Shown here piece after piece: positions 1 to 64,000 of a DNA stretch of 64,000 bases. Both the position numbers and the translations under genes were made by a program. The stretch is from Demequina litoralis. GTDB lineage: Bacteria; Actinomycetota; Actinomycetes; Actinomycetales; Demequinaceae. Numbering within the stretch: the stretch's first letter is position 1; each line of letters begins with the position of its first letter. Below the pieces are notes generated by a model that was not told the DNA's origin, made no database searches, and saw only the letters and a list, made by a program, of their open reading frames with translations. The DNA lies in the NCBI RefSeq assembly GCF_030418455.1, contig NZ_JAUHPW010000004.1, positions 1 through 64,000 of the forward strand. Direction: 5' to 3'.

Positions 1-141
1 TCCGATCGTCTCGCCGGGGTCGCGGCGTGGCGCGCGGGCCGGGAAATAGCCGTGGCGGGTGCGGAGCGCGGATACGCAGGTGACGGATGGGGCGCGTGTG
101 ACGACGCAGCTGCGCCGCACGAGAAGGCGGCGAAGCTCCTG

Positions 142-930
142 TTATCCGGCGTAGAGCGGCGTCGTCGGGACCGGCGAGGCGCCGGTGCTGTCGTCGATCA
201 CGCCGGTGTCGGTGTCCGTGTCGTCGGTGGGCGACGTCGTGGGTTCGGGGGTCGAGGTCGAGGTCTCGGTGGGCTCCGGGGTGGGCGTGGTGGGGCACTC
301 CTCGCCGGAGTCGGCGGCGCTCCACGTCATCGTCGTGGCGTTGTCGGCGAAGCTGTAGCCGTCCGACGCGTAGGCCGTGACCACGAGCAGGTCGCCGTCC
401 GTCGACTCCTCGTACGTGTAGCCCTCGCCCGGTTCCGGCACGGTCCAGTAGGCGTTGTCGGGGCCGCACGGGTCGGTGAACGTCGGCTCTGCCGGGGTCA
501 CCTCCTGCGTGCAGATCACCTCGCCGCTGAAGGCCATGGGGAAGGTCTCCTCGGCCTCGCCCGTGCCGTAGCGGACGTCGATGTACCAGGTGTAGTTGAC
601 GCCCGGGAGCTCGCTCGCGGGGATCTCGTCGTGGAAGCCGCGCAGGTCGCCGTCCGAGCCGTCGTCCTCCAGCGTGGTGAGGTACTCGCCGTCGATGTAG
701 ATGTCGAAGTACCAGGAGTACAGCCACGAGTTGCCGCCGTCGTCGGGGTTGTCGGGCGTCCCGTACGTGATGGCGAGGTTCATGGGGTTGTTGCACGACA
801 CGTTGATGACGCTGTTCGAGAGCTCCACTCCCGGATCGTTCGTCCGGCTGGCATTGCCTGCGACGGCTGCGGTTGCGGCCACGACCAGCGCGACCACGGC
901 GGACAAAGCGAGTGCGCGCAACGGCTTCAT
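142..930 (-). CDS. secreted protein with Thr/Pro/Asp-rich tail
   Basis: Encodes 262 residues. The N-terminus is a classical Sec signal peptide: MKPLR followed by a long Ala/Val-rich hydrophobic stretch to about residue 25. The middle, residues 30-205, is rich in Tyr, Trp and Asp and has several Cys residues, which suggests a disulfide-stabilised extracellular beta fold. The tail, from about residue 215, is a low-complexity T/P/E/S/D linker of the kind seen in wall-spanning proteins, but no LPXTG signal or terminal membrane segment follows. A purine-rich GGGAGG lies just upstream of the ATG. It is divergent from the next gene. I do not recognise the family; the function is unknown and probably extracellular. 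Confidence 0.75.
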   Translation of the reverse strand: MKPLRALALSAVVALVVAATAAVAGNASRTNDPGVELSNSVINVSCNNPMNLAITYGTPDNPDDGGNSWLYSWYFDIYIDGEYLTTLEDDGSDGDLRGFHDEIPASELPGVNYTWYIDVRYGTGEAEETFPMAFSGEVICTQEVTPAEPTFTDPCGPDNAYWTVPEPGEGYTYEESTDGDLLVVTAYASDGYSFADNATTMTWSAADSGEECPTTPTPEPTETSTSTPEPTTSPTDDTDTDTGVIDDSTGASPVPTTPLYAG

Positions 931-1080
931 GAGGCCTCCCTCGGGCTATGTCTCATCGTGCGTCCCATTCGTCACGTGTGCAACAGTTGCGACGGTATTT
1001 CCATGCCCGTGACCGGGGACGATGCGGCGGACCGACCGGGCCCGACGTCCCTGGCAGCGCACGGGGGCGGGGGTGGAAGA

Positions 1081-3951
1081 ATGGCGCGCGTGACGACGAC
1101 GGCGCCCCAGACACCCGCCCCGGCCGACGCCGCGGACCTCGCGGCCGCCCTCGCGCGCGCCATCGACGGCGAGGTGGACGCCTCGGCCCGCCGCCGCGCG
1201 GAGTACTCGACCGACGCGTCGAACTACCGCATCCCGCCCGCCGTGGTCGCCTATCCGCGCGACGCCGACGACCTCCTGGCCGCGCTGGCCGTCGCCCGCG
1301 ACGCCCGCGTCCCGGTGACGATGCGCGGCGGCGGCACCTCGGTCGCGGGCAACGCGATCGGGCCGGGCCTCGTGCTCGACACGAGCCGCCACCTGACCCG
1401 CATCCTCGACGTCGACCTCGAGGCCAAGACCGCGCGCGTCCAGCCCGGCGTGGTGCTGTCCGACCTGCAGGCGGCCGTCGCCTCCGCCGGGCTGCGCTTC
1501 GGCCCCGACCCGTCGACCTCCACGCGCGCGACGCTCGGCGGCATGATCGGCAACAACGCCTGCGGCCCGCACGCCGTCGCCTTTGGCCGCACCGCCGACA
1601 ACGTGCTCGCGCTCGACGCCGTCGACGGCCTGGGCCGTCGCCTCTCCGCCGGCCCGCGCGGGCTGGGCGAGGTGCCCGGCCTGGCCGAGCTGGTCGAGGC
1701 CAACCTCGCGCTCATCCGCACCGAGTTCGGCCGCTTCTCGCGCCAGGTGAGCGGCTACTCGCTCGAGCACCTGCTGCCCGAGCTCGGCGCGGACCTCGCG
1801 ACCTTCCTCGTCGGCTCCGAGGGCACGCTCGCCACGGTCCTCGAGGCGACCGTGCGCCTCGTCGACGTGCCGCCCGTGCGGCTCACCGCGGCGTTCGGCT
1901 ACTCGGACATGCCGGCGGCGGCCGATGCGGTGGTCCCCATGCTCGCGCATCGTCCCCAGGCCGTGGAGGGCCTCGACGCCCGCCTCGTCGCGCGCGTCGC
2001 GGGCGCGACCGGTCCCGTGCCCGACCTCCCGCACGGCGCGGGCTGGCTGTTCGTCGAGGTCGGCGGCGAGACCGAGGAGGAGGCGCGCGCCACGCTGGCC
2101 GCGCTCGCGGCGGACTCCGGCACCGACGCGTGGCGCGAGGTCGCCGACCCCAAGGAGGCCGCGCGGCTGTGGGCCATCCGCGCCGACGGCGCCGGGCTCT
2201 CCGGCCGCACCCCCGAGAACCAGGAGGCCTGGCCGGGCTGGGAGGACGCCGCCGTCCCGCCCGAGAGGCTGGGCGCCTACCTGCGCGACTTCGACGCGCT
2301 CATGGACCGCCACGGCGTGGTCGGCCAGCCGTTCGGCCACTTCGGCGACGGCTGCATCCACGTGCGCCTCGGGATCCCGCTGCAGGAGGACGGCCGCCCG
2401 CTGCGCGCCTTCATGGAGGATGCCGCCGCGCTGGTCGCGGAGCACGGGGGATCGCTGTCCGGCGAGCACGGCGACGGCCGCGCCCGCTCCGAGCTGCTGT
2501 CGACCATGTACTCCGAGGAGGCCGTCGCGCTGTTCAAGGGCGTCAAGCACCTGTTCGACCCCGAGAACCTGCTCAACCCGGGCGTCATCGTCGACCCCGA
2601 CCCGCTGGACGCCCACCTGCGCCGGCCCTCCGCGAAGCGCACCCCGGCCGTCGGCCTCGCGCTCGAGCACGACCACGGCGACCTCGCCGAGGCCGTCCAC
2701 CGCTGCACGGGGGTGGGCAAGTGCCGCGCGGACTCGATCGGCGGCGGATCCGGCTTCATGTGCCCCAGCTACCAGGCGACCGGCGACGAGAAGGACGTCA
2801 CCCGCGGCCGCGCCCGCGTGCTGCAAGACGCGCTCAACGGCACGCTCATCGGCGGGCTGAGCTCGCCCGAGGTGCTCGAGAGCCTCGACCTGTGCCTGTC
2901 GTGCAAGGCGTGCTCGTCCGACTGCCCCAGCGGCGTCGACATGGCGGCGTACAAGTCCGAGGTGCTGCACCGGACCTACAAGGGGCGGGTCAGGCCGATG
3001 ACCCATTACTCGATCGGGTGGCTGCCGCGCTGGCTCAAGATCGTGGGGCTGGCGCCGCGGCTGATCTCCGCGGTTCTGAAGCCGGACTGGATCCAGCGCC
3101 TCGTGGTCCCGATTGCCGGCATGGACAAGCGCCGCCGCCTGCCCGAGTTCAAGGTGCCGTTCCGGCGCTCCGCCGTCGCGAGGGCCCGCCGCGCGAACCC
3201 GGACAAGGCGACGCGACTCGACAACCTCGTGGTCCTGTGGGCCGACTCGTTCACCGACGGCCTCGACCCCGAGATCCCCACCGCGATCGTCTCCGTGCTC
3301 GAGGATGCCGGGATCGACGTCGTCGTGGTCGCGGGCGACGCGTGCTGCGGCGTCACGTGGATCTCGACCGGCCAGCTCGACGGCGCCAAGAAGCACCTGT
3401 CCCACCTGCTCGGCGTGCTCGGGCCGTGGGCGGTTAACGGGGTGCCGATCGTCGGCGTCGAGCCGTCGTGCATGGGGGTCCTCCGCGGCGACCTCACCGA
3501 GCTCCTGCCGGACGATCCGCGCGCCGGTGCCGTCGCATCGTCCACCTACACGCTGGCTGAGGTGCTCACCGGACGCGCGCCGGTCAAGCCGCGCGACGGC
3601 TGGCGCATCCCGTCGCTGGACGACGTCGAGGCCGTGGTGCAGCCGCACTGCCACCAGTACTCGGTGATGGGCTACGCCGCGGATCGGGAGCTGCTCGCGC
3701 GCGCCGGCGCGTCCGTGACCGAGACCGCGGGCTGCTGCGGCCTCGCGGGGAACTGGGGCACGGAGAAGGGCCACTACGAGACGTCACTCAAGGTGGCGGA
3801 GAACTCGCTGCTGCCGGCGCTGCGGTCGGCGCCCGCCGGGTCCGTGTATCTCGCCGACGGGGTCTCGTGCCGGACGCAGGCCGACGACCTCGCCGGCGTC
3901 CAGGGCCGGCACCTCGCGCAGCTGCTGGTCGAGAGGATGGAGCCGCGCTGA
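1081..3951 (+). CDS. FAD-linked oxidase / Fe-S oxidoreductase (D-lactate or glycolate dehydrogenase type)
   Basis: Encodes 956 residues. Order of domains: FAD-binding (PCMH-type) with the MRGGGTSVAGN loop near residue 81; FAD-oxidase C-terminal domain with GDGCIHVR and GEHGDGRAR; a ferredoxin-like segment with cysteines in CTGVGKC (about 542) and CLSCKACSSDCPSG (about 605); and a cysteine-rich heterodisulfide-reductase-like C-terminus with two CCG motifs near residues 756 and 885. This single-chain fusion of GlcD-like and GlcF-like parts is known for D-2-hydroxyacid dehydrogenases that pass electrons to the quinone pool. The frame is open far upstream, but that part is a GC-rich shadow, so I take the ATG after a GGGGGTGGAAG ribosome site. 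Exact substrate not determinable. Confidence 0.92.
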   Translation: MARVTTTAPQTPAPADAADLAAALARAIDGEVDASARRRAEYSTDASNYRIPPAVVAYPRDADDLLAALAVARDARVPVTMRGGGTSVAGNAIGPGLVLDTSRHLTRILDVDLEAKTARVQPGVVLSDLQAAVASAGLRFGPDPSTSTRATLGGMIGNNACGPHAVAFGRTADNVLALDAVDGLGRRLSAGPRGLGEVPGLAELVEANLALIRTEFGRFSRQVSGYSLEHLLPELGADLATFLVGSEGTLATVLEATVRLVDVPPVRLTAAFGYSDMPAAADAVVPMLAHRPQAVEGLDARLVARVAGATGPVPDLPHGAGWLFVEVGGETEEEARATLAALAADSGTDAWREVADPKEAARLWAIRADGAGLSGRTPENQEAWPGWEDAAVPPERLGAYLRDFDALMDRHGVVGQPFGHFGDGCIHVRLGIPLQEDGRPLRAFMEDAAALVAEHGGSLSGEHGDGRARSELLSTMYSEEAVALFKGVKHLFDPENLLNPGVIVDPDPLDAHLRRPSAKRTPAVGLALEHDHGDLAEAVHRCTGVGKCRADSIGGGSGFMCPSYQATGDEKDVTRGRARVLQDALNGTLIGGLSSPEVLESLDLCLSCKACSSDCPSGVDMAAYKSEVLHRTYKGRVRPMTHYSIGWLPRWLKIVGLAPRLISAVLKPDWIQRLVVPIAGMDKRRRLPEFKVPFRRSAVARARRANPDKATRLDNLVVLWADSFTDGLDPEIPTAIVSVLEDAGIDVVVVAGDACCGVTWISTGQLDGAKKHLSHLLGVLGPWAVNGVPIVGVEPSCMGVLRGDLTELLPDDPRAGAVASSTYTLAEVLTGRAPVKPRDGWRIPSLDDVEAVVQPHCHQYSVMGYAADRELLARAGASVTETAGCCGLAGNWGTEKGHYETSLKVAENSLLPALRSAPAGSVYLADGVSCRTQADDLAGVQGRHLAQLLVERMEPR

Positions 3952-5117
3952 TGGACGGGCCGGTGCGCTTCGCGATCGTCGGCACGGGCTGGCGGACGCG
4001 GTTCATGCTGCGCCTCGCGGCGATGGCGCCGGAGGTGCTCGAGCCGGTCGCGATCGTCGGGCGCAGCCCCGGCCGGGCGCACGATGCGCTGCGCGAGACC
4101 CGCGCGGCCGCCGCGCCGTTCTCGGCGCACCTGCACGACCACCTGCCGGTCGACGGGCTCGAGCAGGCGCTGAGCCTGCGGCCCGACTTCGTCGTGGTCG
4201 CGGTGCCGTGGGAGGCGAGCCCGGGCGTGATCCGTTCCGTGGTGGAGGCGGGGGTGCCGGTGCTCGCGGAGACGCCGCCCGCGCCCGACCTCGACGGGAT
4301 GCGTTCTCTGTGGGCGTCGGTCGGGTCCTCCGGGCTCGTGCAGGTCGCCGAGCAGTACACGCGCATGCCCGGCCACGCCGCGCGGATCGCGCTGCTCGAG
4401 AGGGGCGTGATCGGGGCGCCGCACACAGTCGAGGTGTCGTCGACGCACCTCTATCACGCGGTCTCGCTCATCCGGACGATGCTCGGCGCGGGCTCGCCCG
4501 TGACCGGCGCCGGGGTGCGGGTGAACGCGCGCACGTTCACCGCGCCGATGGTGGATCCGCTCACGCCCGACGGGTGGGTCGGTCGTGGCGCCGGCGAGGA
4601 GGCCGCGGTGCCGGGCGGGGCCGTCGCGGTGCCGCCGGCCGAGCCGCGCACCACCACGATCGCGACGCTCGACCTCGGCGACGGACGCTTCGGGCTGTAC
4701 GACTTCGTCGACAACCAGTGGTGGAACCCGTACCTGCACCGCCGGATCGTCATCCGCGGCTCGCACGGCGAGATCGCCGCCGACTCCGTCCTGCGCATGA
4801 CCGCCGACGGCCCGGTCGCGGGCCGGCTCGAGCATCGCCGCACCGGCGTGGACCTCAACCTCGAGGGCAACGCGCTGTGGCACACGAGCTTCGACGGGTC
4901 CGTCGTCTACCGCAACGCCTGGCACGGGAGCCGGATGTCGGAGGACGACCTCGCGGTCGCGCAGATCCTGCTCGACACCGGCCGCTGGGCGCGCGGCGAG
5001 GGCCCCGAGCCGTACCCGCTCGCACAGGGACTGTGGGATCACGCGCTGTCGCTCGCGATCGTGAAATCCGCGCACAGTGGGGCGGACGCGGTGGTCGCGG
5101 ACGAGCCGTGGGGGTGA
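3951..5117 (+). CDS. Gfo/Idh/MocA-family NAD(P)-dependent oxidoreductase
   Basis: Encodes 388 residues. The N-terminus VRFAIVGTGWRTRF is a Rossmann nucleotide-binding strand and glycine loop. The stretch FVVVAVPW followed by a segment ending VLAETPPA matches the usual Gfo/Idh/MocA position where an E-K-P motif normally sits; here Lys is replaced by Thr, which may affect catalysis. The C-terminal half is the expected alpha/beta dimer domain. The ATG shares its A with the stop codon of the oxidase gene (TGATG), so translation is probably coupled. The family oxidises or reduces sugars and inositols. The substrate cannot be assigned from sequence. Confidence 0.82.
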   Translation: MDGPVRFAIVGTGWRTRFMLRLAAMAPEVLEPVAIVGRSPGRAHDALRETRAAAAPFSAHLHDHLPVDGLEQALSLRPDFVVVAVPWEASPGVIRSVVEAGVPVLAETPPAPDLDGMRSLWASVGSSGLVQVAEQYTRMPGHAARIALLERGVIGAPHTVEVSSTHLYHAVSLIRTMLGAGSPVTGAGVRVNARTFTAPMVDPLTPDGWVGRGAGEEAAVPGGAVAVPPAEPRTTTIATLDLGDGRFGLYDFVDNQWWNPYLHRRIVIRGSHGEIAADSVLRMTADGPVAGRLEHRRTGVDLNLEGNALWHTSFDGSVVYRNAWHGSRMSEDDLAVAQILLDTGRWARGEGPEPYPLAQGLWDHALSLAIVKSAHSGADAVVADEPWG

Positions 5118-5665
5118 CGCGGGTCGCGGTCGTCGGGGACTCCCTGTCGGTGGGCTTCTCGCCGGCATTCACGGCGGAGGGACTCGACCGGTCGTCGTAC
5201 CTCTATACGGCCCTGGGGGACGATGCGGTGCTCGCGGGCGGCACGGCCGTCCCGGGCGCGACGTCGCTGCACCAGCGCTCGCGGGCTTCGGCGGTCGAGG
5301 CGGACGTGCTCATCCTCGCGCTCGGCACGAACGACCTCGCCTGGGGGCTGCCCTTCGACGAGACGGCGGGCGCGCTGCGGGACATCGCGCGGATCGTGGG
5401 GCCGCCGCCGCGCGTGATCCTGCTCGCGATCCCGCCGCTCGAGCCCGAGCTCGGCCCGACGACGCCCGTGTACAACGCGTGGCTGCGCGCGCTCGCGGAG
5501 GCCGAGGGCTGGGAGTTCGTGGACGCTCCGGCACCCGTGCGCGACGGCGACGGCTGGGCGGCGGGGATGTCGAACGACGGCGTCCACTACACGGCACGCG
5601 CGGCGCGGCTCGTGGGGGAGAAGGTGGGTCGGGCGCTTCGCCTGGACCGCCCGTCATCTGCCTGA
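5114..5665 (+). CDS. SGNH/GDSL-family hydrolase
   Basis: Encodes 183 residues from a GTG that overlaps the stop of the preceding gene (GTGA). Block I is VVGDSLSVGFSP near residue 8 with the catalytic Ser; block III is ALGTNDLAWG near residue 70 with the Asn; block V is NDGVHYT near residue 157 with the Asp/His pair. The protein has no signal peptide, so it is probably a cytoplasmic esterase or lipase of the compact SGNH type. It lies in a co-directional run with the Gfo/Idh oxidoreductase. Deacylation of a small ester is a reasonable inference; the natural substrate is unknown. Confidence 0.85.
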   Translation: MTRVAVVGDSLSVGFSPAFTAEGLDRSSYLYTALGDDAVLAGGTAVPGATSLHQRSRASAVEADVLILALGTNDLAWGLPFDETAGALRDIARIVGPPPRVILLAIPPLEPELGPTTPVYNAWLRALAEAEGWEFVDAPAPVRDGDGWAAGMSNDGVHYTARAARLVGEKVGRALRLDRPSSA

Positions 5666-5690
5666 CACGTCGACGGGTTAGTGTTCCGCC

Positions 5691-6239
5691 GTGGGCCGGG
5701 GGATGAAGATCGTCATCGTGATGCTCGTGGTGGGCGCGGTCGCGTTCGTCGCGGGTCTGCCGCTGTACGTCTTCCCCGCGCACGACGAGCCGCGCGCCGT
5801 CGACGCGGTATACGTCATCGGTCCGCCCACCGAGGCGCGCATGGAGCTCGCCGAGGAGATGGTCGCCGACGGTCTCACCGACACGATCATCGTGTCGCTC
5901 GACGATGACCCCGACATCCGGCGACGCTGGGACGAGGCGACCGCGGTGTGCGAGGAGCCCCAGGACTTCACCGTCTACTGCTCGATGCCGGACCCGTTCA
6001 CCACGCGCGGCGAGGCGCGCTGGATGCGTGACCTCATCGAGGAGAACGGCTGGGACGCGGTGGGGGTTGTCACGATGGCTCCGCACCTCACCCGCACGCG
6101 GGTCATCATGGAGCGATGCTGGGACGGCGACCTCGCGTACCTCGACTCGCACGAGACGATGTCGCCCTTCGTCTGGGCCTATCAGTACCTCTATCAGACC
6201 GCCGCGCTCATCAAGGTGGGGCTGGAGGACGGGTGCTGA
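5691..6239 (+). CDS. YdcF/SanA-like (DUF218) membrane-anchored protein
   Basis: Encodes 182 residues. One N-terminal transmembrane segment (about residues 6-25) precedes a single DUF218-like domain. Family hallmarks seen are VYVIGPPTEARMELA, the TTRGEARWM stretch, and VVTMAPHLTRTRVIMERC. YdcF/SanA proteins are linked to envelope polysaccharide or vancomycin-sensitivity phenotypes, but their chemistry is not settled. The GTG start follows a TAGTGT box at 5679-5684 by only six bases, so the message may be leaderless or nearly so; an ATG 12 bases later is an alternative. The stop overlaps the start of the next gene. Confidence 0.75.
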   Translation: MGRGMKIVIVMLVVGAVAFVAGLPLYVFPAHDEPRAVDAVYVIGPPTEARMELAEEMVADGLTDTIIVSLDDDPDIRRRWDEATAVCEEPQDFTVYCSMPDPFTTRGEARWMRDLIEENGWDAVGVVTMAPHLTRTRVIMERCWDGDLAYLDSHETMSPFVWAYQYLYQTAALIKVGLEDGC

Positions 6240-6706
6240 TGCGCGCCGGCGTCGCGCTCCTGGCGGGAGTGTTCGCCGCATCGGCGCTTGCCGGCTGTTC
6301 GACACCGCCGACCCCGCCCGAGGAGCTCGCCCGCGAGATGTTCGACCTCTCGAACGCGCAGCGCGAGGAGGCGGGGCTCGCGCCACTGACGTGGAGCGAT
6401 TGCCTCGCGGACAAGGCGGCGGAGCGCGCCGCCCCGTTTGTCGACTCCGCCGAGCTCGAGCACGAGGTGCTCGTCTCGTCGTGCCACGAGGGGGCGAAGG
6501 CGGGGGAGAACCTCTCGCGGACGGACCTTTCTGCGGCCGACGTCGTCGACCTGTGGATGGGCTCCGCGGGGCATCGCGCGAACATCCTCGACTCCGAGTT
6601 CACCATCGGCGCGGTGGCCTGTGTGGCGGCCGCCCCGAACCCCGACGGCGGCGACTCCGGCGTGCGCGCCTGCTCGCAGCTCTTCGAAGGTCCCGAGCCC
6701 TCATAG
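6239..6706 (+). CDS. CAP/SCP-domain lipoprotein
   Basis: Encodes 155 residues. The N-terminus is a lipoprotein signal ending in the lipobox LAGC at about residues 17-20. The rest is one CAP (cysteine-rich secretory protein/PR-1) domain: NAQREEAGLAPLTW, then GENLSRTDL, then WMGSAGHRANIL, with two likely disulfide cysteines. Bacterial CAP proteins are extracytoplasmic and often Ca-dependent, of mostly unknown activity. The ATG overlaps the TGA of the YdcF-like gene by one base (TGATG), so the two are probably translated together at the membrane. Confidence 0.85.
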   Translation: MRAGVALLAGVFAASALAGCSTPPTPPEELAREMFDLSNAQREEAGLAPLTWSDCLADKAAERAAPFVDSAELEHEVLVSSCHEGAKAGENLSRTDLSAADVVDLWMGSAGHRANILDSEFTIGAVACVAAAPNPDGGDSGVRACSQLFEGPEPS

Positions 6707-6757
6707 TCCCTGGTTCGCACGATTCCCGCGGCACAAACAACGCGAGAGGGAAAAACG

Positions 6758-6786
6758 ACGACAAAGCGGACATCTGGTGCTACTGT
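6758..6786 (+). promoter_or_regulatory. sigma-70-type promoter shared with the 10.2 kb paralog
   Basis: ACGACA at 6758-6763 and TACTGT at 6781-6786 are separated by 17 bases. The same arrangement, GCGACA-17-TAATGT, followed by the same TCGAGA and a CCGGTCGGGGGG tract, stands upstream of the paralogous gene at 10222. Conservation between the two copies supports a real promoter. Confidence 0.6.
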
Positions 6787-6813
6787 CGAGAACGAGCCGG
6801 TCGGGGGGCCGCG

Positions 6814-6832
6814 CTCGTGTGAGGGGCACGAG
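6814..6832 (+). promoter_or_regulatory. leader hairpin with TGAGGGG loop
   Basis: CTCGTG (6814-6819) and CACGAG (6827-6832) form a six-pair stem around the loop TGAGGGG, 14 bases before the ATG at 6847. It is about 20 bases downstream of the predicted transcription start. Hairpins with the same kind of loop occur before other surface-protein and polysaccharide genes in this window. Confidence 0.5.
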
Positions 6833-6846
6833 GGGGAAGTGACGTC

Positions 6847-7221
6847 ATGATTCGTCGCACCATTGCAGTTGCAGTTCTTGCTGGGGGGATCGCGCTTGTC
6901 CCCGCCACCGCTTTCGCGTACGTCGCGCCCAACCCGCAGGGGGGCACGGTGCCTGAGGAGACGTCGACGCCGACGGACACCGAGACGCCGACGACGCAGA
7001 AGACCACCGCCGTCGAGACCAAGAAGACGACGACGGGCTCGACCACGACGACGTCGGTTCTCAACGCCGGCACCACGACGACCACGGGCAACACGTCCAC
7101 CGAATCGCTCTCGATCACCGGCTTCGGCGGGACCGAGATGGCGATCGGTGCGGGCGCTCTGCTCGTCGCCGGTGCCGCGACCGTCATGATCGCCGCACGA
7201 CGCACCACCAAGGACGCGTGA
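6847..7221 (+). CDS. small secreted Thr-rich protein with LSxTG sorting-like signal (copy 1)
   Basis: Encodes 124 residues. A signal peptide (MIRRTIAVAVLAGGIALVP to about residue 25) is followed by the mature start AYVAPNPQGG and a Thr/Pro/Glu-rich stalk with long runs of Thr. The C-terminus reads LSITGFGG, then a hydrophobic segment of about 20 residues, then AARRTTKDA. This is the layout of a sortase substrate, but the motif is L-S-I-T-G rather than LPXTG. A paralog at 10222 shares promoter, leader, signal peptide and tail. It precedes a sugar transferase, so it is probably a wall- or membrane-anchored protein of the polysaccharide locus. Anchoring by sortase is inference. Confidence 0.8.
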   Translation: MIRRTIAVAVLAGGIALVPATAFAYVAPNPQGGTVPEETSTPTDTETPTTQKTTAVETKKTTTGSTTTTSVLNAGTTTTTGNTSTESLSITGFGGTEMAIGAGALLVAGAATVMIAARRTTKDA

Positions 7222-7277
7222 CGGGCAGGCGGGGTCGCTGAGGCCTCGCGGGCGCACGGGACAGCGGGGGGACTTCC

Positions 7278-8747
7278 ATGGCGCTAGCAGTATCCGCATC
7301 CACGAAGGCCGGGGCGGCGGTCCGCAAGGGGTCGCGCGCGTGGGCGAAGCCGCTCGAGCGGCGCATCGTGCTCACCGACGTCTTCGTCGTCGCGATGACC
7401 ATGGTGATCGCGCACGGCGTGCAGTTCGGGTGGGTGCCGCTCGCGTCCCACCTCGGCACCGTCGGGATCCATCACTGGTGGATCACGGTGGCGATCTCCG
7501 CGCTGTGGATCTTCGAGCTCGGGTGGCTGCGCTCGCGTGACTCGCGCATCCTGGGCGAGGGCCCGCAGGAGTATCAGCGCGTCGTCAGCGCGGGCATGCG
7601 CACGGTCGCGATCGTGGCGATCGTCGGCTTCTTCACGCAGTGGGGCTTCAGCCGCGGCTACCTCCTGTTCGCGCTGCCGCTCGGCACGCTCGTCCTGCTG
7701 GGCTATCGGCGAGTGTGGCGCGCATGGCTCAACAAGCAGCGCGACGTCGGGCGTTGTCGCACGCCCGTGATCGTCGCCGGGCCGCGCCGCACCTCGGAGC
7801 AGCTGGTGCGCCGCCTGCGCCGCAATCACGAGTCCGCGTACCAGGTCGTCGGCGTCTGCCTGGCGGACCCCTCCAGCGCGGGCCTCGAGGCGGACCTCGA
7901 GGACGTGCCCGTGCTCGGCCCCATCGAGGATGCGGCCGAGCTGGTGCAGCGCCACGATGCCGGCGCGATCATCCTCACCGCCAACGACGCGGTGTCCATG
8001 GGTGAGGCCCGCCGTCTCGGCTGGGCGCTCGAGGGCACCGATGTCACGCTCATCGTCGCGCCCGGGATCTCGGACGTCGCCGGTCCGCGCGTGCTCATGT
8101 CGCGTCACGAGGGCGTCCCTCTCCTCTTCGTGGACTCCGCCGCCTTCTCCGGTGCGCGCTACTCGCTCAAGGATGCCGTCGACCGGGTGGGCGCTGCGGT
8201 GCTGCTGTCGATCGCGGCGATCCCGATGCTCATCGTGGCCGCGCTCGTGAAGCTCACCAGCCGCGGGCCCGTCTTCTTCCGCCAGGAGCGCATCGGCAAG
8301 GACGGCAAGCCGTTCGCGATGCTCAAGTTCCGGTCGATGGAGGTCGGTGCCGAGGCGCGCCTCCAGGAGGTGTGCGGCGACGGCGTCGGGATGTTCTACA
8401 AGCCCAAGAACGACCCGCGCGTCACCCGCTTCGGCGCCTTCATGCGCCGCTACTCGATCGACGAGCTTCCCCAGATCATCAACGTGCTCAAGGGCGACAT
8501 GTCGCTCGTGGGTCCGCGCCCACAGATCGCGGCCGAGGTCGAGCAGTACGGAGACCTTGAACAGCGGAGGCTTCTCGTCAAGCCCGGCATGACGGGCCTC
8601 TGGCAGGTGAGCGGGCGCTCCTCGCTCACGCCCGAGGCGTCGATGGAGCTCGACGCGTACTACGCGGAGAACTGGTCGCTCGGCGGGGACGTCGTCATCC
8701 TGCTGAGGACGTTCTGGGCGGTGGTAGGGAAGTCGGGCGCGTACTGA
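7278..8747 (+). CDS. polyprenyl-phosphate sugar-1-phosphate transferase (initiating enzyme, copy 1)
   Basis: Encodes 489 residues. Four to five transmembrane helices lie within residues 30-140, a CoA-binding-like soluble domain follows, then one membrane helix and the bacterial sugar transferase domain. Signatures: FFRQERIGKDGKPFAMLKFR near residue 331, DELPQIINVLKGDMSLVGPR near 394, and GMTGLWQVSGRSSL. The family (WbaP/CpsE type) moves a sugar-1-phosphate from a nucleotide sugar to undecaprenyl phosphate, the first step of a repeat unit. A paralog with the same architecture lies at 24896, so two repeat-unit pathways may start here. The ATG follows a GGGGGGACTTCC ribosome site. Confidence 0.93.
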   Translation: MALAVSASTKAGAAVRKGSRAWAKPLERRIVLTDVFVVAMTMVIAHGVQFGWVPLASHLGTVGIHHWWITVAISALWIFELGWLRSRDSRILGEGPQEYQRVVSAGMRTVAIVAIVGFFTQWGFSRGYLLFALPLGTLVLLGYRRVWRAWLNKQRDVGRCRTPVIVAGPRRTSEQLVRRLRRNHESAYQVVGVCLADPSSAGLEADLEDVPVLGPIEDAAELVQRHDAGAIILTANDAVSMGEARRLGWALEGTDVTLIVAPGISDVAGPRVLMSRHEGVPLLFVDSAAFSGARYSLKDAVDRVGAAVLLSIAAIPMLIVAALVKLTSRGPVFFRQERIGKDGKPFAMLKFRSMEVGAEARLQEVCGDGVGMFYKPKNDPRVTRFGAFMRRYSIDELPQIINVLKGDMSLVGPRPQIAAEVEQYGDLEQRRLLVKPGMTGLWQVSGRSSLTPEASMELDAYYAENWSLGGDVVILLRTFWAVVGKSGAY

Positions 8748-8749
8748 AC

Positions 8750-8775
8750 GGTCCGCATCGCTGAGGGAGGGGGCC
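8750..8775 (+). promoter_or_regulatory. weak CTGAGGG-containing leader element
   Basis: GGTCC (8750-8754) can pair with GGGCC (8771-8775), with one G-U, around a 16-base loop that holds CTGAGGG at 8761-8767. The stem is weaker than the other members of this leader family, and the motif may simply act as the ribosome site for the ATG at 8779. Confidence 0.25.
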
Positions 8776-8778
8776 CGC

Positions 8779-10068
8779 ATGCGCGAGCCTGATGCGGGCG
8801 CCGACGTGGAGATCGTCAGCGTCCACTACGCGCCGGAGCCCACGGGCAACGCGCCGTACTCGACGTCGCTCGCACGCGAGCTCGCACGACGCGGCCGCAC
8901 CGTCTCCGCGGTCGCGGCGCACCCCTTCTATCCGGGGTGGCGCATCTACCCCGGGCACGGCGGGTGGACGGTGCGCGAGGACGATGCGGGGGTCCGCCTC
9001 GCACGCCTGCGTCACTTCGTGCCGCGCCGGCCCACGTCCGTCATGCGGCTGCTGTCCGAGACCAGCTTCGGGGTCCGTGCGTCGATGCGCCGGTGGGCCC
9101 CGGCCCAGGCGCGCATCCTCGTCTCGCCCGCGCTCTTCGCCACGGCCGTCGTCATGCTTCGTGCGACCCTCCTCGATCGCCGCACGCCCGTGCTCGTCTG
9201 GATCCAGGACCTCTACGGGGTGGGGCTGTCGGAGACGGGCGGCGGCGGGGGTGCCGCCACGCGGGTCGTCCGCGCCGTCGAGCGCTGGGTCCTCACGCGG
9301 GCCACGCGCGTGGTGGCGATCCATGAGCGCTTCGCGCATGCCGTCGAACGGGACTACGGGATCGACCCGGCGCGGATCGACATCGTGCGCAACTGGACTC
9401 ACCTGGAGGACGTGCCCCTGCCGGATCGGGCGAAGGCGCGCGCCCGGCTCGGCTGGAGCGCCGACGCGGTCGTCGCGGTCCACGCCGGCAACATGGGCGT
9501 CAAGCAGGGCCTGGACACCGTGGTCGAGGCAGCCGCGCTCGCGGATCGGCACGGCTCCGCGGTGCGCTTCGTGATGGTGGGCAACGGCTCGGACCGTGAG
9601 CGGCTCGAGGCAGCCGCGACCGGCGTCGACGCGATCGACTTCGTCGGCACGCTCGACGACGAGACCTTCCGTGATGCGCTGGCGGCGGCGGACGTGCTCG
9701 TGGTCAACGAGCGTCCGGGCGTCGCGGAGATGTCGGTCCCGAGCAAGCTCACCTCGTACTTCACGTCCGGGCGGCCCGTGGTCGCCTCCGTCGACCCCGG
9801 AGGGGCGAGCGCCGAGGAGGTGCGCCGCGCGGGCGCCGGGGTCGTGGTGCCGTCTGGCGACGGCGCCGCGCTGCTGGCGGCGGTCGAGGAGGTCGGCGCC
9901 GATCCCGAGCGTGCCGCCGCCTATGGCGCGGCAGGCCAGCGCTATCGCCGCGAGCAGCTGTCGAAGGACGCCGCCGTCGACCGCTTCGAGGCGATCCTCG
10001 ATGCCGCGATCGCCGCGCCGCGAGAGGCGTCGGCGCCGTCCATGGCGGTGCCGCCCGCGCGCGCCTGA
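8779..10068 (+). CDS. GT4 glycosyltransferase (WcaI-like)
   Basis: Encodes 429 residues with the GT-B fold. The N-terminal domain opens VEIVSVHYAPEPTGNAPYS, typical of WcaI-like enzymes in colanic-acid-type loci. The C-terminal donor domain holds VVAVHAGNMGVKQGLDTVVE near residue 235 and the switch segment MSVPSKLTSYFTSGRPVVAS near 320. It lies just downstream of the initiating sugar transferase and reads in the same direction, so it probably adds an early sugar, but donor and acceptor cannot be told from sequence. It is cytoplasmic, at the membrane face. Confidence 0.88.
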   Translation: MREPDAGADVEIVSVHYAPEPTGNAPYSTSLARELARRGRTVSAVAAHPFYPGWRIYPGHGGWTVREDDAGVRLARLRHFVPRRPTSVMRLLSETSFGVRASMRRWAPAQARILVSPALFATAVVMLRATLLDRRTPVLVWIQDLYGVGLSETGGGGGAATRVVRAVERWVLTRATRVVAIHERFAHAVERDYGIDPARIDIVRNWTHLEDVPLPDRAKARARLGWSADAVVAVHAGNMGVKQGLDTVVEAAALADRHGSAVRFVMVGNGSDRERLEAAATGVDAIDFVGTLDDETFRDALAAADVLVVNERPGVAEMSVPSKLTSYFTSGRPVVASVDPGGASAEEVRRAGAGVVVPSGDGAALLAAVEEVGADPERAAAYGAAGQRYRREQLSKDAAVDRFEAILDAAIAAPREASAPSMAVPPARA

Positions 10069-10142
10069 GGGCGCTTCGACGTGGCGCGGCGCCGGGCTCG
10101 CGCATGCATCGTGCACGAGCAGGCGGACAAAGCGCCAGAATG

Positions 10143-10171
10143 GCGACAAAAGGGATGCCCGGTGCTAATGT
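10143..10171 (+). promoter_or_regulatory. sigma-70-type promoter of the second LSxTG gene
   Basis: GCGACA (10143-10148), a 17-base spacer and TAATGT (10166-10171). It matches the promoter at 6758-6786 in spacing and in flanking bases (GGTGCTA-TGTCGAGA), which argues that promoter and gene were duplicated together. Confidence 0.62.
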
Positions 10172-10181
10172 CGAGATTGGG

Positions 10182-10212
10182 CCGGTCGGGGGGACCGGAA
10201 CCCTGATGAGGG
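10182..10212 (+). promoter_or_regulatory. two consecutive leader hairpins
   Basis: CCGGTC (10182-10187) pairs perfectly with GACCGG (10193-10198) around GGGGG. A second small hairpin, CCCT/AGGG (10201-10212), follows, with TGAGGG overlapping its 3' arm. In the paralogous leader at 6796-6832 the sequences differ but two hairpins can again be drawn, so structure may be kept while sequence drifts. Confidence 0.45.
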
Positions 10213-10221
10213 GGAAGTGGC

Positions 10222-10602
10222 GTGATGATCCGTCGCACTGTTGCAGTTGCTGTTCTGGCTGGGGGAATCGCACTGATCCCCGTTGCCGCAAGCGCCTACG
10301 TCGCGCCCGAGCCGCAGGGCGGTCCGGTGCCCGGCGAGACCTCGACTCCGGAGGAGACGTCGACGCCCACGAAGACGCAGACGCCGGCCGCGACGTCGAC
10401 CAAGACCCCGACCTCGGTCACCGTGAAGAGCGCCACCACCACGACGCCGACCACCACCACGACCACCACGTCCGCGGAGACCCTGTCGACCACGGGCTTC
10501 GGCGGCACAGAGATGGCGATCGGTGCTGGCGCGCTGCTCCTCGCGGGTGCTGCGACCGTGGTCGTGGCCGCACGCCGGACGTCGCCCAAGGATGTGTCGT
10601 AG
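10222..10602 (+). CDS. small secreted Thr-rich protein with LSxTG sorting-like signal (copy 2)
   Basis: Encodes 126 residues from GTG (an ATG is the next codon). The layout is the same as the 6847 protein: signal peptide MMIRRTVAVAVLAGGIALIP, mature start AYVAPEPQGG, a Thr/Pro/Lys stalk with a run of Thr, then LSTTGFGGTEMAIGAGA, a hydrophobic helix and AARRTSPKD. Signal peptide and C-terminal anchor are nearly identical to copy 1, while the stalk has diverged, the pattern of a duplicated surface-anchored spacer protein. A conserved promoter and leader support expression. The function is unknown; covalent attachment is inferred only from the tail. Confidence 0.8.
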   Translation: MMIRRTVAVAVLAGGIALIPVAASAYVAPEPQGGPVPGETSTPEETSTPTKTQTPAATSTKTPTSVTVKSATTTTPTTTTTTTSAETLSTTGFGGTEMAIGAGALLLAGAATVVVAARRTSPKDVS

Positions 10603-10653
10603 CGGGAACCTGCGCTGCGACACGGGTCGAGCCTGGTTCGACCGCGCCTCCGA

Positions 10654-10670
10654 CTAGCTGAGGGAGCTGG
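10654..10670 (+). promoter_or_regulatory. leader hairpin with GAGGG loop
   Basis: CTAGCT (10654-10659) pairs with AGCTGG (10665-10670), with one G-U, around GAGGG. It lies three bases before the TTG start at 10674, so folding would hide the ribosome-binding purines. It contains the CTGAGGG string seen in other leaders of the locus. Confidence 0.42.
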
Positions 10671-10673
10671 AAC

Positions 10674-11789
10674 TTGAGGATCCTGCACGTCGCCCTGGGA
10701 ACCAGCCGGAAGCTCGGCGGGCCCACCACCCTGTTGCGCGGGCTGCTCCCCGTGCAGCGCGAACGCGGCCACGAGGTCACCATCGTCGCGACCGACATGG
10801 GCGCGGAGACGCCCGCCGACCGCGAGGTCGAGGGTGCGCGGGCCCGCATCCTCCCGCTCGTCGGGCCGGGGCGCCTCTGCTACGGCCGGGGCATGAGGGG
10901 TGTCCTGCGCGAGGAGGTCGCGCGCGCGGATGTCGTGCACCTCCACGGCGTCTACGGGCTCATCATCATCGAGGCGATGCGCGCCGCGCGCCGCGCGGAC
11001 GTCCCCTACCTCGTCGCCCCGCACGGCGTGTGGACCCCCAACCATGCGCCGAACAACCCGGCGCTCAACTCGGCCTGGGACCGCCTGCTGCTGGTCCCGC
11101 TCATGAAGGACGCGCACCGGGTGGTCGCGGACTCCGGGCGCGACGCGGGCTACCTGCGCGAGCGCGGCTTCGAGCGCGTCACCGACATGGCGCTCGGCGT
11201 GGACCCGGCGCTCCACCTGATCGACACCCCGTGGCCCGAGCGTCGCGGCGTGCTGTTCCTCAGCCGCGTCGCGCGCAAGAAGCGCGTCGACCTCGCGATC
11301 GAGGCGTACGCAGGTTCGCGGTTGTGGGAGCAGGGCCACCGGCTCACCGTCGCGGGGCCCATCGAGCCCGGCCTGCCCTACGACCCGCGCGAACTGGCCG
11401 CGCGCCTCGGGATCGCCGCGCACGTCGACTTCGTCGGCGCGGTCGAGGAGCGTGAGCGTCGCGAGCTGCTCGCCCGCCAGCGGGTCTTCATCCTCGCAAG
11501 CGACGACGAGAGCTTCGGTATCGCGGTGGCCGAGGCCGCATCCGCGGGCATGGCGGTGGTGTCGAGCGACCGGGTGGTCGCGATGCTGGACGCGGAGCAC
11601 GACGGCGCCGCGCGTACATTCCCGCAGGATTCTGCCGTCCTGGCCAAGGCCCTCCGCGCGGCAGCGAGCGACGACGGGGCGGACGCCGCCGCGACGCTTC
11701 GCGACTACGCGCGAGCCCGCTGGACCTGGGAGCACGCGGCCCAGCAGATCGAGGAGATGGTCGCGTCTCCGCAGACCACCTCGCGCTAG
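10674..11789 (+). CDS. GT4 glycosyltransferase
   Basis: Encodes 371 residues from TTG, chosen because GAGGGAGCTGG sits directly upstream and the product opens RILHVALGTSRKLGGPTTLL, the normal first strand of a GT-B glycosyltransferase. The C-terminal donor domain has VLFLSRVARKKRVDLAIEAY near residue 187 and the nucleotide-sugar motif SDDESFGIAVAEAASAGMAV near residue 278 (EX7E type). It ends 13 bases from the convergent tyrosine phosphatase gene. A retaining sugar transfer onto the lipid-linked repeat unit is the likely role; sugar unknown. Confidence 0.9.
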   Translation: MRILHVALGTSRKLGGPTTLLRGLLPVQRERGHEVTIVATDMGAETPADREVEGARARILPLVGPGRLCYGRGMRGVLREEVARADVVHLHGVYGLIIIEAMRAARRADVPYLVAPHGVWTPNHAPNNPALNSAWDRLLLVPLMKDAHRVVADSGRDAGYLRERGFERVTDMALGVDPALHLIDTPWPERRGVLFLSRVARKKRVDLAIEAYAGSRLWEQGHRLTVAGPIEPGLPYDPRELAARLGIAAHVDFVGAVEERERRELLARQRVFILASDDESFGIAVAEAASAGMAVVSSDRVVAMLDAEHDGAARTFPQDSAVLAKALRAAASDDGADAAATLRDYARARWTWEHAAQQIEEMVASPQTTSR

Positions 11790-11801
11790 GCGCGTGCGAT
11801 G

Positions 11802-12350
11802 TCAGTCGCTGGAGTCCAGCACCCAGGCCGCGATCTCCGCGACCGCGCCGCGGATCAGCGTGTACGCCTCGTGGTAGGCGTCCTGGTCCCGCCGGTACGG
11901 GTCGGGGACGTCCGCGAGCTCGTAGCCCGCGAGCACGTGACGATGCGCCGCGACGGCACGCGGGATGTCGGCAAGGCGCTCGTGCGCGGTAGCGCCCTCG
12001 AGGGCCGCGCCCGTGCCGGCCGCCGCCGCGAGCTCGGCCAGGGTGAAGGTGCGCTTGAGCGCGAACGGTCCGGTCCGCACCGCGAGCTGACGATGCTCGG
12101 CGGTCATCGTGATCACCAGGTCGGAGTCGCGCATCACCGCCTCGGTGAGCAGCCGTCCCGCGTGCGTGCCGCCGTCGATCGCATCGGCCTCGAGCTCGCT
12201 GAGCATCGGCGCCGGGATCCCGTGGCCGACGAGCGCGTGCGTGCCCGCGCTCGCCACGTCGGCGACGTCGCGCAGCGCCTCGGCGAGCAGCAGCTCGGCC
12301 GCGGGCGAGCGGCAGATGTTCCCCGTACAGACGGTGAGGATGGTGGGCAC
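11802..12350 (-). CDS. low-molecular-weight protein-tyrosine phosphatase (Wzb-like)
   Basis: Encodes 182 residues. The P-loop CTGNICRSP with catalytic Cys8 and Arg14 is intact, and the general-acid loop is DVPDPYRR near residue 145. In polysaccharide loci such enzymes dephosphorylate the tyrosine-rich tail of the BY-kinase; the two BY-kinases at 17703 and 23394 and the third at 47163 are the obvious partners. It is encoded on the minus strand between two glycosyltransferase genes, so it has its own promoter, not identified. This is the intact counterpart of the dead phosphatase domain at 48670. Confidence 0.93.
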   Translation of the reverse strand: MPTILTVCTGNICRSPAAELLLAEALRDVADVASAGTHALVGHGIPAPMLSELEADAIDGGTHAGRLLTEAVMRDSDLVITMTAEHRQLAVRTGPFALKRTFTLAELAAAAGTGAALEGATAHERLADIPRAVAAHRHVLAGYELADVPDPYRRDQDAYHEAYTLIRGAVAEIAAWVLDSSD

Positions 12351-12535
12351 GGTGCTCCTTGGGGTCGGGCCTGGCGCGAGCCGTCCCCGCAGGATAGCCG
12401 CTGCGGCGGCGCGCCCACGCGGACCTGGGCCTATGCGTCGCGCGCCCGCGGACGTAGGCTGACGCGCATCGGGGGTGCGTCGGGCCCGCCGATGCCCGGC
12501 GCGAGCCGGGGCCGCATGGGGGAGCGGGGGACACG

Positions 12536-13633
12536 ATGCAGGTGGTGGTGACGCAGCCGTACGTGCCGGCGTACCGGGTGCCGCTGTTCGACGCGGTCGC
12601 GCGCGAGCTCGAGGCGGACGGCATCTCGTTCGCCGTGGCGGCAGGTTCGCCGGGTGGGGCGCAGGCGGCGCGCGCGGACCAGGCGGTCGCGCCCTGGGCG
12701 CACGAGATCCGCCACCGCACGGTGTCCGTCAAGGGGCGGGACGTCGGGGTGAGGCGCCTGCCCGAGGAGCTCGAGTCGCCCGACCTGCTCGTCACCGAGC
12801 TCGACATCAAGAACGAGCTCGGATGGAGCCGCCGCGCGCACGGCGCCTCGCGCGTCGTGCTGTGGGGCCACGGGCGTCCCTACGTGGTCGCGAACCGCCG
12901 CGCCGTCGAGTCCGCGAAGCGGCTCATGGTGAGGCGGGTCGACCATGCCATGACCTACACCGAGGGCGGCCGCGACTACCTCGTCGACGAGCTTCACCAG
13001 GACCCGGACCACGTGACGGCGATCGGCAACGCGGTCGACGTGTCGGACCTGCTCGCGGGTCGCGCGCGCGGGCTCGAGGACGAGGTCGCACGTCACGTCT
13101 CCGAGGCCTGGGGCACGGGCCCGCACCTCCTCTACGTCGGAGGCCTCGACCGGCCCAAGCGCATCGACTTCATGCTCGACGCGGCCGAGGCGCTGCACGC
13201 GCAGGAGCCGCGGACCTCGCTTCTCGTCGTCGGCGACGGGGAGATGAGGCCCGAGGTCGAGGAGCGCGCAGGCGACGGCGGCGCCGTCGGCTATCTTGGC
13301 CGCATCGACCGGACCTCGATCGGGGCCGTCGCGACCATGTGCGGCGCCATCTGGATGCCCGGCCGGGTCGGGCTCGTCGCGGTCGACGCGCTGGCGCTCG
13401 AGCTGCCGGTCCACACGACCGAGTTCCCCTTCCACGCGCCGGAGCTCGAGTTCCTCAAGGGCGACTCCGTGAAGTTCCTTCCCGACGATCCCGCGGACTT
13501 CGCGGACGCAGCCCTCGCGTCGCTCCGGGAGCACCCCGACGGCGTCGGCGCCGTCGAGCCGCCCCCGACGATCGAGACCGTCGCCTCGAACTTCGCCCGC
13601 GTGGTGCGCGAGGTGCTCGCGGGGCGTCCGTGA
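12536..13633 (+). CDS. GT4-like glycosyltransferase
   Basis: Encodes 365 residues. It opens MQVVVTQPYVPAYRVPLFDA, the usual start of glycosyltransferases acting early in exopolysaccharide assembly. The C-terminal domain shows HLLYVGGLDRPKRIDFMLDA near residue 197 and a donor-binding stretch around VGLVAVDALALELPVHTTEF. The final Glu-rich motif is less clear than in the neighbours, so substrate specificity is unknown. The stop overlaps the GTG of the flippase gene (GTGA), which links it to the flippase, pyruvyl transferase and polymerase genes as one operon. Confidence 0.85.
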   Translation: MQVVVTQPYVPAYRVPLFDAVARELEADGISFAVAAGSPGGAQAARADQAVAPWAHEIRHRTVSVKGRDVGVRRLPEELESPDLLVTELDIKNELGWSRRAHGASRVVLWGHGRPYVVANRRAVESAKRLMVRRVDHAMTYTEGGRDYLVDELHQDPDHVTAIGNAVDVSDLLAGRARGLEDEVARHVSEAWGTGPHLLYVGGLDRPKRIDFMLDAAEALHAQEPRTSLLVVGDGEMRPEVEERAGDGGAVGYLGRIDRTSIGAVATMCGAIWMPGRVGLVAVDALALELPVHTTEFPFHAPELEFLKGDSVKFLPDDPADFADAALASLREHPDGVGAVEPPPTIETVASNFARVVREVLAGRP

Positions 13634-14907
13634 CCAGCCCCGACCGCATCGAGCCTGGTGCGCCGCCCGAGCCCGCCGGCGAGCCGCGCAAGTATGGTCG
13701 GGCCATGCACCTCGTGCGCCAGTTCGGGTGGATCGGCGGAGGTCGGATCGCGGCCGCCGCGGTCCAGGCCGCGGTGCTGGTCATCGCGGCACGCACCACC
13801 GACGAGCCCACCATCGCGCTCATCGCCGCGGCGGCCGGGCTGCTGGTCTTCGCGCAGGCCGTCGCGGACCTCGGTATCTCCACGCTCGTGCTGCGCGAGC
13901 GCGCCGCGGGCGCCGATCCGGGCTTCATCCGCGCGTGCCTGCGCGGGATCGATGTCACGTCCTCGGCCCTCGGCGTCGCCGTCGCGATCGCGGCGGCGGC
14001 CTGGATCCTGGTGGCCGGTGCGCACCAATGGTGGCTGGTGGTCCTCGTGCTCGGCGCGGCCGCGGAGAAGAACGCCGAGGGGCGGATGGGTCTCGCGGTC
14101 GCCGACGGCGAGGCGCACGCCAGCGCCCGCGTCCTCGTGATCCGGCGCGTCGCGATCCTCGTCGCGGTGGCCCTGCTCGTCCTCGTCGGGATGGACGGCG
14201 CGTGGGCCTACGCCCTCGGCACGCTCGCGGGGAACATGCTGGGCGCCGCGCTCGCGCGCCGCGACTCGGTTCGCCGCGCGGCCGGGGAGACGACGCTCGA
14301 GGCGGCGCCGCGGCTTCCCGAGATCGCGCGGCATGCTCGGCCCTACTACGCGAACTCCGTCAGCACGCAGTTCCGCAACCTCGATGCGCTCATCGTCACC
14401 ACGCTCGGCGGGCCCGTGCCCGGCGCCGCCTACGGCCTCACCAGCCGCCTCATGACGCCTCTGCGGATCCTGCCCACCTCGCTCGCGCAGGCGCTGCTGC
14501 CGAGCGTCGCCAAGGGGAACCACCGCAGCACGCGACGCTTCCTCTCCCTGGTCGGGCTGGTGGTCGTGGGATCGGCGGTGGTGTTCGGGATCGGCGCCGC
14601 CACGGCCGCACTGTGGGTGCCGTGGCTGTTCGGTCAGCAGTACACCACCGCGGTGGTGCCGGTGCAGATCGCGCTGCTGGGCCTCCCGCTCGCCGCGGCG
14701 GCGTCGCTCCTCGCCGCCGCCCTGCAGGGTCGGGGGCACCCGCGCGCGACCGCGTGGGGCGCGCTCATCGGATCGACGAGCTGCCTGGTATTCGTCGCGA
14801 TCGGAGTACTAGCGTGGGAGGCGCCGGGAGCCAGCGCGGGCCTCACCCTGTCCTTCGCCCTCCAGGCCGCGTTCCTGCTGGCCGCCACGCTGAGGACGAA
14901 GGAGTAG
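13630..14907 (+). CDS. oligosaccharide flippase (Wzx-like, MOP superfamily)
   Basis: Encodes 425 residues from the GTG overlapping the previous stop. About 10-12 hydrophobic helices cover residues 30-420. Polar landmarks resemble Wzx proteins: ADLGISTLVLRERAAG near residue 80 and RPYYANSVSTQFRNLDALIV near 237. It would flip the undecaprenyl-linked repeat unit to the outer face of the membrane. Placed between a glycosyltransferase and a pyruvyl transferase with no gaps, it is the flippase of the first module; a second flippase of another subfamily is at 43012. Confidence 0.87.
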   Translation: MTSPDRIEPGAPPEPAGEPRKYGRAMHLVRQFGWIGGGRIAAAAVQAAVLVIAARTTDEPTIALIAAAAGLLVFAQAVADLGISTLVLRERAAGADPGFIRACLRGIDVTSSALGVAVAIAAAAWILVAGAHQWWLVVLVLGAAAEKNAEGRMGLAVADGEAHASARVLVIRRVAILVAVALLVLVGMDGAWAYALGTLAGNMLGAALARRDSVRRAAGETTLEAAPRLPEIARHARPYYANSVSTQFRNLDALIVTTLGGPVPGAAYGLTSRLMTPLRILPTSLAQALLPSVAKGNHRSTRRFLSLVGLVVVGSAVVFGIGAATAALWVPWLFGQQYTTAVVPVQIALLGLPLAAAASLLAAALQGRGHPRATAWGALIGSTSCLVFVAIGVLAWEAPGASAGLTLSFALQAAFLLAATLRTKE

Positions 14908-14910
14908 CCG

Positions 14911-16035
14911 ATGACCGATCGTTCCGCTCCCCGTGCGGCGCGCCGTGCGCGCACCGCGGTGTTCGCCAGCGTCAACGCGCAGACGGACAACCTGGGCGAC
15001 ATCCTCATCCGGCGCGAGATGCTCGCGTGGATCGGCGACCTGGCGATCGACCTGCGGATCTTCGTGGGCGCGATGCCGGAGTCCTACCTCGAAGCCTGCC
15101 GGATCCCCGCGGGCGCGCGGCTCTACCGCAGCTCGGTCGACTTCCAGCGCGACCTGCTGCGCGAGGCGCTGCGCTCGCGCGTGTTCCTCTTCTTCGCGCC
15201 GGGGCCGTACTTCGCGCCGCCCACGCTGTCGGGCGTGGGGAAGTCCTTCGTCAACCTCGCCAACGCGACCGTCGCGCGGATGTCGTCGGGGGGCGCGGTG
15301 GTCCTCGGCCGCGCGTACCGGGACCTCAACCGCCCGCATCGTCTCCTCAACCGGGCGCTCGTCACGCACGCGCGCTTCGCGTGCCTGCGGGACCTCGCCT
15401 CGAGCGAGGCGCTGGGCGCGGACGTCCGCTTCGAGCCCGACCTCGGCTTCGGCGAGGCCGATCGTGCCGGCGGAGATGCCGCCGGCACGCGACGCCGCTA
15501 CGTCGCGTTCTCGCTGCGCAGCGGGAAGGACGAGCCCCGCGGGATGCTCGAGGCCGCGCGGGACTGGTGCGCCGAGACGGGCCTCGAGCTCGCGTTCGTC
15601 ACCCAGGTGGGCCGCGACGACGAGCGCCACGCGCGGCTCTCGCGCGAGCTCGGTGGAGTCCACGTCGGCTGGGACGGCGCCGGCCACGCCGCGCAGCTCG
15701 ACGAGGTCGCGCGGGTCTACCGGGAGTCGGCGCTCATCGTCAGCGACCGGCTGCACGCCGTCGTGCTCGGCTCCACGTGCGGGGCGACGCCGATCGCCCT
15801 CAAGGACGCCGACTGGGACAAGCTGCCCGCCACCCTTCAGCCGGTCATGGACCTCACGCTCCTCGCGCGCGACGCGGACGCGTCCACCGCGCGCGAGACC
15901 CTCGCGAAGGCGCGGCCGGTGCGCGCCGACATCGAGGCGGCGCATGCACGCCTGCATGGCGCCCGCGCCGAGCTTCGCGCGCTCCTCGACCCGACGGCCG
16001 CCGAGGTCGCTGCAGCCGAGGCGGCGAGCCCATGA
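14911..16035 (+). CDS. polysaccharide pyruvyl transferase family protein
   Basis: Encodes 374 residues. Family features: the N-terminal SVNAQTDNLGDILIRREM, with the conserved D-N-x-G-D, and the C-terminal IVSDRLHAVVLGSTCGATPI near residue 275, where S-D-R-L-H-A is the usual signature. Enzymes of this family add ketal-linked pyruvate from PEP to sugars of exopolysaccharide, giving them negative charge. It lies in the operon between the flippase and polymerase genes. A related but distinct pyruvyl-transferase-family protein is encoded at 44478. Confidence 0.85.
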   Translation: MTDRSAPRAARRARTAVFASVNAQTDNLGDILIRREMLAWIGDLAIDLRIFVGAMPESYLEACRIPAGARLYRSSVDFQRDLLREALRSRVFLFFAPGPYFAPPTLSGVGKSFVNLANATVARMSSGGAVVLGRAYRDLNRPHRLLNRALVTHARFACLRDLASSEALGADVRFEPDLGFGEADRAGGDAAGTRRRYVAFSLRSGKDEPRGMLEAARDWCAETGLELAFVTQVGRDDERHARLSRELGGVHVGWDGAGHAAQLDEVARVYRESALIVSDRLHAVVLGSTCGATPIALKDADWDKLPATLQPVMDLTLLARDADASTARETLAKARPVRADIEAAHARLHGARAELRALLDPTAAEVAAAEAASP

Positions 16036-17585
16036 CGGTCTGGCCCATCTTCTCGCTGCTGGTCGGGCTCGGCGCGATCGGCCTCGAGACGCGCATGCGG
16101 CTCGCCTACCTGGTGAGCCCGTTCTCCATGCTGATGGCGACGCTGCTCACCATCTTCGGTGTGCGTCCGCTGCTCATGGCCGCCCCGGAGGACTTCGACT
16201 TCTACGGGATCAGCATCGCCGAGGGGGTGCCCGGCGCGGAGCTGCTGGGCTTCATCGCGGTGTGCTCGCTCGCCGGGGGCCGCGCCATCGCGGCGATGCT
16301 GAAGAAGCGCGAGCCCCGCGACGGCGCCGGCAGCGAGGGTGCCCTTCCCGCATGGCTCGCGACGCCGGGGGACGATGCGCGGGCGGGCGATGCGGCGGCC
16401 GGGCCGGGCGAGACGGCCGAGATCGACGAGGCGCCCGACGACGCGGGCGAGGAACCGCAGGTGCCGGTGCCGCCCGCATCGTCCCGTCTGCTGCGATCGG
16501 GGATCGCGGCGTCGATCGGCCTCGTGGGGGTCTGGTTCCTCGCGATGATCTACTACGGCGGCGGTGTGGGCTACCTCGCGGTGCTCTTCGCGGGGCGCTC
16601 CGAGGAGGCGAACCTCGGAGTCAAGGGGATGCCGGCGATCGTCTTCGGCCTGCCGGTGGTCGCGGCGGGCGTGGTCGCGATCGCGCGTTTCGTGGTCGAG
16701 CGCGTCGCGCGGCCACCGCGCCACCTCGTGCTCGGATACTGGATCGCGATCGCGCTGTGCACCGTCCCGCCGATGACGCTCGGCAACCGACGCTTCCTCG
16801 TGCCCACGCTGGTGGTCGCGGTGCTGGGCACGCTCGCGACGTCGCGGCAGCGGCGCCTGCCGTTCTGGGCCTTCCCGGTCGCGGGGCTGGCCTTCATGAT
16901 CCTCGCCGCGGTGCCCTTCATCCGCAGCGCCGGCTCCCGCACCGAGTCCACCGACTTCGTCGGCGCCCTGTGGGACTACATGCAGGCCGAGGGCGTGAGG
17001 GGCACGCTCGACTCCTTCTTCCTCTCGTACGACACGGAGATGTTCAACTACGTCTCGTACCTGTCGCGCGAGCTGGGCCAGACGCTCCCGCTCGGGCTGG
17101 GGCGCGGCACGGTCGGCGACGTGGCCCTCGCGCTGCTGCCGCACAACCTGCTGCCCACCGAGCTGTGGAGCAACGAGCTGCTCATCCGCATGTTCGGCGG
17201 CACGTGCGCGGAGCTGTACTGCCCGGTGCCCAGCCTCGTCGGCACGCTGTACTACGACATGGGCCTCGTCGGCGTCGTGGGCGGCCTGATCGCCATCGGC
17301 GCGTTCTCGCAGCGCTTCGTGCCAGCGCTGTACCGGGCCCATGGGTGGAGGCTGTCCTCGCTGTTCATGCTGGCCGGCTTCACCATCCAGATCACGCGCG
17401 GCAACCCCGCGAACCAGCTCGCCATCTACCTCCAGGCCGCGGTGCTCGTCTCGGTGCTCGTCGAGGTCCTGGTGCGGCACGACCGGCGGGCGCAGGTACG
17501 CGAGGCGGAGGCCGAGGACCCGGGGCGTGCGCATCGTCCCTCCGGGGTGCAATGGGAGTGGGCACCTGGGCCTTCGCCCAAGTGA
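16032..17585 (+). CDS. oligosaccharide repeat-unit polymerase (Wzy-like)
   Basis: Encodes 517 residues with about ten hydrophobic helices. A charged, low-complexity cytoplasmic or external loop (about residues 95-150, rich in Asp/Glu/Ala) splits the first helices from the rest, which is unusual. The long hydrophilic loop near residues 310-400 with GTLDSFFLSYDTEMFNYVSY is typical of Wzy polymerases. The ATG overlaps the pyruvyl transferase stop by four bases. It would join flipped repeat units outside the membrane. Wzy proteins share little sequence, so the assignment rests on topology and context. Confidence 0.72.
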   Translation: MTVWPIFSLLVGLGAIGLETRMRLAYLVSPFSMLMATLLTIFGVRPLLMAAPEDFDFYGISIAEGVPGAELLGFIAVCSLAGGRAIAAMLKKREPRDGAGSEGALPAWLATPGDDARAGDAAAGPGETAEIDEAPDDAGEEPQVPVPPASSRLLRSGIAASIGLVGVWFLAMIYYGGGVGYLAVLFAGRSEEANLGVKGMPAIVFGLPVVAAGVVAIARFVVERVARPPRHLVLGYWIAIALCTVPPMTLGNRRFLVPTLVVAVLGTLATSRQRRLPFWAFPVAGLAFMILAAVPFIRSAGSRTESTDFVGALWDYMQAEGVRGTLDSFFLSYDTEMFNYVSYLSRELGQTLPLGLGRGTVGDVALALLPHNLLPTELWSNELLIRMFGGTCAELYCPVPSLVGTLYYDMGLVGVVGGLIAIGAFSQRFVPALYRAHGWRLSSLFMLAGFTIQITRGNPANQLAIYLQAAVLVSVLVEVLVRHDRRAQVREAEAEDPGRAHRPSGVQWEWAPGPSPK

Positions 17586-17595
17586 CGCATATCTC

Positions 17596-17624
17596 TTGGA
17601 AGGCGGCGGACCCGCGGGTACTGT
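17596..17624 (+). promoter_or_regulatory. sigma-70-type promoter for the Wzz/BY-kinase and DUF4012 genes
   Basis: TTGGAA (17596-17601), 17-base spacer, TACTGT (17619-17624). It starts 11 bases after the polymerase stop and gives a leader of about 70 bases carrying the hairpin at 17661-17679, so the kinase gene is probably transcribed from its own promoter. Confidence 0.6.
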
Positions 17625-17660
17625 CATCAGGAGACAGCGTTATGTCGGACAGTTGCGCGC

Positions 17661-17679
17661 GGGGCCATGAGGGGGCCCC
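17661..17679 (+). promoter_or_regulatory. leader hairpin with ATGAGGG loop
   Basis: GGGGCC (17661-17666) and GGCCCC (17674-17679) form a perfect stem around ATGAGGG. The ATG inside the loop is in frame with the kinase gene, but the better start is the GTG at 17703, which has its own GGGGGAG ribosome site. Confidence 0.5.
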
Positions 17680-17702
17680 GCCACACGAGCTTGGGGGAGC
17701 AA

Positions 17703-19478
17703 GTGGAACTGCAGGACTACTGGAGGATCCTTCGTCAGTACTGGATCCTGATCATCGCCTTCGCCGCGGCCGGCGCCGCCACGGGGCTGGTGTTCTCTGC
17801 GCTGATCGAACCGTCCTATGCGGCCTCGTCGAAGGTGTTCGTGTCGACCACGGGCACCACGACCGTCGCGGAGCTCGCCCAGGGCAACACGTTCACCCAG
17901 CAGCGGGTGAAGACCTACGCGGACCTGGTGGAGACGTCCGCGGTGCTCGACCCGGTGGTGGAGGAGCTAGGCCTCGACGAGACCTCCGTGAGCCTGCGCA
18001 GCCACGTGTCCGCGTCGACGCCGCTCAACACCACCGTCATCGACATCACGGCCACCGACGGGGACCCGGAGTTCGCGGCCGCGCTCGCCACGGCCACGGC
18101 GCGCAGCCTCATCGACACGGTGGAGACCATCGAGACCACCACGCCGGGCGAGGGCTCGCCGGTGCTGCTGTCGGTGGTGCAGGAGGCCGACGTCCCCGCG
18201 GTCCCGACGTCGCCGCGACCCAAGCTCAACGTCGCGCTCGGGCTGGTGCTCGGCCTGGTCGCGGGCGCGACCATCGCCCTCGCGCGGGCCAAGTTCGACA
18301 CGCGCATCCGTAACGAGCGTGAGGCGCAGCGGATCACCCGGGCGACCGTGCTCGGCGGGATCCCCAACGACCCGACGTTCCGGAGGCGCCACCTCGTGGT
18401 GGTGGACGACCCCCGCTCCGCCGCCTCGGAGAGCTTCCGCATCCTGCGCGCGAACCTCCAGTTCCTCGACGCGGACCGGGAGGCACGCAGCTTCGTGGTG
18501 ACGTCGTCGGTGCCCTCCGAGGGCAAGTCGACGACCACGGTCAACCTTGCGCTCGCGGTCGCCGAGACCGATGCGCGCGTGCTCGTGGTCGAGGCCGATC
18601 TGCGCCTGCCGAAGGTGAGCAGCTACCTGGGGCTCGAGGCCGAGGTGGGGCTCACCGACGTGCTCGTCGGCAACGCGAGCCTGGACGATGCGCTGCAGAC
18701 CTGGGGCGCCAACGGCCTCCAGGTGCTCGCGGCGGGACGCATCCCGCCCAACCCGGCGGAGCTGCTCGCGAGCGGGCGCATGCAGTCGCTCATCCGCGAG
18801 CTCGACGAGCGCTTCGACGTGGTCCTCTACGACACGCCGCCGGTCAATCCGGTCGCCGATGCGGCCGTCCTCGCGCGTCTCGTGGGAGGCGCGCTCGTCA
18901 TCGTCGCGACGGGCTCGACCACCAACTACCAGCTCGAGAGCGCCATCGGGGCGCTCAAGACCGTGAGCGCGCCGGTGTCCGGAATCGTCCTCACCAAGGT
19001 GCCGCGCCCGGGCAAGGGCTCGGGCGTCTACGGTCGCTACGCGGCGCCGTACGGTGCCGGGACGCCCGTCGCGACGACGCCCGCCGACGGTCGCCCGGCA
19101 GCCGGAACGCCGGATGGTGCAGCCGGTGCGCGCGCCGAGACCGCGGCGCCGGATGCCGACGAGGAGGACAGCGCCGCCGCCGACAGCCACGAGGCCGTCG
19201 CATCGCCCGAGGCGCTCCCGCTCGACGTGGCGCCCGAGGTCGTCGAGTCTCCGGCGACCGAGGACTCCGCGTCGACGGGGAGGTCCGGCCGCGGGTCGCG
19301 ACGTGCGTCGGTGCCGCCCGTGCACGACGAGCCGGAGGAGCGGGCGGAGGATCGCGCCGAGGACTCCGAGGCGCCGGTCGGGGAGGTGCCCAACCTGGAA
19401 CCCGACGAGGTCGAGGGTGCGGTCGAGATCGTGCTGCTCGAGGCGGACGATGAGGAGCTGCACGTCGCACGGAAGTGA
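17703..19478 (+). CDS. Wzz/BY-kinase fusion: chain-length regulator and tyrosine kinase (copy 1)
   Basis: Encodes 591 residues. Wzz domain with membrane helices near residues 15-35 and 175-195, then a cytoplasmic BY-kinase: Walker A VPSEGKSTT near 269, Walker A' VVEADLRLP, Walker B VLYDTPP. The start is the GTG giving VELQDYWRIL, which matches VELQDYLRIL and MDLQDYMRVF of the two paralogs. Unlike them it carries a C-terminal extension of about 130 residues, rich in Ala, Glu, Asp and Pro, after a short Tyr segment (GVYGRYAAPYG). The kinase normally autophosphorylates Tyr residues and sets polymer length with the Wzy enzyme. The role of the acidic tail is unknown. Confidence 0.92.
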   Translation: MELQDYWRILRQYWILIIAFAAAGAATGLVFSALIEPSYAASSKVFVSTTGTTTVAELAQGNTFTQQRVKTYADLVETSAVLDPVVEELGLDETSVSLRSHVSASTPLNTTVIDITATDGDPEFAAALATATARSLIDTVETIETTTPGEGSPVLLSVVQEADVPAVPTSPRPKLNVALGLVLGLVAGATIALARAKFDTRIRNEREAQRITRATVLGGIPNDPTFRRRHLVVVDDPRSAASESFRILRANLQFLDADREARSFVVTSSVPSEGKSTTTVNLALAVAETDARVLVVEADLRLPKVSSYLGLEAEVGLTDVLVGNASLDDALQTWGANGLQVLAAGRIPPNPAELLASGRMQSLIRELDERFDVVLYDTPPVNPVADAAVLARLVGGALVIVATGSTTNYQLESAIGALKTVSAPVSGIVLTKVPRPGKGSGVYGRYAAPYGAGTPVATTPADGRPAAGTPDGAAGARAETAAPDADEEDSAAADSHEAVASPEALPLDVAPEVVESPATEDSASTGRSGRGSRRASVPPVHDEPEERAEDRAEDSEAPVGEVPNLEPDEVEGAVEIVLLEADDEELHVARK

Positions 19479-19510
19479 GCCGCGGGCTGATCGCTGAGGG
19501 GTGAGAGCAC

Positions 19511-21274
19511 ATGGCGGACGAGCCGGTGGCCGCGCCACCACGCCGGCGCCGTCGCTGGCCGTGGCTGGTCGCGGGCGGGGTGATGCTCGCGATGGCGGGT
19601 CTCATCGCGCTGTTCGCCTTCGACGCGTGGCGGCTGCAGGGTGCGGCCGACGACCTCATCGCGCATGCCGGCGGGGCGCGGGACGCGCTCGAGGCGCGGG
19701 ACCCGGCGCAGCTGCGAGCCGAGGTGTCCGGAGCGGAGGAGGCCGCGCTCGCCTTCGACGATGCGACGCACGGTCCGCACTGGTGGGTGGCCTCCCAGGT
19801 GCCGTGGGTGAAGGATCAGGCGGTGCCGCTCATGACGGCCGGCGCGGCGGTGCGGGCGGTGGCCGAGGACGCGTTGCGGCCGCTCGCGGAGCTCGACGAC
19901 CTGGACGTGCTGGAGGCGCCGCCCATCGAGGACGGCCGCATCGACCCGTTCGTGCTCGAGGAGGCGCGGCCGGCGCTCGAGCAGGCGTACGCCACGCTGT
20001 CCGCGCAGGGCGAGGTGCTCGCGGCCGTGGACCTGTCCGGCACGGACCCCCGGCTGGGTGCCCAGTACGAGCAGCTGGAGGAGCAGCTCGCGACGCTCGC
20101 GGACCTGGTGGACGGCGCGCGCGTGACCGCCGAGCTGCTGCCGGGGCTGCTCGGCGGTGAGGGGGAGCGCTCGTACCTGGTGATGGTGCAGAACAACGCG
20201 GAGCCCCGCACCACCGGAGGGCTGCCCGGCGCCATCATCGAGCTCGAGGTCGACGACGGGCGCATGACGATGGGTCGTCAGATCGCGGCGCGTCGCCTCA
20301 TCCCGGACGAGGGGCGGGCAACCATCACCGAGGACGAGGAGCGGATCTTCAGCGAGCGGATGGCGGAGTTCCCCCATGACGCGAATTTCACGCCGGAGTT
20401 CCCCCGCACGGCGGAGATCATGTCCGACTTCTGGGAGCTCGAGTACGGGGACCGGCCCGACGGGGTGGTGTCGATCGACCCGGTGGCGCTCGGGTGGATG
20501 CTCGAGGGGGCCCCGCCGCTGGAGACCGGGGAGTTCACCATCGAGTCGGACAACCTCGCGGCCACGATGCTCAACCACGCGTATTTCAGGTACGACGACC
20601 CGAACGCGCAGGACGCCTTCTTCGCCCGCACGTCGGGTGAGCTGTTCGGCCGCATCGTCTCCGGGGAGGCGGCCACGCTCTCGGGGCTCGAGAGGGCGAT
20701 CGACGCACGGCGGTTCCTCGTGTGGTCGGCCGATGCGGGGGAGCAGGAGTTGCTCGCGGAGACCCCGATCGCGGGGGCCTTCCTCGAGGACGAGGGCGAC
20801 CTGGGTGTGTTCCTCAACGACGGGTCGGGGTCGAAGATCGGCTACTACGTCCGCACCCGGGTGGACGTGACCGAGTACGTGTGCACCGATGGCTCGCTGG
20901 TGGGCGAGGAGGTCGCGGTCACGCTGTCGCATGAGTTCGACGGGAAGGTGAAGGACCTTCCGGACTACGTCAGCGGAGGCGGCGTCTACGTGCCTGAGGG
21001 CGTGTTCGAGGCGAACGTGGTGGTCTACCCGGCGATCGGCACGACGCTGGTGGGGATGCTCGAGGACGGAGTCGAGTCCACGGCCGTGGGCGATGTCCAC
21101 GACGGCCGGGAGATGTCGCAGAAGAGGGTCTCGCTCGAGCCGGGCGAGAGCGTGACGCTGACGTACCAGATCCGGGCGTCCGAGGACGGGCTGGTACCGC
21201 CGGGCGTGATCCTCACGCCCGGCCCGCACGCGGATCAGATCACGCGCGCGGCCGAGCCTGCCGAGGGGTGCTGA
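19511..21274 (+). CDS. DUF4012 membrane-anchored protein (copy 1)
   Basis: Encodes 587 residues. A basic N-terminus (PPRRRRRWPW) and one transmembrane helix (about residues 18-38) anchor a long extracytoplasmic domain. The DUF4012 signature VMVQNNAEPRTTGGLPGAII lies near residue 226. Family function is unknown; in actinobacteria it often accompanies capsule or exopolysaccharide genes, and it has been discussed as an outer-face partner in assembly, which is inference here. It follows the Wzz/BY-kinase gene by 32 bases. A paralog of identical length is at 26423. Its stop codon abuts the convergent fcl stop with no spacer. Confidence 0.88.
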   Translation: MADEPVAAPPRRRRRWPWLVAGGVMLAMAGLIALFAFDAWRLQGAADDLIAHAGGARDALEARDPAQLRAEVSGAEEAALAFDDATHGPHWWVASQVPWVKDQAVPLMTAGAAVRAVAEDALRPLAELDDLDVLEAPPIEDGRIDPFVLEEARPALEQAYATLSAQGEVLAAVDLSGTDPRLGAQYEQLEEQLATLADLVDGARVTAELLPGLLGGEGERSYLVMVQNNAEPRTTGGLPGAIIELEVDDGRMTMGRQIAARRLIPDEGRATITEDEERIFSERMAEFPHDANFTPEFPRTAEIMSDFWELEYGDRPDGVVSIDPVALGWMLEGAPPLETGEFTIESDNLAATMLNHAYFRYDDPNAQDAFFARTSGELFGRIVSGEAATLSGLERAIDARRFLVWSADAGEQELLAETPIAGAFLEDEGDLGVFLNDGSGSKIGYYVRTRVDVTEYVCTDGSLVGEEVAVTLSHEFDGKVKDLPDYVSGGGVYVPEGVFEANVVVYPAIGTTLVGMLEDGVESTAVGDVHDGREMSQKRVSLEPGESVTLTYQIRASEDGLVPPGVILTPGPHADQITRAAEPAEGC

Positions 21275-22282
21275 TCAGCCGCGCAGGTGTGCGGCGTTCT
21301 CCAGGTACCAGGCGTGGGTGCGGCGTAGGCCCTCCTCGAGGGAGATCTGCGCGGTCCAGCCGAGCTCCGCGAGGTGCGAGACGTCGAGGAGTTTCTGCGG
21401 GGTGCCGTCGGGCTTTGTGGTGTCCCACTCGGTGACGCCCTCGAAGCCGGTGACGCCGGCGATGGTCTCGGCGATCTCCTTGATGGTGACGTCGGTGCCC
21501 GTGCCGACATTGACCTGGGTGGGCCCGTCGTAGTTTTCGAGCAGGTGCAGGCACGCGTCGGCCATGTCGTCGGAGTGCAGGAACTCGCGGCGCGGCGACC
21601 CGGTGCCCCAGTTGGTGACGGACTCCGCGCCGGACTTGGCGGCCTCGTCGTAGCGGCGGATCAGCGCCGGCAGGACGTGGCTTCCCTTGGGGGAGAAGTT
21701 GTCGTTCGGGCCGTAGAGGTTCGTCGGCATCGCCGAGATCCACGCCTTGCCGTACTGGCGGCGAGCGGCCTGGATGTGGAGGATGCCGGCGATCTTCGCG
21801 ATGGCGTACGCGTCGTTGGTGGGCTCGAGGTGACCGGTGAGGAGGCTGTCCTCGGGGATGGGCTGTGGCGCGAACTTGGGGTAGATGCAGGACGAGCCCA
21901 GGAACAGCAGCCGCTCGACGTCGTGCGCGATGGCGGCGTCGATGACATTCGTCTGGATGCGGATGTTGTCGGACAGGAAGTCGACTGGGTACGTGTTGTT
22001 CGCGAGGATGCCGCCCACCTTCGCCGCGGCGAGCACCACGTAGCGGGGCTTGGTCTCGGCGAAGAACGCGACGGTCGCGTCGCGGTCCTTGAGGTCGAGC
22101 TCGGACGAGGCGCGGCCCACGATGTTGGTGAAGCCCGCGCTTTCCAGGCGGCGCACGATGGCGCTGCCGACGAGGCCGCGATGCCCCGCGACGTAGAACG
22201 TCGCGTCACGGTCAAGCGGCGCCGGGTTGAACTCGACGCCGTCGATCGCGACCACCGGGGAGGCGGTCAGGCCGCTCGCCAT
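21275..22282 (-). CDS. fcl: GDP-L-fucose synthase
   Basis: Encodes 335 residues. Rossmann loop [14 protein letters not shown] near residue 31, SSCIYPK with the catalytic Ser, and YAIAKIAG with the Tyr/Lys pair. The enzyme epimerises and reduces GDP-4-keto-6-deoxymannose to GDP-L-fucose with NADPH. The start is set at an ATG 16 bases inside the end of gmd; the long in-frame stretch upstream lies wholly within gmd. Coupled to gmd, it supplies activated fucose to the glycosyltransferases of this locus. A second, truncated copy of its 3' end sits at 28825-29026. Confidence 0.95.
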
Positions 22283-23298
22283 GACTGGAGGTCGACCACG
22301 TCGTGCCAGGGCTTGGCCTCGTAGCCGATGGACTCGAGGTCCGCGTCGACCATGAGACGCGCGAGCGCGCGGCCGTCGACGGTCGCCTTCCATCCGAGCT
22401 TCTCCTCGGCCTTGGAGGCGTCGCCGATGAGCGCGTCCACCTCGGTGGGGCGCAGATAGCGCGGGTCGAACCGCACATATTCTTGCCAGTCGAGGTTGAC
22501 GCGGGCGAAGGACTCCTCGAGGAAGTCGCGGACGGTGATGCCCACGCCTGTCGCCAGCACGAAGTCGTCAGGCTCGTCGGCCTGGAGCATGCGCCACATG
22601 CCCTCGACGTACTCGGCGGCGTAGCCCCAGTCGCGGACGGAGTCGAGGTTGCCCAGCCAGAGCTCGTCCTGCAGGCCCGCCTTGATGTGCGCGGCCGCCC
22701 GCGTGATCTTGCGGGTGACGAACGTCTCGCCGCGGCGCGGCGACTCGTGGTTGAACAGGATGCCGTTGACGGCGAACATCCCGTACGCCTCGCGGTAGTT
22801 CTTGGTGACCCAGTACGAGTAGACCTTGGCGGCGCCGTACGGACTGCGCGGGTAGAAGGGCGTGTTCTCGTCCTGCGGCGGCGGCGACGCGCCGAACATC
22901 TCCGAGGACGAGGCTTGGTAGAAGCGGGTGTCGATGCCGGCCATGCGGCACGCCTCGAGCAGGCGGATGGAACCGATGCCGGTGGTGTCGCCGGTGTGCT
23001 CGGGCTCGTCGAAGCTCACCCGCACGTGCGACTGCGCCGCGAGGTTGTAGACCTCGTCCGGGTTGATCTCCGCGAGCAGCGACACCAGGCGGGCGCCGTC
23101 CGACAGGTCGCCGTAGTGGAGGAAGAGCCTCGCCTCCGGGTCGTGCGGGTCGACGTACAGGTGATCGATGCGCTGCGTGTTGAACGACGAGGACCGGCGG
23201 ATCAGGCCGTGCACCTCGTACCCCTTGCTCAGCAGCAATTCTGCAAGATATGAGCCGTCCTGGCCGGTGATGCCCGTGATGAAGGCCTTCTTCGGCAT
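22267..23298 (-). CDS. gmd: GDP-mannose 4,6-dehydratase
   Basis: Encodes 343 residues, the normal length. N-terminal [15 protein letters not shown] is the diagnostic nucleotide loop; SSSEMFG and [10 protein letters not shown] carry the catalytic Ser and Tyr/Lys. The reaction is the first of two steps from GDP-mannose to GDP-L-fucose. It lies between the second Wzz/BY-kinase and fcl on the minus strand. The 95-base gap upstream holds TATAGT at 23349-23354 and a TTGAGGGGG ribosome site, so it may also be transcribed from its own promoter. Confidence 0.96.
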
Positions 23299-23348
23299 GA
23301 TTCCCCCTCAAGCCTCAGCGTGGGAGCCTGATTGCGCTCCTATTGCGG

Positions 23349-23354
23349 ACTATA
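23349..23354 (-). promoter_or_regulatory. possible -10 box upstream of gmd
   Basis: TATAGT read on the minus strand, preceded by TGGC. No good -35 box is visible at 16-18 bases, so this is tentative. The predicted leader contains GGAGC-loop-GCTCC and a CTGAGG string before the gmd ribosome site. Confidence 0.3.
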
Positions 23355-23393
23355 GCCAGAATGTCCGAATCGAGGGAAGGGGGCGCGGGGACG

Positions 23394-24767
23394 CTACTTG
23401 CCGGAGCGCTCCTCTTCGTACACGTAGCCGTAGCGGCCGTAGCCGTACGCGTCGGGCCCGCGTGACGGAAGCATCGAGAGCACGAGGCCGGAGACATGGG
23501 CGCCGACGGTCTCGAGCGACTGGAGCGCGCTGTCGAGCTGCGGCGCATGGGTCCTACCTGCGGCGACGATGAGGACCGCTCCGCCCACGAGTTTCGCCAG
23601 GACCGCGGCGTCCGTGACAGGAAGGAGCGGCGGCGCGTCGTAGAGGACGACGTCGAAGCGGGCATCGAGCTGCTTGATGAGCTCGTCCATGCGGGAGGAG
23701 CCGAGCAGCTCGGACGGGTTCGGCGGGATCGAGCCGGACGGCAGGAGGTGGAGCTCGCTGTGGCCCCAACGCTGGATCGCCTGCTCGAGGTCGAGACGCC
23801 CGATGAGCACATCGGTGAGCCCGACGGAGGCCTCGATGCCCATGTACTTGGCCATCTTGGGGCGGCGGAGGTCCGCGCCGACCAGCAGCACGCGCGCCCC
23901 CGCATCGGCGAGAGTGATGGCGAGGTTGGCAGCCGTCGTGGACTTGCCCTCCGACGGAACCGACGAGGTGATGACGAAGCTGCGGGTCTCTCGCTCTGTA
24001 TCGAGGAACTGAAGGTTGGTGCGCAGCGTGCGGAAGGACTCGGCGCGGGGGCTGCGGGCGTCCTCGTGGACGATGAGCGGGCGCTGCTTCGCCTTGGGAT
24101 CGAAGACGATGCCGCCGAGCACGGGAGCATCGGTGAGGCGCTCGAGGTCGCGCTCGCCGCGGATGCGGGTGTCGAGCGTCGCGCGAAGCAGCGCAATGCC
24201 GACGCCGAGCGCGAGTCCGAGCAGCAGGCCGAGCGCGGTGTTGAGGGTCTTGTTGGGAGTGATCGGGTACTGGGGGACCTCGGCCTCCTGCACAACCGCG
24301 AGGCTCACGGGTGAGCCCTCGGAGGCGTCGGTGGTCTCGATGTCCTCGACCACGCCGATGAGCTGGTTCGCGGCTTCCGTGGCAAGCGAGGCGGCGAACA
24401 CGGGGTCGGAGTCCGACACCGAGATGTCGATCACCGAGGTGTTGAGCGGCGTCGACGCGGAGATCTTCCCGCGGAGCTGCGCGACGCTCATGTCGAGGTG
24501 CAGCGACTCGATCGTGGGCTGGAGGACCGCCGAGGTGGAGATGAGGTCGGCGTAGGTCTTGACGCGCTGCTGGGTGAAGCTGCTACCGACGGCCAGTTCG
24601 GAAACGGAAGAGCCGCCTGACGTCGATACGAAGACCTTTGACGAGGCGGAGTAGCTCGGGGTCGACACCATCGAGTAGGCGAAGCCGGCGCTCGTACCGA
24701 GGACCGTCAGCAGGAGGATCAGGATCCAGTTCTTGCGAAGAATCCGGAGGTAGTCCTGTAGCTCCAC
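23394..24767 (-). CDS. Wzz/BY-kinase fusion: chain-length regulator and tyrosine kinase (copy 2)
   Basis: Encodes 457 residues. The GTG start, preceded by AGGGAGA, gives VELQDYLRILRKNW. Two membrane helices flank the Wzz domain; the kinase has VPSEGKSTTAAN near residue 270, LLVGADLRRPKM, and VVLYDAPPLLP. The C-terminus is a compact tyrosine cluster, AYGYGRYGYVYEEE (six Tyr), the standard autophosphorylation tail, in contrast to the long acidic extension of copy 1. It is divergent from the second sugar transferase gene, with about 130 bases between them that must hold both promoters. Confidence 0.94.
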   Translation of the reverse strand: MELQDYLRILRKNWILILLLTVLGTSAGFAYSMVSTPSYSASSKVFVSTSGGSSVSELAVGSSFTQQRVKTYADLISTSAVLQPTIESLHLDMSVAQLRGKISASTPLNTSVIDISVSDSDPVFAASLATEAANQLIGVVEDIETTDASEGSPVSLAVVQEAEVPQYPITPNKTLNTALGLLLGLALGVGIALLRATLDTRIRGERDLERLTDAPVLGGIVFDPKAKQRPLIVHEDARSPRAESFRTLRTNLQFLDTERETRSFVITSSVPSEGKSTTAANLAITLADAGARVLLVGADLRRPKMAKYMGIEASVGLTDVLIGRLDLEQAIQRWGHSELHLLPSGSIPPNPSELLGSSRMDELIKQLDARFDVVLYDAPPLLPVTDAAVLAKLVGGAVLIVAAGRTHAPQLDSALQSLETVGAHVSGLVLSMLPSRGPDAYGYGRYGYVYEEERSGK

Positions 24768-24895
24768 GTGTCTCCCTGGTGTCGAATCCCGCACGCGAGG
24801 GCGCACCCCCCACGACGGACCAATCTTGCCACGGCCATCCCCGAACGCTGCACGCCTGCGGTTGCGGCGACTCTCGAGCAGGTACCCTGACCGCC

Positions 24896-26380
24896 ATGAA
24901 GGCCATGGGGGGCGAGGCGCTTCGGCGCGCTTCGAAGCAGAGGATGTTCGGCACGCGCGGGTGGGCGCGCAAGTACGAGGCTCGGCTGTTCCTCACGGAC
25001 GTGGTCGTGGTCGCGCTCGTCATGGTTGGCGCCCACGCGGTCCGCTTCGGGTGGGATCCGTTCGTCGGCGTCACCGGGGACGACTCTCCCGCCTACTGGC
25101 AGGTCACCGTGATCGTCGCCGCGCTCTGGGTGCTGCAGCTGGGCTGGACCCGGTCGCGTGAGGCCCTCGTGCTCGGACACGGGCCTCAGGAGTTCCAGCG
25201 GGTGCTGCTCGCCTCGTGGCACACCTTCACGATCGTCGCGATCGTCGGCTTCCTGACCCAGTGGCATGTCAGCCGCGGGTATCTGCTCTTCGCCATTCCT
25301 CTGGGAACGATCGCGCTGGCGGTCTACCGGGCCGCGTGGCGTGCGTGGATGCACACGCAGCGTGACCGCGGCGAGCTGCTGGCGCAGGTCATCGTCGTGG
25401 GACCGATGCTCACCTCGCAACAGTTGATCCGCCGCATTCAGCGCTCGCCCCGAGCCGGCTACTCCGTGATCGGCGCATGCCTGCCGGCCGGTCACCGCTT
25501 CGTCGACGAGGACATGCAGGACGTCCCGCTCCTGGGCACTCTCGATGAGGCCGCGGAAGTCGCGAAGCGGGAGGACGCGGAGTACGTGCTGCTGTCTGGT
25601 ACCGACGCAATGTCGCTGAGGGAGTCACGTCAACTCGGTTGGGAGCTGGAGGGCACCGATATCGGACTGATCGTGGCGCCCGCGATGGTCGACGTGGCCG
25701 GCCCTCGGGTGTCGATGAGCCCTGTCGAGGGTCTGCCGCTCCTTCACGTGGACATCCCCCGCTTCGAGGGCGGCAAGTACTACCTCAAGGAGATTGGCGA
25801 CCGTCTGGCCGCGTTCACCCTCCTCGCGCTGGGCGCGCTTCCCATGCTCGTCGTCGCCGCGCTCATCAAGATCACCAGCCCGGGCCCGGTGTTCTTCCGC
25901 CAGGAGCGCATCGGTCGTGACCACGAGCCATTCGCGATGTTGAAGTTCCGCTCCATGTACGTCGATGCGGAAAAGCGGCTCGAGGAGCTGCGCGAGCGCC
26001 AGCGCGCCGAGGGCAACGAGGTGCTGTTCAAGATGAAGGATGACCCGCGCGTCACATCGATCGGCCGGCTACTGCGGCGCTTCAGCGTCGATGAGGTGCC
26101 GCAGCTCATCAATGTCCTCAAGGGCGACATGTCCATCGTCGGCCCGCGCCCGCCGCTCCGGTCCGAGGTCGACCAGTGGGACGATGCGCGCGTCGCGCGT
26201 CGCCAGTTGGTGAAGCCGGGCATCACCGGGCTGTGGCAGGTGAGCGGCCGCAGCGACCTGTCCTGGGACGAGAGCGTCCGCCTCGACCTCTACTACACCG
26301 AGAACTGGAGCCTCGCCGGCGACGCCATCATCGTGCTCCGCACGGTCGGCGCGATCCTGTTCGGGCGCGGCGCATACTGA
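24896..26380 (+). CDS. polyprenyl-phosphate sugar-1-phosphate transferase (initiating enzyme, copy 2)
   Basis: Encodes 494 residues with the same architecture as the 7278 protein: N-terminal membrane helices, CoA-binding-like middle, and a C-terminal catalytic domain with FFRQERIGRDHEPFAMLKFR near residue 332, DEVPQLINVLKGDMSIVGPR, and GITGLWQVSGRSDL. Many blocks are shared word for word with copy 1, so the two are recent paralogs. The frame is open further upstream; I chose the ATG after a weak CAGGTACC because the upstream part overlaps the divergent kinase gene. It probably starts a second repeat-unit pathway. Confidence 0.92.
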   Translation: MKAMGGEALRRASKQRMFGTRGWARKYEARLFLTDVVVVALVMVGAHAVRFGWDPFVGVTGDDSPAYWQVTVIVAALWVLQLGWTRSREALVLGHGPQEFQRVLLASWHTFTIVAIVGFLTQWHVSRGYLLFAIPLGTIALAVYRAAWRAWMHTQRDRGELLAQVIVVGPMLTSQQLIRRIQRSPRAGYSVIGACLPAGHRFVDEDMQDVPLLGTLDEAAEVAKREDAEYVLLSGTDAMSLRESRQLGWELEGTDIGLIVAPAMVDVAGPRVSMSPVEGLPLLHVDIPRFEGGKYYLKEIGDRLAAFTLLALGALPMLVVAALIKITSPGPVFFRQERIGRDHEPFAMLKFRSMYVDAEKRLEELRERQRAEGNEVLFKMKDDPRVTSIGRLLRRFSVDEVPQLINVLKGDMSIVGPRPPLRSEVDQWDDARVARRQLVKPGITGLWQVSGRSDLSWDESVRLDLYYTENWSLAGDAIIVLRTVGAILFGRGAY

Positions 26381-26422
26381 CCGTGCGACCGAGCGCGGCA
26401 CGCTCGATGGCACACTAGCGCG

Positions 26423-28186
26423 GTGGCCCCCCAACGACACTCGTCCTCGCGCACGCCTCGTCGCCTCTGGCGCTGGCTGGGGGCCGTTTCCGTCGCGGCG
26501 TTCGTCATCGCGGCGGCTGCCCTCGCGTGGGACGGCTACCGGTTGCTCCGTGCGAAGGACGAACTTGCCACGCACGCGGCGGCAGCGCAGTCGGCGATCG
26601 GCGAGCGCGACGCAACCACGCTCGTCGCCGAGGCGGCCGCACTTGAGTCTGCCGCGCGAACGTTCGCGGCTGCAACCGACGGGCCCCAGTGGTGGCTGGC
26701 CGCGCACCTGCCGTGGGTGGGGGATCAAGCGGTTCCACTCCAGCGGGCAGGGGCTGCCGTCGATGAGGTCGCGGAAGGGGCACTGAGTCCTCTCGCCTCT
26801 CTGGGTGACCTGTCTGCATTGGAGGCCCCGGAGTTCGTCGACGGTCGCATCGATCCCTACCTGCTCGAGCCCTACCGGGCGACGCTCTCCGACGCAGCGG
26901 AAGTACTCGCCGACCAGGTCCATAACCTCGAGACGACGGATCTCGAAGGCACCGTCTCCGCCGTGCGCGATCCGTTCCTCGACCTGGCGGACCAGCTGGC
27001 GACCGTCAGCGAACTCGTCAACGGCGCGCACGTCGCGGCCGAGGTGCTCCCGACCATGCTGGGCGGCGAGGACGTGCGGACCTATCTGGTGATGGTGCAG
27101 AACAATGCGGAGCCCAGGACGACCGGCGGGATTCCCGGCGCCGTCCTCGAGGTGACAGTTGACGACGGTGTGGTCTCGTTGGAGCGCTACGCGACCGCGA
27201 ACTCGATGATCGACCGCACAGAGCCCGTCACGCTCACGGAGGACGAGCTACGCATCTTCGGGCGGCGCATGGCGGTCTATCCGCAGAACGTGAACTTCAC
27301 GCCGGAGTACCCCCGATCCGCACAGCTCATGAGCGAGTTCTGGGCGGCCGAGTATGGCGAGGTTGCTGACGGCATCCTCTCGATCGACCCGGTGGCGCTT
27401 GGCTACATGCTTGTAGGCGCTCCCGCAACCGAGGTGGGCCCGTTCTCCATCACCGGTGACAATCTCGCCGAGATCATGCTCCGCGACTCGTACCTGGAAT
27501 ACCCCGAACCTCGCGACCAGGACGCTTTCTTCGTTCGCGCCTCGGCCGAGCTCTTCGGGCGGCTCGTGGGCGGGCAGGCGCGGGCGGTGAGCGGCATCGA
27601 GCGTGCGATCGACGAGGCACGATTCATGGCGTGGTCCGCGGATTCCGCGGAGCAGGCGCTGCTGGCCAGCACGGCGGTCGGCGGAGCGTTCCTCGAGGGT
27701 GGCTCCGCTCTGGGTGTCTTCGTGAACGACGGCTCTGGCGCCAAGATCGGCTACTACGTCGACGTTCACACCGACGTGGTCGACCATCTGTGCACCGACG
27801 GCAGCCTCGCCGGCCAGACCGTGACGGTGACGCTCGCCCACACCTTCGCGGGCGACGTCGACGGGCTGCCGGATTACGTCGCTACGGGTGCGGCGAACTA
27901 CCCGGACGGCGAGTTCCATGCGAACGTCCGGCTGTTCCCCGCGACCGGAATGGGGGTGACCTCCCTCGAGCGGGACGGCGAGCCCTCGGGGATCAACCCT
28001 GAGACGCTCGGCGGGAGATCGATCGCTTCTGCGCGCGTCGCGCTGCTGCCCGGTGAGTCTACGGGCCTCGTCTTCGAGGTCGCGGCCAATGTGTCCGGAT
28101 TGCGGGAGCTCGACCTCGTCGTCACCCCTGGACCGAAACCTAATGTTTACAGCACCAGGTCCGATGATCTACTCGACGGCTGTTAA
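26423..28186 (+). CDS. DUF4012 membrane-anchored protein (copy 2)
   Basis: Encodes 587 residues from GTG, the same length as the 19511 paralog. A basic start and one membrane helix (about residues 19-38) precede the extracytoplasmic domain; the signature VMVQNNAEPRTTGGIPGAVL lies near residue 226. Conserved blocks shared with copy 1 include NVNFTPEYPRSAQLMSEFW and FVNDGSGAKIGYYV. It stands 42 bases after the second sugar transferase, whereas copy 1 follows a Wzz/BY-kinase. The family has no established activity. Its role in presenting or anchoring the polymer is inferred only from this repeated linkage. Confidence 0.88.
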   Translation: MAPQRHSSSRTPRRLWRWLGAVSVAAFVIAAAALAWDGYRLLRAKDELATHAAAAQSAIGERDATTLVAEAAALESAARTFAAATDGPQWWLAAHLPWVGDQAVPLQRAGAAVDEVAEGALSPLASLGDLSALEAPEFVDGRIDPYLLEPYRATLSDAAEVLADQVHNLETTDLEGTVSAVRDPFLDLADQLATVSELVNGAHVAAEVLPTMLGGEDVRTYLVMVQNNAEPRTTGGIPGAVLEVTVDDGVVSLERYATANSMIDRTEPVTLTEDELRIFGRRMAVYPQNVNFTPEYPRSAQLMSEFWAAEYGEVADGILSIDPVALGYMLVGAPATEVGPFSITGDNLAEIMLRDSYLEYPEPRDQDAFFVRASAELFGRLVGGQARAVSGIERAIDEARFMAWSADSAEQALLASTAVGGAFLEGGSALGVFVNDGSGAKIGYYVDVHTDVVDHLCTDGSLAGQTVTVTLAHTFAGDVDGLPDYVATGAANYPDGEFHANVRLFPATGMGVTSLERDGEPSGINPETLGGRSIASARVALLPGESTGLVFEVAANVSGLRELDLVVTPGPKPNVYSTRSDDLLDGC

Positions 28187-28204
28187 CATCTTGTGGAATC
28201 TTCG

Positions 28205-28222
28205 GGCGCTGCTGAGGGCGCC
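28205..28222 (+). promoter_or_regulatory. leader hairpin with TGCTGAGG loop
   Basis: GGCGC (28205-28209) and GCGCC (28218-28222) enclose TGCTGAGG, 18 bases before the ATG at 28241. The gene has a separate GGGAGGC ribosome site, so the TGAGG element is not simply the ribosome site. A TAACAT box at 28184-28189 would start the message just before the hairpin. Confidence 0.45.
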
Positions 28223-28240
28223 TAGTGCTGGGAGGCATCA

Positions 28241-28747
28241 ATGATTGCACGCACGATCGCGACCGTTGCGCTGGCTGGCGCGGCGGTCCTCGTACCGTCC
28301 GCGGCCTTCGCCGCCGACACCTACCCCGACGCCGGTGACTCGCTCACCTGCGACGCCTCGCAGGTTGACGTCACCAACACTGTGGGCTGCACGGTCGGCG
28401 CGGCTGACGGGTCCAAGGTCGCGCTCCAGGTCACCACTGCGGGCGAGGACGCCTCGATCGCGGGCACCGTGACCTCGGCGGCGAAGACGGTTTCTGGCAA
28501 CGTCGCGTCGTTCACGATCACAGCGCCGAGCAGCACGGGCACCATGGGCATCACCGCGATCATCGACGGCGAGGCGGTTGACACCGCCTCGATCGAGGTT
28601 GTCTCGTCCGCGTCGACGACCACGGGCGACGAGCTCTCGGGTACGGGCTTCGAGAACGTCGGTCTCGCCGCGGGCGCGGGTGTGCTGCTGGTCGCGGGCG
28701 CCGCGACCGTGTTCGTGGCGGCGCGACGCCGCGCCGCGGCCAACTAG
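28241..28747 (+). CDS. secreted protein with LSGTG sorting-like signal (copy 3)
   Basis: Encodes 168 residues. Signal peptide MIARTIATVALAGAAVLVP cleaves near AFAADTYP. The mature part (about residues 27-130) is a small Ser/Thr/Val-rich domain with two Cys residues, likely an Ig-like beta sandwich. The end is LSGTGFENVGLAAGAGVLL, a hydrophobic helix, and AARRRAAAN. The anchor matches the LSxTGF tails of the 6847 and 10222 proteins while the body is unrelated, which suggests a common anchoring system. It follows a DUF4012 gene and is closed by a good terminator. Confidence 0.82.
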   Translation: MIARTIATVALAGAAVLVPSAAFAADTYPDAGDSLTCDASQVDVTNTVGCTVGAADGSKVALQVTTAGEDASIAGTVTSAAKTVSGNVASFTITAPSSTGTMGITAIIDGEAVDTASIEVVSSASTTTGDELSGTGFENVGLAAGAGVLLVAGAATVFVAARRRAAAN

Positions 28748-28763
28748 CTCTTCACGAGAGAGG

Positions 28764-28798
28764 GGCCGCCGCACCGACAGGTGTGGCGGCCATTTCTT
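28764..28798 (+). terminator. rho-independent terminator
   Basis: GGCCGCCGCACC and GGTGTGGCGGCC form a near-perfect stem of about 12 pairs around GACA, followed by ATTTCTTT. It lies 16 bases after the stop of the LSGTG gene and ends the sugar transferase-DUF4012-LSGTG unit. Confidence 0.8.
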
Positions 28799-28824
28799 TG
28801 CGCTCTGCCGGGCGAACGCCTTGA

Positions 28825-29026
28825 TCAGCCGCGGATGTGTGCGGCGTTGTCGAGGTACCAGGCGTAGGTGCAGCGCAGGCCTTCCTCGAGCGTGATCTGC
28901 GCGGTCCAGCCGAGCCCTGCGAGGTGGGAGACGTCGAGGAGCTTTTGCGGGGTGCCGTCGGGCTTGGTGGTGTCCCACTCGGTGGTGCCGTGGAAGCCGG
29001 TGACGGTAGCGATGGTCTCGGCGATC
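28825..29026 (-). pseudogene. truncated second copy of GDP-L-fucose synthase (3' end only)
   Basis: The last 66 or so codons of an fcl gene, ending AYWLD-like residues and AAHIRG, closely match the end of the intact fcl at 21275. Conserved words include [20 protein letters not shown] and [13 protein letters not shown]. The homology stops abruptly at 29026, exactly where the left inverted repeat of an IS3-family element begins, so the 5' four fifths were removed by the element or by a deletion next to it. It has no start codon of its own and cannot make an active enzyme. It shows that a second fucose pathway or a duplicated module once stood here. Confidence 0.9.
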
Positions 29027-29085
29027 GGGTCTGCCCCAGCATCGGTTGACTCTGACCGCCACGGATCTCGGTCCGTGCTGGAAGG

Positions 29086-29376
29086 ATGTTTCCCGTGCCC
29101 AAGCCCTATCACGCGGAGTTCCGTCGTGATGTCGTCGCGGTCGCCCGTCAGGGCGGCTCGATCGCGCAGATTGCGAAGGACTTCGGCATCACCGAGTCGT
29201 GCCTGCGCAACTGGTTGAAGAAGGCCGACGTCGAGGACGGCGTCCGTCCCGGCGTCGTGGCAGAGGAATCGGCCCAGATGCGTGAGTTGAAGAAGCGCAA
29301 CCGTCAGCTCGAAGAAGAGGTCGAGATCCTCAGGAGGGCCGCGGCGTACTTCGCCAAGTCGATCTCCCCAAAATGA
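29086..29376 (+). CDS. IS3-family transposase orfA
   Basis: Encodes 96 residues. Helix-turn-helix [19 protein letters not shown] near residues 23-45, then a leucine-zipper segment [20 protein letters not shown]. It is the DNA-binding half of the transposase. Its stop overlaps the ATG of orfB (ATGA, after CCCCAAAA), so orfB can be made by coupling or by slippage on the A run. A GTG three codons in is an alternative start. Confidence 0.88.
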
Positions 29377-29969
29377 CGTACCCGCTGGTCCTTGACCTTG
29401 CCGCCGACGGCGTCCCCGTCGCGGTGACCTGCCGGGTGCTGGGCTCTTCCAAGCAGGCTTTCTACAAGTGGAAGGCCAACCCGCTCACGGCGGCCGACTA
29501 CGAGCGGCGTTACCTGATCAACGCCGCCCTCGACGTCCATGCCGACGATCCCGAGTTCGGCTACCGGTTCATCGCCGACGAGCTCCAAGCGCTCGGCCTC
29601 GAGGTGTCACGCAACACGGTCCACTCGCTGTGCAAGGAAGCGGGCATCATAGCTGCCGTGCACCGTCGCAGGGGCTCGGGCAAGAAGGCCGGTCCGCCCG
29701 TCCACGACGACCAAGTCCAGCGCGTCTTCACCGCCGACGCCCCGGACCGCGTGTGGCTGACCGACATCACCGAGCACTGGACCGGCGACGGCAAGCTGTA
29801 CCTGTGCGCGATCAAGGACGTCTTCTCGAACCGTATCGTGGGCTACTCCATCGATAGCCGGAAGAAGTCCTCGCTGGCGGTCGCGGCGCTCGAGCAGGCC
29901 GTCGCCCGGCGCGCCCTCATGGGTGCTGATCTGAGCGATCTGACGTGCCACTCTTAAAGGGGTAGCCAG

Positions 29970-31465
29970 GGCGGATTCAACTGGTCGTCGCAACACCTCG
30001 TGTGGGAGGTGTACGGCAGTGGCAACGAAGCATTGGGATGCGAAGACGAGCGATGTGCCCAAGGATGCTCGCCGACAGTGGCGAGCGGATCGAGCGTTGC
30101 GTCCGCCGATGCGCTCGCCCGGGCGGCCCGAGCCCTCGCGAGCGGTCCAGCGGCAGTTCTGGCGACTGATCGCGACGGGCATCACCTCGGCTGAAGCGGC
30201 GCTGAAGGTCGGCGTGTCTGTGCCGGTCGGGATGCGCTGGTTTCGCCACGCTGGCGGCATGCCGCCGATCAGTCTGGCCGAGCCCTCGGGCCGGTATTTG
30301 TCGTTCGCCGAGCGCGAGGAGATCGCGTTGCTCCACGTGCAGAAGGTCGGGGTGCGTGACATCGCCCGCCGGCTGGGACGCGATCCGTCGACGATCTCGC
30401 GCGAACTGCGCCGCAACGCGGCCACGCGTAGCGGCAAGAGCGAGTATCGGGCGCTGGTGGCGCAGTGGAAGGCCCAGCAGGCCGCGAAGCGCCCCAAGAG
30501 CGCGAAACTCGTCGTCAACCCGCGCCTGCGCGCGTACGTGCAGGAGCGCTTGTCGGGAAAGGTGCGCCGTCCCGACGGCATGGCCGTGGACGGTTCGACA
30601 CCACCGCCATGGAAGGGGCTGAACAAGCCCCATCGGGCCGATCGACGGTGGGCGTTGGCGTGGAGCCCTGAGCAGATCTCGCACCGGCTCAAGGTCGACT
30701 TCCCCGATGATGAGTCCATGCGCATCAGCCCCGAAGTGATCTACCAGTCGCTGTTCATCGAAGGCCGCGGCGCGCTCAAACGTGAGCTCGTCACGTGCCT
30801 GCGCACGGGGCGAGCATTGCGCCAGCCGCGCCAGCGCACCCGGAACAAGGCCGAGGGTCACGTCACCGCCGACGTGGTCTTGTCCGAACGGCCGGCCGAG
30901 GCCGCCGACCGTGCCGTACCCGGGCACTGGGAGGGCGACCTGATCATCGGGACGGGTCGCTCGGCGATCGGCACCCTCGTCGAGCGCAAGAGCCGCACCG
31001 TCCTGTTGGTCCACCTTCCCCGCATGGACGGCTGGGGCGAGAAGCCGTAGGTGAAGAACGGTCCATCGCTGGGTGGCTACGGCGCGATCGCGATGAATGC
31101 CGCCCTATCGGCGTCGCTGACGACGCTGCCCGAGCAGCTGCGCAAGACCCTGACCTGGGATCGCGGGAAGGAACTGTCCGGGCACGCCCAGTTCGCATTC
31201 GAGACGGGCACGAAGGTGTACTTCGCGGACCCGCACTCGCCGTGGCAGCGGCCCACGAACGAGAACACCAACGGGGTCCTCCGCCAGTACTTCCCGAAGG
31301 GAACCGATCTGTCCCGCTGGTCGGCGGACGAACTTGAGGCAGTCGCCCTGGCGGTCAACAACCGACCTCGGAAGGTCCTCGGCTGGAAGACACCGGCCGA
31401 GGTCTTCGAGGAACAACTACAGTCAGTTCAACAACCAGGTGTTGCTTCGACCGGTTGAACTCGCC
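29970..31465 (+). mobile_element. IS30-family element nested in the IS3 orfB
   Basis: 1496 bases bounded by imperfect inverted repeats of about 29 bases: left GGCGGATTCAACTGGTCG, right (reverse strand) GGCGAGTTCAACCGGTCG. A three-base target duplication, CAG, is present at 29967-29969 and 31466-31468, and removing the element restores the reading frame of orfB. This proves that it entered after the IS3 copy. Confidence 0.9.
30019..31458 (+). pseudogene. IS30-family transposase with an in-frame TAG
   Basis: A frame of 479 codons interrupted once, by TAG at 31048-31050. Upstream: a helix-turn-helix, IARRLGRDPSTISRELRRN, and the first catalytic Asp in GHWEGDLIIG. Downstream: the second Asp in TWDRGKELSGH and the Glu in PTNENTNGVLRQYFPKG. 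The stop stands between the catalytic residues, in GEKP-stop-VKNG, where relatives usually have Gln, so a CAG-to-TAG change is the simplest origin. The frame is otherwise intact, so the loss is recent. Inactive unless the stop is read through. Confidence 0.87.
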
Positions 31466-31858
31466 CAGTTCCGCTCCAGGCGTTTCGTGGTGGCACTTAA
31501 CGCTCACGGGATCCGCGGCTCGATGGGCCGCGTCGGTTCTGCCGGCGACAACGCCGCGATGGAGTCGTTCTTCTCGCTGCTCCAGAAGAACGTCCTCAAC
31601 CGCAAACGGTGGGAGTCCCGCGAGGAGTTACGCCTCGCGATCATCACCTGGATCGAGAAGACCCACCACCGACGCCGCCGGCAAGCACGTCTTGGCCGGA
31701 TGACGCCCATCGGGTTCGAGGCCGTTTACGCTACCCAACGCCTGGCACTCGCGGCCTCACCACCCCGGTCAACCGATCTTGGGGCAGACCCCAGTGTGAG
31801 AAATTCCATCCTGGGGGACCTTGACCCCTACCCCCGACCACTCACCGCCGAGTCGCCA

Positions 31859-32821
31859 CTAGAGCCTCATCTGTGAAGAGCCAGTTTGATGCGCTGCTCG
31901 ACAACCGCCCGAATTTGATGAACGCTTGGAGGGATAATACCTCCCGCAACGCCTGTCGCGCCGGTATTTTCGAATCTGCGGCCAACTCGAAACGAGGTTA
32001 GCCGCCCTCCGTACGCCACGTCCACCTCTTGCCGCCAAATATGCCAATCGGTCACGCACGATGCCAACTAATCCACTATCTGAAGTATAAAACGGCGGAA
32101 ATTGCGGGAGCATAGCGCCAGCGCCGAGCCTCCATCCGACAACCCTGTTTGCCACGTTGCCGCCGTGCACCACCTGCATCCACATAGCCTCGGACGTCTC
32201 GACATCAACGACTTGCGCATGTGCGCCAAGTCGCGGATGCTGGTCCATGAAGACTGTCTTTGGAGGAAGCCCGGCGAAGTTCATTTCATACAGTGACACA
32301 AAGGGGTTCAAAGGATAATCGCGCCTGTACACCTTCCCATCCGAGACCTGTATTCCGTGTAAGAAATTGACGACGCAGAGCTCTTGGCTATCAAATCGTG
32401 CTTGCACCTCGTCGATATAATTCTCAGCGAGGGCGTCATCGCTATCCAGCCGAGTCGTGATCAGAGCATTGCCTTTTGAGTAGTGCGCCACTACCGCCGA
32501 ACAGACTTCGGGTGTGAATGGCGCGGAAATGTAGTGCACTCTAAGAAAGTCGTTTTGCCCCTCTAGTTCCGCAAGTTCCTTCCGACACCAGTCGGGATTA
32601 TCTTCATCGAGCAACAGGACCCACGTATAATTCATTGAAGTCTGGCGCTGAAGTGAAGGCAAAGGATACTTGCGCAGCAATTCCATGCGTTCATGAAGCC
32701 AACGTTCCCTATCGGCTGGCCCATCAATATCGTCCATTTTCACGCTGAATCGAGTGATCACCAAATGATCGAAAGAATCATCACGGCCAACGTGAACTTC
32801 ACGGGTGCCGGACTCCACCAT
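31859..32821 (-). CDS. glycosyltransferase, putative rhamnosyltransferase type
   Basis: Encodes up to 320 residues. Start region FDHLVITRFSVKMD, then WVLLLDEDNPDW near 75, and TRLDSDDALAENYID near 125 with the DxDD metal site: this is the layout of the putative rhamnosyltransferase family (GT-A fold). Base composition is clearly less GC-rich than in the flanking modules, so it is probably acquired. The last 60 or so residues look unnatural (Arg/Ser/Cys-rich), and a better-looking continuation is open in another frame over 31867-32067, so a frameshift near 32000 is possible. It begins 68 bases from the IS3 right end. Confidence 0.65.
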   Translation of the reverse strand: MVESGTREVHVGRDDSFDHLVITRFSVKMDDIDGPADRERWLHERMELLRKYPLPSLQRQTSMNYTWVLLLDEDNPDWCRKELAELEGQNDFLRVHYISAPFTPEVCSAVVAHYSKGNALITTRLDSDDALAENYIDEVQARFDSQELCVVNFLHGIQVSDGKVYRRDYPLNPFVSLYEMNFAGLPPKTVFMDQHPRLGAHAQVVDVETSEAMWMQVVHGGNVANRVVGWRLGAGAMLPQFPPFYTSDSGLVGIVRDRLAYLAARGGRGVRRAANLVSSWPQIRKYRRDRRCGRYYPSKRSSNSGGCRAAHQTGSSQMRL

Positions 32822-33037
32822 TCGTGCCGCCTCTCCATCACTGGCCCACAGACAAGCAAATCATCACTAAGCGCAAACCGCCAAAAGAAGCTTGCGAAAG
32901 CATCGCACTTCGTAGTTGCCGACGCGCGAACTTAGCCTAGTGGACTGATGCGCTCTGGATGCCTTGGATGACCTGCCCCAGGGTTCGGTTACCAGTGGCA
33001 GTGTGTCGGCCAGGCTCGATCTCGAGGAGTCCGGACC

Positions 33038-33334
33038 ATGCCCAAGGCCTATCCGCAAGAGTTCCGTCATCGAGCCGTCGCGCTCGTGAGAGCCGGCCGT
33101 CCGGCCACCGAGGTCGCCCTCAGCCTCGGCATCAGCACGACCTGCTTGCGCAACTGGGTGCGCCAGGATCGTATCGACCACGGCGAGATCGTCGGCCGGT
33201 CGATGACTGAGAGCGCCGAGCTGAAGGGAGCGCGGAAGCGCATCCGTGAGCTCGAACGTGAGGTCGAGGTCCTCAAGGTCGCATCCAAACTGCTGGGTGA
33301 GGACAAGCCCCACCCAAAAGGATCCATCCGGTGA
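33038..33334 (+). CDS. IS3-family transposase orfA
   Basis: Encodes 98 residues. A helix-turn-helix, ATEVALSLGISTTCLRNWV, lies near residues 24-42, followed by a coiled-coil segment KGARKRIRELEREVEVLKVA. The stop overlaps the GTG of orfB (GTGA). It is intact, but its partner is not, so the element cannot move without help from another copy. Confidence 0.87.
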   Translation: MPKAYPQEFRHRAVALVRAGRPATEVALSLGISTTCLRNWVRQDRIDHGEIVGRSMTESAELKGARKRIRELEREVEVLKVASKLLGEDKPHPKGSIR

Positions 33335-34212
33335 TCGACGTCCTCGTCGCCGCCGGACACCCCGTGCTCACCTGCTGCCGGATCCTGGGTGTGTCCAAGC
33401 CCGGCTACTACCGCTACAAGCATCGCCCGACCTCGCCCACGCAGATGCGCCGTGAATAGCTCACCGGTCTCATTCGCGAGTTCCACACCGCCTCCCGCGG
33501 TACGTATGGCTACCGTCGCGTGCATGCGGAGCTGACGATGGGGATGAACGTCAAGGTCAGCGAGCACCTCGTCGGCGACCTCATGGGCCTGGAAGGCATC
33601 TACGGACTGCCAGGACCGACGCGGATCAAGAGGCTGCGCGGCGTCGTCACCGCGGACGACCTCGTCAACCGCAAGTTCCATCGGATGAAGCCCAACGAGC
33701 TGTGGGTCACCGACATCACGCAACATTGGACCCGTGCGGGCTGGCTGTCCTGCTGCTGCGTCCTGGACGCCTTCAGCCGCAAGATCGTCGGCTGGTCCAT
33801 CGACTCCAGCGCCGACACCCGCCTCGTCCTGAACGCCCTCGACATGGCCATCAAGACCCGCGATCCCGCCCCCGGCGGCATCGTTCACGCCGACCACGGA
33901 GCCCAGTTCACCTCGTGGGCATTCGGCAACCGCATCCGCGCCGCAGGCCTCATGCCATAAGTCGGATCCGTCGGCGACGGGCTCGACAACACGATGATCG
34001 AGTCCTTCTGGTCATCCATGCAGATCGAGCTGCTTGACCGTCAGACCTGGAACACCAGAATCGAGCTCGCGAACGCGAGCTTCGAGCACATCGAGATCTG
34101 GCACAACCGCGCCCGGCGCCACCCCAGCATCGGCTACCTCACGCCCATCGACTTCGAACTACAGTCAGAAATGCACGCCATCCCCGCCCGCACGACACAC
34201 GTGATCAGGTAG
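33331..34212 (+). pseudogene. IS3-family transposase orfB with two in-frame stops
   Basis: One frame across 294 codons with TAG at 33457-33459 (codon 43) and TAA at 33958-33960 (codon 210). All three catalytic residues remain: WVTDITQHWT, HADHGAQFTS and TMIESFWSSMQ. At codon 43 relatives usually have Trp (a TGG-to-TAG change would suffice). No frameshift is seen. The protein is therefore split into non-functional pieces, but the decay is slight. Confidence 0.87.
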
Positions 34213-34235
34213 CCAGACCCTGGGGCAGGTCAGGA

Positions 34236-34443
34236 TGTCAACCTAAGCCGGGGCAGTCCCCGCCCGTGGGTCCGCGAGGCACAGGCGGCCTACTTCCTCG
34301 AAGGCGGGAACGTCGTGGCTGTGGCCGACCTGGTGACAGACTTCCGCGACCCCACCACACTCGACCTCGCAATCGTGATCTACGGTGCGTCGCGCCGGAC
34401 GGCACAGTTCTCCTGGGCGCAGTCCGACCTTTGGTACTACTGA
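34236..34443 (+). pseudogene. 3' remnant of an unrecognised gene, cut by the second IS3 element
   Basis: There is no start codon, but the frame ending at TGA 34441-34443 reads as natural protein: PWVREAQAAYFLEGG, then VVAVADLVTDFRDP, TLDLAIVIYGASRR and QFSWAQSDLWYY. Its codons have the expected high G/C third positions. When the IS and its GGA duplication are removed, the frame meets a stop about 15 codons further upstream, so the gene had already lost its 5' end. I do not recognise the family. It is followed after 32 bases by the acyltransferase pseudogene. Confidence 0.5.
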
Positions 34444-34475
34444 AGCCGACGACGTGCACCGATACCATCTCATCC

Positions 34476-35471
34476 ATGACTGCTATGGGGGAGCGTAACG
34501 CGGGTATCGATTTGGTGCGGGTTCTGGGCATTATGGCAATCGTCGCAGGGCACTGCATACCGCTCGGAAGTTGGACTTCCGCACTGTTCATCTGGCACGT
34601 GCCTGTGTTCTTCTTTCTCACCGGCTACCTGTGGAAGCCGCAAAGAGCGATTCGCGACGAAGCGGCCAGGCGCACGCGGACCCTGCTCAAGCCCTACCTG
34701 TTCTGGTTCTCGGCCACGTATGCACTATTCCTCGCAGGAGCGACACTCTCCGGCCACAGCCCTGACCTGCTGCTCGCGCCGGTCTACGGCGGCTACTACG
34801 CAGTGCGGCCTTTCACGACATTCTGGTTCGTGTTCGCGCTATTCGGGACCGCGCTGCTGTGGCGCGTCCTGGAACTCGCACCGCAGTGGGCGCGCGGGAT
34901 CTTTGTGGTGGCTGCGCTTCTGGTGGCTCCGTTCGTCGGCGCGCCCCTCTCGCAGACGCCGCTCGCGCTCGGCACGTCGCTGTTGGCGGTCGTGTTCGTT
35001 GCCCTCGGTCAGGTCACCCGTGCTTACGAGCCGCGAATCGGTTCGGCTCGAGCATGGCTGGGCGCCGGCATGTTTGTGACGGGGGTTGCGCTCACAATGC
35101 TGGACGCTGTATAGCCGGTCGGCCTCAAACAGGGCGATTGGGGTACGCCGGTTGCGAGCGCGCTTGTCGCGTCCGCGATGTCGTGGGGGCTTGTGCTCGT
35201 CGCCAAACCTGCCGCTGCGGCGCTGAGCGAAAGGGCTTCGGCGGCGGTGGTGACACTTGCGACAACCGGGTTCGCCGTGGTGCTCGCGCATCCGGTTGTG
35301 CTCTGGGCGCTCGAGCGGTTCGACATTGGGTGGCCCGTCGTGTTTGCCGCGGCGCTCCTGTTCCCCTGGGCATTCGGCGTGATCGCGTTGCGCACGCCAG
35401 CATCGCAATGGGTCACCGGCGCTCCGCAACAACGCTCAGCTCGGAGGCCCGCCGGGGTCCAGCAGGGCTGA
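34476..35471 (+). pseudogene. acyltransferase-3 family membrane protein broken by one TAG
   Basis: A frame of 331 codons with TAG at 35112-35114. The first 212 codons open AGIDLVRVLGIMAIVAGHCI with the conserved His, then FIWHVPVFFFLTGYLW, as in fucose/sugar O-acetyltransferases of the AT3 family. After the stop the same frame continues for 118 codons with more membrane helices (AVVTLATTGFAVVLAHPVVL). The total length is normal for the family. The single stop removes the last third, so it is probably inactive, though a truncated membrane protein could still be made. It would have acetylated a sugar of the polysaccharide. Confidence 0.82.
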
Positions 35472-35610
35472 CAGCGCCCAACACTATTTCCAGTTAGAAA
35501 CGCCTCCGCTTGCCGCTGTCGCGCGACCTGGGGTACTTCACCGAGCAACTCTGGGGACATTCGGCGAGCGCCGTCAGTGACCGCGGCTCCTCGTCATCTA
35601 TTGACGTCGC

Positions 35611-36951
35611 TCACATGGCCGCCGCAGCGGGGCCGACTCCAGACTGTCGTCGGTGCCGGTACCGAGATCGCGCGGCGCGTGCGCCGGGCGATTGCCGGGT
35701 TCCGGAGTCCGAGTTGCGTACAAACTGTGCGCGGGAAAACGCATAGACGAAACTCACGAAAGCCAGAGTCGATGGTGCCAGAAGTCCCCAGCCAGTCCAC
35801 CCGATGACAACGAGTGCGGGGAGGAATGCGATGAGCGCACGTGCATGGTCATCTCCGTCGCTCCACGAACGCAGGCGGCTCATCGCGTGAACTGCGACGG
35901 CGACGAAGGGCAGGAAGAACAGAATGGCGCCAACCAATCCGAGCTCGACCAACTCAAGCATGAAGGTGTTGTGCACGGGCCAGCCTTGCGCGGTCAGCGC
36001 ATCGTAGGAGCCAACCGCTTCGATGTAACGACCTGGTCCGACGCCAAAGACCGGCGTGCGCGCAAACTGTTGTTGCGCGACCTCCATGAAGTGTGCGCGT
36101 TCGCCCGAGTCCTGGTCGAACCGTCCGAGAATCGAGTTGAGGAACAGTAGCCCCAACAGGCCAGCGATCACTGGAAGCGCAAACCTGCGAGGAGTGAGCC
36201 CATCGCGGGACTGGAAGAGCGACCAGGCCAGAATCATTGCGGCGGCTCCGACCATATTCGCGCGGCTCATTGAGAGGATGATTGCGAGAAGGCCGAAGGC
36301 GACGCCAGCAGACGCGAGACGACGACTCATCACGTCCTTGGACTTCGTCGCAGGCAACAAGAGCACGAGGCAGAGAACGAAGATCTTGCCGATCACGGAC
36401 GGGTGGGCGAACGTCCCACTTGCTCTGCCGCCTTCAAGGATCGCTGTTTGCCCCGTCGTTTCGAAGATGGGAATTCCAATGATCTGGAGTACGCAGATCG
36501 CGGCCTGAAGATAGATTATGAATGCAATGATGGCTACGGTGAAGCGTCTGAATTCTGCATACTTTCTGAAACTGTCCCCAAGCAACGCGCCTGCGCTCCA
36601 CGCAAGAATGGCGAAGAGTATATTGACAGTCCCCCCCCGGACCGCTGAACTCGACGGCCATACGAAAGCCAAACCGAATGCGAGGTATGCGGATAACGGG
36701 ATGAACAACCACGGTATCACTTGCCGTCGGAAGGAGAGAACCCCCACCATACCGATGGCCGACACCACCGCGTATGTAGCGGTCAGACCGACCGATTCGC
36801 GCCCGCCAGTGCGTGGGAAAACTGCCATCACTACGAGCGCTACTAGAAGTGCCGCACCCGCACGGACGGGCGGGCGCGCCGGAAGAAACAGCGCAATGAA
36901 GCCCGTAGCGAGAGCCGCCCAGATCAGTGCGCTCAATGAGACCTCCGCCAT
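35611..36951 (-). CDS. O-antigen ligase/polymerase family membrane protein (Wzy/WaaL-like)
   Basis: Encodes 446 residues with about 11-12 hydrophobic helices. Family landmarks are GRASGTFAHPSVIGKIFVLC near residue 175, FGVGPGRYIEAVG near 318, and the HNTFMLELVELGLVGAILFF segment, which match the Wzy_C/O-antigen ligase domain. It would polymerise or ligate lipid-linked glycan on the outer membrane face of the cytoplasmic membrane. It is unrelated in sequence to the polymerase at 16032, which supports a second polysaccharide system. The C-terminal 30 residues are Arg/Ser-rich and low in complexity. Confidence 0.85.
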   Translation of the reverse strand: MAEVSLSALIWAALATGFIALFLPARPPVRAGAALLVALVVMAVFPRTGGRESVGLTATYAVVSAIGMVGVLSFRRQVIPWLFIPLSAYLAFGLAFVWPSSSAVRGGTVNILFAILAWSAGALLGDSFRKYAEFRRFTVAIIAFIIYLQAAICVLQIIGIPIFETTGQTAILEGGRASGTFAHPSVIGKIFVLCLVLLLPATKSKDVMSRRLASAGVAFGLLAIILSMSRANMVGAAAMILAWSLFQSRDGLTPRRFALPVIAGLLGLLFLNSILGRFDQDSGERAHFMEVAQQQFARTPVFGVGPGRYIEAVGSYDALTAQGWPVHNTFMLELVELGLVGAILFFLPFVAVAVHAMSRLRSWSDGDDHARALIAFLPALVVIGWTGWGLLAPSTLAFVSFVYAFSRAQFVRNSDSGTRQSPGARAARSRYRHRRQSGVGPAAAAM

Positions 36952-37062
36952 AAGTCGAGTTTCAGGAATCTGTCGGGGCGTGGATCAACAGTAGTGCCCC
37001 CGGCCGTGGCCAAACGCGTGGCACGAATCGCAAGGCGAATCCTAATTGCCAAGCCTTGCCTC

Positions 37063-38220
37063 TCAGTCCGGTTGCTGATGCCTCGAACGTTGGACAGGTG
37101 GCTCAAGGCCAAGCTTGCCAAGGATAAAGTCAGCCTTTTCAGACCAGCGCACATCGTCCGGCAGCGTGCTGATGGCTCGCGGGACGCGTGGCCCCGTCGC
37201 CTCAAGTGCTGCGAGCCACGCCACATGATCAGTCGCGCCGAGTACGGTCACCTGATCTAGGCCGCGGCTCGACGCTCCAGTCACGGGGGTGGTGAGTACA
37301 GGTAGGCCAGCGGCGCGGTACTCGTATGTCTTGATCACGTCGCCGCCTACTTCCCCCGTGCCCACGCGATGTGGAACCCAACCGATGTCGAGAGTACTAA
37401 GCAACGAAGGAACGTCGTCGTAGTGGACATCACCGAGCATCTCAATGTTCGCACACGCCTTCATGGGGCCCGCATATTCTCGGTCGAGAACGGGACCAGC
37501 GAAAAGGAATCGCACCTGCGGGAGTTCGCACGCCGCACGCACGATCAGCGCCAGATCTAGGCGACGTCCGATCTTCCCAACATACCCGACGGTCATCGCC
37601 CCAGTCGCGGCAGACAACGCGCTGAATCGGTCCGGGTCACAACCGTTCGTCAATAAGGCTACGTCGTCTCTTCCGTACCTCTGGGCGAGCTCCACCGTTC
37701 CTTCCGCGTTCGCGGTGACGGAAGATGCATGCTCGAAGAGCACGCGGTAGGCGCGATCGACGTCCCCTCGCACTCCTTCGAACGCGTGATGAATCGTCCA
37801 GTCGTCCAAGAGGTCAAACGCAACTGGCTGACGCGAGCGCACAATTGCCTGCCATGCCGAGGATAGCGAGAGAAAGGGGTTCCAGGTGACCACGGGCGTA
37901 TCTATCACGGGGTTGCCGCGGTGATACGCGTTGAGGGAGTCGACCCACCATTTCTGTCGGTCGCGAAGCGACGGAATCCGGCGGCTCACAATGGTGACCG
38001 GCTTGGTGTTCGGCGCTACGGTCCTCGCAGGATAGCGGCGCCATGGTAGGAGCACGGCAGGCTCGGGGCGAGATACCACCGTCACGGTGCCACGGCCGTC
38101 CAACCTGTTTCCAAACCACTCGATCAGGTGGCCGTCCCGAGTACGGTAGCCCTCGTTTGAAAGCTTGTGCTGACCGTGCATGGGGTAGGCAAGTAGTGCC
38201 GTCTCAATGGTCATGTCCAA
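37063..38220 (-). CDS. GT4-like glycosyltransferase
   Basis: Encodes 385 residues. GT-B fold with TVGYVGKIGRRLDLALIVRA near residue 212 and the donor segment VPHRVGTGEVGGDVIKTYEY near 293, followed by RAAGLPVLTTPVTG. The DVIKxYEY-RAAGLPV pattern is shared with the neighbour at 38268 (SPMKYFEYLASGLQVLAS), so both belong to the same branch of glycosyltransferases, often annotated as teichuronic or exopolysaccharide enzymes. The sugar is unknown. It is part of the minus-strand block with slightly lower GC. The N-terminal start is the first ATG, giving MDMTIETALLAYP. Confidence 0.8.
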   Translation of the reverse strand: MDMTIETALLAYPMHGQHKLSNEGYRTRDGHLIEWFGNRLDGRGTVTVVSRPEPAVLLPWRRYPARTVAPNTKPVTIVSRRIPSLRDRQKWWVDSLNAYHRGNPVIDTPVVTWNPFLSLSSAWQAIVRSRQPVAFDLLDDWTIHHAFEGVRGDVDRAYRVLFEHASSVTANAEGTVELAQRYGRDDVALLTNGCDPDRFSALSAATGAMTVGYVGKIGRRLDLALIVRAACELPQVRFLFAGPVLDREYAGPMKACANIEMLGDVHYDDVPSLLSTLDIGWVPHRVGTGEVGGDVIKTYEYRAAGLPVLTTPVTGASSRGLDQVTVLGATDHVAWLAALEATGPRVPRAISTLPDDVRWSEKADFILGKLGLEPPVQRSRHQQPD

Positions 38221-38267
38221 CCCTCTCTCGTGTGAAGCGCGAGCGGTCCGCGCGCCGACAGAACTGC

Positions 38268-39413
38268 CTAGTCCTTTGGTTCAGGGTTCGCATCTTCACC
38301 GCGCCGCGCGGTCCCCGAGACCACGCTTTCGACGAACTGCTCAAGTTCGCGTGCACGCCGTTGCCATCTATACATGCGCGCGTGTACTTGCCCCGTCAAA
38401 TTGGGACTCGCGAGACTTAGCAGTTCCTCAGCGCCCGCAAACGCGCCGGCGTGCCCATCGTAAAGTCTGACGCCTTGAACGTGCGGTCGCGCGGCGAGTC
38501 CTGGCGTTTGCGACGCCAGCACCTGAAGCCCCGACGCGAGGTACTCGAAGTACTTCATGGGGCTTCGGGCAGCGTTCATAGGATCGTCGGTCAACGGAAG
38601 CAGCCCGATTGAGTACGACTGGAGAAGCCGCGGGACGTCGTCGTAAGGTACCGGCCCGAGCAGTGTGATGTTGCCCGGCAGCCGTTCGCGTGGCGGACTT
38701 GTGACGGGACCTGCCAAACCGAATGGAGTATTCGGGTGCCTTCTGGCCAATGCTATTACCAAGTGCCAGTCGAACCGACGGTCCAGTGCGCCCACATACA
38801 CGAAACCCGTCCGGCGTGCCACGGCGTTGTTGCCGAAGAAGGAGTCGTCGACGCCGTTTTCTAGGACGAGTTGTGGCTTCCCGGTGGCGCCTGCATGTGC
38901 ATCCGGGGCGATGACTGGTGAACACCACACTACGCCGTCGGCACGGCTGAGCACCTGTTGTTCCAGCCGCGCTCCGCGCGGCGATGTCTGCATGTCGGTC
39001 GACCGGTATATCACCGTGCCTCGAAACCCGACGAGTGCTTCGGCTAGGAACAGTTGGTCGATGATGGCGACATCAGTGCCTCGGCCGTGGCCCTGGCGCA
39101 ACCAAAGTTGAACGGAACGTGAACGCCGCATGAGTCGGATCGGGGCGATGGGCCGTGGCACGTCGTGCCACACGCCCGCGTCGTCCCGATAGCCCCCGTC
39201 GAGTAGTCGCCGGTGTGCATCGCCCAGCGGCGCGGTTGCTCGAGCCAGATTGCGTCCCATCACTTCGCGATTGAGGGCACGTTCGACGAGTGAAAGCGGA
39301 GTAGACAGATGCACTACATCGTGCCCTGACCTCGCCAGCTCTCGGCTCAGATGGTGGCTTCCAAGCCGAAACGTGGAACCCAACGGCACGTTGCTCAGGA
39401 ACGTGATCTTCAT
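38268..39413 (-). CDS. GT4-like glycosyltransferase
   Basis: Encodes 381 residues. It opens MKITFLSNVPLGSTFRLGSH, the usual first strand plus a glycine loop. The C-terminal domain has GFVYVGALDRRFDWHLVIAL near residue 203 and NAARSPMKYFEYLASGLQVL near 292. The start overlaps the stop of the preceding gene by three bases, so it is translated with the 39410 gene. Its donor and acceptor are unknown. Together with its neighbours it forms the sugar-adding part of the second repeat-unit pathway. Confidence 0.85.
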   Translation of the reverse strand: MKITFLSNVPLGSTFRLGSHHLSRELARSGHDVVHLSTPLSLVERALNREVMGRNLARATAPLGDAHRRLLDGGYRDDAGVWHDVPRPIAPIRLMRRSRSVQLWLRQGHGRGTDVAIIDQLFLAEALVGFRGTVIYRSTDMQTSPRGARLEQQVLSRADGVVWCSPVIAPDAHAGATGKPQLVLENGVDDSFFGNNAVARRTGFVYVGALDRRFDWHLVIALARRHPNTPFGLAGPVTSPPRERLPGNITLLGPVPYDDVPRLLQSYSIGLLPLTDDPMNAARSPMKYFEYLASGLQVLASQTPGLAARPHVQGVRLYDGHAGAFAGAEELLSLASPNLTGQVHARMYRWQRRARELEQFVESVVSGTARRGEDANPEPKD

Positions 39414-40309
39414 GCGTTTGCCTCGCTCAACGCGTCTTTGATCCGGCGAATCGTCGTATGCCCATACGTGTTCGCGATCTGGATGTCATTCCGAGACTGC
39501 TGAACGTTTGACAGGTACAGGCCGTCTTCTTGCGAGTCAGGTGTAAGCGGGAACTCCAGCGGGAGACCGTGAACTTGTCGCGTTGGCAGGCCGGCTTCAA
39601 CGCTGACGTAATGCAGCCAGACGTCGTCTGCCTTGGGCGCGAGCTGGGTGAACGCCGTGCCGAAGTTCCTCAGCGCCGCCTGCATGCGAGGCGGATAGAG
39701 AACGCCCGAGACACCGGTGGGCAAGTTGGCGTAGCTTGGTGCAGAAGTCCAACACTCGCGCCATGTGTTGTACGGAAGCAGTTCGCCGGCATCCGAGAAC
39801 CCGACGACGTGGGCCCGATAGCAGGTGAGTTCCGCCGCATTCGCGTGCTTGAGAAGCCTACGAAGCCAGAAGCGGGGAAGAACAACGTCGTCGTCAGCGG
39901 TTGCGACGAATGCGTGTTCGGGCATTCCTGCCTCGCCCGAGACAAGTGGCCAGTACTTCGTGTGCGGGCCGTAGTTCGCGGTGAGACGCACCTCGAGCCC
40001 GCGTGCCTGCAGACGCTTGATCGCCGGCGGCAGATTTTCAAACGCCTTGGGGTCGTCGAGCCACAGGATGAGTCGCGATGGCCGCGAGTCGCCTGCCGCG
40101 ATGGATTCAAGCGCGAGGTGCACAGAATTTATCCGTGCGCCGTGCGTTGTCATCGAGACCGCGACCGGCGAGTCGCCAACGACTGGGATGCTGCTTTCGT
40201 GATTCTGCGATTCAAGCAATCGTGCCTGCCTGGGCGCGAGGCGTGCAGCGCCTAGGTGGTAGACCTTTCGCGACACACGCTTGGTGATTGGTCGCTCGAT
40301 TCTCAGCAT
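39410..40309 (-). CDS. glycosyltransferase-like protein with TADDDV motif
   Basis: Encodes 299 residues. After a basic N-terminus, VAVSMTTHGARINSVHLALE starts a GT-A-like fold; PSRLILWLDDP and AFVATADDDVVLPRFWLRRL near residue 135 provide the acidic metal-binding motif (DDD). The family appears in capsule loci as a hypothetical protein or glycosyltransferase. There is no membrane helix, so it acts in the cytoplasm. The downstream gene starts within its stop codon. The function as a sugar transferase is inferred from fold-like motifs and context. Confidence 0.7.
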   Translation of the reverse strand: MLRIERPITKRVSRKVYHLGAARLAPRQARLLESQNHESSIPVVGDSPVAVSMTTHGARINSVHLALESIAAGDSRPSRLILWLDDPKAFENLPPAIKRLQARGLEVRLTANYGPHTKYWPLVSGEAGMPEHAFVATADDDVVLPRFWLRRLLKHANAAELTCYRAHVVGFSDAGELLPYNTWRECWTSAPSYANLPTGVSGVLYPPRMQAALRNFGTAFTQLAPKADDVWLHYVSVEAGLPTRQVHGLPLEFPLTPDSQEDGLYLSNVQQSRNDIQIANTYGHTTIRRIKDALSEANA

Positions 40310-40436
40310 CGCTGCCCGGCCGTTCGCACTCGTGCTCTCCTCTGTTTTGCGCTAAGTCGGCGTCAATGAAACGCGGGTACGCTCGGTACCGCAAGGCCGC
40401 CTGAACTGCCAAGTGCTCGCGATCAGTGTTCCCGCG

Positions 40437-41477
40437 TCAGAGTTCTAGATCTACGGAGTCTTTGTCCCCGAGTGCCTGCAGATACGCCTCTCGGTGAGCC
40501 TGTCCTATCGAAGGCCAGTCCCGATGGTCCATTGACACTGGCCCGATCGATGCCCAATCCGTGGACCTGACCCGCGCTACTGCGGCGGCAAGATCATCCG
40601 CGGTCAGTTCCGCCGCATACAAGTGAACGTAGTCGTCGCCGAATTCTTGACGCCAGGCGATGGTCACGTCGTTGGACGGAACTAGGATCGGCCTGTCGAG
40701 CGACAGAGCCAATAGCGCCGCTCCAGAGTTGTGAATATCCCTGTAGGGGAGAACGACAAGTTCGCTGTCCACGATTGCGGTCGCGAGAGCGTCGTCGTTC
40801 ACGCGCTCCAACTCAAGACGAATGCTCGGCTCATCGCCCGCGATCTGGTGGAGACGTTCGGCTAGAGCCCTAGTCTGCGGAGCGCCGATCACCCGGAGAC
40901 TCAAGGAATTCTCGCCCTGCGCAAGGATGAACTCCTGGAGAAGGTTCTCAACGCCCTTGTACGGACGCACGAGGCCAAAGAAGAGTAGGCCCCCGCGGCC
41001 TTCGCGCGCTTGCGTCCTTGAACTCGGCACGCGGTACCAATCGCGATAGTGTCCGTGTGGAATGTGGACGGCGTGCACTTCCCGAGGAACGGGAGTGAAT
41101 GGATTCAGTGCTATCCAGACATTGGCTCGGCGCAGCACCCGCTGGAGCGCGCGCGAGTCACCTCGAGAGAGTTTCTCATGCGGCGCGGTGTTGTGAGCTG
41201 TATACAACACCGGTGTTCCAGTGATCCACAACCTGGCCAAGACCAACTCAATCAAGGCCCGTCGTACTGGACGCCTCCAGCCCTTCGTCTGCTGGAACCA
41301 GTGCTCGGGCCAGTGGAAATGAAAGACGTCGTAACGTCCCAGCAGTGCCCTTCGCCAAGTGAAGGTTTGGCCGTTGACGTCGCTAGGCAGGCTACCGAGG
41401 AACAATGGCAGGAATGGGTTCGACTGCTCGTGTGGCTCTCCGAAACTGAAGAGCACTCGAATGTGTTGTATCTGCAT
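40437..41477 (-). CDS. GT4-like glycosyltransferase (mannosyltransferase-like)
   Basis: Encodes 346 residues. The N-terminal FHFHWPEHWFQQTKGWRRPV near residue 52 and VLYTAHNTAPHEKLSRGDSR near 90 are typical of a group of actinobacterial GT-B enzymes with a conserved H-x-H-W-P and T-x-H-N. The donor domain has GGLLFFGLVRPYKGVENLLQ near 166 and LPYRDIHNSGAALLALSLDR near 247. The likely step is transfer of one hexose to the lipid-linked oligosaccharide; mannose is only suggested by similarity to beta-1,4-mannosyltransferase-like families. Confidence 0.78.
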   Translation of the reverse strand: MQIQHIRVLFSFGEPHEQSNPFLPLFLGSLPSDVNGQTFTWRRALLGRYDVFHFHWPEHWFQQTKGWRRPVRRALIELVLARLWITGTPVLYTAHNTAPHEKLSRGDSRALQRVLRRANVWIALNPFTPVPREVHAVHIPHGHYRDWYRVPSSRTQAREGRGGLLFFGLVRPYKGVENLLQEFILAQGENSLSLRVIGAPQTRALAERLHQIAGDEPSIRLELERVNDDALATAIVDSELVVLPYRDIHNSGAALLALSLDRPILVPSNDVTIAWRQEFGDDYVHLYAAELTADDLAAAVARVRSTDWASIGPVSMDHRDWPSIGQAHREAYLQALGDKDSVDLEL

Positions 41478-41547
41478 TCTTTCCCGATGAGGCGTTCTAA
41501 GGCGGTGGCGACCCGCGACGTTGCGTTCGTATGAAGGGCATATTCGT

Positions 41548-42687
41548 CTACGGCCTGTGGCTACGGCTCGACTGGAGCCGCGTCGACTCGAGGTGGCCGC
41601 AATCGCTTAGCGCATCAGCATAGCGTTCGTTCACGTGCTGCCACGTGTAGTGCTCGAGAGCTCGGGTTGCCGCACGCTTGCTCATCTGGTCGAGACGAGG
41701 CCCGTCGGCGATCAGCGTCTTGGCGGCCGCAGCGATTTCGGTGGGTTTTGGTTGAACGAAGACGCCACCGTCGCCGAGGACTTCGCGGTTGAAGGGAGTG
41801 TCCCTGGCAAGAGTCGGAGCGCCGAGCGCCATGGCTTGTACGAGCGCGGGGTTCGTGCCTCCCACCGAGTGGCCATGAAAGTACACGCCCGCGTGCTGCC
41901 ACAGGCTGTGTAGTCGTGAATCGTCATTGATATGGCCGAGCCAGTGGACGCGCGGGTTTGAAGAAGCCAAGTCTTTCGCCCGGGCGTCGAGCATGCCGCC
42001 AAATCCAGATGACCCGACAATCACGACATCGGCAACGTCCGCGATCTGCGCGGCGGCTTCGAGGAACTCGGAGACCGTATTCTCGGGCACGAAGCGTGCC
42101 ACCATGAGCACGTATCCTCGATGTGTGAGCCCCGGCTCCAAAGGCAGATCCAGGTCGGTGAACTCTCCGCCGTACGGGATGTACTCACCTTCACGGCGGA
42201 ACTCGCTACCCCAGCGGCTGGCGATCTCGCGGGCATCGAAAACGAGCGTTGTTCCGTATTTCGCCGTCAACTTGGCGCCCGTGCGGAACACCCGCTTCGC
42301 GATCCGCCCCCATTTCGCGCGTTCCCACTCGATCCCGTCGACATTCACGACGGTAGGAATCTTGGCAAGCCGAAGCAGGGGGAGCCAGTATCCATTTGCG
42401 CAGTTCATGACGAGCGCGACATCCGGTCGCGCTCGCAAGGTGTGAAGTGTGGAGGAGAAGCCATACGAGAGCGTCGAGAGCGACTTGGTGTTCATGCCCC
42501 ACGTGTCGATGCTTCGAATGCGTGGATCGCGCGTTGGGTCGCTCGACTTCGTAGACTCGTGCCGGCCGTATACAGTCACGTCCCAGCCCTGGTCGGCAAG
42601 GTGGGGGGCAAGGTTCCTGACGGCGGTTTCGAAACCACCGTAGTAGCTCGGGTACCCGCGAGTGCCAATTACAGCGACAGATGGCAA
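41548..42687 (-). CDS. DUF1972-type glycosyltransferase (WchF/Cps2T rhamnosyltransferase-like)
   Basis: Encodes 379 residues. The DUF1972 N-terminus is diagnostic: VAVIGTRGYPSYYGGFETAV, and PTVVNVDGIEWERAKWGRIA near residue 110. The GT4 C-terminus has VYFHGHSVGGTNPALVQAMA near 267. In pneumococcal capsule loci this family contains the beta-1,4-rhamnosyltransferase that adds rhamnose as the second sugar. A complete dTDP-rhamnose pathway lies at 52.8-56.2 kb, so a rhamnosyl role is consistent. The assignment of sugar is inference from family. Confidence 0.85.
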   Translation of the reverse strand: MPSVAVIGTRGYPSYYGGFETAVRNLAPHLADQGWDVTVYGRHESTKSSDPTRDPRIRSIDTWGMNTKSLSTLSYGFSSTLHTLRARPDVALVMNCANGYWLPLLRLAKIPTVVNVDGIEWERAKWGRIAKRVFRTGAKLTAKYGTTLVFDAREIASRWGSEFRREGEYIPYGGEFTDLDLPLEPGLTHRGYVLMVARFVPENTVSEFLEAAAQIADVADVVIVGSSGFGGMLDARAKDLASSNPRVHWLGHINDDSRLHSLWQHAGVYFHGHSVGGTNPALVQAMALGAPTLARDTPFNREVLGDGGVFVQPKPTEIAAAAKTLIADGPRLDQMSKRAATRALEHYTWQHVNERYADALSDCGHLESTRLQSSRSHRP

Positions 42688-43011
42688 GAGGCAGACCTTT
42701 CTAAGTTACATAGGTGGCCGAATCGGAATGCGATGGGCGAGAGCCTTGCGGCCGCGGGCGAACCGAGGAGTGGCCAGTCGCCTGCACCATGCCGGGCGGA
42801 GACTACTTTGAGCGCGTTCTCACCTGGGCCGGCACTTGACTTCGGGGCTCATCATAGCGATAGCGTCGCCCGCGCAAACCCCCATGGCGGAAGCCTACCT
42901 GAGTGAGCAGTTGTGCTTCGCCGCGGAGCCCAGGGCGCTCGCTTGGTCTGTGGGTTCGAGGGGTCCGTGGCATTGTGGTGCACCGCCATCAGTCGTCGCG
43001 TTCGAGGGAGT
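42688..43011 (+). other. 324-base intergenic gap, no gene seen
   Basis: Lies between two minus-strand genes. No frame looks like protein and I find no strong terminator or inverted repeat. It probably contains the promoter of the DUF1972 glycosyltransferase gene, which I cannot place. Confidence 0.4.
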
Positions 43012-44478
43012 TCACCTGCTGCGCCGAAGGACTGCGAAGGCTCGCCTTCCAAGGTCGCGCCACGTTTCGCGAGCCTCCGGGACCAGGGCAACGGATGCCA
43101 CCGCCACAGCTGCATAGCTCGTCATGCCGATGGCCAAGCCCACCCAAGGCGATTCGCCGGGATTGATGACCTCCGAGACAACCGCGCCAACTCCCGCGGC
43201 CGGAAGATAGACGGCGATTCCGATGGCGCCGGAGCGCAGCAGCCTGCTGGCGTCGACGCCTTGATATGACCGTACCCAGGCATAACCGATCGGCCAGAGA
43301 ATCAGCAGTCCGATCGAGTAGCCTGCGGGGATACCAAGAGGGCCCACGAGCGACCCGAGAACGATGCTGCCAATCACGATAGGGCGCGTTGCGAGAGCGA
43401 ACTTCAGGTTCGATGCGGTGCGACCGTGACTGAGAAAGATCCAGTAGGTGGCGTAGCTGGCCGCCTGGGCCGCCGCGCCGACGATAAGAATTCGCATGTA
43501 TGTCGAGGCGGGGGACCACTGAGAGCCAAGGACCGCCTCGATAAGGTCAGGCGCAACTGCGGACATCAGCCCGAGGATTGCCAGAATTGGGTAGAGCAAC
43601 ATTCTCTGCCCGTGCTCGACGTAGCGCGCGTATCTTCGCGCATCATCCTGCAGGGTCGACAGCACCGGTAGCGCGACCCGCGTCGCCGGAGCATTCAGTT
43701 GATTCAAGGGAAGCATGACGAGCTGGAAGGCGCGGTCGTACATGCCCAGAGCACTGGCGCCGAACTTGACGCCCATCACGACTGTGTCGATGCTTCTGCT
43801 CAAATACCCGAGCAGTTGTACAGCGACGAGGTTTCCCCCGAAAGTCAAGAGATGGCCGATCCGCTCAGAGCGTGCGTACATTCCCGGTCGCCAGCGCACG
43901 AGCAACCAGGCGAGAATCGCCCCGAGTGCAGCGATCGTGACCTGCTGCGCGACGAGTGACCAGTAGCTGGCGCCCAAGGCAGCTAGCACGCATGCGACCA
44001 ACAGGCCAACGATCGGCGGTGCAGTCTCGATGACGGCGAGTTTGCCGAAGGCCATCTCTCTGTTCGCTAGGGCGCGGTGCTGAGCACCCAGCGCGTTGAG
44101 GGTGAACGTGGCCGCGAGCACAGGGACAATCGCCGCAAGGCGCGGTTCGTCGTACGTACCGGCGATCGCGGACGCGCAACTCCCGATGATCACGCTGAGT
44201 GCGATGCCGATGGATGTCGACAACCAGAACAGATTTGAGCGCTGCCCGCCCGAGAGTTGCCGCGCTTGAATGGAAGCCGTCGACAGGCCGAGGTCTCGCA
44301 CGACCTCACCGAGGCCAACGACCGCGGCCACCATCGCGACCAGGCCGAAGTCTTGCGGGGACAACAGGCGAGCGAGAACGACGAGCCCTATCGTGCTCGT
44401 TCCCGTGCGCAACAACTGACCAGCCAGCGTGATGCTAGCTCCGCGCGATGCGCTGGACGCGAGGCTGGGCGCCGTCAT
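43012..44478 (-). CDS. lipopolysaccharide-type flippase (WzxC-like, MOP superfamily)
   Basis: Encodes 488 residues with about 13-14 hydrophobic helices. The start SRGASITLAGQLLRTGTSTI and LVVLARLLSPQDFGLVAMVA near residue 31, and the central VQLLGYLSRSIDTVVMGVKF near 218, match the polysaccharide biosynthesis protein family that includes WzxC and teichuronic-acid TuaB. It is of a different subfamily from the flippase at 13630. Its ATG abuts the stop of the pyruvyl transferase gene. It would export the second repeat unit. Confidence 0.88.
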   Translation of the reverse strand: MTAPSLASSASRGASITLAGQLLRTGTSTIGLVVLARLLSPQDFGLVAMVAAVVGLGEVVRDLGLSTASIQARQLSGGQRSNLFWLSTSIGIALSVIIGSCASAIAGTYDEPRLAAIVPVLAATFTLNALGAQHRALANREMAFGKLAVIETAPPIVGLLVACVLAALGASYWSLVAQQVTIAALGAILAWLLVRWRPGMYARSERIGHLLTFGGNLVAVQLLGYLSRSIDTVVMGVKFGASALGMYDRAFQLVMLPLNQLNAPATRVALPVLSTLQDDARRYARYVEHGQRMLLYPILAILGLMSAVAPDLIEAVLGSQWSPASTYMRILIVGAAAQAASYATYWIFLSHGRTASNLKFALATRPIVIGSIVLGSLVGPLGIPAGYSIGLLILWPIGYAWVRSYQGVDASRLLRSGAIGIAVYLPAAGVGAVVSEVINPGESPWVGLAIGMTSYAAVAVASVALVPEARETWRDLGRRAFAVLRRSR

Positions 44479-45290
44479 CAGTACGCCTTGTGGGCTGAGG
44501 TGGCGTGCGGCAGCTCCCAGAGGTCGATCGGGAAAGCTGCGATCACGCCGTCGGTGCGCGGCCGGGGGGCGTTCGACAGCGCCTCAAGGGCCTCATCCAA
44601 AGAGGAGTGGCGGACAATGCCGTGTTGATTGGTGCCCTCGTAGTAGTCGAGGTACTTGAACCGCGGCTCACTGGCCGACGCGACCCAAGCACTCGGGACG
44701 CCAAGCGCGTCAGCGATCACGAGCCCGTGCAGGGACGATGCCACCACTGCTCGCGCCTTTGCGATCTGCTCAATGACCGAGCGGATGGGTTGGCACGGGT
44801 CAACCACGCTCGCGCGATCGCGCCATTTCTCGAAGTCATGCAGATTCGGGATCGCGGCAACCACCGCATCTGGGACGGTTGCTCGCTTGATCCCGAGAGC
44901 GCCCGGGGCAAGGAGGCCAGGGTCTCCATACACTTCAGGGACCGAGATGCCGAGGTCCGAAAGGACTTGAGCGGTGCGAGGTCCGCGCACCGCGCGCACG
45001 TCGAGATCCCGCGCGACGATCGCTGTGATGGGTATCTTCCCATTCACGCCGGTTCCCCAGACCACGTCGCCATCCTGCGCGAAATGCGCGATCGAACCGA
45101 CGGTCAGGAGCCTTCGCGCCGGCCGAGATGCCTTGGAACCGATCGGCACCAGCGAGCGAACCACCGCCGGGCCGAGAAGGTCGCCGAAGTTGTTGATGCG
45201 TGCTGGCCGCTTTGCGAACCTTCCAAGTCGCCCAGGCACGAGCGGTCTTCTTGGATTCCAGTGAACTACCTCAATGCCGTCGACACGCAC
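44478..45290 (-). CDS. polysaccharide pyruvyl transferase family protein
   Basis: Encodes 270 residues from the GTG preceded by GGGGG, chosen because relatives start about ten residues before the W-N-P motif; an ATG at 45380 would add 30 less natural residues. Family features are VVHWNPRRPL, RINNFGDLLGPAVV near residue 30, and ARAVVASSLHGLVIADALGV near 195, where S-x-H is the usual site. It transfers a ketal pyruvate, or a related group, to a glycan sugar. It stands upstream of the flippase gene and shares its last base, so the two are translated together. Confidence 0.78.
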   Translation of the reverse strand: MRVDGIEVVHWNPRRPLVPGRLGRFAKRPARINNFGDLLGPAVVRSLVPIGSKASRPARRLLTVGSIAHFAQDGDVVWGTGVNGKIPITAIVARDLDVRAVRGPRTAQVLSDLGISVPEVYGDPGLLAPGALGIKRATVPDAVVAAIPNLHDFEKWRDRASVVDPCQPIRSVIEQIAKARAVVASSLHGLVIADALGVPSAWVASASEPRFKYLDYYEGTNQHGIVRHSSLDEALEALSNAPRPRTDGVIAAFPIDLWELPHATSAHKAY

Positions 45291-45957
45291 GCTGCAACCC
45301 CCAGTCCGGGCCCTCGCCCAAGCATCGGGGAACGATTGTACGGCTCTGCGCTTAGGGCGGTGCGCGCTGTTCAGGTTCATGCGTTCACCGAGCGGTTGGC
45401 GATGGCCCCGAACACACGCACCGATGGCTAGGCAATCGGGGTCTTCGGTTGCCGTATCTTGACGACGGCGCCGCCTCGCCCGCTGGCGCAGCGGAGGAAC
45501 GACGAGCGCTGCCACGCACCCGCGCATGGGCGAGCAGTCCCGAGTAGCCACGGAGGCGCCGTCTGCCCGAGCGAGTTGCGCGGGTCGGCCCTCCGCGTCC
45601 GCGTGGCGCCACCCTCGTCTAAACCGCGGCCCACGTGGAGGGTTTGGGTGTTCCAGCGTGGCGCCATCGGAACCGGAGGCAGGAGGGTCGATGGAGCAGA
45701 CCTCCTCCGCCAACCGCTAGGGCCGAATGGGCCTCGCCAGGCACCGCGCCACCCGCGCCCCGGTTGCGTGAGGTCAGACGTGTCGTCCGGGTTGGACTGC
45801 GTCCGACTTCAGGGCTCGAAGCGCTTCGTTCCGACACCGACTGATTGGGGCGCGTTCTCTTTGCCGGCGCGGGCTGCGAGTCGCCATCTGCAGGGCTTGT
45901 CTCGCCGACAGCCGGCACATAGTCTGGCCAAGGGGATAGGTACCCAGGCGGGGGGCC
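45291..45957 (+). other. degenerate intergenic DNA
   Basis: About 670 bases without a credible gene. Open frames exist on both strands, but their products are Arg/Pro/Gly-rich shadows without family features. It probably holds the promoter of the pyruvyl transferase-flippase pair and decayed coding DNA. Confidence 0.4.
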
Positions 45958-46466
45958 TGGAAGTGGGTCATGAGGGTAATACGGTGCGCGACGGGCTCGG
46001 CTCGCAACACGCCGCGAATGGCGTTTTGTTCCACGCTTCGCCTCGGCCGCTTGTCGATGCACTCCGGGTGCTGGCGACCTTCTCAGTGACGAAGCGCGGT
46101 CGTCGAGTGTCGCGCCAGATCGCTGAGATCGGCGTATCTGTTGGGCTTGGATCTCCCGCGGGAACGCGCCTCACTCGCATCGTGGCTTCCCTCGCATATC
46201 CTGAGGGGTGCGTGCCGCCCACGAGAGTCGACGGAACGCGCGGTCGTGGGCGCTGGTCCGTCATTTCGGCGGGCGAACGCTCCGCACAGTTGCAGTGGGA
46301 GGGCACGCTGACGGTGCGCCACCCGGTCCGAGCACAAGTCTTGTTGCCACATGCCGTCCCGGGAAACTACGTGTTGGTTGCTGAGGTCGCAACCGAAGAT
46401 CGTGCCGTAACGCGGATTGGCCCTTACTCAGCGCGCGTGCGTAGTCGATCCCGGCGGGACAGCTAG
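45958..46466 (+). pseudogene. possible remnant of a secreted beta-sandwich (DUF11-like) protein
   Basis: A plus-strand frame whose last 110 or so codons look natural: IGVSVGLGSPAGTRLTRIVA, then RGRWSVISAGERSAQLQWEG, then LPHAVPGNYVLVAEVATEDR and a final GPYSARV. The pattern G-x-W-x-V-x-x-L/AG, then P-G-x-Y-x-L-x-A-x-V, resembles extracellular repeat domains of the DUF11 type. No signal peptide can be joined to it; the frame upstream is unnatural. Fragment of a former surface-protein gene is the most economical reading, with modest confidence. Confidence 0.35.
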
Positions 46467-46639
46467 CCGCGGCGCTGCAAGGCGATGCGCTCGGTCGAAG
46501 TGCACTTTCGGAAGGGCTCCTGATGCGGGCCGACGCTGAATGGCGACGTTGGGGCGCGCCTCACGACGCGACGGGCAGCCAGCGCCGCCGGAGAAATGTG
46601 ATGTGACATGCCTCCCGGATGAAGCGTCCTCGCGAGATC

Positions 46640-46922
46640 GCGCCACTATTGCGACGGAGATCTACTGGGGTGTGACAGGTGGAGGCGCGGCAGACACCGG
46701 CAAGCGTGTCTTCTCGCTCGCTCTCGAGGGTGGCGCGATCAAGATCAATGAACTCGACATCAACGCCCAGGTCGCCCGATCGGCGCGTGCACCACGACGA
46801 ACACGATCGCCGTGGCGGACGGGACGCTCAACATCGCCCTGATGCCATCAGTGAGCCAGCCGACGGTCTCGGCGATCGAGGCCGTCGAGGACTTCCTACG
46901 CCGCGGCGCTCGCGTCGCCTGA
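46640..46922 (+). pseudogene. frameshifted malectin-like domain remnant
   Basis: First frame: EIYWGVTGGGAADTGKRVFS, then LALEGGAIKINELDINAQV, the D-I-x-A block of malectin (di-glucose-binding) domains. Near 46785 the frame must shift; the second frame reads TTTNTIAVADGTLNIALMPS and VSQPTVSAIEAVEDFL, the second half of the same domain, ending in TGA at 46920-46922. Malectin-like domains are common at the ends of large bacterial extracellular carbohydrate-binding proteins. Only this end survives. It shows that a secreted glycan-binding protein gene was lost from the polysaccharide locus. Confidence 0.6.
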
Positions 46923-47162
46923 TCGTTCGCGCTCGAGGTAGCGCGGACCGTGGTGGGGCTGCCCCGGCATCGTTTTCGTAACCTCAACCGGTCCTGGGGC
47001 CGTCCTGGCCTCCTGTGCGGTGCGGCAGGAGCGTCCTTGGCCCACGAGCGAGCTCGAGAGCCGTGCCGGCGCAGGTTCATTGGTGCTCGGAGCGGCCTGG
47101 ATTCGGCCAACCTCCCCCATCCGTAGACTTGCGCCACGACCGGCACGGAATTGAGGGCACGG

Positions 47163-48668
47163 ATGGACCTCCAGGACTACATGCGCGTGTTTCGCGCGCG
47201 CTGGGTCGCGATCGTGCTCATCACGGCGCTCGGCGGCGCCGCCGCCTTCGGTTGGACGCTCACCCAGTCCAAGGTCTACACGGCTACCGGATCCGCGATC
47301 ATCACCACTGGTGCAAGCGAGGATCTCGGCAGCGCGCTTGTCGGCGACAACTACGCGAAGTCGCGCGTGAAGAGCTACCTCGACATCGCGAAGTCACGCA
47401 AGGTGGCGGAATACGCGATCGAGGACCTCGGACTCGACTCGAGCCCGGACACGCTCGTCTCGCGCGTGACGGTCAGCAATCCGCTCGACACCGCGGTGCT
47501 GCGAGTCGCTGCCAACGGGTCCAGTCCCGAGGAGGCGCGCGATCTCGTCGAGGCCTGGATCTCCGGCATGACGAAGGCCGTCGCGGACATCGAGAACTCC
47601 GGCGCGGAGGATGGCGACACGCAGTCCGTCGTCGGCCTTCAAACCCTCGACAGCGCTGTCCTGCCCGGCGCACCCTCCAGCCCCAACGTGAATCTCGCCG
47701 TTGCGCTCGGCCTGCTCGTCGGCCTTGCTCTGGGCATCGCCTACTCACTCGTCAAGGCCACCCTCGACCGACTCCTTCGCAAGCCCGAGGACGTCGAGCG
47801 AGAATTCGACATCCCGGTACTTGGCGCACTGCCCTTCGACGACGCGATCGCCAGAAGCGGCGTCGCGCTCGGCCCGTCCGACTTCGCGATGACCGAAGCG
47901 ATCCGCCAGGTCCGCACCAACCTCCAGTTCATGGACGTCGACAACCCGCCCCGCGTGATCGTGGTGACGAGCTCCCTTCCCGGTGACGGCAAGTCGACCA
48001 GCATCATCAAGCTCGCCGACGCGATCGCCGAGTCCGGCCGTGACGTGGTGCTCATCGACGCAGACCTCCGCCGACCGTCAGTGGCGAAGAACCTCGGCCT
48101 CGTCGAGGGCGCGGGCCTCACCGATGTCCTCGTCGGCCGCGCGCGAGCGCAGGACGTGCTCCAGTCCTACGGTTCGACTGACCACTTCTACGTGATGGCC
48201 GCTGGCGCCATCCCGCCCAACCCGTCCGAGCTTCTCGCCTCCGACGCGATGCACAAACTGCTCTACAGCTTCCCTGCCGGTGCGATCGTTCTCATCGACA
48301 CCCCGCCACTCATCCCGGTGACCGATGCGGCGGTCCTTACCGCGCGTACCGACGGTGCGTTGGTGGTGGCCCGGTCCGGGAAGACCACCATCGACCTGCT
48401 CGACCGCGCGCTGCAGAACCTCGATCGCGTTAACGGCCGCGCGCTCGGCATCATCGTCGACGCCATGCCGCGCAAGGGTGCCCACAAGGACGCCTACGCG
48501 TACGACTACACGGCTGGCGATGACCGGAAGCACGGGAAGAACGACGGCGCCGCATCGGTCCCCGCAACGCCACAGCATGCCGTCGCCCGACGTGGCAAGC
48601 ACTACGACGCATTGTCGCTGCCGGGCTGCGACGAAATCGTCGAGCCAGTCGACCGTCCCCGGGCCTGA
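47163..48668 (+). CDS. Wzz/BY-kinase fusion: chain-length regulator and tyrosine kinase (copy 3)
   Basis: Encodes 501 residues from the ATG giving MDLQDYMRVFRARW, after GAGGGCACGG. Two membrane helices flank the Wzz domain; the kinase has SLPGDGKSTSIIKLADAIAE near residue 272, VVLIDADLRRPSV, and IVLIDTPPLIPVTDA. The C-terminal tail has only three clustered Tyr residues (AYAYDY), followed by about 45 charged residues. It is less similar to copies 1 and 2 than they are to each other. Its stop is one base from the start of the pseudophosphatase/HprK gene, so kinase and pseudophosphatase are co-expressed. Confidence 0.92.
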   Translation: MDLQDYMRVFRARWVAIVLITALGGAAAFGWTLTQSKVYTATGSAIITTGASEDLGSALVGDNYAKSRVKSYLDIAKSRKVAEYAIEDLGLDSSPDTLVSRVTVSNPLDTAVLRVAANGSSPEEARDLVEAWISGMTKAVADIENSGAEDGDTQSVVGLQTLDSAVLPGAPSSPNVNLAVALGLLVGLALGIAYSLVKATLDRLLRKPEDVEREFDIPVLGALPFDDAIARSGVALGPSDFAMTEAIRQVRTNLQFMDVDNPPRVIVVTSSLPGDGKSTSIIKLADAIAESGRDVVLIDADLRRPSVAKNLGLVEGAGLTDVLVGRARAQDVLQSYGSTDHFYVMAAGAIPPNPSELLASDAMHKLLYSFPAGAIVLIDTPPLIPVTDAAVLTARTDGALVVARSGKTTIDLLDRALQNLDRVNGRALGIIVDAMPRKGAHKDAYAYDYTAGDDRKHGKNDGAASVPATPQHAVARRGKHYDALSLPGCDEIVEPVDRPRA

Positions 48669-48669
48669 C

Positions 48670-50067
48670 ATGCCCTGCGAGTCGGACGCCGCGTTCCGCG
48701 TGCTGATCGTCGACGCCACCAACACCGGCCGCTCGGCGGCGGGGGAGCGGCTCCTGCGCAAGCACCTGTGGGCACGCGGCGTAGGCCGCGACCGCATACG
48801 CATCACGTCGGCCGGGCTGAACGCCGACGACGGTGTCGCAATGCAGGATCTCGCGCGCGAGGTGATCCAGGCGCACGGCGGCAGCGCGCAGGGTTTCGCC
48901 GCGCGCTCCCTCAGCGAGGCGATGGTCGAGGCGACGGACCTCTTCGTCGTCGGCACCGGCTACGAGCGTGATGAGTTGGTGCGTCGCCACCCCCGCACCC
49001 TGGGCCGCTCGTTCACCATGTCGGAAGTGGCTCGCCTCTACGAGGGGCTCGGCCTCGCCTCGCCACTGCACGAGCATCCCACCGTGCTCGAGCGGCTCCG
49101 CACCGGACGCGACGTGCCCACCGACTGGGACCTGCCGCCGTGGGAGTCGCTCGAGGAGCGAGCGCACGCCGTGGGTGCCCGGATTAACGAGGCCGCCGAT
49201 CGGATCGCTGACATCTGGGCCGCGACGGCGCCCACGTCGTCTGCACCCGTGGCGCCGCCTGGGGGCGGTGAGGGGGCCTTCCTGGTCGACGCTTTCGGCG
49301 TGACCGTCGCAGTGCATTGCGAGGGAGCGGGCGGCGACGCGTTGTCCGACGCGGGGCGGCGTGCCTGGAGCCGCTGCCTCGTCGAGCGCGGCGACGCGGA
49401 CGTGCGGGTCGACGTCATGGTCGGTCCTGATCCCGAAGTGCTAACTGCAGCGCGCGCCCGGGGTGTGCTCGCCTATCCCGACGTCGACCGTGCACTGCAC
49501 CATCTCTCGCCGGCCATCACGGTGCGCGCGATCGAGCAGCGTGTCGGTTCGCTCGTGATGCTCCACGCCGCAGGGCTCGCCTCGCCCACGGGTGACGTCG
49601 TGGGCTTTGTCGCACCGTCCGGAACCGGCAAGACGACGATCGCGCGCACGCTCGGCGCGCACTACGCGTATGTCACCGACGAGACCCTCGCGGTCGACGT
49701 CGGACGCACGGTGCTTCCGTACCCGAAGCCGCTCTCGGTGCTCGAATCCGCCGGACCGATGAAGGATCAGTGGGGGCCCGAATCGCTCGACCTCCTCCCG
49801 CCACCGCCGGGACGGCTGCGGCTGGCACGGCTCGCTCTGGTCGAACGCGTACAGGATGCGCCGTCCTTGCCGGTGGTCGAGGAGCTGCCGCTACTGCACG
49901 GACTCGCGTTCCTCGCCGAGCAGGTGTCGTACCTGTCCCGCCTGCCGCTGCAGCTCCACACGCTCGCGGACCTGGTCGAGTCCATTGGTGGCCTCGTGCG
50001 GATCCGCTACCGCGAGGCGCGCGACCTGCTCCCGCTCATGCCGTCGCTCTTCGAGGGGGCGCGATGA
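48670..50067 (+). CDS. inactive low-MW tyrosine phosphatase domain fused to HPr-kinase-like domain
   Basis: Encodes 465 residues. Residues 8-180 follow the low-molecular-weight phosphatase fold (FRVLIVDATNTGRSAAGERL, ITSAGLNADDGVAMQDLARE, LFVVGTGYERDELV, LGRSFTMSEVARL). The catalytic CX5R loop reads D15-A-T-N-T-G-R21: the nucleophilic Cys is Asp, while Asn18 and Arg21 remain. After a Pro/Gly linker, residues 200-465 form an HprK/PEP-carboxykinase-like domain with Walker A VAPSGTGKTTIARTL near 317 and the acidic YVTDETLAV. I infer a kinase that uses the dead phosphatase as a phospho-recognition module. It starts one base after the BY-kinase gene and overlaps the PqqD-like gene by four. Confidence 0.85.
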   Translation: MPCESDAAFRVLIVDATNTGRSAAGERLLRKHLWARGVGRDRIRITSAGLNADDGVAMQDLAREVIQAHGGSAQGFAARSLSEAMVEATDLFVVGTGYERDELVRRHPRTLGRSFTMSEVARLYEGLGLASPLHEHPTVLERLRTGRDVPTDWDLPPWESLEERAHAVGARINEAADRIADIWAATAPTSSAPVAPPGGGEGAFLVDAFGVTVAVHCEGAGGDALSDAGRRAWSRCLVERGDADVRVDVMVGPDPEVLTAARARGVLAYPDVDRALHHLSPAITVRAIEQRVGSLVMLHAAGLASPTGDVVGFVAPSGTGKTTIARTLGAHYAYVTDETLAVDVGRTVLPYPKPLSVLESAGPMKDQWGPESLDLLPPPPGRLRLARLALVERVQDAPSLPVVEELPLLHGLAFLAEQVSYLSRLPLQLHTLADLVESIGGLVRIRYREARDLLPLMPSLFEGAR

Positions 50068-50357
50068 GCGACGCCTACCGCCTTCGGGACGATGCGGTGG
50101 TCCGGTCCTCGTGGGACGACGCACTCGAGCGCGGCGGTGAGATGCTCGTGCTCGCAGGCAACGACGTCACGTTGCTCTCGCCCCTTGCGGCGGAGGCAGT
50201 CCTGGCGGCGCGACATGGGATCACTGTGGTGGCGCTGGCCGAGCGGTTGGTGTGTGCCTTCGGTGAGCCGGAGGGTGGGGACGCCGGAGACATGGCGCGC
50301 GAGGTCGTGCTCGCGCTCGTGCCGCGCGGCGTGATGACGTTGGAGTCGGCAGAGTGA
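50064..50357 (+). CDS. PqqD-like small protein (HPr-rel-A type)
   Basis: Encodes 97 residues. RLRDDAVVRSSWDDALE opens the protein, then GNDVTLLSPLAAEAVLAARH near residue 35, and a helical C-terminus. This is the layout of the PqqD-related proteins that accompany HprK-related kinases; PqqD/RRE folds bind peptides. It overlaps the kinase gene by four bases and the next gene by four (GTGA). It is shorter on canonical PqqD residues than the second copy, so the family call rests on size, context and fold pattern. Confidence 0.6.
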   Translation: MSDAYRLRDDAVVRSSWDDALERGGEMLVLAGNDVTLLSPLAAEAVLAARHGITVVALAERLVCAFGEPEGGDAGDMAREVVLALVPRGVMTLESAE

Positions 50358-51313
50358 CTGACAGCGCGCCGTTTGCCCTGGTGGAAGCAGTGCCGCTCGC
50401 GCATGCGCTCGCGATCGGCGTCGCGCGTCGGGAAGCTGTGCGCGCGCTCGTGGTGAAGGGACCGAGTGCGTCGCTGCACGGGCTCCGTCCCGAACGGCTG
50501 AGCGCCGACGCAGACGTGCTGATCTCACCCGACGGCTTCGCGGCATATATCGGGGCGCTCGGACGATGTGGGTGGCATGAGCGCCCGATTGGTGATGCGC
50601 CCGGTCCGAAGGCGTCGCATTCGATCGCCTTGATCCACGACGGCTGGCCGTGCGACATCGATGCGCACGTGCAGTTCCCGGGGTTCCTCGCTCCGGTCCA
50701 AGCGGTATTCGACGAACTCTGGTCGCGCCGCGAGCCGTTGATACTCGCCGGACTCGAGGTCGACACGGTCGACCGCGCGGGCGCGTTCCTGGTGGCCGCG
50801 CTTCACGCGCTGCGCACGCCCGCGCAGACCGCGCGGCACGAGGCAGAGGTGCGTGGTCTCGTCAGCCGGGTGATCCCCGCGTTGGACGCGGCCGCGCGCG
50901 CAGATATTGTCGCGCTCGCGATCGCCACAGGCGCTATCGACACCGCGCGGCCGGTACTTGCGCGGCTCGGTACGTCGCTCCCCGCGCCGATGCCGCACGG
51001 GCGCGATGCCGCCCTCGACGCGTGGCGAGCGCGCGTGGGAGGGCGAGGCGAGATGCTCGCGCAGTGGCTCCCGATAGTGTCTCGCGCGCGATGGCGTGAC
51101 CGGCCCGGACTGGTGGCGCGGATGATCTGGCCGACCGACGCATCGTTCCGCAAGTCCCACCCCGAGACGCCTCTCGGGCGGGCGGCGTCCGTGCGCGGTC
51201 GATTGGTGCGGGTTGGTCGCGGATTCCGCGCGACGCCGCGGGTCCTGTGGGGCCGCATTCTCGCGCGGAGCGGCGTGACCGACGGTTCGTTGCTGAACGA
51301 GGATCCGCGATGA
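50354..51313 (+). CDS. nucleotidyltransferase family protein (NTP_transf_5-like)
   Basis: Encodes 319 residues from GTG. The core ALVVKGPSASLHGLRPERLS near residue 34, with SADADVLISPDGFAAY (DxD), and WPCDIDAHVQFPG near 95 match the uncharacterised nucleotidyltransferases found beside HprK-like kinases and PqqD proteins in lasso-peptide and exopolysaccharide gene sets. The C-terminal half is helical and basic. The reaction, transfer of a nucleotide or another NTP-derived group to a protein, peptide or sugar, is not established for this subfamily. Confidence 0.72.
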   Translation: MTDSAPFALVEAVPLAHALAIGVARREAVRALVVKGPSASLHGLRPERLSADADVLISPDGFAAYIGALGRCGWHERPIGDAPGPKASHSIALIHDGWPCDIDAHVQFPGFLAPVQAVFDELWSRREPLILAGLEVDTVDRAGAFLVAALHALRTPAQTARHEAEVRGLVSRVIPALDAAARADIVALAIATGAIDTARPVLARLGTSLPAPMPHGRDAALDAWRARVGGRGEMLAQWLPIVSRARWRDRPGLVARMIWPTDASFRKSHPETPLGRAASVRGRLVRVGRGFRATPRVLWGRILARSGVTDGSLLNEDPR

Positions 51314-51588
51314 GCGAGAACCTCGCCCGGGCCGACGGGCTCGCGGAGATCGTCCGCGACGATGTCGCTGTTGTACTCAATCTGCGGCATCTGGCGGAAC
51401 AGCAGGCGCCGCACCTGTTCAGGGGCTCGTCGTTCGAGATCTGGACGCGGGTCGACGGTACGCGCACCGTGGAGAAGATCGCGGACGAGCTCGCGGAGGC
51501 CTACGAAGCGCCCCGCGACGTCGTCGCTGTCGACGTGAAGGCATTCGTCGCGCAGCTGGTGGAGCTGGGCCTTGTGCTGGAGGGGTGA
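51310..51588 (+). CDS. PqqD-family protein (RRE-like)
   Basis: Encodes 92 residues. The ATG overlaps the preceding stop by four bases. VRDDVAVVLNLRHLAEQQAP, then LFRGSSFEIWTRVDGTRTVE, and a C-terminal helix FVAQLVELGLVLEG are typical of PqqD: an initial beta strand, the central W-x-x-V/I-D-G-x-R-T block, and a last helix ending L-x-x-x-G-L-V/L. In RiPP systems PqqD/RRE domains bind leader peptides. Two PqqD-like genes in one operon suggest two recognition events or a heterodimer. Confidence 0.8.
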   Translation: MSENLARADGLAEIVRDDVAVVLNLRHLAEQQAPHLFRGSSFEIWTRVDGTRTVEKIADELAEAYEAPRDVVAVDVKAFVAQLVELGLVLEG

Positions 51589-51667
51589 ACCTCGCCGCGC
51601 GGCACCTTGGCAGCCCGGGTTGTGCTCGGCAGCCTTCCAATGAACCGATGAGCGTCCGGGGGGACTC

Positions 51668-51817
51668 ATGCGGAAGAGACGGCACCGTTCCTATACGCCG
51701 ATGGGGCACCGCAACTGGCTGTTGCGTGAACACAGCGGGATTCCCGGCTCGGCGATCATCGCTTCGCTCGCGCTCGTGGGGGCGATGCTCGGCTACGCCG
51801 TGATGCACGCCTCGTGA
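51668..51817 (+). CDS. 49-residue basic peptide with a C-terminal membrane helix
   Basis: The ATG follows GTCCGGGGGGACTC, a strong ribosome site. The product starts with a basic, His/Arg-rich segment (MRKRRHRSYTPMGHRN), continues LLREHSGIPGSA, and ends in a hydrophobic helix IIASLALVGAMLGYAVMHAS. About four fifths of third positions are G or C, so it looks coding. A second open frame over 51585-51803, starting from a GTG overlapping the PqqD stop, gives an Arg/Ser/Cys-rich product with poorer codon bias and is less likely. Possible substrate or membrane tether of the PqqD/HprK system; unknown. Confidence 0.5.
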   Translation: MRKRRHRSYTPMGHRNWLLREHSGIPGSAIIASLALVGAMLGYAVMHAS

Positions 51818-51894
51818 GTCGCGACGTCGCGATTTCGTGCGTCGAGAACCGCAGTCACGTGTGCATTCTGCCGTTATTCTCTACGACGTGAGTG

Positions 51895-51910
51895 CTCGTT
51901 GAGGGACGAG
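51895..51910 (+). promoter_or_regulatory. leader hairpin with TGAGGG loop
   Basis: CTCGT (51895-51899) and ACGAG (51906-51910) enclose TGAGGG, 20 bases before the ATG at 51931. Stem bases are those of the 6814-6832 hairpin. TATTCT at 51875-51880 is a plausible -10 box and would start the message just before the hairpin; TTGAGGGG at 51921 is the ribosome site. Confidence 0.5.
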
Positions 51911-51930
51911 TATGCCGATCTTGAGGGGTA

Positions 51931-52482
51931 ATGATGGCAATCGAGTCGACGAACACAAGCGACAGCGCAGGAATCTCGCGCCGTCGATTGGTGCAGGGTG
52001 CCGCGTGGGCGACGCCGGCGATCCTTATCGCCACGGCGGCGCCGGCCGGGGCGAACGGCTCGGGGCAGTTTGCCCCTACCGTTTCCGCCGTTAGCGCGAC
52101 CTATGCCGCGAGCGGCGGGCTGACGGTTCAGCGTGCCGACGACGCGAGTGCCTACGCGGTCGACTCCCTCGAGATTCAGATCGAAACAAACAAGGTGCCT
52201 GACCCGGACAAGAAGTTCGAGTACTTCCCGGTGGCGGGCGAGGACACGAGCGATGACTGGTCGACGCAGATCGAAAACAACGTCGAAGGCAAGGGTAATG
52301 CCAAGCATTCTGCGAACGCGCTAGTCTCGATGAAGCTCACTGGATCGCTCAACGACGGTGGCGCGTCAGCCCTCACCTGGGCATTCACCAACCTCGGCAC
52401 GATCACGAAGGTGACCTTGCGAGCGACCTGGGGTCCGAGCAACACCGTGATCGGTCCGCTGACGCTCTACCCGTCGGCCTAG
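51931..52482 (+). CDS. Tat-exported protein of unknown function (copy 1)
   Basis: Encodes 183 residues. Tat signal: SRRRLVQGAAWATPAIL with the twin arginines at about residues 16-18, then ATAAPAGANG. The mature part (about 140 residues) is Ser/Thr/Val/Asp-rich without Cys, with FEYFPVAGEDTSDDWSTQIE near residue 95, a likely all-beta extracellular domain. A second protein with the same signal peptide is encoded at 56731. It stands downstream of the pseudophosphatase/HprK-PqqD set but has its own hairpin leader. Export folded through Tat is inferred from the signal. Confidence 0.82.
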   Translation: MMAIESTNTSDSAGISRRRLVQGAAWATPAILIATAAPAGANGSGQFAPTVSAVSATYAASGGLTVQRADDASAYAVDSLEIQIETNKVPDPDKKFEYFPVAGEDTSDDWSTQIENNVEGKGNAKHSANALVSMKLTGSLNDGGASALTWAFTNLGTITKVTLRATWGPSNTVIGPLTLYPSA

Positions 52483-52779
52483 AATCGTTTGCGGCGGTGA
52501 CCGCTAGTTGTGAGGTGCTCGTCAGGCGGGTCAACGCGAGGCAACAGCGGTTGGGATTCCGTCTCTCGTTCACGGACTCCCGCGCGTTTCCCGCCTCCAC
52601 GAGCATTCGGCACAGCGCGTCGTCTGACTAGGAGGCTCTAGCGTGCTCGCACGCTTGGGGCCGTCCACGAGTGGCGTCGCCCGCCTCGCTGTGCAAGCTC
52701 GCCTCGACGGGCCGAGGGGTCCTATGCCGGCGCCCATGACCCAGGCTCGGAGAGAACGTCGTCGACCGCTGCAAAGAGG

Positions 52780-53640
52780 TCAGTCCAGCAAGCTCGCGAG
52801 ATACGTGCCGTAGCCGGACTTCGCGTACTTGACGGCTGCAGACCGCAGGCCGTCGTCGGTGAGGAAGCCGCGACGCCACGCGACCTCCTCCGGGGAGCCG
52901 ATGCTCAGCCCCTGGCGGTGCTGCACGGTGTGGACGAATTCCGCCGCCTCGAGGAGCGAGTCGAAGGTGCCGGTGTCGAGCCAGGCGGTGCCGCGGGGCA
53001 ATACCTCGACCTGGAGCTTGCCGCGCTCGAGGTAGACCTTGTTGACGTCGGTGATCTCGTACTCGCCCCTTGCGGAGGGCGCGAGGTTGCGCGCGATTTC
53101 GACCACGTCGTTGTCGTAGAAGTAGAGCCCGGGCACGGCGTAGTTGGATCGCGGGGCTGTCGGCTTCTCCTCGAACGAGATCGCTTTGCCCGCCTCGTCG
53201 AACTCGACCACGCCGTATGCGGTCGGATCAGAGACCTGGAACGCGAAGACCGAGCCGCCATCGATTTCGGCGAAACGCGAAAGCTGCTTGCCAAGGCCTG
53301 CACCGTAGAAGATGTTGTCGCCCAGCACGAGCGCGACGGAGTCGTCGCCGATGAAGTCCGCGCCCAGCACGAACGCCTGCGCGAGTCCGTTCGGCTCGGC
53401 CTGCGCGGTGTATGAGATCGAGATGCCGAACTGCGAGCCGTCGCCCAGTAGGCGCTCAAACGCCTCGGCGTCGTGCGGGGTCGTGATCACGAGCACGTCG
53501 TCGATCCCCGCGAGGATCAGCGTCGACAGCGGGTAGTAGACCATCGGCTTGTCGTAGACCGGCACCAGCTGCTTGCTGACGCCGAGCGTGATGGGGTGAA
53601 GTCGGGTGCCGGAGCCTCCGGCGAGGATGATGCCCTTCAT
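52780..53640 (-). CDS. rmlA: glucose-1-phosphate thymidylyltransferase
   Basis: Encodes 286 residues, normal for the short RmlA class. N-terminal [20 protein letters not shown] is the nucleotide loop, then [20 protein letters not shown], and [10 protein letters not shown]. It makes dTDP-glucose from dTTP and glucose-1-phosphate, the first step to dTDP-L-rhamnose. I took the ATG giving MKGIILAGG rather than the open frame upstream. It follows rmlB by 34 bases on the minus strand. Confidence 0.96.
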
Positions 53641-53674
53641 CGCTGTCCTGCCCTCTCTCGTCTCTTCGCGTGCG

Positions 53675-55275
<1,601 letters not shown>

Positions 55276-55302
55276 TTTCCCCCCTCAGGGCGCCGACTGC
55301 CC

Positions 55303-55329
55303 CCGACATGGTACTAGGCGCCTTACACT
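55303..55329 (+). promoter_or_regulatory. possible promoter of a leaderless rmlD message
   Basis: CCGACA at 55303-55308 and TACACT at 55324-55329, with a 15-base spacer. Transcription would start about 7 bases later, at or next to the ATG of rmlD, and there is no purine-rich ribosome site in front of that gene, which fits a leaderless mRNA as is common in actinobacteria. Confidence 0.4.
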
Positions 55330-55337
55330 TCATGACC

Positions 55338-56204
55338 ATGCGTATCGACGGACAGGTCTGGGTTGTCACGGGAGCACACGGGATGCTGGGACGTGATCTC
55401 GCCGAGGTAGTCGCCGAGCACGGGGCAACTGTTCTTGGGATTGATCGTGCAGATGCGGACATCACGGACCTCTCGTCTCTCAAGGTTGCTGTGCCCGAAT
55501 GCGATGTGATCGTCAACTGCGCGGCGTACACGGCGGTCGACCACGCGGAAACGGACGAGGAAATCGCGCTCGCCATCAACGGGCTCGGCGCGGGCAACGT
55601 CGCCGCGGTCGCGGCAGCGCGCGGGTCGCGTCTCGTTCACGTCTCCACCGACTACGTGTTCGCGGGCGATGCCTCGGAGCCCTACGCCGAGGACGCGTCG
55701 CGCGCGCCGCTGTCGGCCTATGGCCGGACCAAGGCCGCGGGCGAAGAGGCAGTTGAGGCGAGCAGTGCTGATGCGCTTATCGTTCGCACAGCGTGGCTCT
55801 ACGGCGCCCACGGCGTCTGTTTCCCCAAGACCATTGCGAAGGCCGGCGCCGAGCGAGGTGCGCTCACGGTGGTAGATGACCAGATCGGTCAGCCGACGTG
55901 GACGCGCGACCTGGCGGCCTTCATCGTTGCGCTGCTCGAGGTCGATGCACCCCGAGGGATCTACCACGGGACCTCCAGCGGAGCCGGGTCGTGGTGCGAC
56001 TTTGCGCGTGAGATCGTCACGGTGGCGGGCCTCGGTGACATCGTGTCCCCGACGGACTCGACCGCGTTCGTGCGGCCGGCGCCGCGTCCGGCCTGGTCCG
56101 TGCTTGGTCATGATGCATCCACCGCGGCGGGGGTCGCCCCCATCGGGGATTGGCGCGAGCGCTGGGCCCTGGCAGCGCCCGCAGTTCTTGCGCCGCACGA
56201 CTGA
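55338..56204 (+). CDS. rmlD: dTDP-4-dehydrorhamnose reductase
   Basis: Encodes 288 residues from the ATG giving MRIDGQVWVVTGAHGMLGRD (ATGs at 55308 and 55332 are possible). HVSTDYVFAGD near residue 99 and YGRTKAAGEEAVE near 125 carry the catalytic Thr, Tyr and Lys. It reduces the last keto intermediate to dTDP-L-rhamnose. It is encoded divergently from rmlCBA, about 60 bases away. The absence of a ribosome site suggests leaderless translation. With the other three genes it completes the rhamnose pathway. Confidence 0.93.
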   Translation: MRIDGQVWVVTGAHGMLGRDLAEVVAEHGATVLGIDRADADITDLSSLKVAVPECDVIVNCAAYTAVDHAETDEEIALAINGLGAGNVAAVAAARGSRLVHVSTDYVFAGDASEPYAEDASRAPLSAYGRTKAAGEEAVEASSADALIVRTAWLYGAHGVCFPKTIAKAGAERGALTVVDDQIGQPTWTRDLAAFIVALLEVDAPRGIYHGTSSGAGSWCDFAREIVTVAGLGDIVSPTDSTAFVRPAPRPAWSVLGHDASTAAGVAPIGDWRERWALAAPAVLAPHD

Positions 56205-56212
56205 ACTAGCGG

Positions 56213-56578
56213 GTCGCTTCTGAGGTTGCCCACGCTGTCGCAGCGAATGCATCAGTATCCGGCGTCAAGATTCGCTCCTCCGTCGCTGCGACAAAGATGA
56301 ACGACGGCGTGCTCGGGATCGGCGCGAGCGATGCGTCGATCGTGTCAGGCTACGGCGTGGGCAGGACCGCGGCGACGCCCGCGACCGGCGTTGACAATGG
56401 TGTGCGCTGATTCGACGACACGGACCCGACCACGCTCTCCTCCGTTTCAGCAACGACCGCGATTCGGATCTCCATCGTCGCGGCCAGTGCTACAGCTCAC
56501 GTGACGGCCACATTCGATGCCTCCGGCACGACGCCCGGAAGTTCTGTCTCCGCCGCCCAGGCGACCCGCTCGGTGTGA
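56213..56578 (+). pseudogene. remnant of a secreted-protein gene with in-frame TGA
   Basis: One plus-strand frame reads SVSGVKIRSSVAATKMNDGV, then LGIGASDASIVSGYGVG, a stop (TGA at 56408-56410), then FDDTDPTTLSSVSATTAIRI and a final ATFDASGTTPGSSVSAAQAT before TGA at 56576-56578. The Ser/Thr/Ala/Val composition resembles the mature parts of the nearby Tat-exported proteins. There is no start or signal peptide. Probably the decayed body of another member of that surface-protein group. The family is not recognised. Confidence 0.5.
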
Positions 56579-56679
56579 CCTGAACGACGGCCTGCGCATG
56601 ACGCGCGGAAGTCATGGGCGCCGTGAGTGGCGCCCGATATTCGTACTCTTCCTAGGATGACGCCGTAATCTGACCTTCC

Positions 56680-56703
56680 GCGGTGCTCGCTGAGGGGCGC
56701 CGC
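56680..56703 (+). promoter_or_regulatory. leader hairpin with TCGCTGAGGG loop
   Basis: GCGGTGC (56680-56686) pairs with GCGCCGC (56697-56703), including one G-U, around TCGCTGAGGG. TAATCT at 56666-56671 would start transcription at about 56678, so the hairpin would be the very 5' end of the mRNA. The ATG is at 56731. Confidence 0.48.
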
Positions 56704-56730
56704 CCCGTTGAGGAAGACAGGTCACCCCCC

Positions 56731-57273
56731 ATGACCCTCGAGAACTCCGCCACGACTTCTGGTTCCCTCTCGCGCCGGCGCATCATTCAGGGTGCCGCGT
56801 GGGTGACGCCTGCGATCCTGATCGCGACCGCGTCGCCGCCGGCGGCCGCGAGCGTCACGGACGTGCCGGAAGTCACGCTCGACCTTGTCGCGTCCAAGGC
56901 AGCGAACGACGGGGTGAGCGCCAAGGTCGCGGTCGCAATCGGCGCCGGACCTGCGATGTCCTACCTCGAAACGGGCTTCACCGTCACGGTCGCCGTGCCC
57001 CGCGGATCGGCGACGCTCATCTCAGCCACCGCGCCTACCGGAGATTGGATCCTCCCGCGGGTTCCGGGCAAAAACGCGAAGTTGGTCAACGTCGTGTACT
57101 CCGGGCCGCGCATGAACGCGGGTTCAGGAGCGTCCACCTCGTTCACGCTTGTCTGGCAGAGCGCGCTTAGCAACGGCAAGCGCAAGGTCAGCGCAGCGCT
57201 CCTCGGGAACTCGGGCGCCGGGACGGGCACTGTCTCGCTCGCGGCCGAGAAGACGATGCCCGCCCGGGTCTAG
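56731..57273 (+). CDS. Tat-exported protein of unknown function (copy 2)
   Basis: Encodes 180 residues. The signal SRRRIIQGAAWVTPAIL, then ATASPPAAAS, is nearly the same as in the 51931 protein, including Q-G-A-A-W-x-T-P-A-I-L-I-A-T-A. The mature domain differs: EVTLDLVASKAANDGVSAKV and ETGFTVTVAVPRGSATLISA suggest a beta-sandwich. No Cys and no membrane anchor. The ATG is preceded by GAGGAAGACAGG at a distance. It is convergent with metX, 4 bases away. A family of exported proteins sharing an export signal but not a body is the main point. Confidence 0.8.
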   Translation: MTLENSATTSGSLSRRRIIQGAAWVTPAILIATASPPAAASVTDVPEVTLDLVASKAANDGVSAKVAVAIGAGPAMSYLETGFTVTVAVPRGSATLISATAPTGDWILPRVPGKNAKLVNVVYSGPRMNAGSGASTSFTLVWQSALSNGKRKVSAALLGNSGAGTGTVSLAAEKTMPARV

Positions 57274-57277
57274 TTCT

Positions 57278-58501
57278 CTATCGCGTCGCCATACGCGCCT
57301 CAACCTTCGCGAGCACCCCGCGCACCGCATCGTCCAGCCCGGATCCCTCGACGAGGAAGCCGTCGTGCCCCACGTCCGAGTGCAGCAGGGTCACGCCCTC
57401 GCAGCGGGGGAGCGCGGAGGCGAGGCGCTCCGAGTCCGACAACGGATATAACCGGTCCGAGTCGATCGCGACCAACAGCGCCTCACCTTCGTACCGCGAC
57501 AGCGCCGCCTCGACCCCGCCGCGGCCGCGGCCCACGTCGTGGGTGTTGATCGCGTGCAGCATCCGCAGGTACGTGTTCGCGTCGAAGCGCCGCGCGAGCT
57601 TGTCCGCATGGTGGTCGAGGTAGGACTCGACCGCGAAGATCCCCTCCGGGCGCAGCACGTCGCCGTCCTGGGCGTCGCGGTCGAAGCGCGCGTTGAGCTC
57701 CGGCCCCGACCGGTACGTGGTGTGCGCGATCGCGCGCGCGATCCCCAGGCCCGTGTGCGGGCCCTCGCCCGGCGCGGCGTCGTAGTAGTCGCCGTCCCGG
57801 AAGTGCGGGTCCAAGCGAATGGCGGCGCCCTGGGTCGCGTGCCACGCGATCTGGTCCGCGGTGGTCGCAGCGGTCGACCCGATCGCGCCGATCGCCCGCA
57901 CCCGCTCGGGGAACGACGCAGCCCACTCGACCGCGCGCATCCCGCCCATCGACGGACCGATCACCAGCGCCCACGCGTCGATGCCCAGGTGGTCCGCGAG
58001 GCGCGCCTCCGCCACCACCATGTCGTGCAGCGTCACATATGGGAACTGCGAGCCCCACGGGTGCCCGTCCTCGGGGTGCGGGTGCGCGGGCCCGGTGGTG
58101 CCCTGGCAGCCGCCGAGCACGTTCGCGCTCACCACGAAGTACCGGTCCGTGTCGATCGGCTTCCCGGGCCCGACCAGTCCGTTCCACCAGCCGCCCGTGA
58201 GATGGCCGTCGCCCGCCTCGCCCACCACGTGGCTGTCGCCCGTGAACGCGTGCGCGACGTAGATCGCGTTGCTCGCGTCCGCGTTGAGCTCGCCCCACGT
58301 CTCGTACGCGAGCGTGACGTCGATGCCGCCGCGCGGGTCCGCCTCGAGCGGCAGCCACCCCAGGTCGACGAACCGCCGGCTGCCCGGGTGGTCGCCCGGG
58401 CGCCAGGCGGACGATGCGGGGATAGGGCCGAGCGTCTGTCTCTCCTGGGCACGGGTCGGGTGGGCGCCCGCGTCCCACGCGGTCTCGACGTGGTCGGTCA
58501 T
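57278..58501 (-). CDS. metX: homoserine O-acyltransferase (MetX, copy 1)
   Basis: Encodes 407 residues. Alpha/beta hydrolase: NVLGGCQGTTGPAHPHPEDG near residue 123, nucleophile Ser in IGPSMGGMRAVEW near 180, Asp in IDSDRLYPL near 345, and His in VGHDGFLVEG near 380. It acetylates homoserine (acetyl- versus succinyl-CoA use cannot be told with certainty). Its ATG overlaps the stop of metY by four bases, so metY-metX is one operon making homocysteine directly from O-acylhomoserine and sulfide. A second metX is 2.8 kb away. Confidence 0.95.
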   Translation of the reverse strand: MTDHVETAWDAGAHPTRAQERQTLGPIPASSAWRPGDHPGSRRFVDLGWLPLEADPRGGIDVTLAYETWGELNADASNAIYVAHAFTGDSHVVGEAGDGHLTGGWWNGLVGPGKPIDTDRYFVVSANVLGGCQGTTGPAHPHPEDGHPWGSQFPYVTLHDMVVAEARLADHLGIDAWALVIGPSMGGMRAVEWAASFPERVRAIGAIGSTAATTADQIAWHATQGAAIRLDPHFRDGDYYDAAPGEGPHTGLGIARAIAHTTYRSGPELNARFDRDAQDGDVLRPEGIFAVESYLDHHADKLARRFDANTYLRMLHAINTHDVGRGRGGVEAALSRYEGEALLVAIDSDRLYPLSDSERLASALPRCEGVTLLHSDVGHDGFLVEGSGLDDAVRGVLAKVEARMATR

Positions 58502-59874
58502 GCCGGGACCGCCTGCGCGTGCGCCGCATCGTCCCTGGCAGCATCGTCCCGCGCGACCACGGCCGCCGCGGCCTCGAAGCCGGTGCCGAGGTCGCCGAGG
58601 ATGTCGTCGATGTGCTCGATGCCCACCGCGAGCCGGACGAGGCCGGGCGTGACGCCGGCGTCGCGCTGCTGCTCGGGGGTCAGCTGCGAGTGCGTGGTGG
58701 TGGCGGGGTGGATCGCGAGCGAGCGGACGTCGCCGATGTTCGCCACCAGGCTGTGGAGCTCGAGCGCGTCGACGAAGGCCTGGCCTGCCTCCCGGCCGCC
58801 CTCGATCTCGAACGCGAGAACCGCGCCGCCGCCGCGGGGCGCGTACTTGCGCTGCAGGTGGTTCCAAGGGCTGGTGCTGAGGCCGCTGTAGGCGACGGAC
58901 TCGACCTGCGGGTGGCCTTCGAGGAAGTCGGCGACCTGCTCGGCGTTCTCGACGTGGCGCTCGACCCGGAGGCTGAGCGTCTCGATGCCCTGCGCGATGA
59001 GGAACGCGTTGAACGGGCCGATGGCGGCGCCGGTGTCGCGCAGGAGCTGCACGCGCGCCTTGAGGATGAAGGACAGGTTCGCGCCGAACGGGCTCCCGAC
59101 CCCCAGGTCGCGTGCGTAGACGAGGCCGTTGTAGCTCGGGTCGGGGGTGTTGTAGTTCGGGAAGCGGTCGGGGTGCTGGGCGTAGTCGAAGCTGCCGCCG
59201 TCGACGATGACGCCGCCGATCGCCGTGCCGTGGCCGCCCAGGTACTTGGTGGCGGAGTGGGTGACGATGTCCGCGCCCCACTTCAGCGGGTTGATCAGGT
59301 AGGGCGACGCGACCGTGTTGTCGACGATGAGCGGGACGCCGGCCTCGTGCGCGACCGCGGCGACGGCCTCGATGTCGAGGAGGTCCTGCTTGGGGTTGGA
59401 GATCGACTCGCCGAAGAACGCCTTGGTGTTGGGGCGGACGGCGTCGCGCCACGCCTCGGGGTCGTCGGGGTCGGTCACAAAGGTCACGGTGATGCCGTAC
59501 TTCGGCAGCGTGTGCCGGAACAGGTTGTACGTGCCGCCATAAAGCGACGGCGAGGCGACGATGTGGTCGCCGGCCTCGGCGGTGTTCTGGATCGCGAGGG
59601 TGTTGGCCGCGGAGCCGCTGCTCACCAGGAGGGCGCCGACGCCGCCCTCGAGCGCCGCGATGCGGTTCTCGACGGCCTCGGTGGTGGGGTTGCCCAGGCG
59701 CGTGTAGATGGGGCCGAGCTCGCCGAGCGCGAAGCGGGCGGCCGCCTGGTTAGTGTCCTCGAAGACGAAAGACGTGGTCTGGTAGATGGGGAGGGCGCGG
59801 GCGCCAGTCTCGGCGTCGGGGGTCTGGCCTGCGTGAATCTGCTTGGTCTCGAAGGCCCAGTCGTTCGTGGTCAT
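58498..59874 (-). CDS. metY: O-acetylhomoserine sulfhydrylase (aminocarboxypropyltransferase)
   Basis: Encodes 458 residues. PLP enzyme of the Cys/Met metabolism family: YTRLGNPTTEAVENRIAALE near residue 57, VDNTVASPYLINPLKWGADI near 184, and the PLP lysine in THSATKYLGGHGTAIGG near 208. Length and the C-terminal region fit MetY rather than cystathionine gamma-synthase. It makes homocysteine from O-acetylhomoserine and sulfide. A CAGGAG ribosome site precedes the ATG. The leader holds a strong hairpin, so sulfur- or SAM-dependent control is possible. Confidence 0.95.
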   Translation of the reverse strand: MTTNDWAFETKQIHAGQTPDAETGARALPIYQTTSFVFEDTNQAAARFALGELGPIYTRLGNPTTEAVENRIAALEGGVGALLVSSGSAANTLAIQNTAEAGDHIVASPSLYGGTYNLFRHTLPKYGITVTFVTDPDDPEAWRDAVRPNTKAFFGESISNPKQDLLDIEAVAAVAHEAGVPLIVDNTVASPYLINPLKWGADIVTHSATKYLGGHGTAIGGVIVDGGSFDYAQHPDRFPNYNTPDPSYNGLVYARDLGVGSPFGANLSFILKARVQLLRDTGAAIGPFNAFLIAQGIETLSLRVERHVENAEQVADFLEGHPQVESVAYSGLSTSPWNHLQRKYAPRGGGAVLAFEIEGGREAGQAFVDALELHSLVANIGDVRSLAIHPATTTHSQLTPEQQRDAGVTPGLVRLAVGIEHIDDILGDLGTGFEAAAAVVARDDAARDDAAHAQAVPA

Positions 59875-60182
59875 GGTGGCTCCTGTGGGGTGTCTGCGTG
59901 ATCAGTGGGGGCTGATCCGCATCCCCGGGTCAGGTGTCACCGGCCGTCGGGCGTGCAAGCGCGCCGAGACCCGCAACCCACAGGGATGCGGTGCGACACG
60001 TGGGAGTGGGCCCGTGGAGGGTGTGGCCTGCGGTCACTTCCCCGTCTCAGCGGGGGAGTTCGCGGCCGGCGCCCTCACGGGCGCACGCCGAACGTGCGCT
60101 GGTCAGCGGCACATTCGACGGAACATGGGAGCGACTGTAGGGGCAGGCGCGCGGGATGCGCAAGCCCGCCGCCGCATCGTCC
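59875..60182 (-). promoter_or_regulatory. structured metY leader and intergenic region
   Basis: 308 bases between metY and the acyltransferase gene. Three strong inverted repeats are present: TGCG-GATCAG/CTGATC-CGCA at 59895-59921 (20 bases from the metY start), CCCCG/CGGGG at 60040-60055, and GCGCCC/GGGCGC at 60069-60084. No T tract follows, so they are not obvious terminators. I could not match a known SAM riboswitch core. The hairpin nearest the gene could regulate translation or be part of an attenuator. Confidence 0.4.
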
Positions 60183-61202
60183 CTACGCCGCGGGGGCTGC
60201 CGGCGCCGCTGCGACGGCCTTGGGCTTGCGGGCCCTCTCGCCGATGATCACGCGGCCGACCGCGAACTTCCGCAGTACCAGGACGCCGAGGATCGGCCCG
60301 AAGATGCCAGCGATCGACAGCACGATGATGCTCGGCACCAGGGCGGTGACCCCCGCCACTTGCAGCGCGCCCGAGGTTGCCATGATGGCGAACGGGTGCA
60401 TGAGGAAGATGCCGTACGAGTAGCTGCCGATCCATGCGAGGAAGTTGTTCTTCAGTCCGAAGGCGATGAAGGCGAGCGGGAACGCGATGCCGAGCACGAT
60501 GCCGAGCGGGTCCTGACGCTGGCTGTCCGCGACCGCCCACACACCGTTGACGGCGAGCTGCGTGTACGCGAAGGCGACCACGGTGATGCCCGTGACGATC
60601 CACGCGCCGGTCGGCCCGATGTCCTTCCACCCGAATCGGGTGGCGGCGAGACCGGCGACGAAGAAGAGGCCCAGGTAGGCGGCGCTGGTGAACTGCAGGA
60701 ACGCGGTGGTGTCCTGCAGGTTGAACAGCAGGTTCGCGGCCAGCAGCACTCCGAAGAGGATGCCCACGCGTGTCTTGGTCTCGAGCAGCTGGCGCGAGTC
60801 GAGCAGCGCGATGACCGCGTAGACCCAGAACGTCGCCAGCAGGAACCAGTACGGAGTGAGCGAGTAGAGCAGCCAGTTCCACGGGTCGGCCGCGCGGGCG
60901 CTGTCGCCGAGCACGAGCTGGAAGACGCCCATGGCGAGCACGAAGATCACGTACGGCACCAGCAGGCGGCGCACCTTCTTGCTCATGTAGGTGCCGTAGC
61001 CCGCGGCGCTGGTGAGCGGGCGCCAGGCGTAGACCACGCCCGACAGGAAAGCGAACAGCGGCATGCGGATGTAGATGAACGTATCCGCATACCACTCGAG
61101 CGAGTCCGACTGCCCCCACCGATTGTGAGCGACATGCAACGTCACCAACAGGATGCAGGCGATGCCCCTCAGCGAATCGACGACCTTGTCACGTCCCCCC
61201 AT
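60183..61202 (-). CDS. acyltransferase-3 family membrane protein
   Basis: Encodes 339 residues with about ten membrane helices. It starts KVVDSLRGIACILLVTLHVA with the conserved R-G-x-A and His, then RMPLFAFLSGVVYAW near residue 46, and GSYSYGIFLMHPFAIM near 268. The family transfers acetyl or other acyl groups to sugars on the outer face of the membrane. The C-terminal tail is Lys/Ala/Pro-rich and cytoplasmic. It is intact, unlike the related gene at 34476, and may have taken over polysaccharide acetylation; that is inference. Confidence 0.88.
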   Translation of the reverse strand: MGGRDKVVDSLRGIACILLVTLHVAHNRWGQSDSLEWYADTFIYIRMPLFAFLSGVVYAWRPLTSAAGYGTYMSKKVRRLLVPYVIFVLAMGVFQLVLGDSARAADPWNWLLYSLTPYWFLLATFWVYAVIALLDSRQLLETKTRVGILFGVLLAANLLFNLQDTTAFLQFTSAAYLGLFFVAGLAATRFGWKDIGPTGAWIVTGITVVAFAYTQLAVNGVWAVADSQRQDPLGIVLGIAFPLAFIAFGLKNNFLAWIGSYSYGIFLMHPFAIMATSGALQVAGVTALVPSIIVLSIAGIFGPILGVLVLRKFAVGRVIIGERARKPKAVAAAPAAPAA

Positions 61203-61320
61203 GGCACGCCCCCTCCGTCGTGTCGTGGCCCCTTCAGCACGCTAACCCCGAATCGCGGCACATGTCACGCAAAAGTCCACAATTCGGACGATACGTGCGC
61301 CTCTGTTCCGTGCGTGAGGG

Positions 61321-62517
61321 TTAGAGGGAGCGCTCGAACTCGTCCATGAAGGCGATCATCTGCGCCGCCTCGACGAGGAAGCCGTCGTGACCCACGGGGG
61401 AGTGGACCACCTTGATGCCGTTGGATCCGCTGAGCGCCGCATCGAGGCGCTGCGAGTTCTGCATGGGGTAGAGGCGGTCCGAGTCGATCGCGATGACGAG
61501 CGCCGGATCCGTGTAGCGCGCGAGGGCGGTCTCGACGCCGCCGCGGCCGCGGCCCACGTCGTGCGACTGGATCGCCTGCGCGAGGCGCACGTAGGTGTTG
61601 GCGTCGAAGCGGCGCGCGAGCTTTCGGGCGTGGTGCTCGAGGTACGACTGCACGGCGAAGAGGCCGCCGCGGCCCAGCGGGTCCGATTCGCCCTGGTAGT
61701 TGCGGTCGAACCTCTCGTTGAGCTCGCCGGCGCTGCGGTACGTGGTGTGCGCGATCATGCGGGCGATGCCCATGCCCACGTGCGGGCCGTCGCCGTCGGC
61801 GGCGTCGTAGTAGTCGCCGCCGCGATACCTGGGGTCGGACTGGATGGCGGCGACCTGGGCGGTCGACCAGGCGATCTGGTCCGCGGTGGTGGCGCCCGTC
61901 GAGCCGACGGGTGCGATCGCGCCCACCCGCTCGGGTGCCATGACCGTCCACTCGAGGGCGCGCATGCCGCCCATGCTCGGCCCGGTCATGAGGCGCCAGC
62001 GGTCGATCTCGAGGTGGTCCATGAGCGCGATCTCCGCGCGGGCCATGTCGCGCATCGTCACGTACGGGAAGCGCGAGCCCCACGGCCTGCCGTCCTCGGG
62101 GTGCGGGCTTGCCGGGCCGGTCGAGCCCTGGCAGCCGCCGACGACGTTCGCGCAGACGATGAAGTGCTTGTCGGGGTCGATCGGCTTGCCGTGGCCGACC
62201 ATCGCGTTCCACCAGCCGCCGGTGTGGTGGCCGGGCTCGGCCGGGCCGAAGACGTGGCTGTCGCCCGTGAGCGCGTGCGCGACATAGACGGCGTTGTCCT
62301 TCGTGGGGGAGAGGGTGCCCCAGGTCTCGTAGGCGAGGACGACGTCGGGGAGGGTGCCGAGGGGGTCGGCTTCGAGAGGTAGGTCACCCAGCGCGAAGAA
62401 GAGGCGGCGGCCCGGGTGCTCGCCCTCCCGCCACGCGGCGCTCGCGGGGATGGGCGCGCCGGGGCCGGGGCCCTGGTCCGCGGCGAGCGCGTCGGTCTCG
62501 ATGCCGTCGTCATCCAT
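61321..62517 (-). CDS. metX: homoserine O-acyltransferase (MetX, copy 2)
   Basis: Encodes 398 residues from the ATG giving MDDDGIETDAL. The catalytic set is intact: NVVGGCQGSTGPASPHPEDG, Ser in TGPSMGGMRALEW, Asp in IDSDRLYPM, His in VGHDGFLVEA. It is a paralog of the 57278 protein, with long shared blocks but many differences, for example in the acyl-binding region. It stands alone, not with metY. Two MetX enzymes so close together may reflect tandem duplication with an acyltransferase gene between them, or differing acyl-CoA or homoserine/serine preference. Confidence 0.92.
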   Translation of the reverse strand: MDDDGIETDALAADQGPGPGAPIPASAAWREGEHPGRRLFFALGDLPLEADPLGTLPDVVLAYETWGTLSPTKDNAVYVAHALTGDSHVFGPAEPGHHTGGWWNAMVGHGKPIDPDKHFIVCANVVGGCQGSTGPASPHPEDGRPWGSRFPYVTMRDMARAEIALMDHLEIDRWRLMTGPSMGGMRALEWTVMAPERVGAIAPVGSTGATTADQIAWSTAQVAAIQSDPRYRGGDYYDAADGDGPHVGMGIARMIAHTTYRSAGELNERFDRNYQGESDPLGRGGLFAVQSYLEHHARKLARRFDANTYVRLAQAIQSHDVGRGRGGVETALARYTDPALVIAIDSDRLYPMQNSQRLDAALSGSNGIKVVHSPVGHDGFLVEAAQMIAFMDEFERSL

Positions 62518-62585
62518 GGCGCTCAGCGTATTGGACGGGACGATGCGCGAGGGGCCGGGTGGCTCGGGGCGGGTGCGCGCTGCGG

Positions 62586-63329
62586 CTAGTCCGCGTACTC
62601 GCGCAGGATCGCGCTGAAGTGGCCCGCGAGGTAAGTCTGGCCGGCGTCGTTCGGGTGGATCCCGTCGTCGCCGATGAGGCCCGCGCGGCCGTCGAACCAG
62701 CCGGACTCGATGGGGTCGATGAAGACGACACGGGCCTCCATCGCGGCGGCCGCGACGGCGTCGCGCACCTCGATCAGCTCGTCCGGCACGGGCCATTCGG
62801 GCGACGCGGGCCCGACGACGACGATGTTCGCTCCCGGAGCCTTCACCTCCGCGATGTCGACGGCTTCTGCTGCGGCGGCGGTGACGTCCTCTGGGCTGGC
62901 GCCGACGTCGTTGATGGAGCCGAAGAACAGGACGAGGTCGGACTCCGGATCCACCTCGGCGGCGCGGGTGACGTAGGTCGACGGCTCGCCGTCCTGCTGC
63001 GCGGGTGTCACGTATCCGCTGCCGCCGACGTGGAAGGTGGTGATCGCGTAGTCGTCACCGAGCAGCGCGGGCCAGCGCGCCTCGCGGCCGGAGTCCATGT
63101 TCGAGCCCCCGGTGTAGGAGTCGCCGACCACGGAGACCACCGGAGGGATCGCCGGCGGGGGTGGAGTCCAGGTGCGTACCGGCGTGGGTTGACGGTCGTG
63201 CCAGACCCACGCGCCGGCGCCCGCGATGGCGAGGAGGATCAGGACGATGAAGCCCCACATGGGCATCCCGCCCCACTCGCGGGTCAGCCACGGCTGCCGC
63301 GTGTTGCGGACGCGCACGCGTGTGTCCAT
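62586..63329 (-). CDS. membrane-anchored SGNH hydrolase
   Basis: Encodes 247 residues from the ATG giving MDTRVRVRNTRQPW after GGGGAC (an upstream in-frame start is possible). One transmembrane helix (MWGFIVLILLAIAGAGAWVW, about residues 24-43) and a Pro-rich linker precede the hydrolase: VVSVVGDSYTGGSNMDSG near residue 68 (catalytic Ser), FFGSINDVGAS (Asn), and DGIHPNDAGQTYLAGHF near 222 (Asp/His). An extracytoplasmic esterase acting on envelope glycan is likely. It is divergent from the gene at 63530. Confidence 0.85.
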   Translation of the reverse strand: MDTRVRVRNTRQPWLTREWGGMPMWGFIVLILLAIAGAGAWVWHDRQPTPVRTWTPPPPAIPPVVSVVGDSYTGGSNMDSGREARWPALLGDDYAITTFHVGGSGYVTPAQQDGEPSTYVTRAAEVDPESDLVLFFGSINDVGASPEDVTAAAAEAVDIAEVKAPGANIVVVGPASPEWPVPDELIEVRDAVAAAAMEARVVFIDPIESGWFDGRAGLIGDDGIHPNDAGQTYLAGHFSAILREYAD

Positions 63330-63490
63330 TTTGTCCCCATTCCCCCCGAGGTCAATGTACCGAGGACCGGGGCGTTCGGGGCCGGGAATCTCGCTCAAGG
63401 CGCCCGCTCCGCCCGCCGATATCCCGTACGGGTCCCCTGCGTCGCCGCTCGGCTCGCGCTCGCGCGCGTGAGAGATACGGCACAGGGGGC

Positions 63491-63519
63491 TTCACGTATG
63501 AACGGCGCCCGCCTAGTAT
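63491..63519 (+). promoter_or_regulatory. sigma-70-type promoter
   Basis: TTCACG (63491-63496), 17-base spacer, TAGTAT (63514-63519). Transcription would start near 63526, only a few bases from the GTG at 63530, so the message is leaderless or nearly so. Confidence 0.6.
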
Positions 63520-63529
63520 CGGTGCGGAC

Positions 63530-64000
63530 GTGACTCGTGTGACAGATGTGACAAGGGTGGTGAAGGTGACGGCTGGGTTCAAGCGGGTGCTCGCGCTCGC
63601 GGCGATGTTCGCGCTGGCGAGCGTCGTCGTCGTGGCCGGGCCCACGCATCGTGCCCTCGCCGAGGACTACCCCGGCCAGGCCGAGATCGACGAGGCCCGC
63701 AAGGCCGCCAACGACCTCGCCGCCGGCATCGACGAGCTCGACAACGCGATCGTCGCCCTCGGCGAGGCCCGCGAGAAGGCCACCGCCAACGCGCTGCTCG
63801 CCGGCGAGGACTACATCCAGGCCCAGGAGGCCTCGGACGCCGCGCAGGACACCCTCGAGGCCGCGAACAAGCGCGCCCGCCAGGCCGAGAAGGAGCTCGC
63901 CGAGGCCCGCGAGAACCTCGCGTCCGTCGCCCAGGCCGCCTACCGCGACTCCGGCTCGATGAGCCAGATCGGCGCGGTCGTGGGCGCCGACACCGTCGAC
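63530..64000 (+). CDS. secreted coiled-coil protein, N-terminal part (NlpC/P60-type hydrolase likely)
   Basis: 157 codons, cut by the end of the window. After a short N-terminus rich in Val and Thr a hydrophobic signal (VLALAAMFALASVVVV, about residues 20-35) ends near HRALAEDYPG. The mature part is a long Ala/Glu/Arg/Lys-rich coiled coil: EIDEARKAANDLAAGIDELD, EAREKATANALL, RARQAEKELAEARENLASVA. This N-terminal coiled coil is common in actinobacterial peptidoglycan hydrolases with a C-terminal NlpC/P60 domain, which would lie outside the window. The GTG start, few bases after a promoter, suggests a leaderless message. Confidence 0.75.
   Translation, partial: MTRVTDVTRVVKVTAGFKRVLALAAMFALASVVVVAGPTHRALAEDYPGQAEIDEARKAANDLAAGIDELDNAIVALGEAREKATANALLAGEDYIQAQEASDAAQDTLEAANKRARQAEKELAEARENLASVAQAAYRDSGSMSQIGAVVGADTVD

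Follow-up and report, generated by a model that had tools for sequence, protein, structure and literature searches.

What do an HprK-like kinase, two PqqD-like proteins and a putative nucleotidyltransferase act on when they are encoded beside a BY-kinase? A locus of Demequina litoralis raises this question, and it lies in the 64,000-nucleotide stretch analyzed here (the window). The original prediction had proposed an undescribed system that recognizes a peptide or phosphotyrosine tail and modifies it to control polymer synthesis. The features are as follows.

47163–48668, + strand: Wzz/BY-kinase with a Tyr-containing C-terminal tail (NCBIfam eps_fam 7e-38, above cut-off; Pfam Wzz)
48670–50067, + strand: fusion of a pseudo-LMW tyrosine phosphatase (residues ~5–189) and an HprK-like kinase (~204–463)
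50064–50357, + strand: RRE-1, a PqqD-like domain adjoining the kinase (predicted RRE-like fold; profile match to RRE-2)
50354–51313, + strand: NTP_transf_5-like protein, NTP5 (weak Pfam match, invariant Asp, co-occurrence with the tag)
51310–51588, + strand: RRE-2, PqqD family (Pfam PqqD 9.8e-14; profile matches to TbiB1, 9x90 and 9x8z)
51668–51817, + strand: 49-residue membrane peptide (49-codon ORF), kept in close relatives only
51931–52482, + strand: tagged Tat (twin-arginine) protein 1 (Trp codon 52006–52008, Pro codon 52015–52017, candidate Ser-19 codon 52060–52062)
56731–57273, + strand: tagged Tat protein 2 (Trp codon 56800–56802, candidate Ser-18 codon 56851–56853)

The genes stood where they had been placed: a single base separated the BY-kinase from the fusion gene, and the fusion, RRE-1, NTP5 and RRE-2 genes were joined by three 4-base overlaps. 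Incidentally, the second tagged Tat protein was absent from the original prediction. A genome-neighborhood comparison found the gene set in Demequina relatives as well; it is not unique to this strain. Within stretches of 15–20 kb, matches to all five genes, from BY-kinase to RRE-2, occurred together in 21/21 fusion loci, that is, the window and 20 Demequina relatives. This co-occurrence exceeds chance, and the operon is real and conserved. The frames of the BY-kinase and the nucleotidyltransferase were broken in locus L036, and the nucleotidyltransferase match in L044 spanned residues 1–206 only. The BY-kinase adjoined the fusion in all 21 loci (with its broken frame in L036), and RRE-1 lay immediately 3′ of the fusion in all of them. 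Of 47 genomes, 21 carried the fusion and 22 the kinase; G040 had the kinase half alone, and the match in G017 was an ordinary LMW phosphatase, not a fusion.

The N-terminal half of the fusion matched Pfam LMWPc (E=1.7e-07). In the structural model (pLDDT 90), structure comparison assigned residues ~5–189 to the LMWPTP fold (Z ~20) and matched the rest to a PEPCK-type kinase fold (Z 15). The structure matches listed were filled by phosphatases and PEPCK, and HprK itself was not among them. The phosphatase had been called dead, and as a matter of fact the nucleophile Cys was missing from 19/19 fusion proteins in the alignment, with Asp in its place in 16, Gly in two and Ser in one. The P-loop Arg was retained in 16 of the 19, and this half may bind a phosphotyrosine tail; the loss of Arg in the other three counts against phosphotyrosine docking in those proteins. 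The C-terminal half was a P-loop kinase with a weak match to HprK_rel_A, a family that 24 of 28 kinase relatives matched at E≤0.001, under its curated cut-off. The matches listed for the kinase profile against PDB sequences were mostly ABC-type and other P-loops.

The two PqqD-like proteins of the original prediction were recovered by different routes. RRE-2 was recognized by Pfam PqqD (9.8e-14), whereas RRE-1 had no Pfam or NCBIfam match and was recognized by its predicted fold and its profile match to RRE-2 (probability 89.5 across 55 columns). The top PDB matches of the RRE-1 model (pLDDT 87) were mostly RRE-containing proteins, none at E≤0.001, and its profile gave no relevant match among PDB sequences. 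NTP5 matched Pfam NTP_transf_5 at E=0.0023, with 18 bits against a cut-off of 31.2, and, like the kinase, it thus scored under the curated family cut-off; its profile matched only MutS among PDB sequences (E ~0.05). Lys35-Gly36, Asp52, Asp54 and Asp103 were invariant in the NTP5 alignment. RRE-1 lay directly behind the kinase in 36/38 loci, and RRE-2 adjoined NTP5 in 18/22. Each enzyme is paired with its own RRE.

Which molecule, then, would this set modify? A lasso peptide cluster was rejected: as had been stated, there is no B2 protease, and a genome-wide search for PF13471 gave nothing at E≤0.1. The original prediction had favored either the 49-residue membrane peptide or the tail of the BY-kinase as the modified molecule, with control of polymer synthesis as the outcome, and both the gene order in the window and the constant adjacency of the BY-kinase in Demequina speak for it. 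Yet the peptide has no W/YxxP motif, is found in only 6 of the 21 fusion loci and does not conserve its last residue, and modification of the peptide or tail leaves the distribution of the tag described below unexplained, which makes this explanation highly improbable. Besides the window, tblastn (E≤0.01) detected the peptide in five close relatives, with a seventh, weak match (L052) elsewhere in G022. As a kinase substrate it was rejected, the last Ser varying as S, A, A, A, S in five aligned peptides and being M in L032. From its sequence, the peptide is probably not the substrate. What stood of the earlier reading is a conserved, non-lasso modification system tied to a BY-kinase, probably peptide-recognizing and phosphorylating or otherwise modifying; what fell is the peptide as its substrate.

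The best candidates are likely to be the Tat-exported proteins of neighboring genes, by way of a tag in their signal peptides. The tag consensus was W-x-x-P-x-[ILV] in the hydrophobic part of a twin-arginine signal, and TatC was found. Among Tat-exported proteins of the Demequina loci, selected on Trp and Pro with Ser not a criterion, 72/72 had a Ser that follows the Trp by 17 or 18 residues (position 18/19). Outside Demequina, 49 of 51 tags carried Ser at 18/19; the other two were L094, with Thr instead, and L135, which is not signal-like. The 51 were drawn from 71 pattern matches after prior removal of 20, namely 14 without the Trp and six with it (five unlike signals, and one, in L091, that resembles a signal and has Ser at 17 and 19). 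In a separate profile-based set, 60/60 top matches had the Ser, which is not independent support because the profile includes the Ser column. As judged from sequence, the candidate Ser likely falls close behind the signal-cleavage site.

A possibility was that W-x-x-P...Ser is a lineage-specific preference of Tat or signal peptidase, the tagged proteins sharing a polysaccharide coat and inheritance with the kinase set without being its substrates, and the kinase targeting a glycosyltransferase, a polymer intermediate or the BY-kinase. In Demequina the tags are indeed physically linked to the kinase, 77 of 83 tag matches lying within 15 kb of its gene, and every fusion there has the BY-kinase as its neighbor. 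In other genera, however, tags were spread over several contigs, with up to 14 per genome, and yet they tracked the enzymes. In addition, the pattern was missing from ordinary RR matches in 18 module-negative genomes, where none of 28 had W..P and two had Ser at the equivalent distance (30 loci, 28 of them readable, several being mutual orthologues, a few not signal-like and most under the Pfam cut-off). Moreover, the tag motif is the one that RREs bind, [W/Y]xxPx[LVIFA], according to the excerpted account in PMC13381572. On balance, we consider a lineage preference unlikely, though a serious contender.

The tracking was seen at several levels. In the order sample (218 genomes), the tag occurred in 37/38 genomes with both kinase and NTP5 and in 3/180 of the remainder, the tag profile having been trained on signals of kinase-holding loci, so that it may miss other tags. 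The exceptions were G017, G111 and G230, with a tag and no kinase or NTP5 match, and G239, with both enzymes and no tag match; five further genomes had the kinase without NTP5 or tag. In the class sample (295 genomes), 16/16 tag carriers had the kinase. At genus level, the tag was present in 16/18 kinase genera against 0/57 others. Species in these samples are related, and p-values overstate accordingly. That Actinobacteria in general use Tat signals of this type was considered and discarded, as the profile found the tag only alongside the kinase, bar the three order-sample exceptions (none in the class sample). The joint occurrence of tag and enzymes across many actinobacteria points to an undescribed marking of surface proteins.

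We therefore propose, with slightly more belief than doubt, and arguing from sequence and by analogy, a Tat-linked, RRE-guided protein-tagging system in which the Tat signal would serve as RRE leader and the Ser behind it would be phosphorylated, then further modified. Gene set, folds, fixed Trp–Ser spacing and co-occurrence were computed, and from them we infer binding, chemistry, order of steps and the link to polymer. Secreted proteins would be made with a twin-arginine signal carrying W-x-x-P-x-[ILV] in its hydrophobic part, to which both RRE proteins would bind in the cytoplasm. RRE-1 would recruit the HprK-like kinase, which would phosphorylate the Ser at 18 or 19 counted from the Trp, and RRE-2 would recruit the NTP_transf_5-like enzyme, which would place a sugar or nucleotide onto the phosphoserine. 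The modified protein would exit via Tat and then be cleaved, its new N terminus bearing the mark. This mark would retain the protein in the polysaccharide produced under the neighboring BY-kinase, or attach it to that polymer. The dead phosphatase half may, in Demequina, serve to dock the kinase onto the BY-kinase tail. The "control of polymer synthesis" first proposed would be better described as marking of exported proteins, perhaps for the polymer.

Alternatively, the RRE proteins could be Tat chaperones of the REMP kind that guard the signal, with the kinase and NTP5 regulating export by reversible Ser modification that leaves no lasting mark. There is precedent for chaperones that attach to the hydrophobic core of Tat signals (PMC3316669, in excerpt), the Ser is near the likely cleavage site, and the LPP peptidase discussed below cleaves unphosphorylated precursor poorly (PMC13381572, in excerpt). 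Alone, however, chaperoning leaves unexplained the strict co-occurrence of the NTP_transf_5-like protein and the paired second RRE, and we regard it as improbable. As far as the excerpt of PMC3316669 goes, REMPs resemble the proposed tagging system in that a cytoplasmic protein binds, or here would bind, the Tat signal before export; they differ in serving cofactor insertion, mostly with one client each, whereas here RRE-fold proteins and a kinase are predicted.

The closest parallel to the tagging system is that of the linear polyphosphorylated peptides (LPP) of Bacillota, described in 2026 with precursors of 35–200 residues (this and the following LPP features from the excerpt of PMC13381572). 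There, the phosphorylation target of the HprK-like LppK is a Ser 18 residues after the motif, and neither Thr nor Tyr is modified. Both systems have a discrete RRE and an HprK-like kinase, and the NTP transferase of LPP has a putative counterpart in NTP5. Both also belong to polysaccharide loci, the LPP set to a capsular one and the genes here to the vicinity of a slime-polymer operon. The discrete RRE-2 matched 9x8z/9x90 by profile. Also alike are the [Y/W]xxP leader motif and the Ser ~18 residues on, beside a signal-peptidase-type cleavage site, although the spacing here is 17–18 residues and that of LPP always 18. In contrast to LPP, we found whole Tat-exported proteins, two RREs, an added BY-kinase and pseudo-phosphatase, and Actinobacteria as hosts, with tags dispersed in the other genera. 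The tags also departed from the LPP precursor motif YxxPxVLxHQxIxFETxxS, since they have WxxPx[ILV] with Ser at 18/19, and HQxIxFET is missing. The best genome match to the SipW-type (archaeal-type) signal peptidase of LPP reached 32 bits against a cut-off of 51.85, on another contig, and none of seven operon-region proteins matched an ABC exporter such as the MsbA-like one of LPP above cut-off.

Other known systems were more distant. According to the excerpt of PMC9266682, an HprK-like kinase phosphorylates Ser in the lasso peptides paeninodin and pseudomycoidin, and the NTP_transf-type PsmN is required for hexose on the phosphoserine; that Ser is C-terminal, whereas ours stands behind a leader and the genome has no B2 protease. 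For the HPr-rel-A system (TIGR04352/TIGR04353), the matches were weak and far under curated cut-offs, with 18.5–19.8 bits against 200 for the kinase (TIGR04352) and 18 against 35 for RRE-2. In PEP-CTERM/exosortase and sortase sorting, one polysaccharide-linked enzyme set serves several to many cargoes with a common short signal; the tag here is instead N-terminal, inside the Tat signal peptide, and no transpeptidase is among the parts assigned. Among the matches listed from the open-licence PMC literature, no paper linked Tat signals to HprK-like kinases or RREs.

If the tagging system is real, Tat signal peptides have a second role as leaders for modification, and the LPP/lasso phosphorylation kit reaches whole exported proteins rather than just small peptides, in Actinobacteria besides Bacillota. 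It would also give a testable answer for the HprK-like kinases, PqqD domains and NTP_transf_5 proteins of polysaccharide loci; any genome can be searched for the tag, and mass spectrometry can read out the modification directly. A bolder extension, which we offer tentatively and rather doubt, is a general N-terminal sorting system of Actinobacteria, in which up to a dozen or more different secreted proteins per genome would receive phosphate and sugar on the serines that come first after a Tat/RRE leader and so be bound covalently into the exopolysaccharide coat; it would be a counterpart of exosortase and sortase with no need for a C-terminal signal. Finally, the tagging system would give a role to secreted actinobacterial proteins that mostly lack a family match: 13 of 14 different tagged proteins had none above curated cut-off (10 compared with Pfam, 10 with NCBIfam), and the single one above it, L100, carried a putative Ig domain.

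The 3.02-Mb genome containing the window carries, in a polysaccharide neighbourhood of BY-kinases, sugar transferases and a flippase, a run of five genes followed by small secreted-protein genes. The last four genes of the run are linked by three 4-base overlaps, and a single base separates the BY-kinase gene from the fusion gene.

47163-51588: five-gene run, in the order Wzz/BY-kinase, fusion (pseudo-LMW tyrosine phosphatase plus HprK-like kinase), small protein (RRE-1), NTP_transf_5-like protein (NTP5), PqqD protein (RRE-2)
after the five-gene run: 49-codon ORF, then a twin-arginine protein
56731-57273: second twin-arginine protein

By structure comparison, the phosphatase half of the fusion has the fold of Wzb, AmsI and YwlE. 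The nucleophile Cys was present in none of 19 aligned fusion proteins and the P-loop Arg in 16; judged from its sequence, this half is a pseudo-enzyme. The kinase half showed a PEPCK-type kinase fold in the same type of comparison, and its P-loop and Asp-Glu pair were kept in all aligned relatives. Its assignment, a weak match to HprK-related kinase A in 24 of 28 members, came with low family scores, as did the weak Pfam NTP_transf_5 match of NTP5, but NTP5 shows no variation at the Asp positions that an enzyme of this type should have. RRE-2 is a PqqD protein by Pfam and also matches crystallised lasso and LPP (linear polyphosphorylated peptide) RREs. RRE-1 fell into no sequence family; the PDB list obtained with its model (pLDDT 87) was headed mostly by RRE domains of RiPP enzymes, lasso B1 proteins and PqqD, none at E ≤ 0.001.

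The fusion was found in 21 of 47 genomes of the family, its nearest named relatives being in Demequina species. Matches to BY-kinase, RRE-1, NTP5 and RRE-2 shared one 15-20 kb stretch in all 21 fusion loci (window counted), with BY-kinase and NTP5 frames broken in one locus (L036) and a partial NTP5 match in another (L044). Gene order differed among species, NTP5 and RRE-2 preceding the BY-kinase in many, with RRE-1 directly after the fusion in 21/21 loci and RRE-2 adjoining NTP5 in 18/21. A wider contig scan kept 80 of 82 fusion-gene relatives, that is, 18 named Demequina loci and 62 others, including Nocardioides, Agromyces, Pseudoclavibacter, Subtercola, Kocuria, Rothia, Arthrobacter and Actinomyces. 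The kinase match was strong in 61 of these 62, and within the flanks available 37 of the 61 had a BY-kinase, 32 NTP5 and 31 a tag signal (see below). Among these other loci, RRE-1 immediately followed the kinase in 36 of the 38 in which it was identified, and RRE-2 adjoined NTP5 in 18 of the 22 holding both; each enzyme thus seems to be accompanied by an RRE of its own. One genome (G040; L048 and L049, on two contigs) had a kinase half bearing a C-terminal PqqD-like domain and no phosphatase half. A fusion match in the Demequina genome G017 turned out to be an ordinary phosphatase. Two actinobacterial-like kinase loci stood under other phylum names, L082 in a record titled Sporosarcina and L096 in a MAG titled Armatimonadota, reflecting transfer, mislabelling or contamination. 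Genome G022 had a second cluster (L052), about 650 kb from the fusion and close to a BY-kinase, in which tag hits accompanied a gene resembling RRE-2 and a region weakly matching the 49-residue peptide.

Small twin-arginine proteins adjoined the module, one to seven per locus and mostly downstream. Their signals shared the pattern RR-x(7-9)-W-x-x-P-[AV]-[ILV], which continued gap-free to a Ser; with the Trp as residue 1, this Ser is residue 18 or 19. This Ser was present in 72/72 tag signals from 21 loci (63 at 18 only, 7 at 19 only, 2 at both), selected by requiring Trp and Pro and without use of Ser. A similar Ser-blind pattern retrieved 51 signals in 31 of the 62 other loci, 49 of them with Ser; one of the remaining two had Thr and the other was not signal-like. 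A further 60 tag hits from 27 other genomes all had Ser, but they were the best-scoring hits of a profile in which that Ser is itself a column. As a control, 30 twin-arginine hits were fetched from 18 module-negative genomes; among the 28 readable ones, a small, partly orthologous set mostly under the Pfam cut-off, none had W..P in the signal, and in 2 a Ser stood as far from the Arg pair as it does in the tags; by the same measure this held for 72/72 tag signals.

Tag and enzymes occurred together across genomes. In 218 genomes of the order, all searched with the same three profiles, matches were found for the kinase half in 43 (E ≤ 1e-12), for NTP5 in 39 (E ≤ 1e-12) and for the tag signal, its profile trained on tags near kinase genes, in 40 (E ≤ 1e-6). 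Kinase and tag were both present in 37 genomes, kinase only in 6, tag only in 3 and neither in 172 (Fisher p=6e-32); for NTP5 and tag the counts were 37, 2, 3 and 176 (p=7e-36), and the tag was found in 37/38 genomes having kinase plus NTP5 versus 3/180 others (p=4e-37), exceptions thus being three genomes one way and one the other. By genus, the tag was found in 16/18 kinase genera versus 0/57 others (p=2e-14; all these p-values are overstated because the genomes are related). With Demequina removed, the tables read 28/6/2/165 for kinase and 28/2/2/169 for NTP5 (both/enzyme only/tag only/neither). In a class sample of 295 genomes, the kinase was found in 23 (6 weakly) and the tag in 16, all 16 with the kinase, half of these carriers also belonging to the order sample. 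Within Demequinaceae, 22/22 kinase genomes and 1/25 others (G017) had the tag. Of the 83 tag hits in Demequina, 77 lay ≤15 kb from the kinase gene; other genera had as many as 14 tags per genome, often spread over several contigs. Five genomes (G065, G139, G151, G185, G205) had a kinase match without NTP5 or tag, and their HprK-like kinases perhaps serve a different use. The tag protein of G017 (G017:C8:68113), in a genome without kinase or NTP5 match, is either an orphan or the trace of a recent loss.

The capsular LPP loci of Bacillota are reported to contain an RRE, the HprK-like kinase LppK, an NTP transferase, a SipW-like peptidase and an exporter (PMC13381572). There, RREs bind [Y/W]xxPx[LVIFA], and LppK phosphorylates Ser but not Thr or Tyr, its single target lying 18 residues downstream of the motif's Tyr and three past the point of leader cleavage (PMC13381572). 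The Tat tag belongs to the same motif class; its Ser is strict, lies at a near-equal distance from the Trp (17 or 18) and is placed similarly relative to an AxA cleavage site. In contrast to LPP, the motif lies within a Tat signal. We found no SipW-type peptidase over the cut-off, no exporter in the set and no full precursor motif here, and therefore did not class the module as LPP. Its mode of action appears LPP-like, with whole exported proteins as the targets.

For pseudomycoidin, PsmN, a nucleotidyltransferase homologue, is reported to be required for the hexose on phosphoserine (PMC9266682). From this role and the tag's likeness to LppK targets, we infer that Tat cargo would most likely undergo RRE-guided phosphorylation, then further modification, before export. 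The genome encodes TatC. Modification before export is plausible because Tat transports folded proteins. That the modified cargo might then be attached to a polymer is a guess from the neighbouring BY-kinases, sugar transferases and flippase. It is likewise a guess that the pseudo-phosphatase could dock on the phosphorylated BY-kinase tail; the Arg needed for phosphate binding is absent in 3 of 19 pseudo-phosphatases. The original prediction was of an undescribed modification system. The enzyme kit has precedents in LPP and phosphorylated lasso peptides, and our literature searches found no paper connecting Tat signals to HprK-like kinases or RREs. That the module is, more boldly, a general system for protein sorting strikes us as somewhat improbable.

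Elsewhere in the window, a regular LMW tyrosine phosphatase with VCTGNICRS and DPY (11802-12350, minus strand) is likely the active partner of the BY-kinases. The polysaccharide locus looks partly duplicated: it contains pairs of genes (7278-8747/24896-26380; 17703-19478/23394-24767; 19511-21274/26819-28186) for sugar transferases, additional Wzz/BY-kinases and DUF4012 proteins. Transposase-like gene fragments, read from the ORF list alone, lie within it at 28825-34212.
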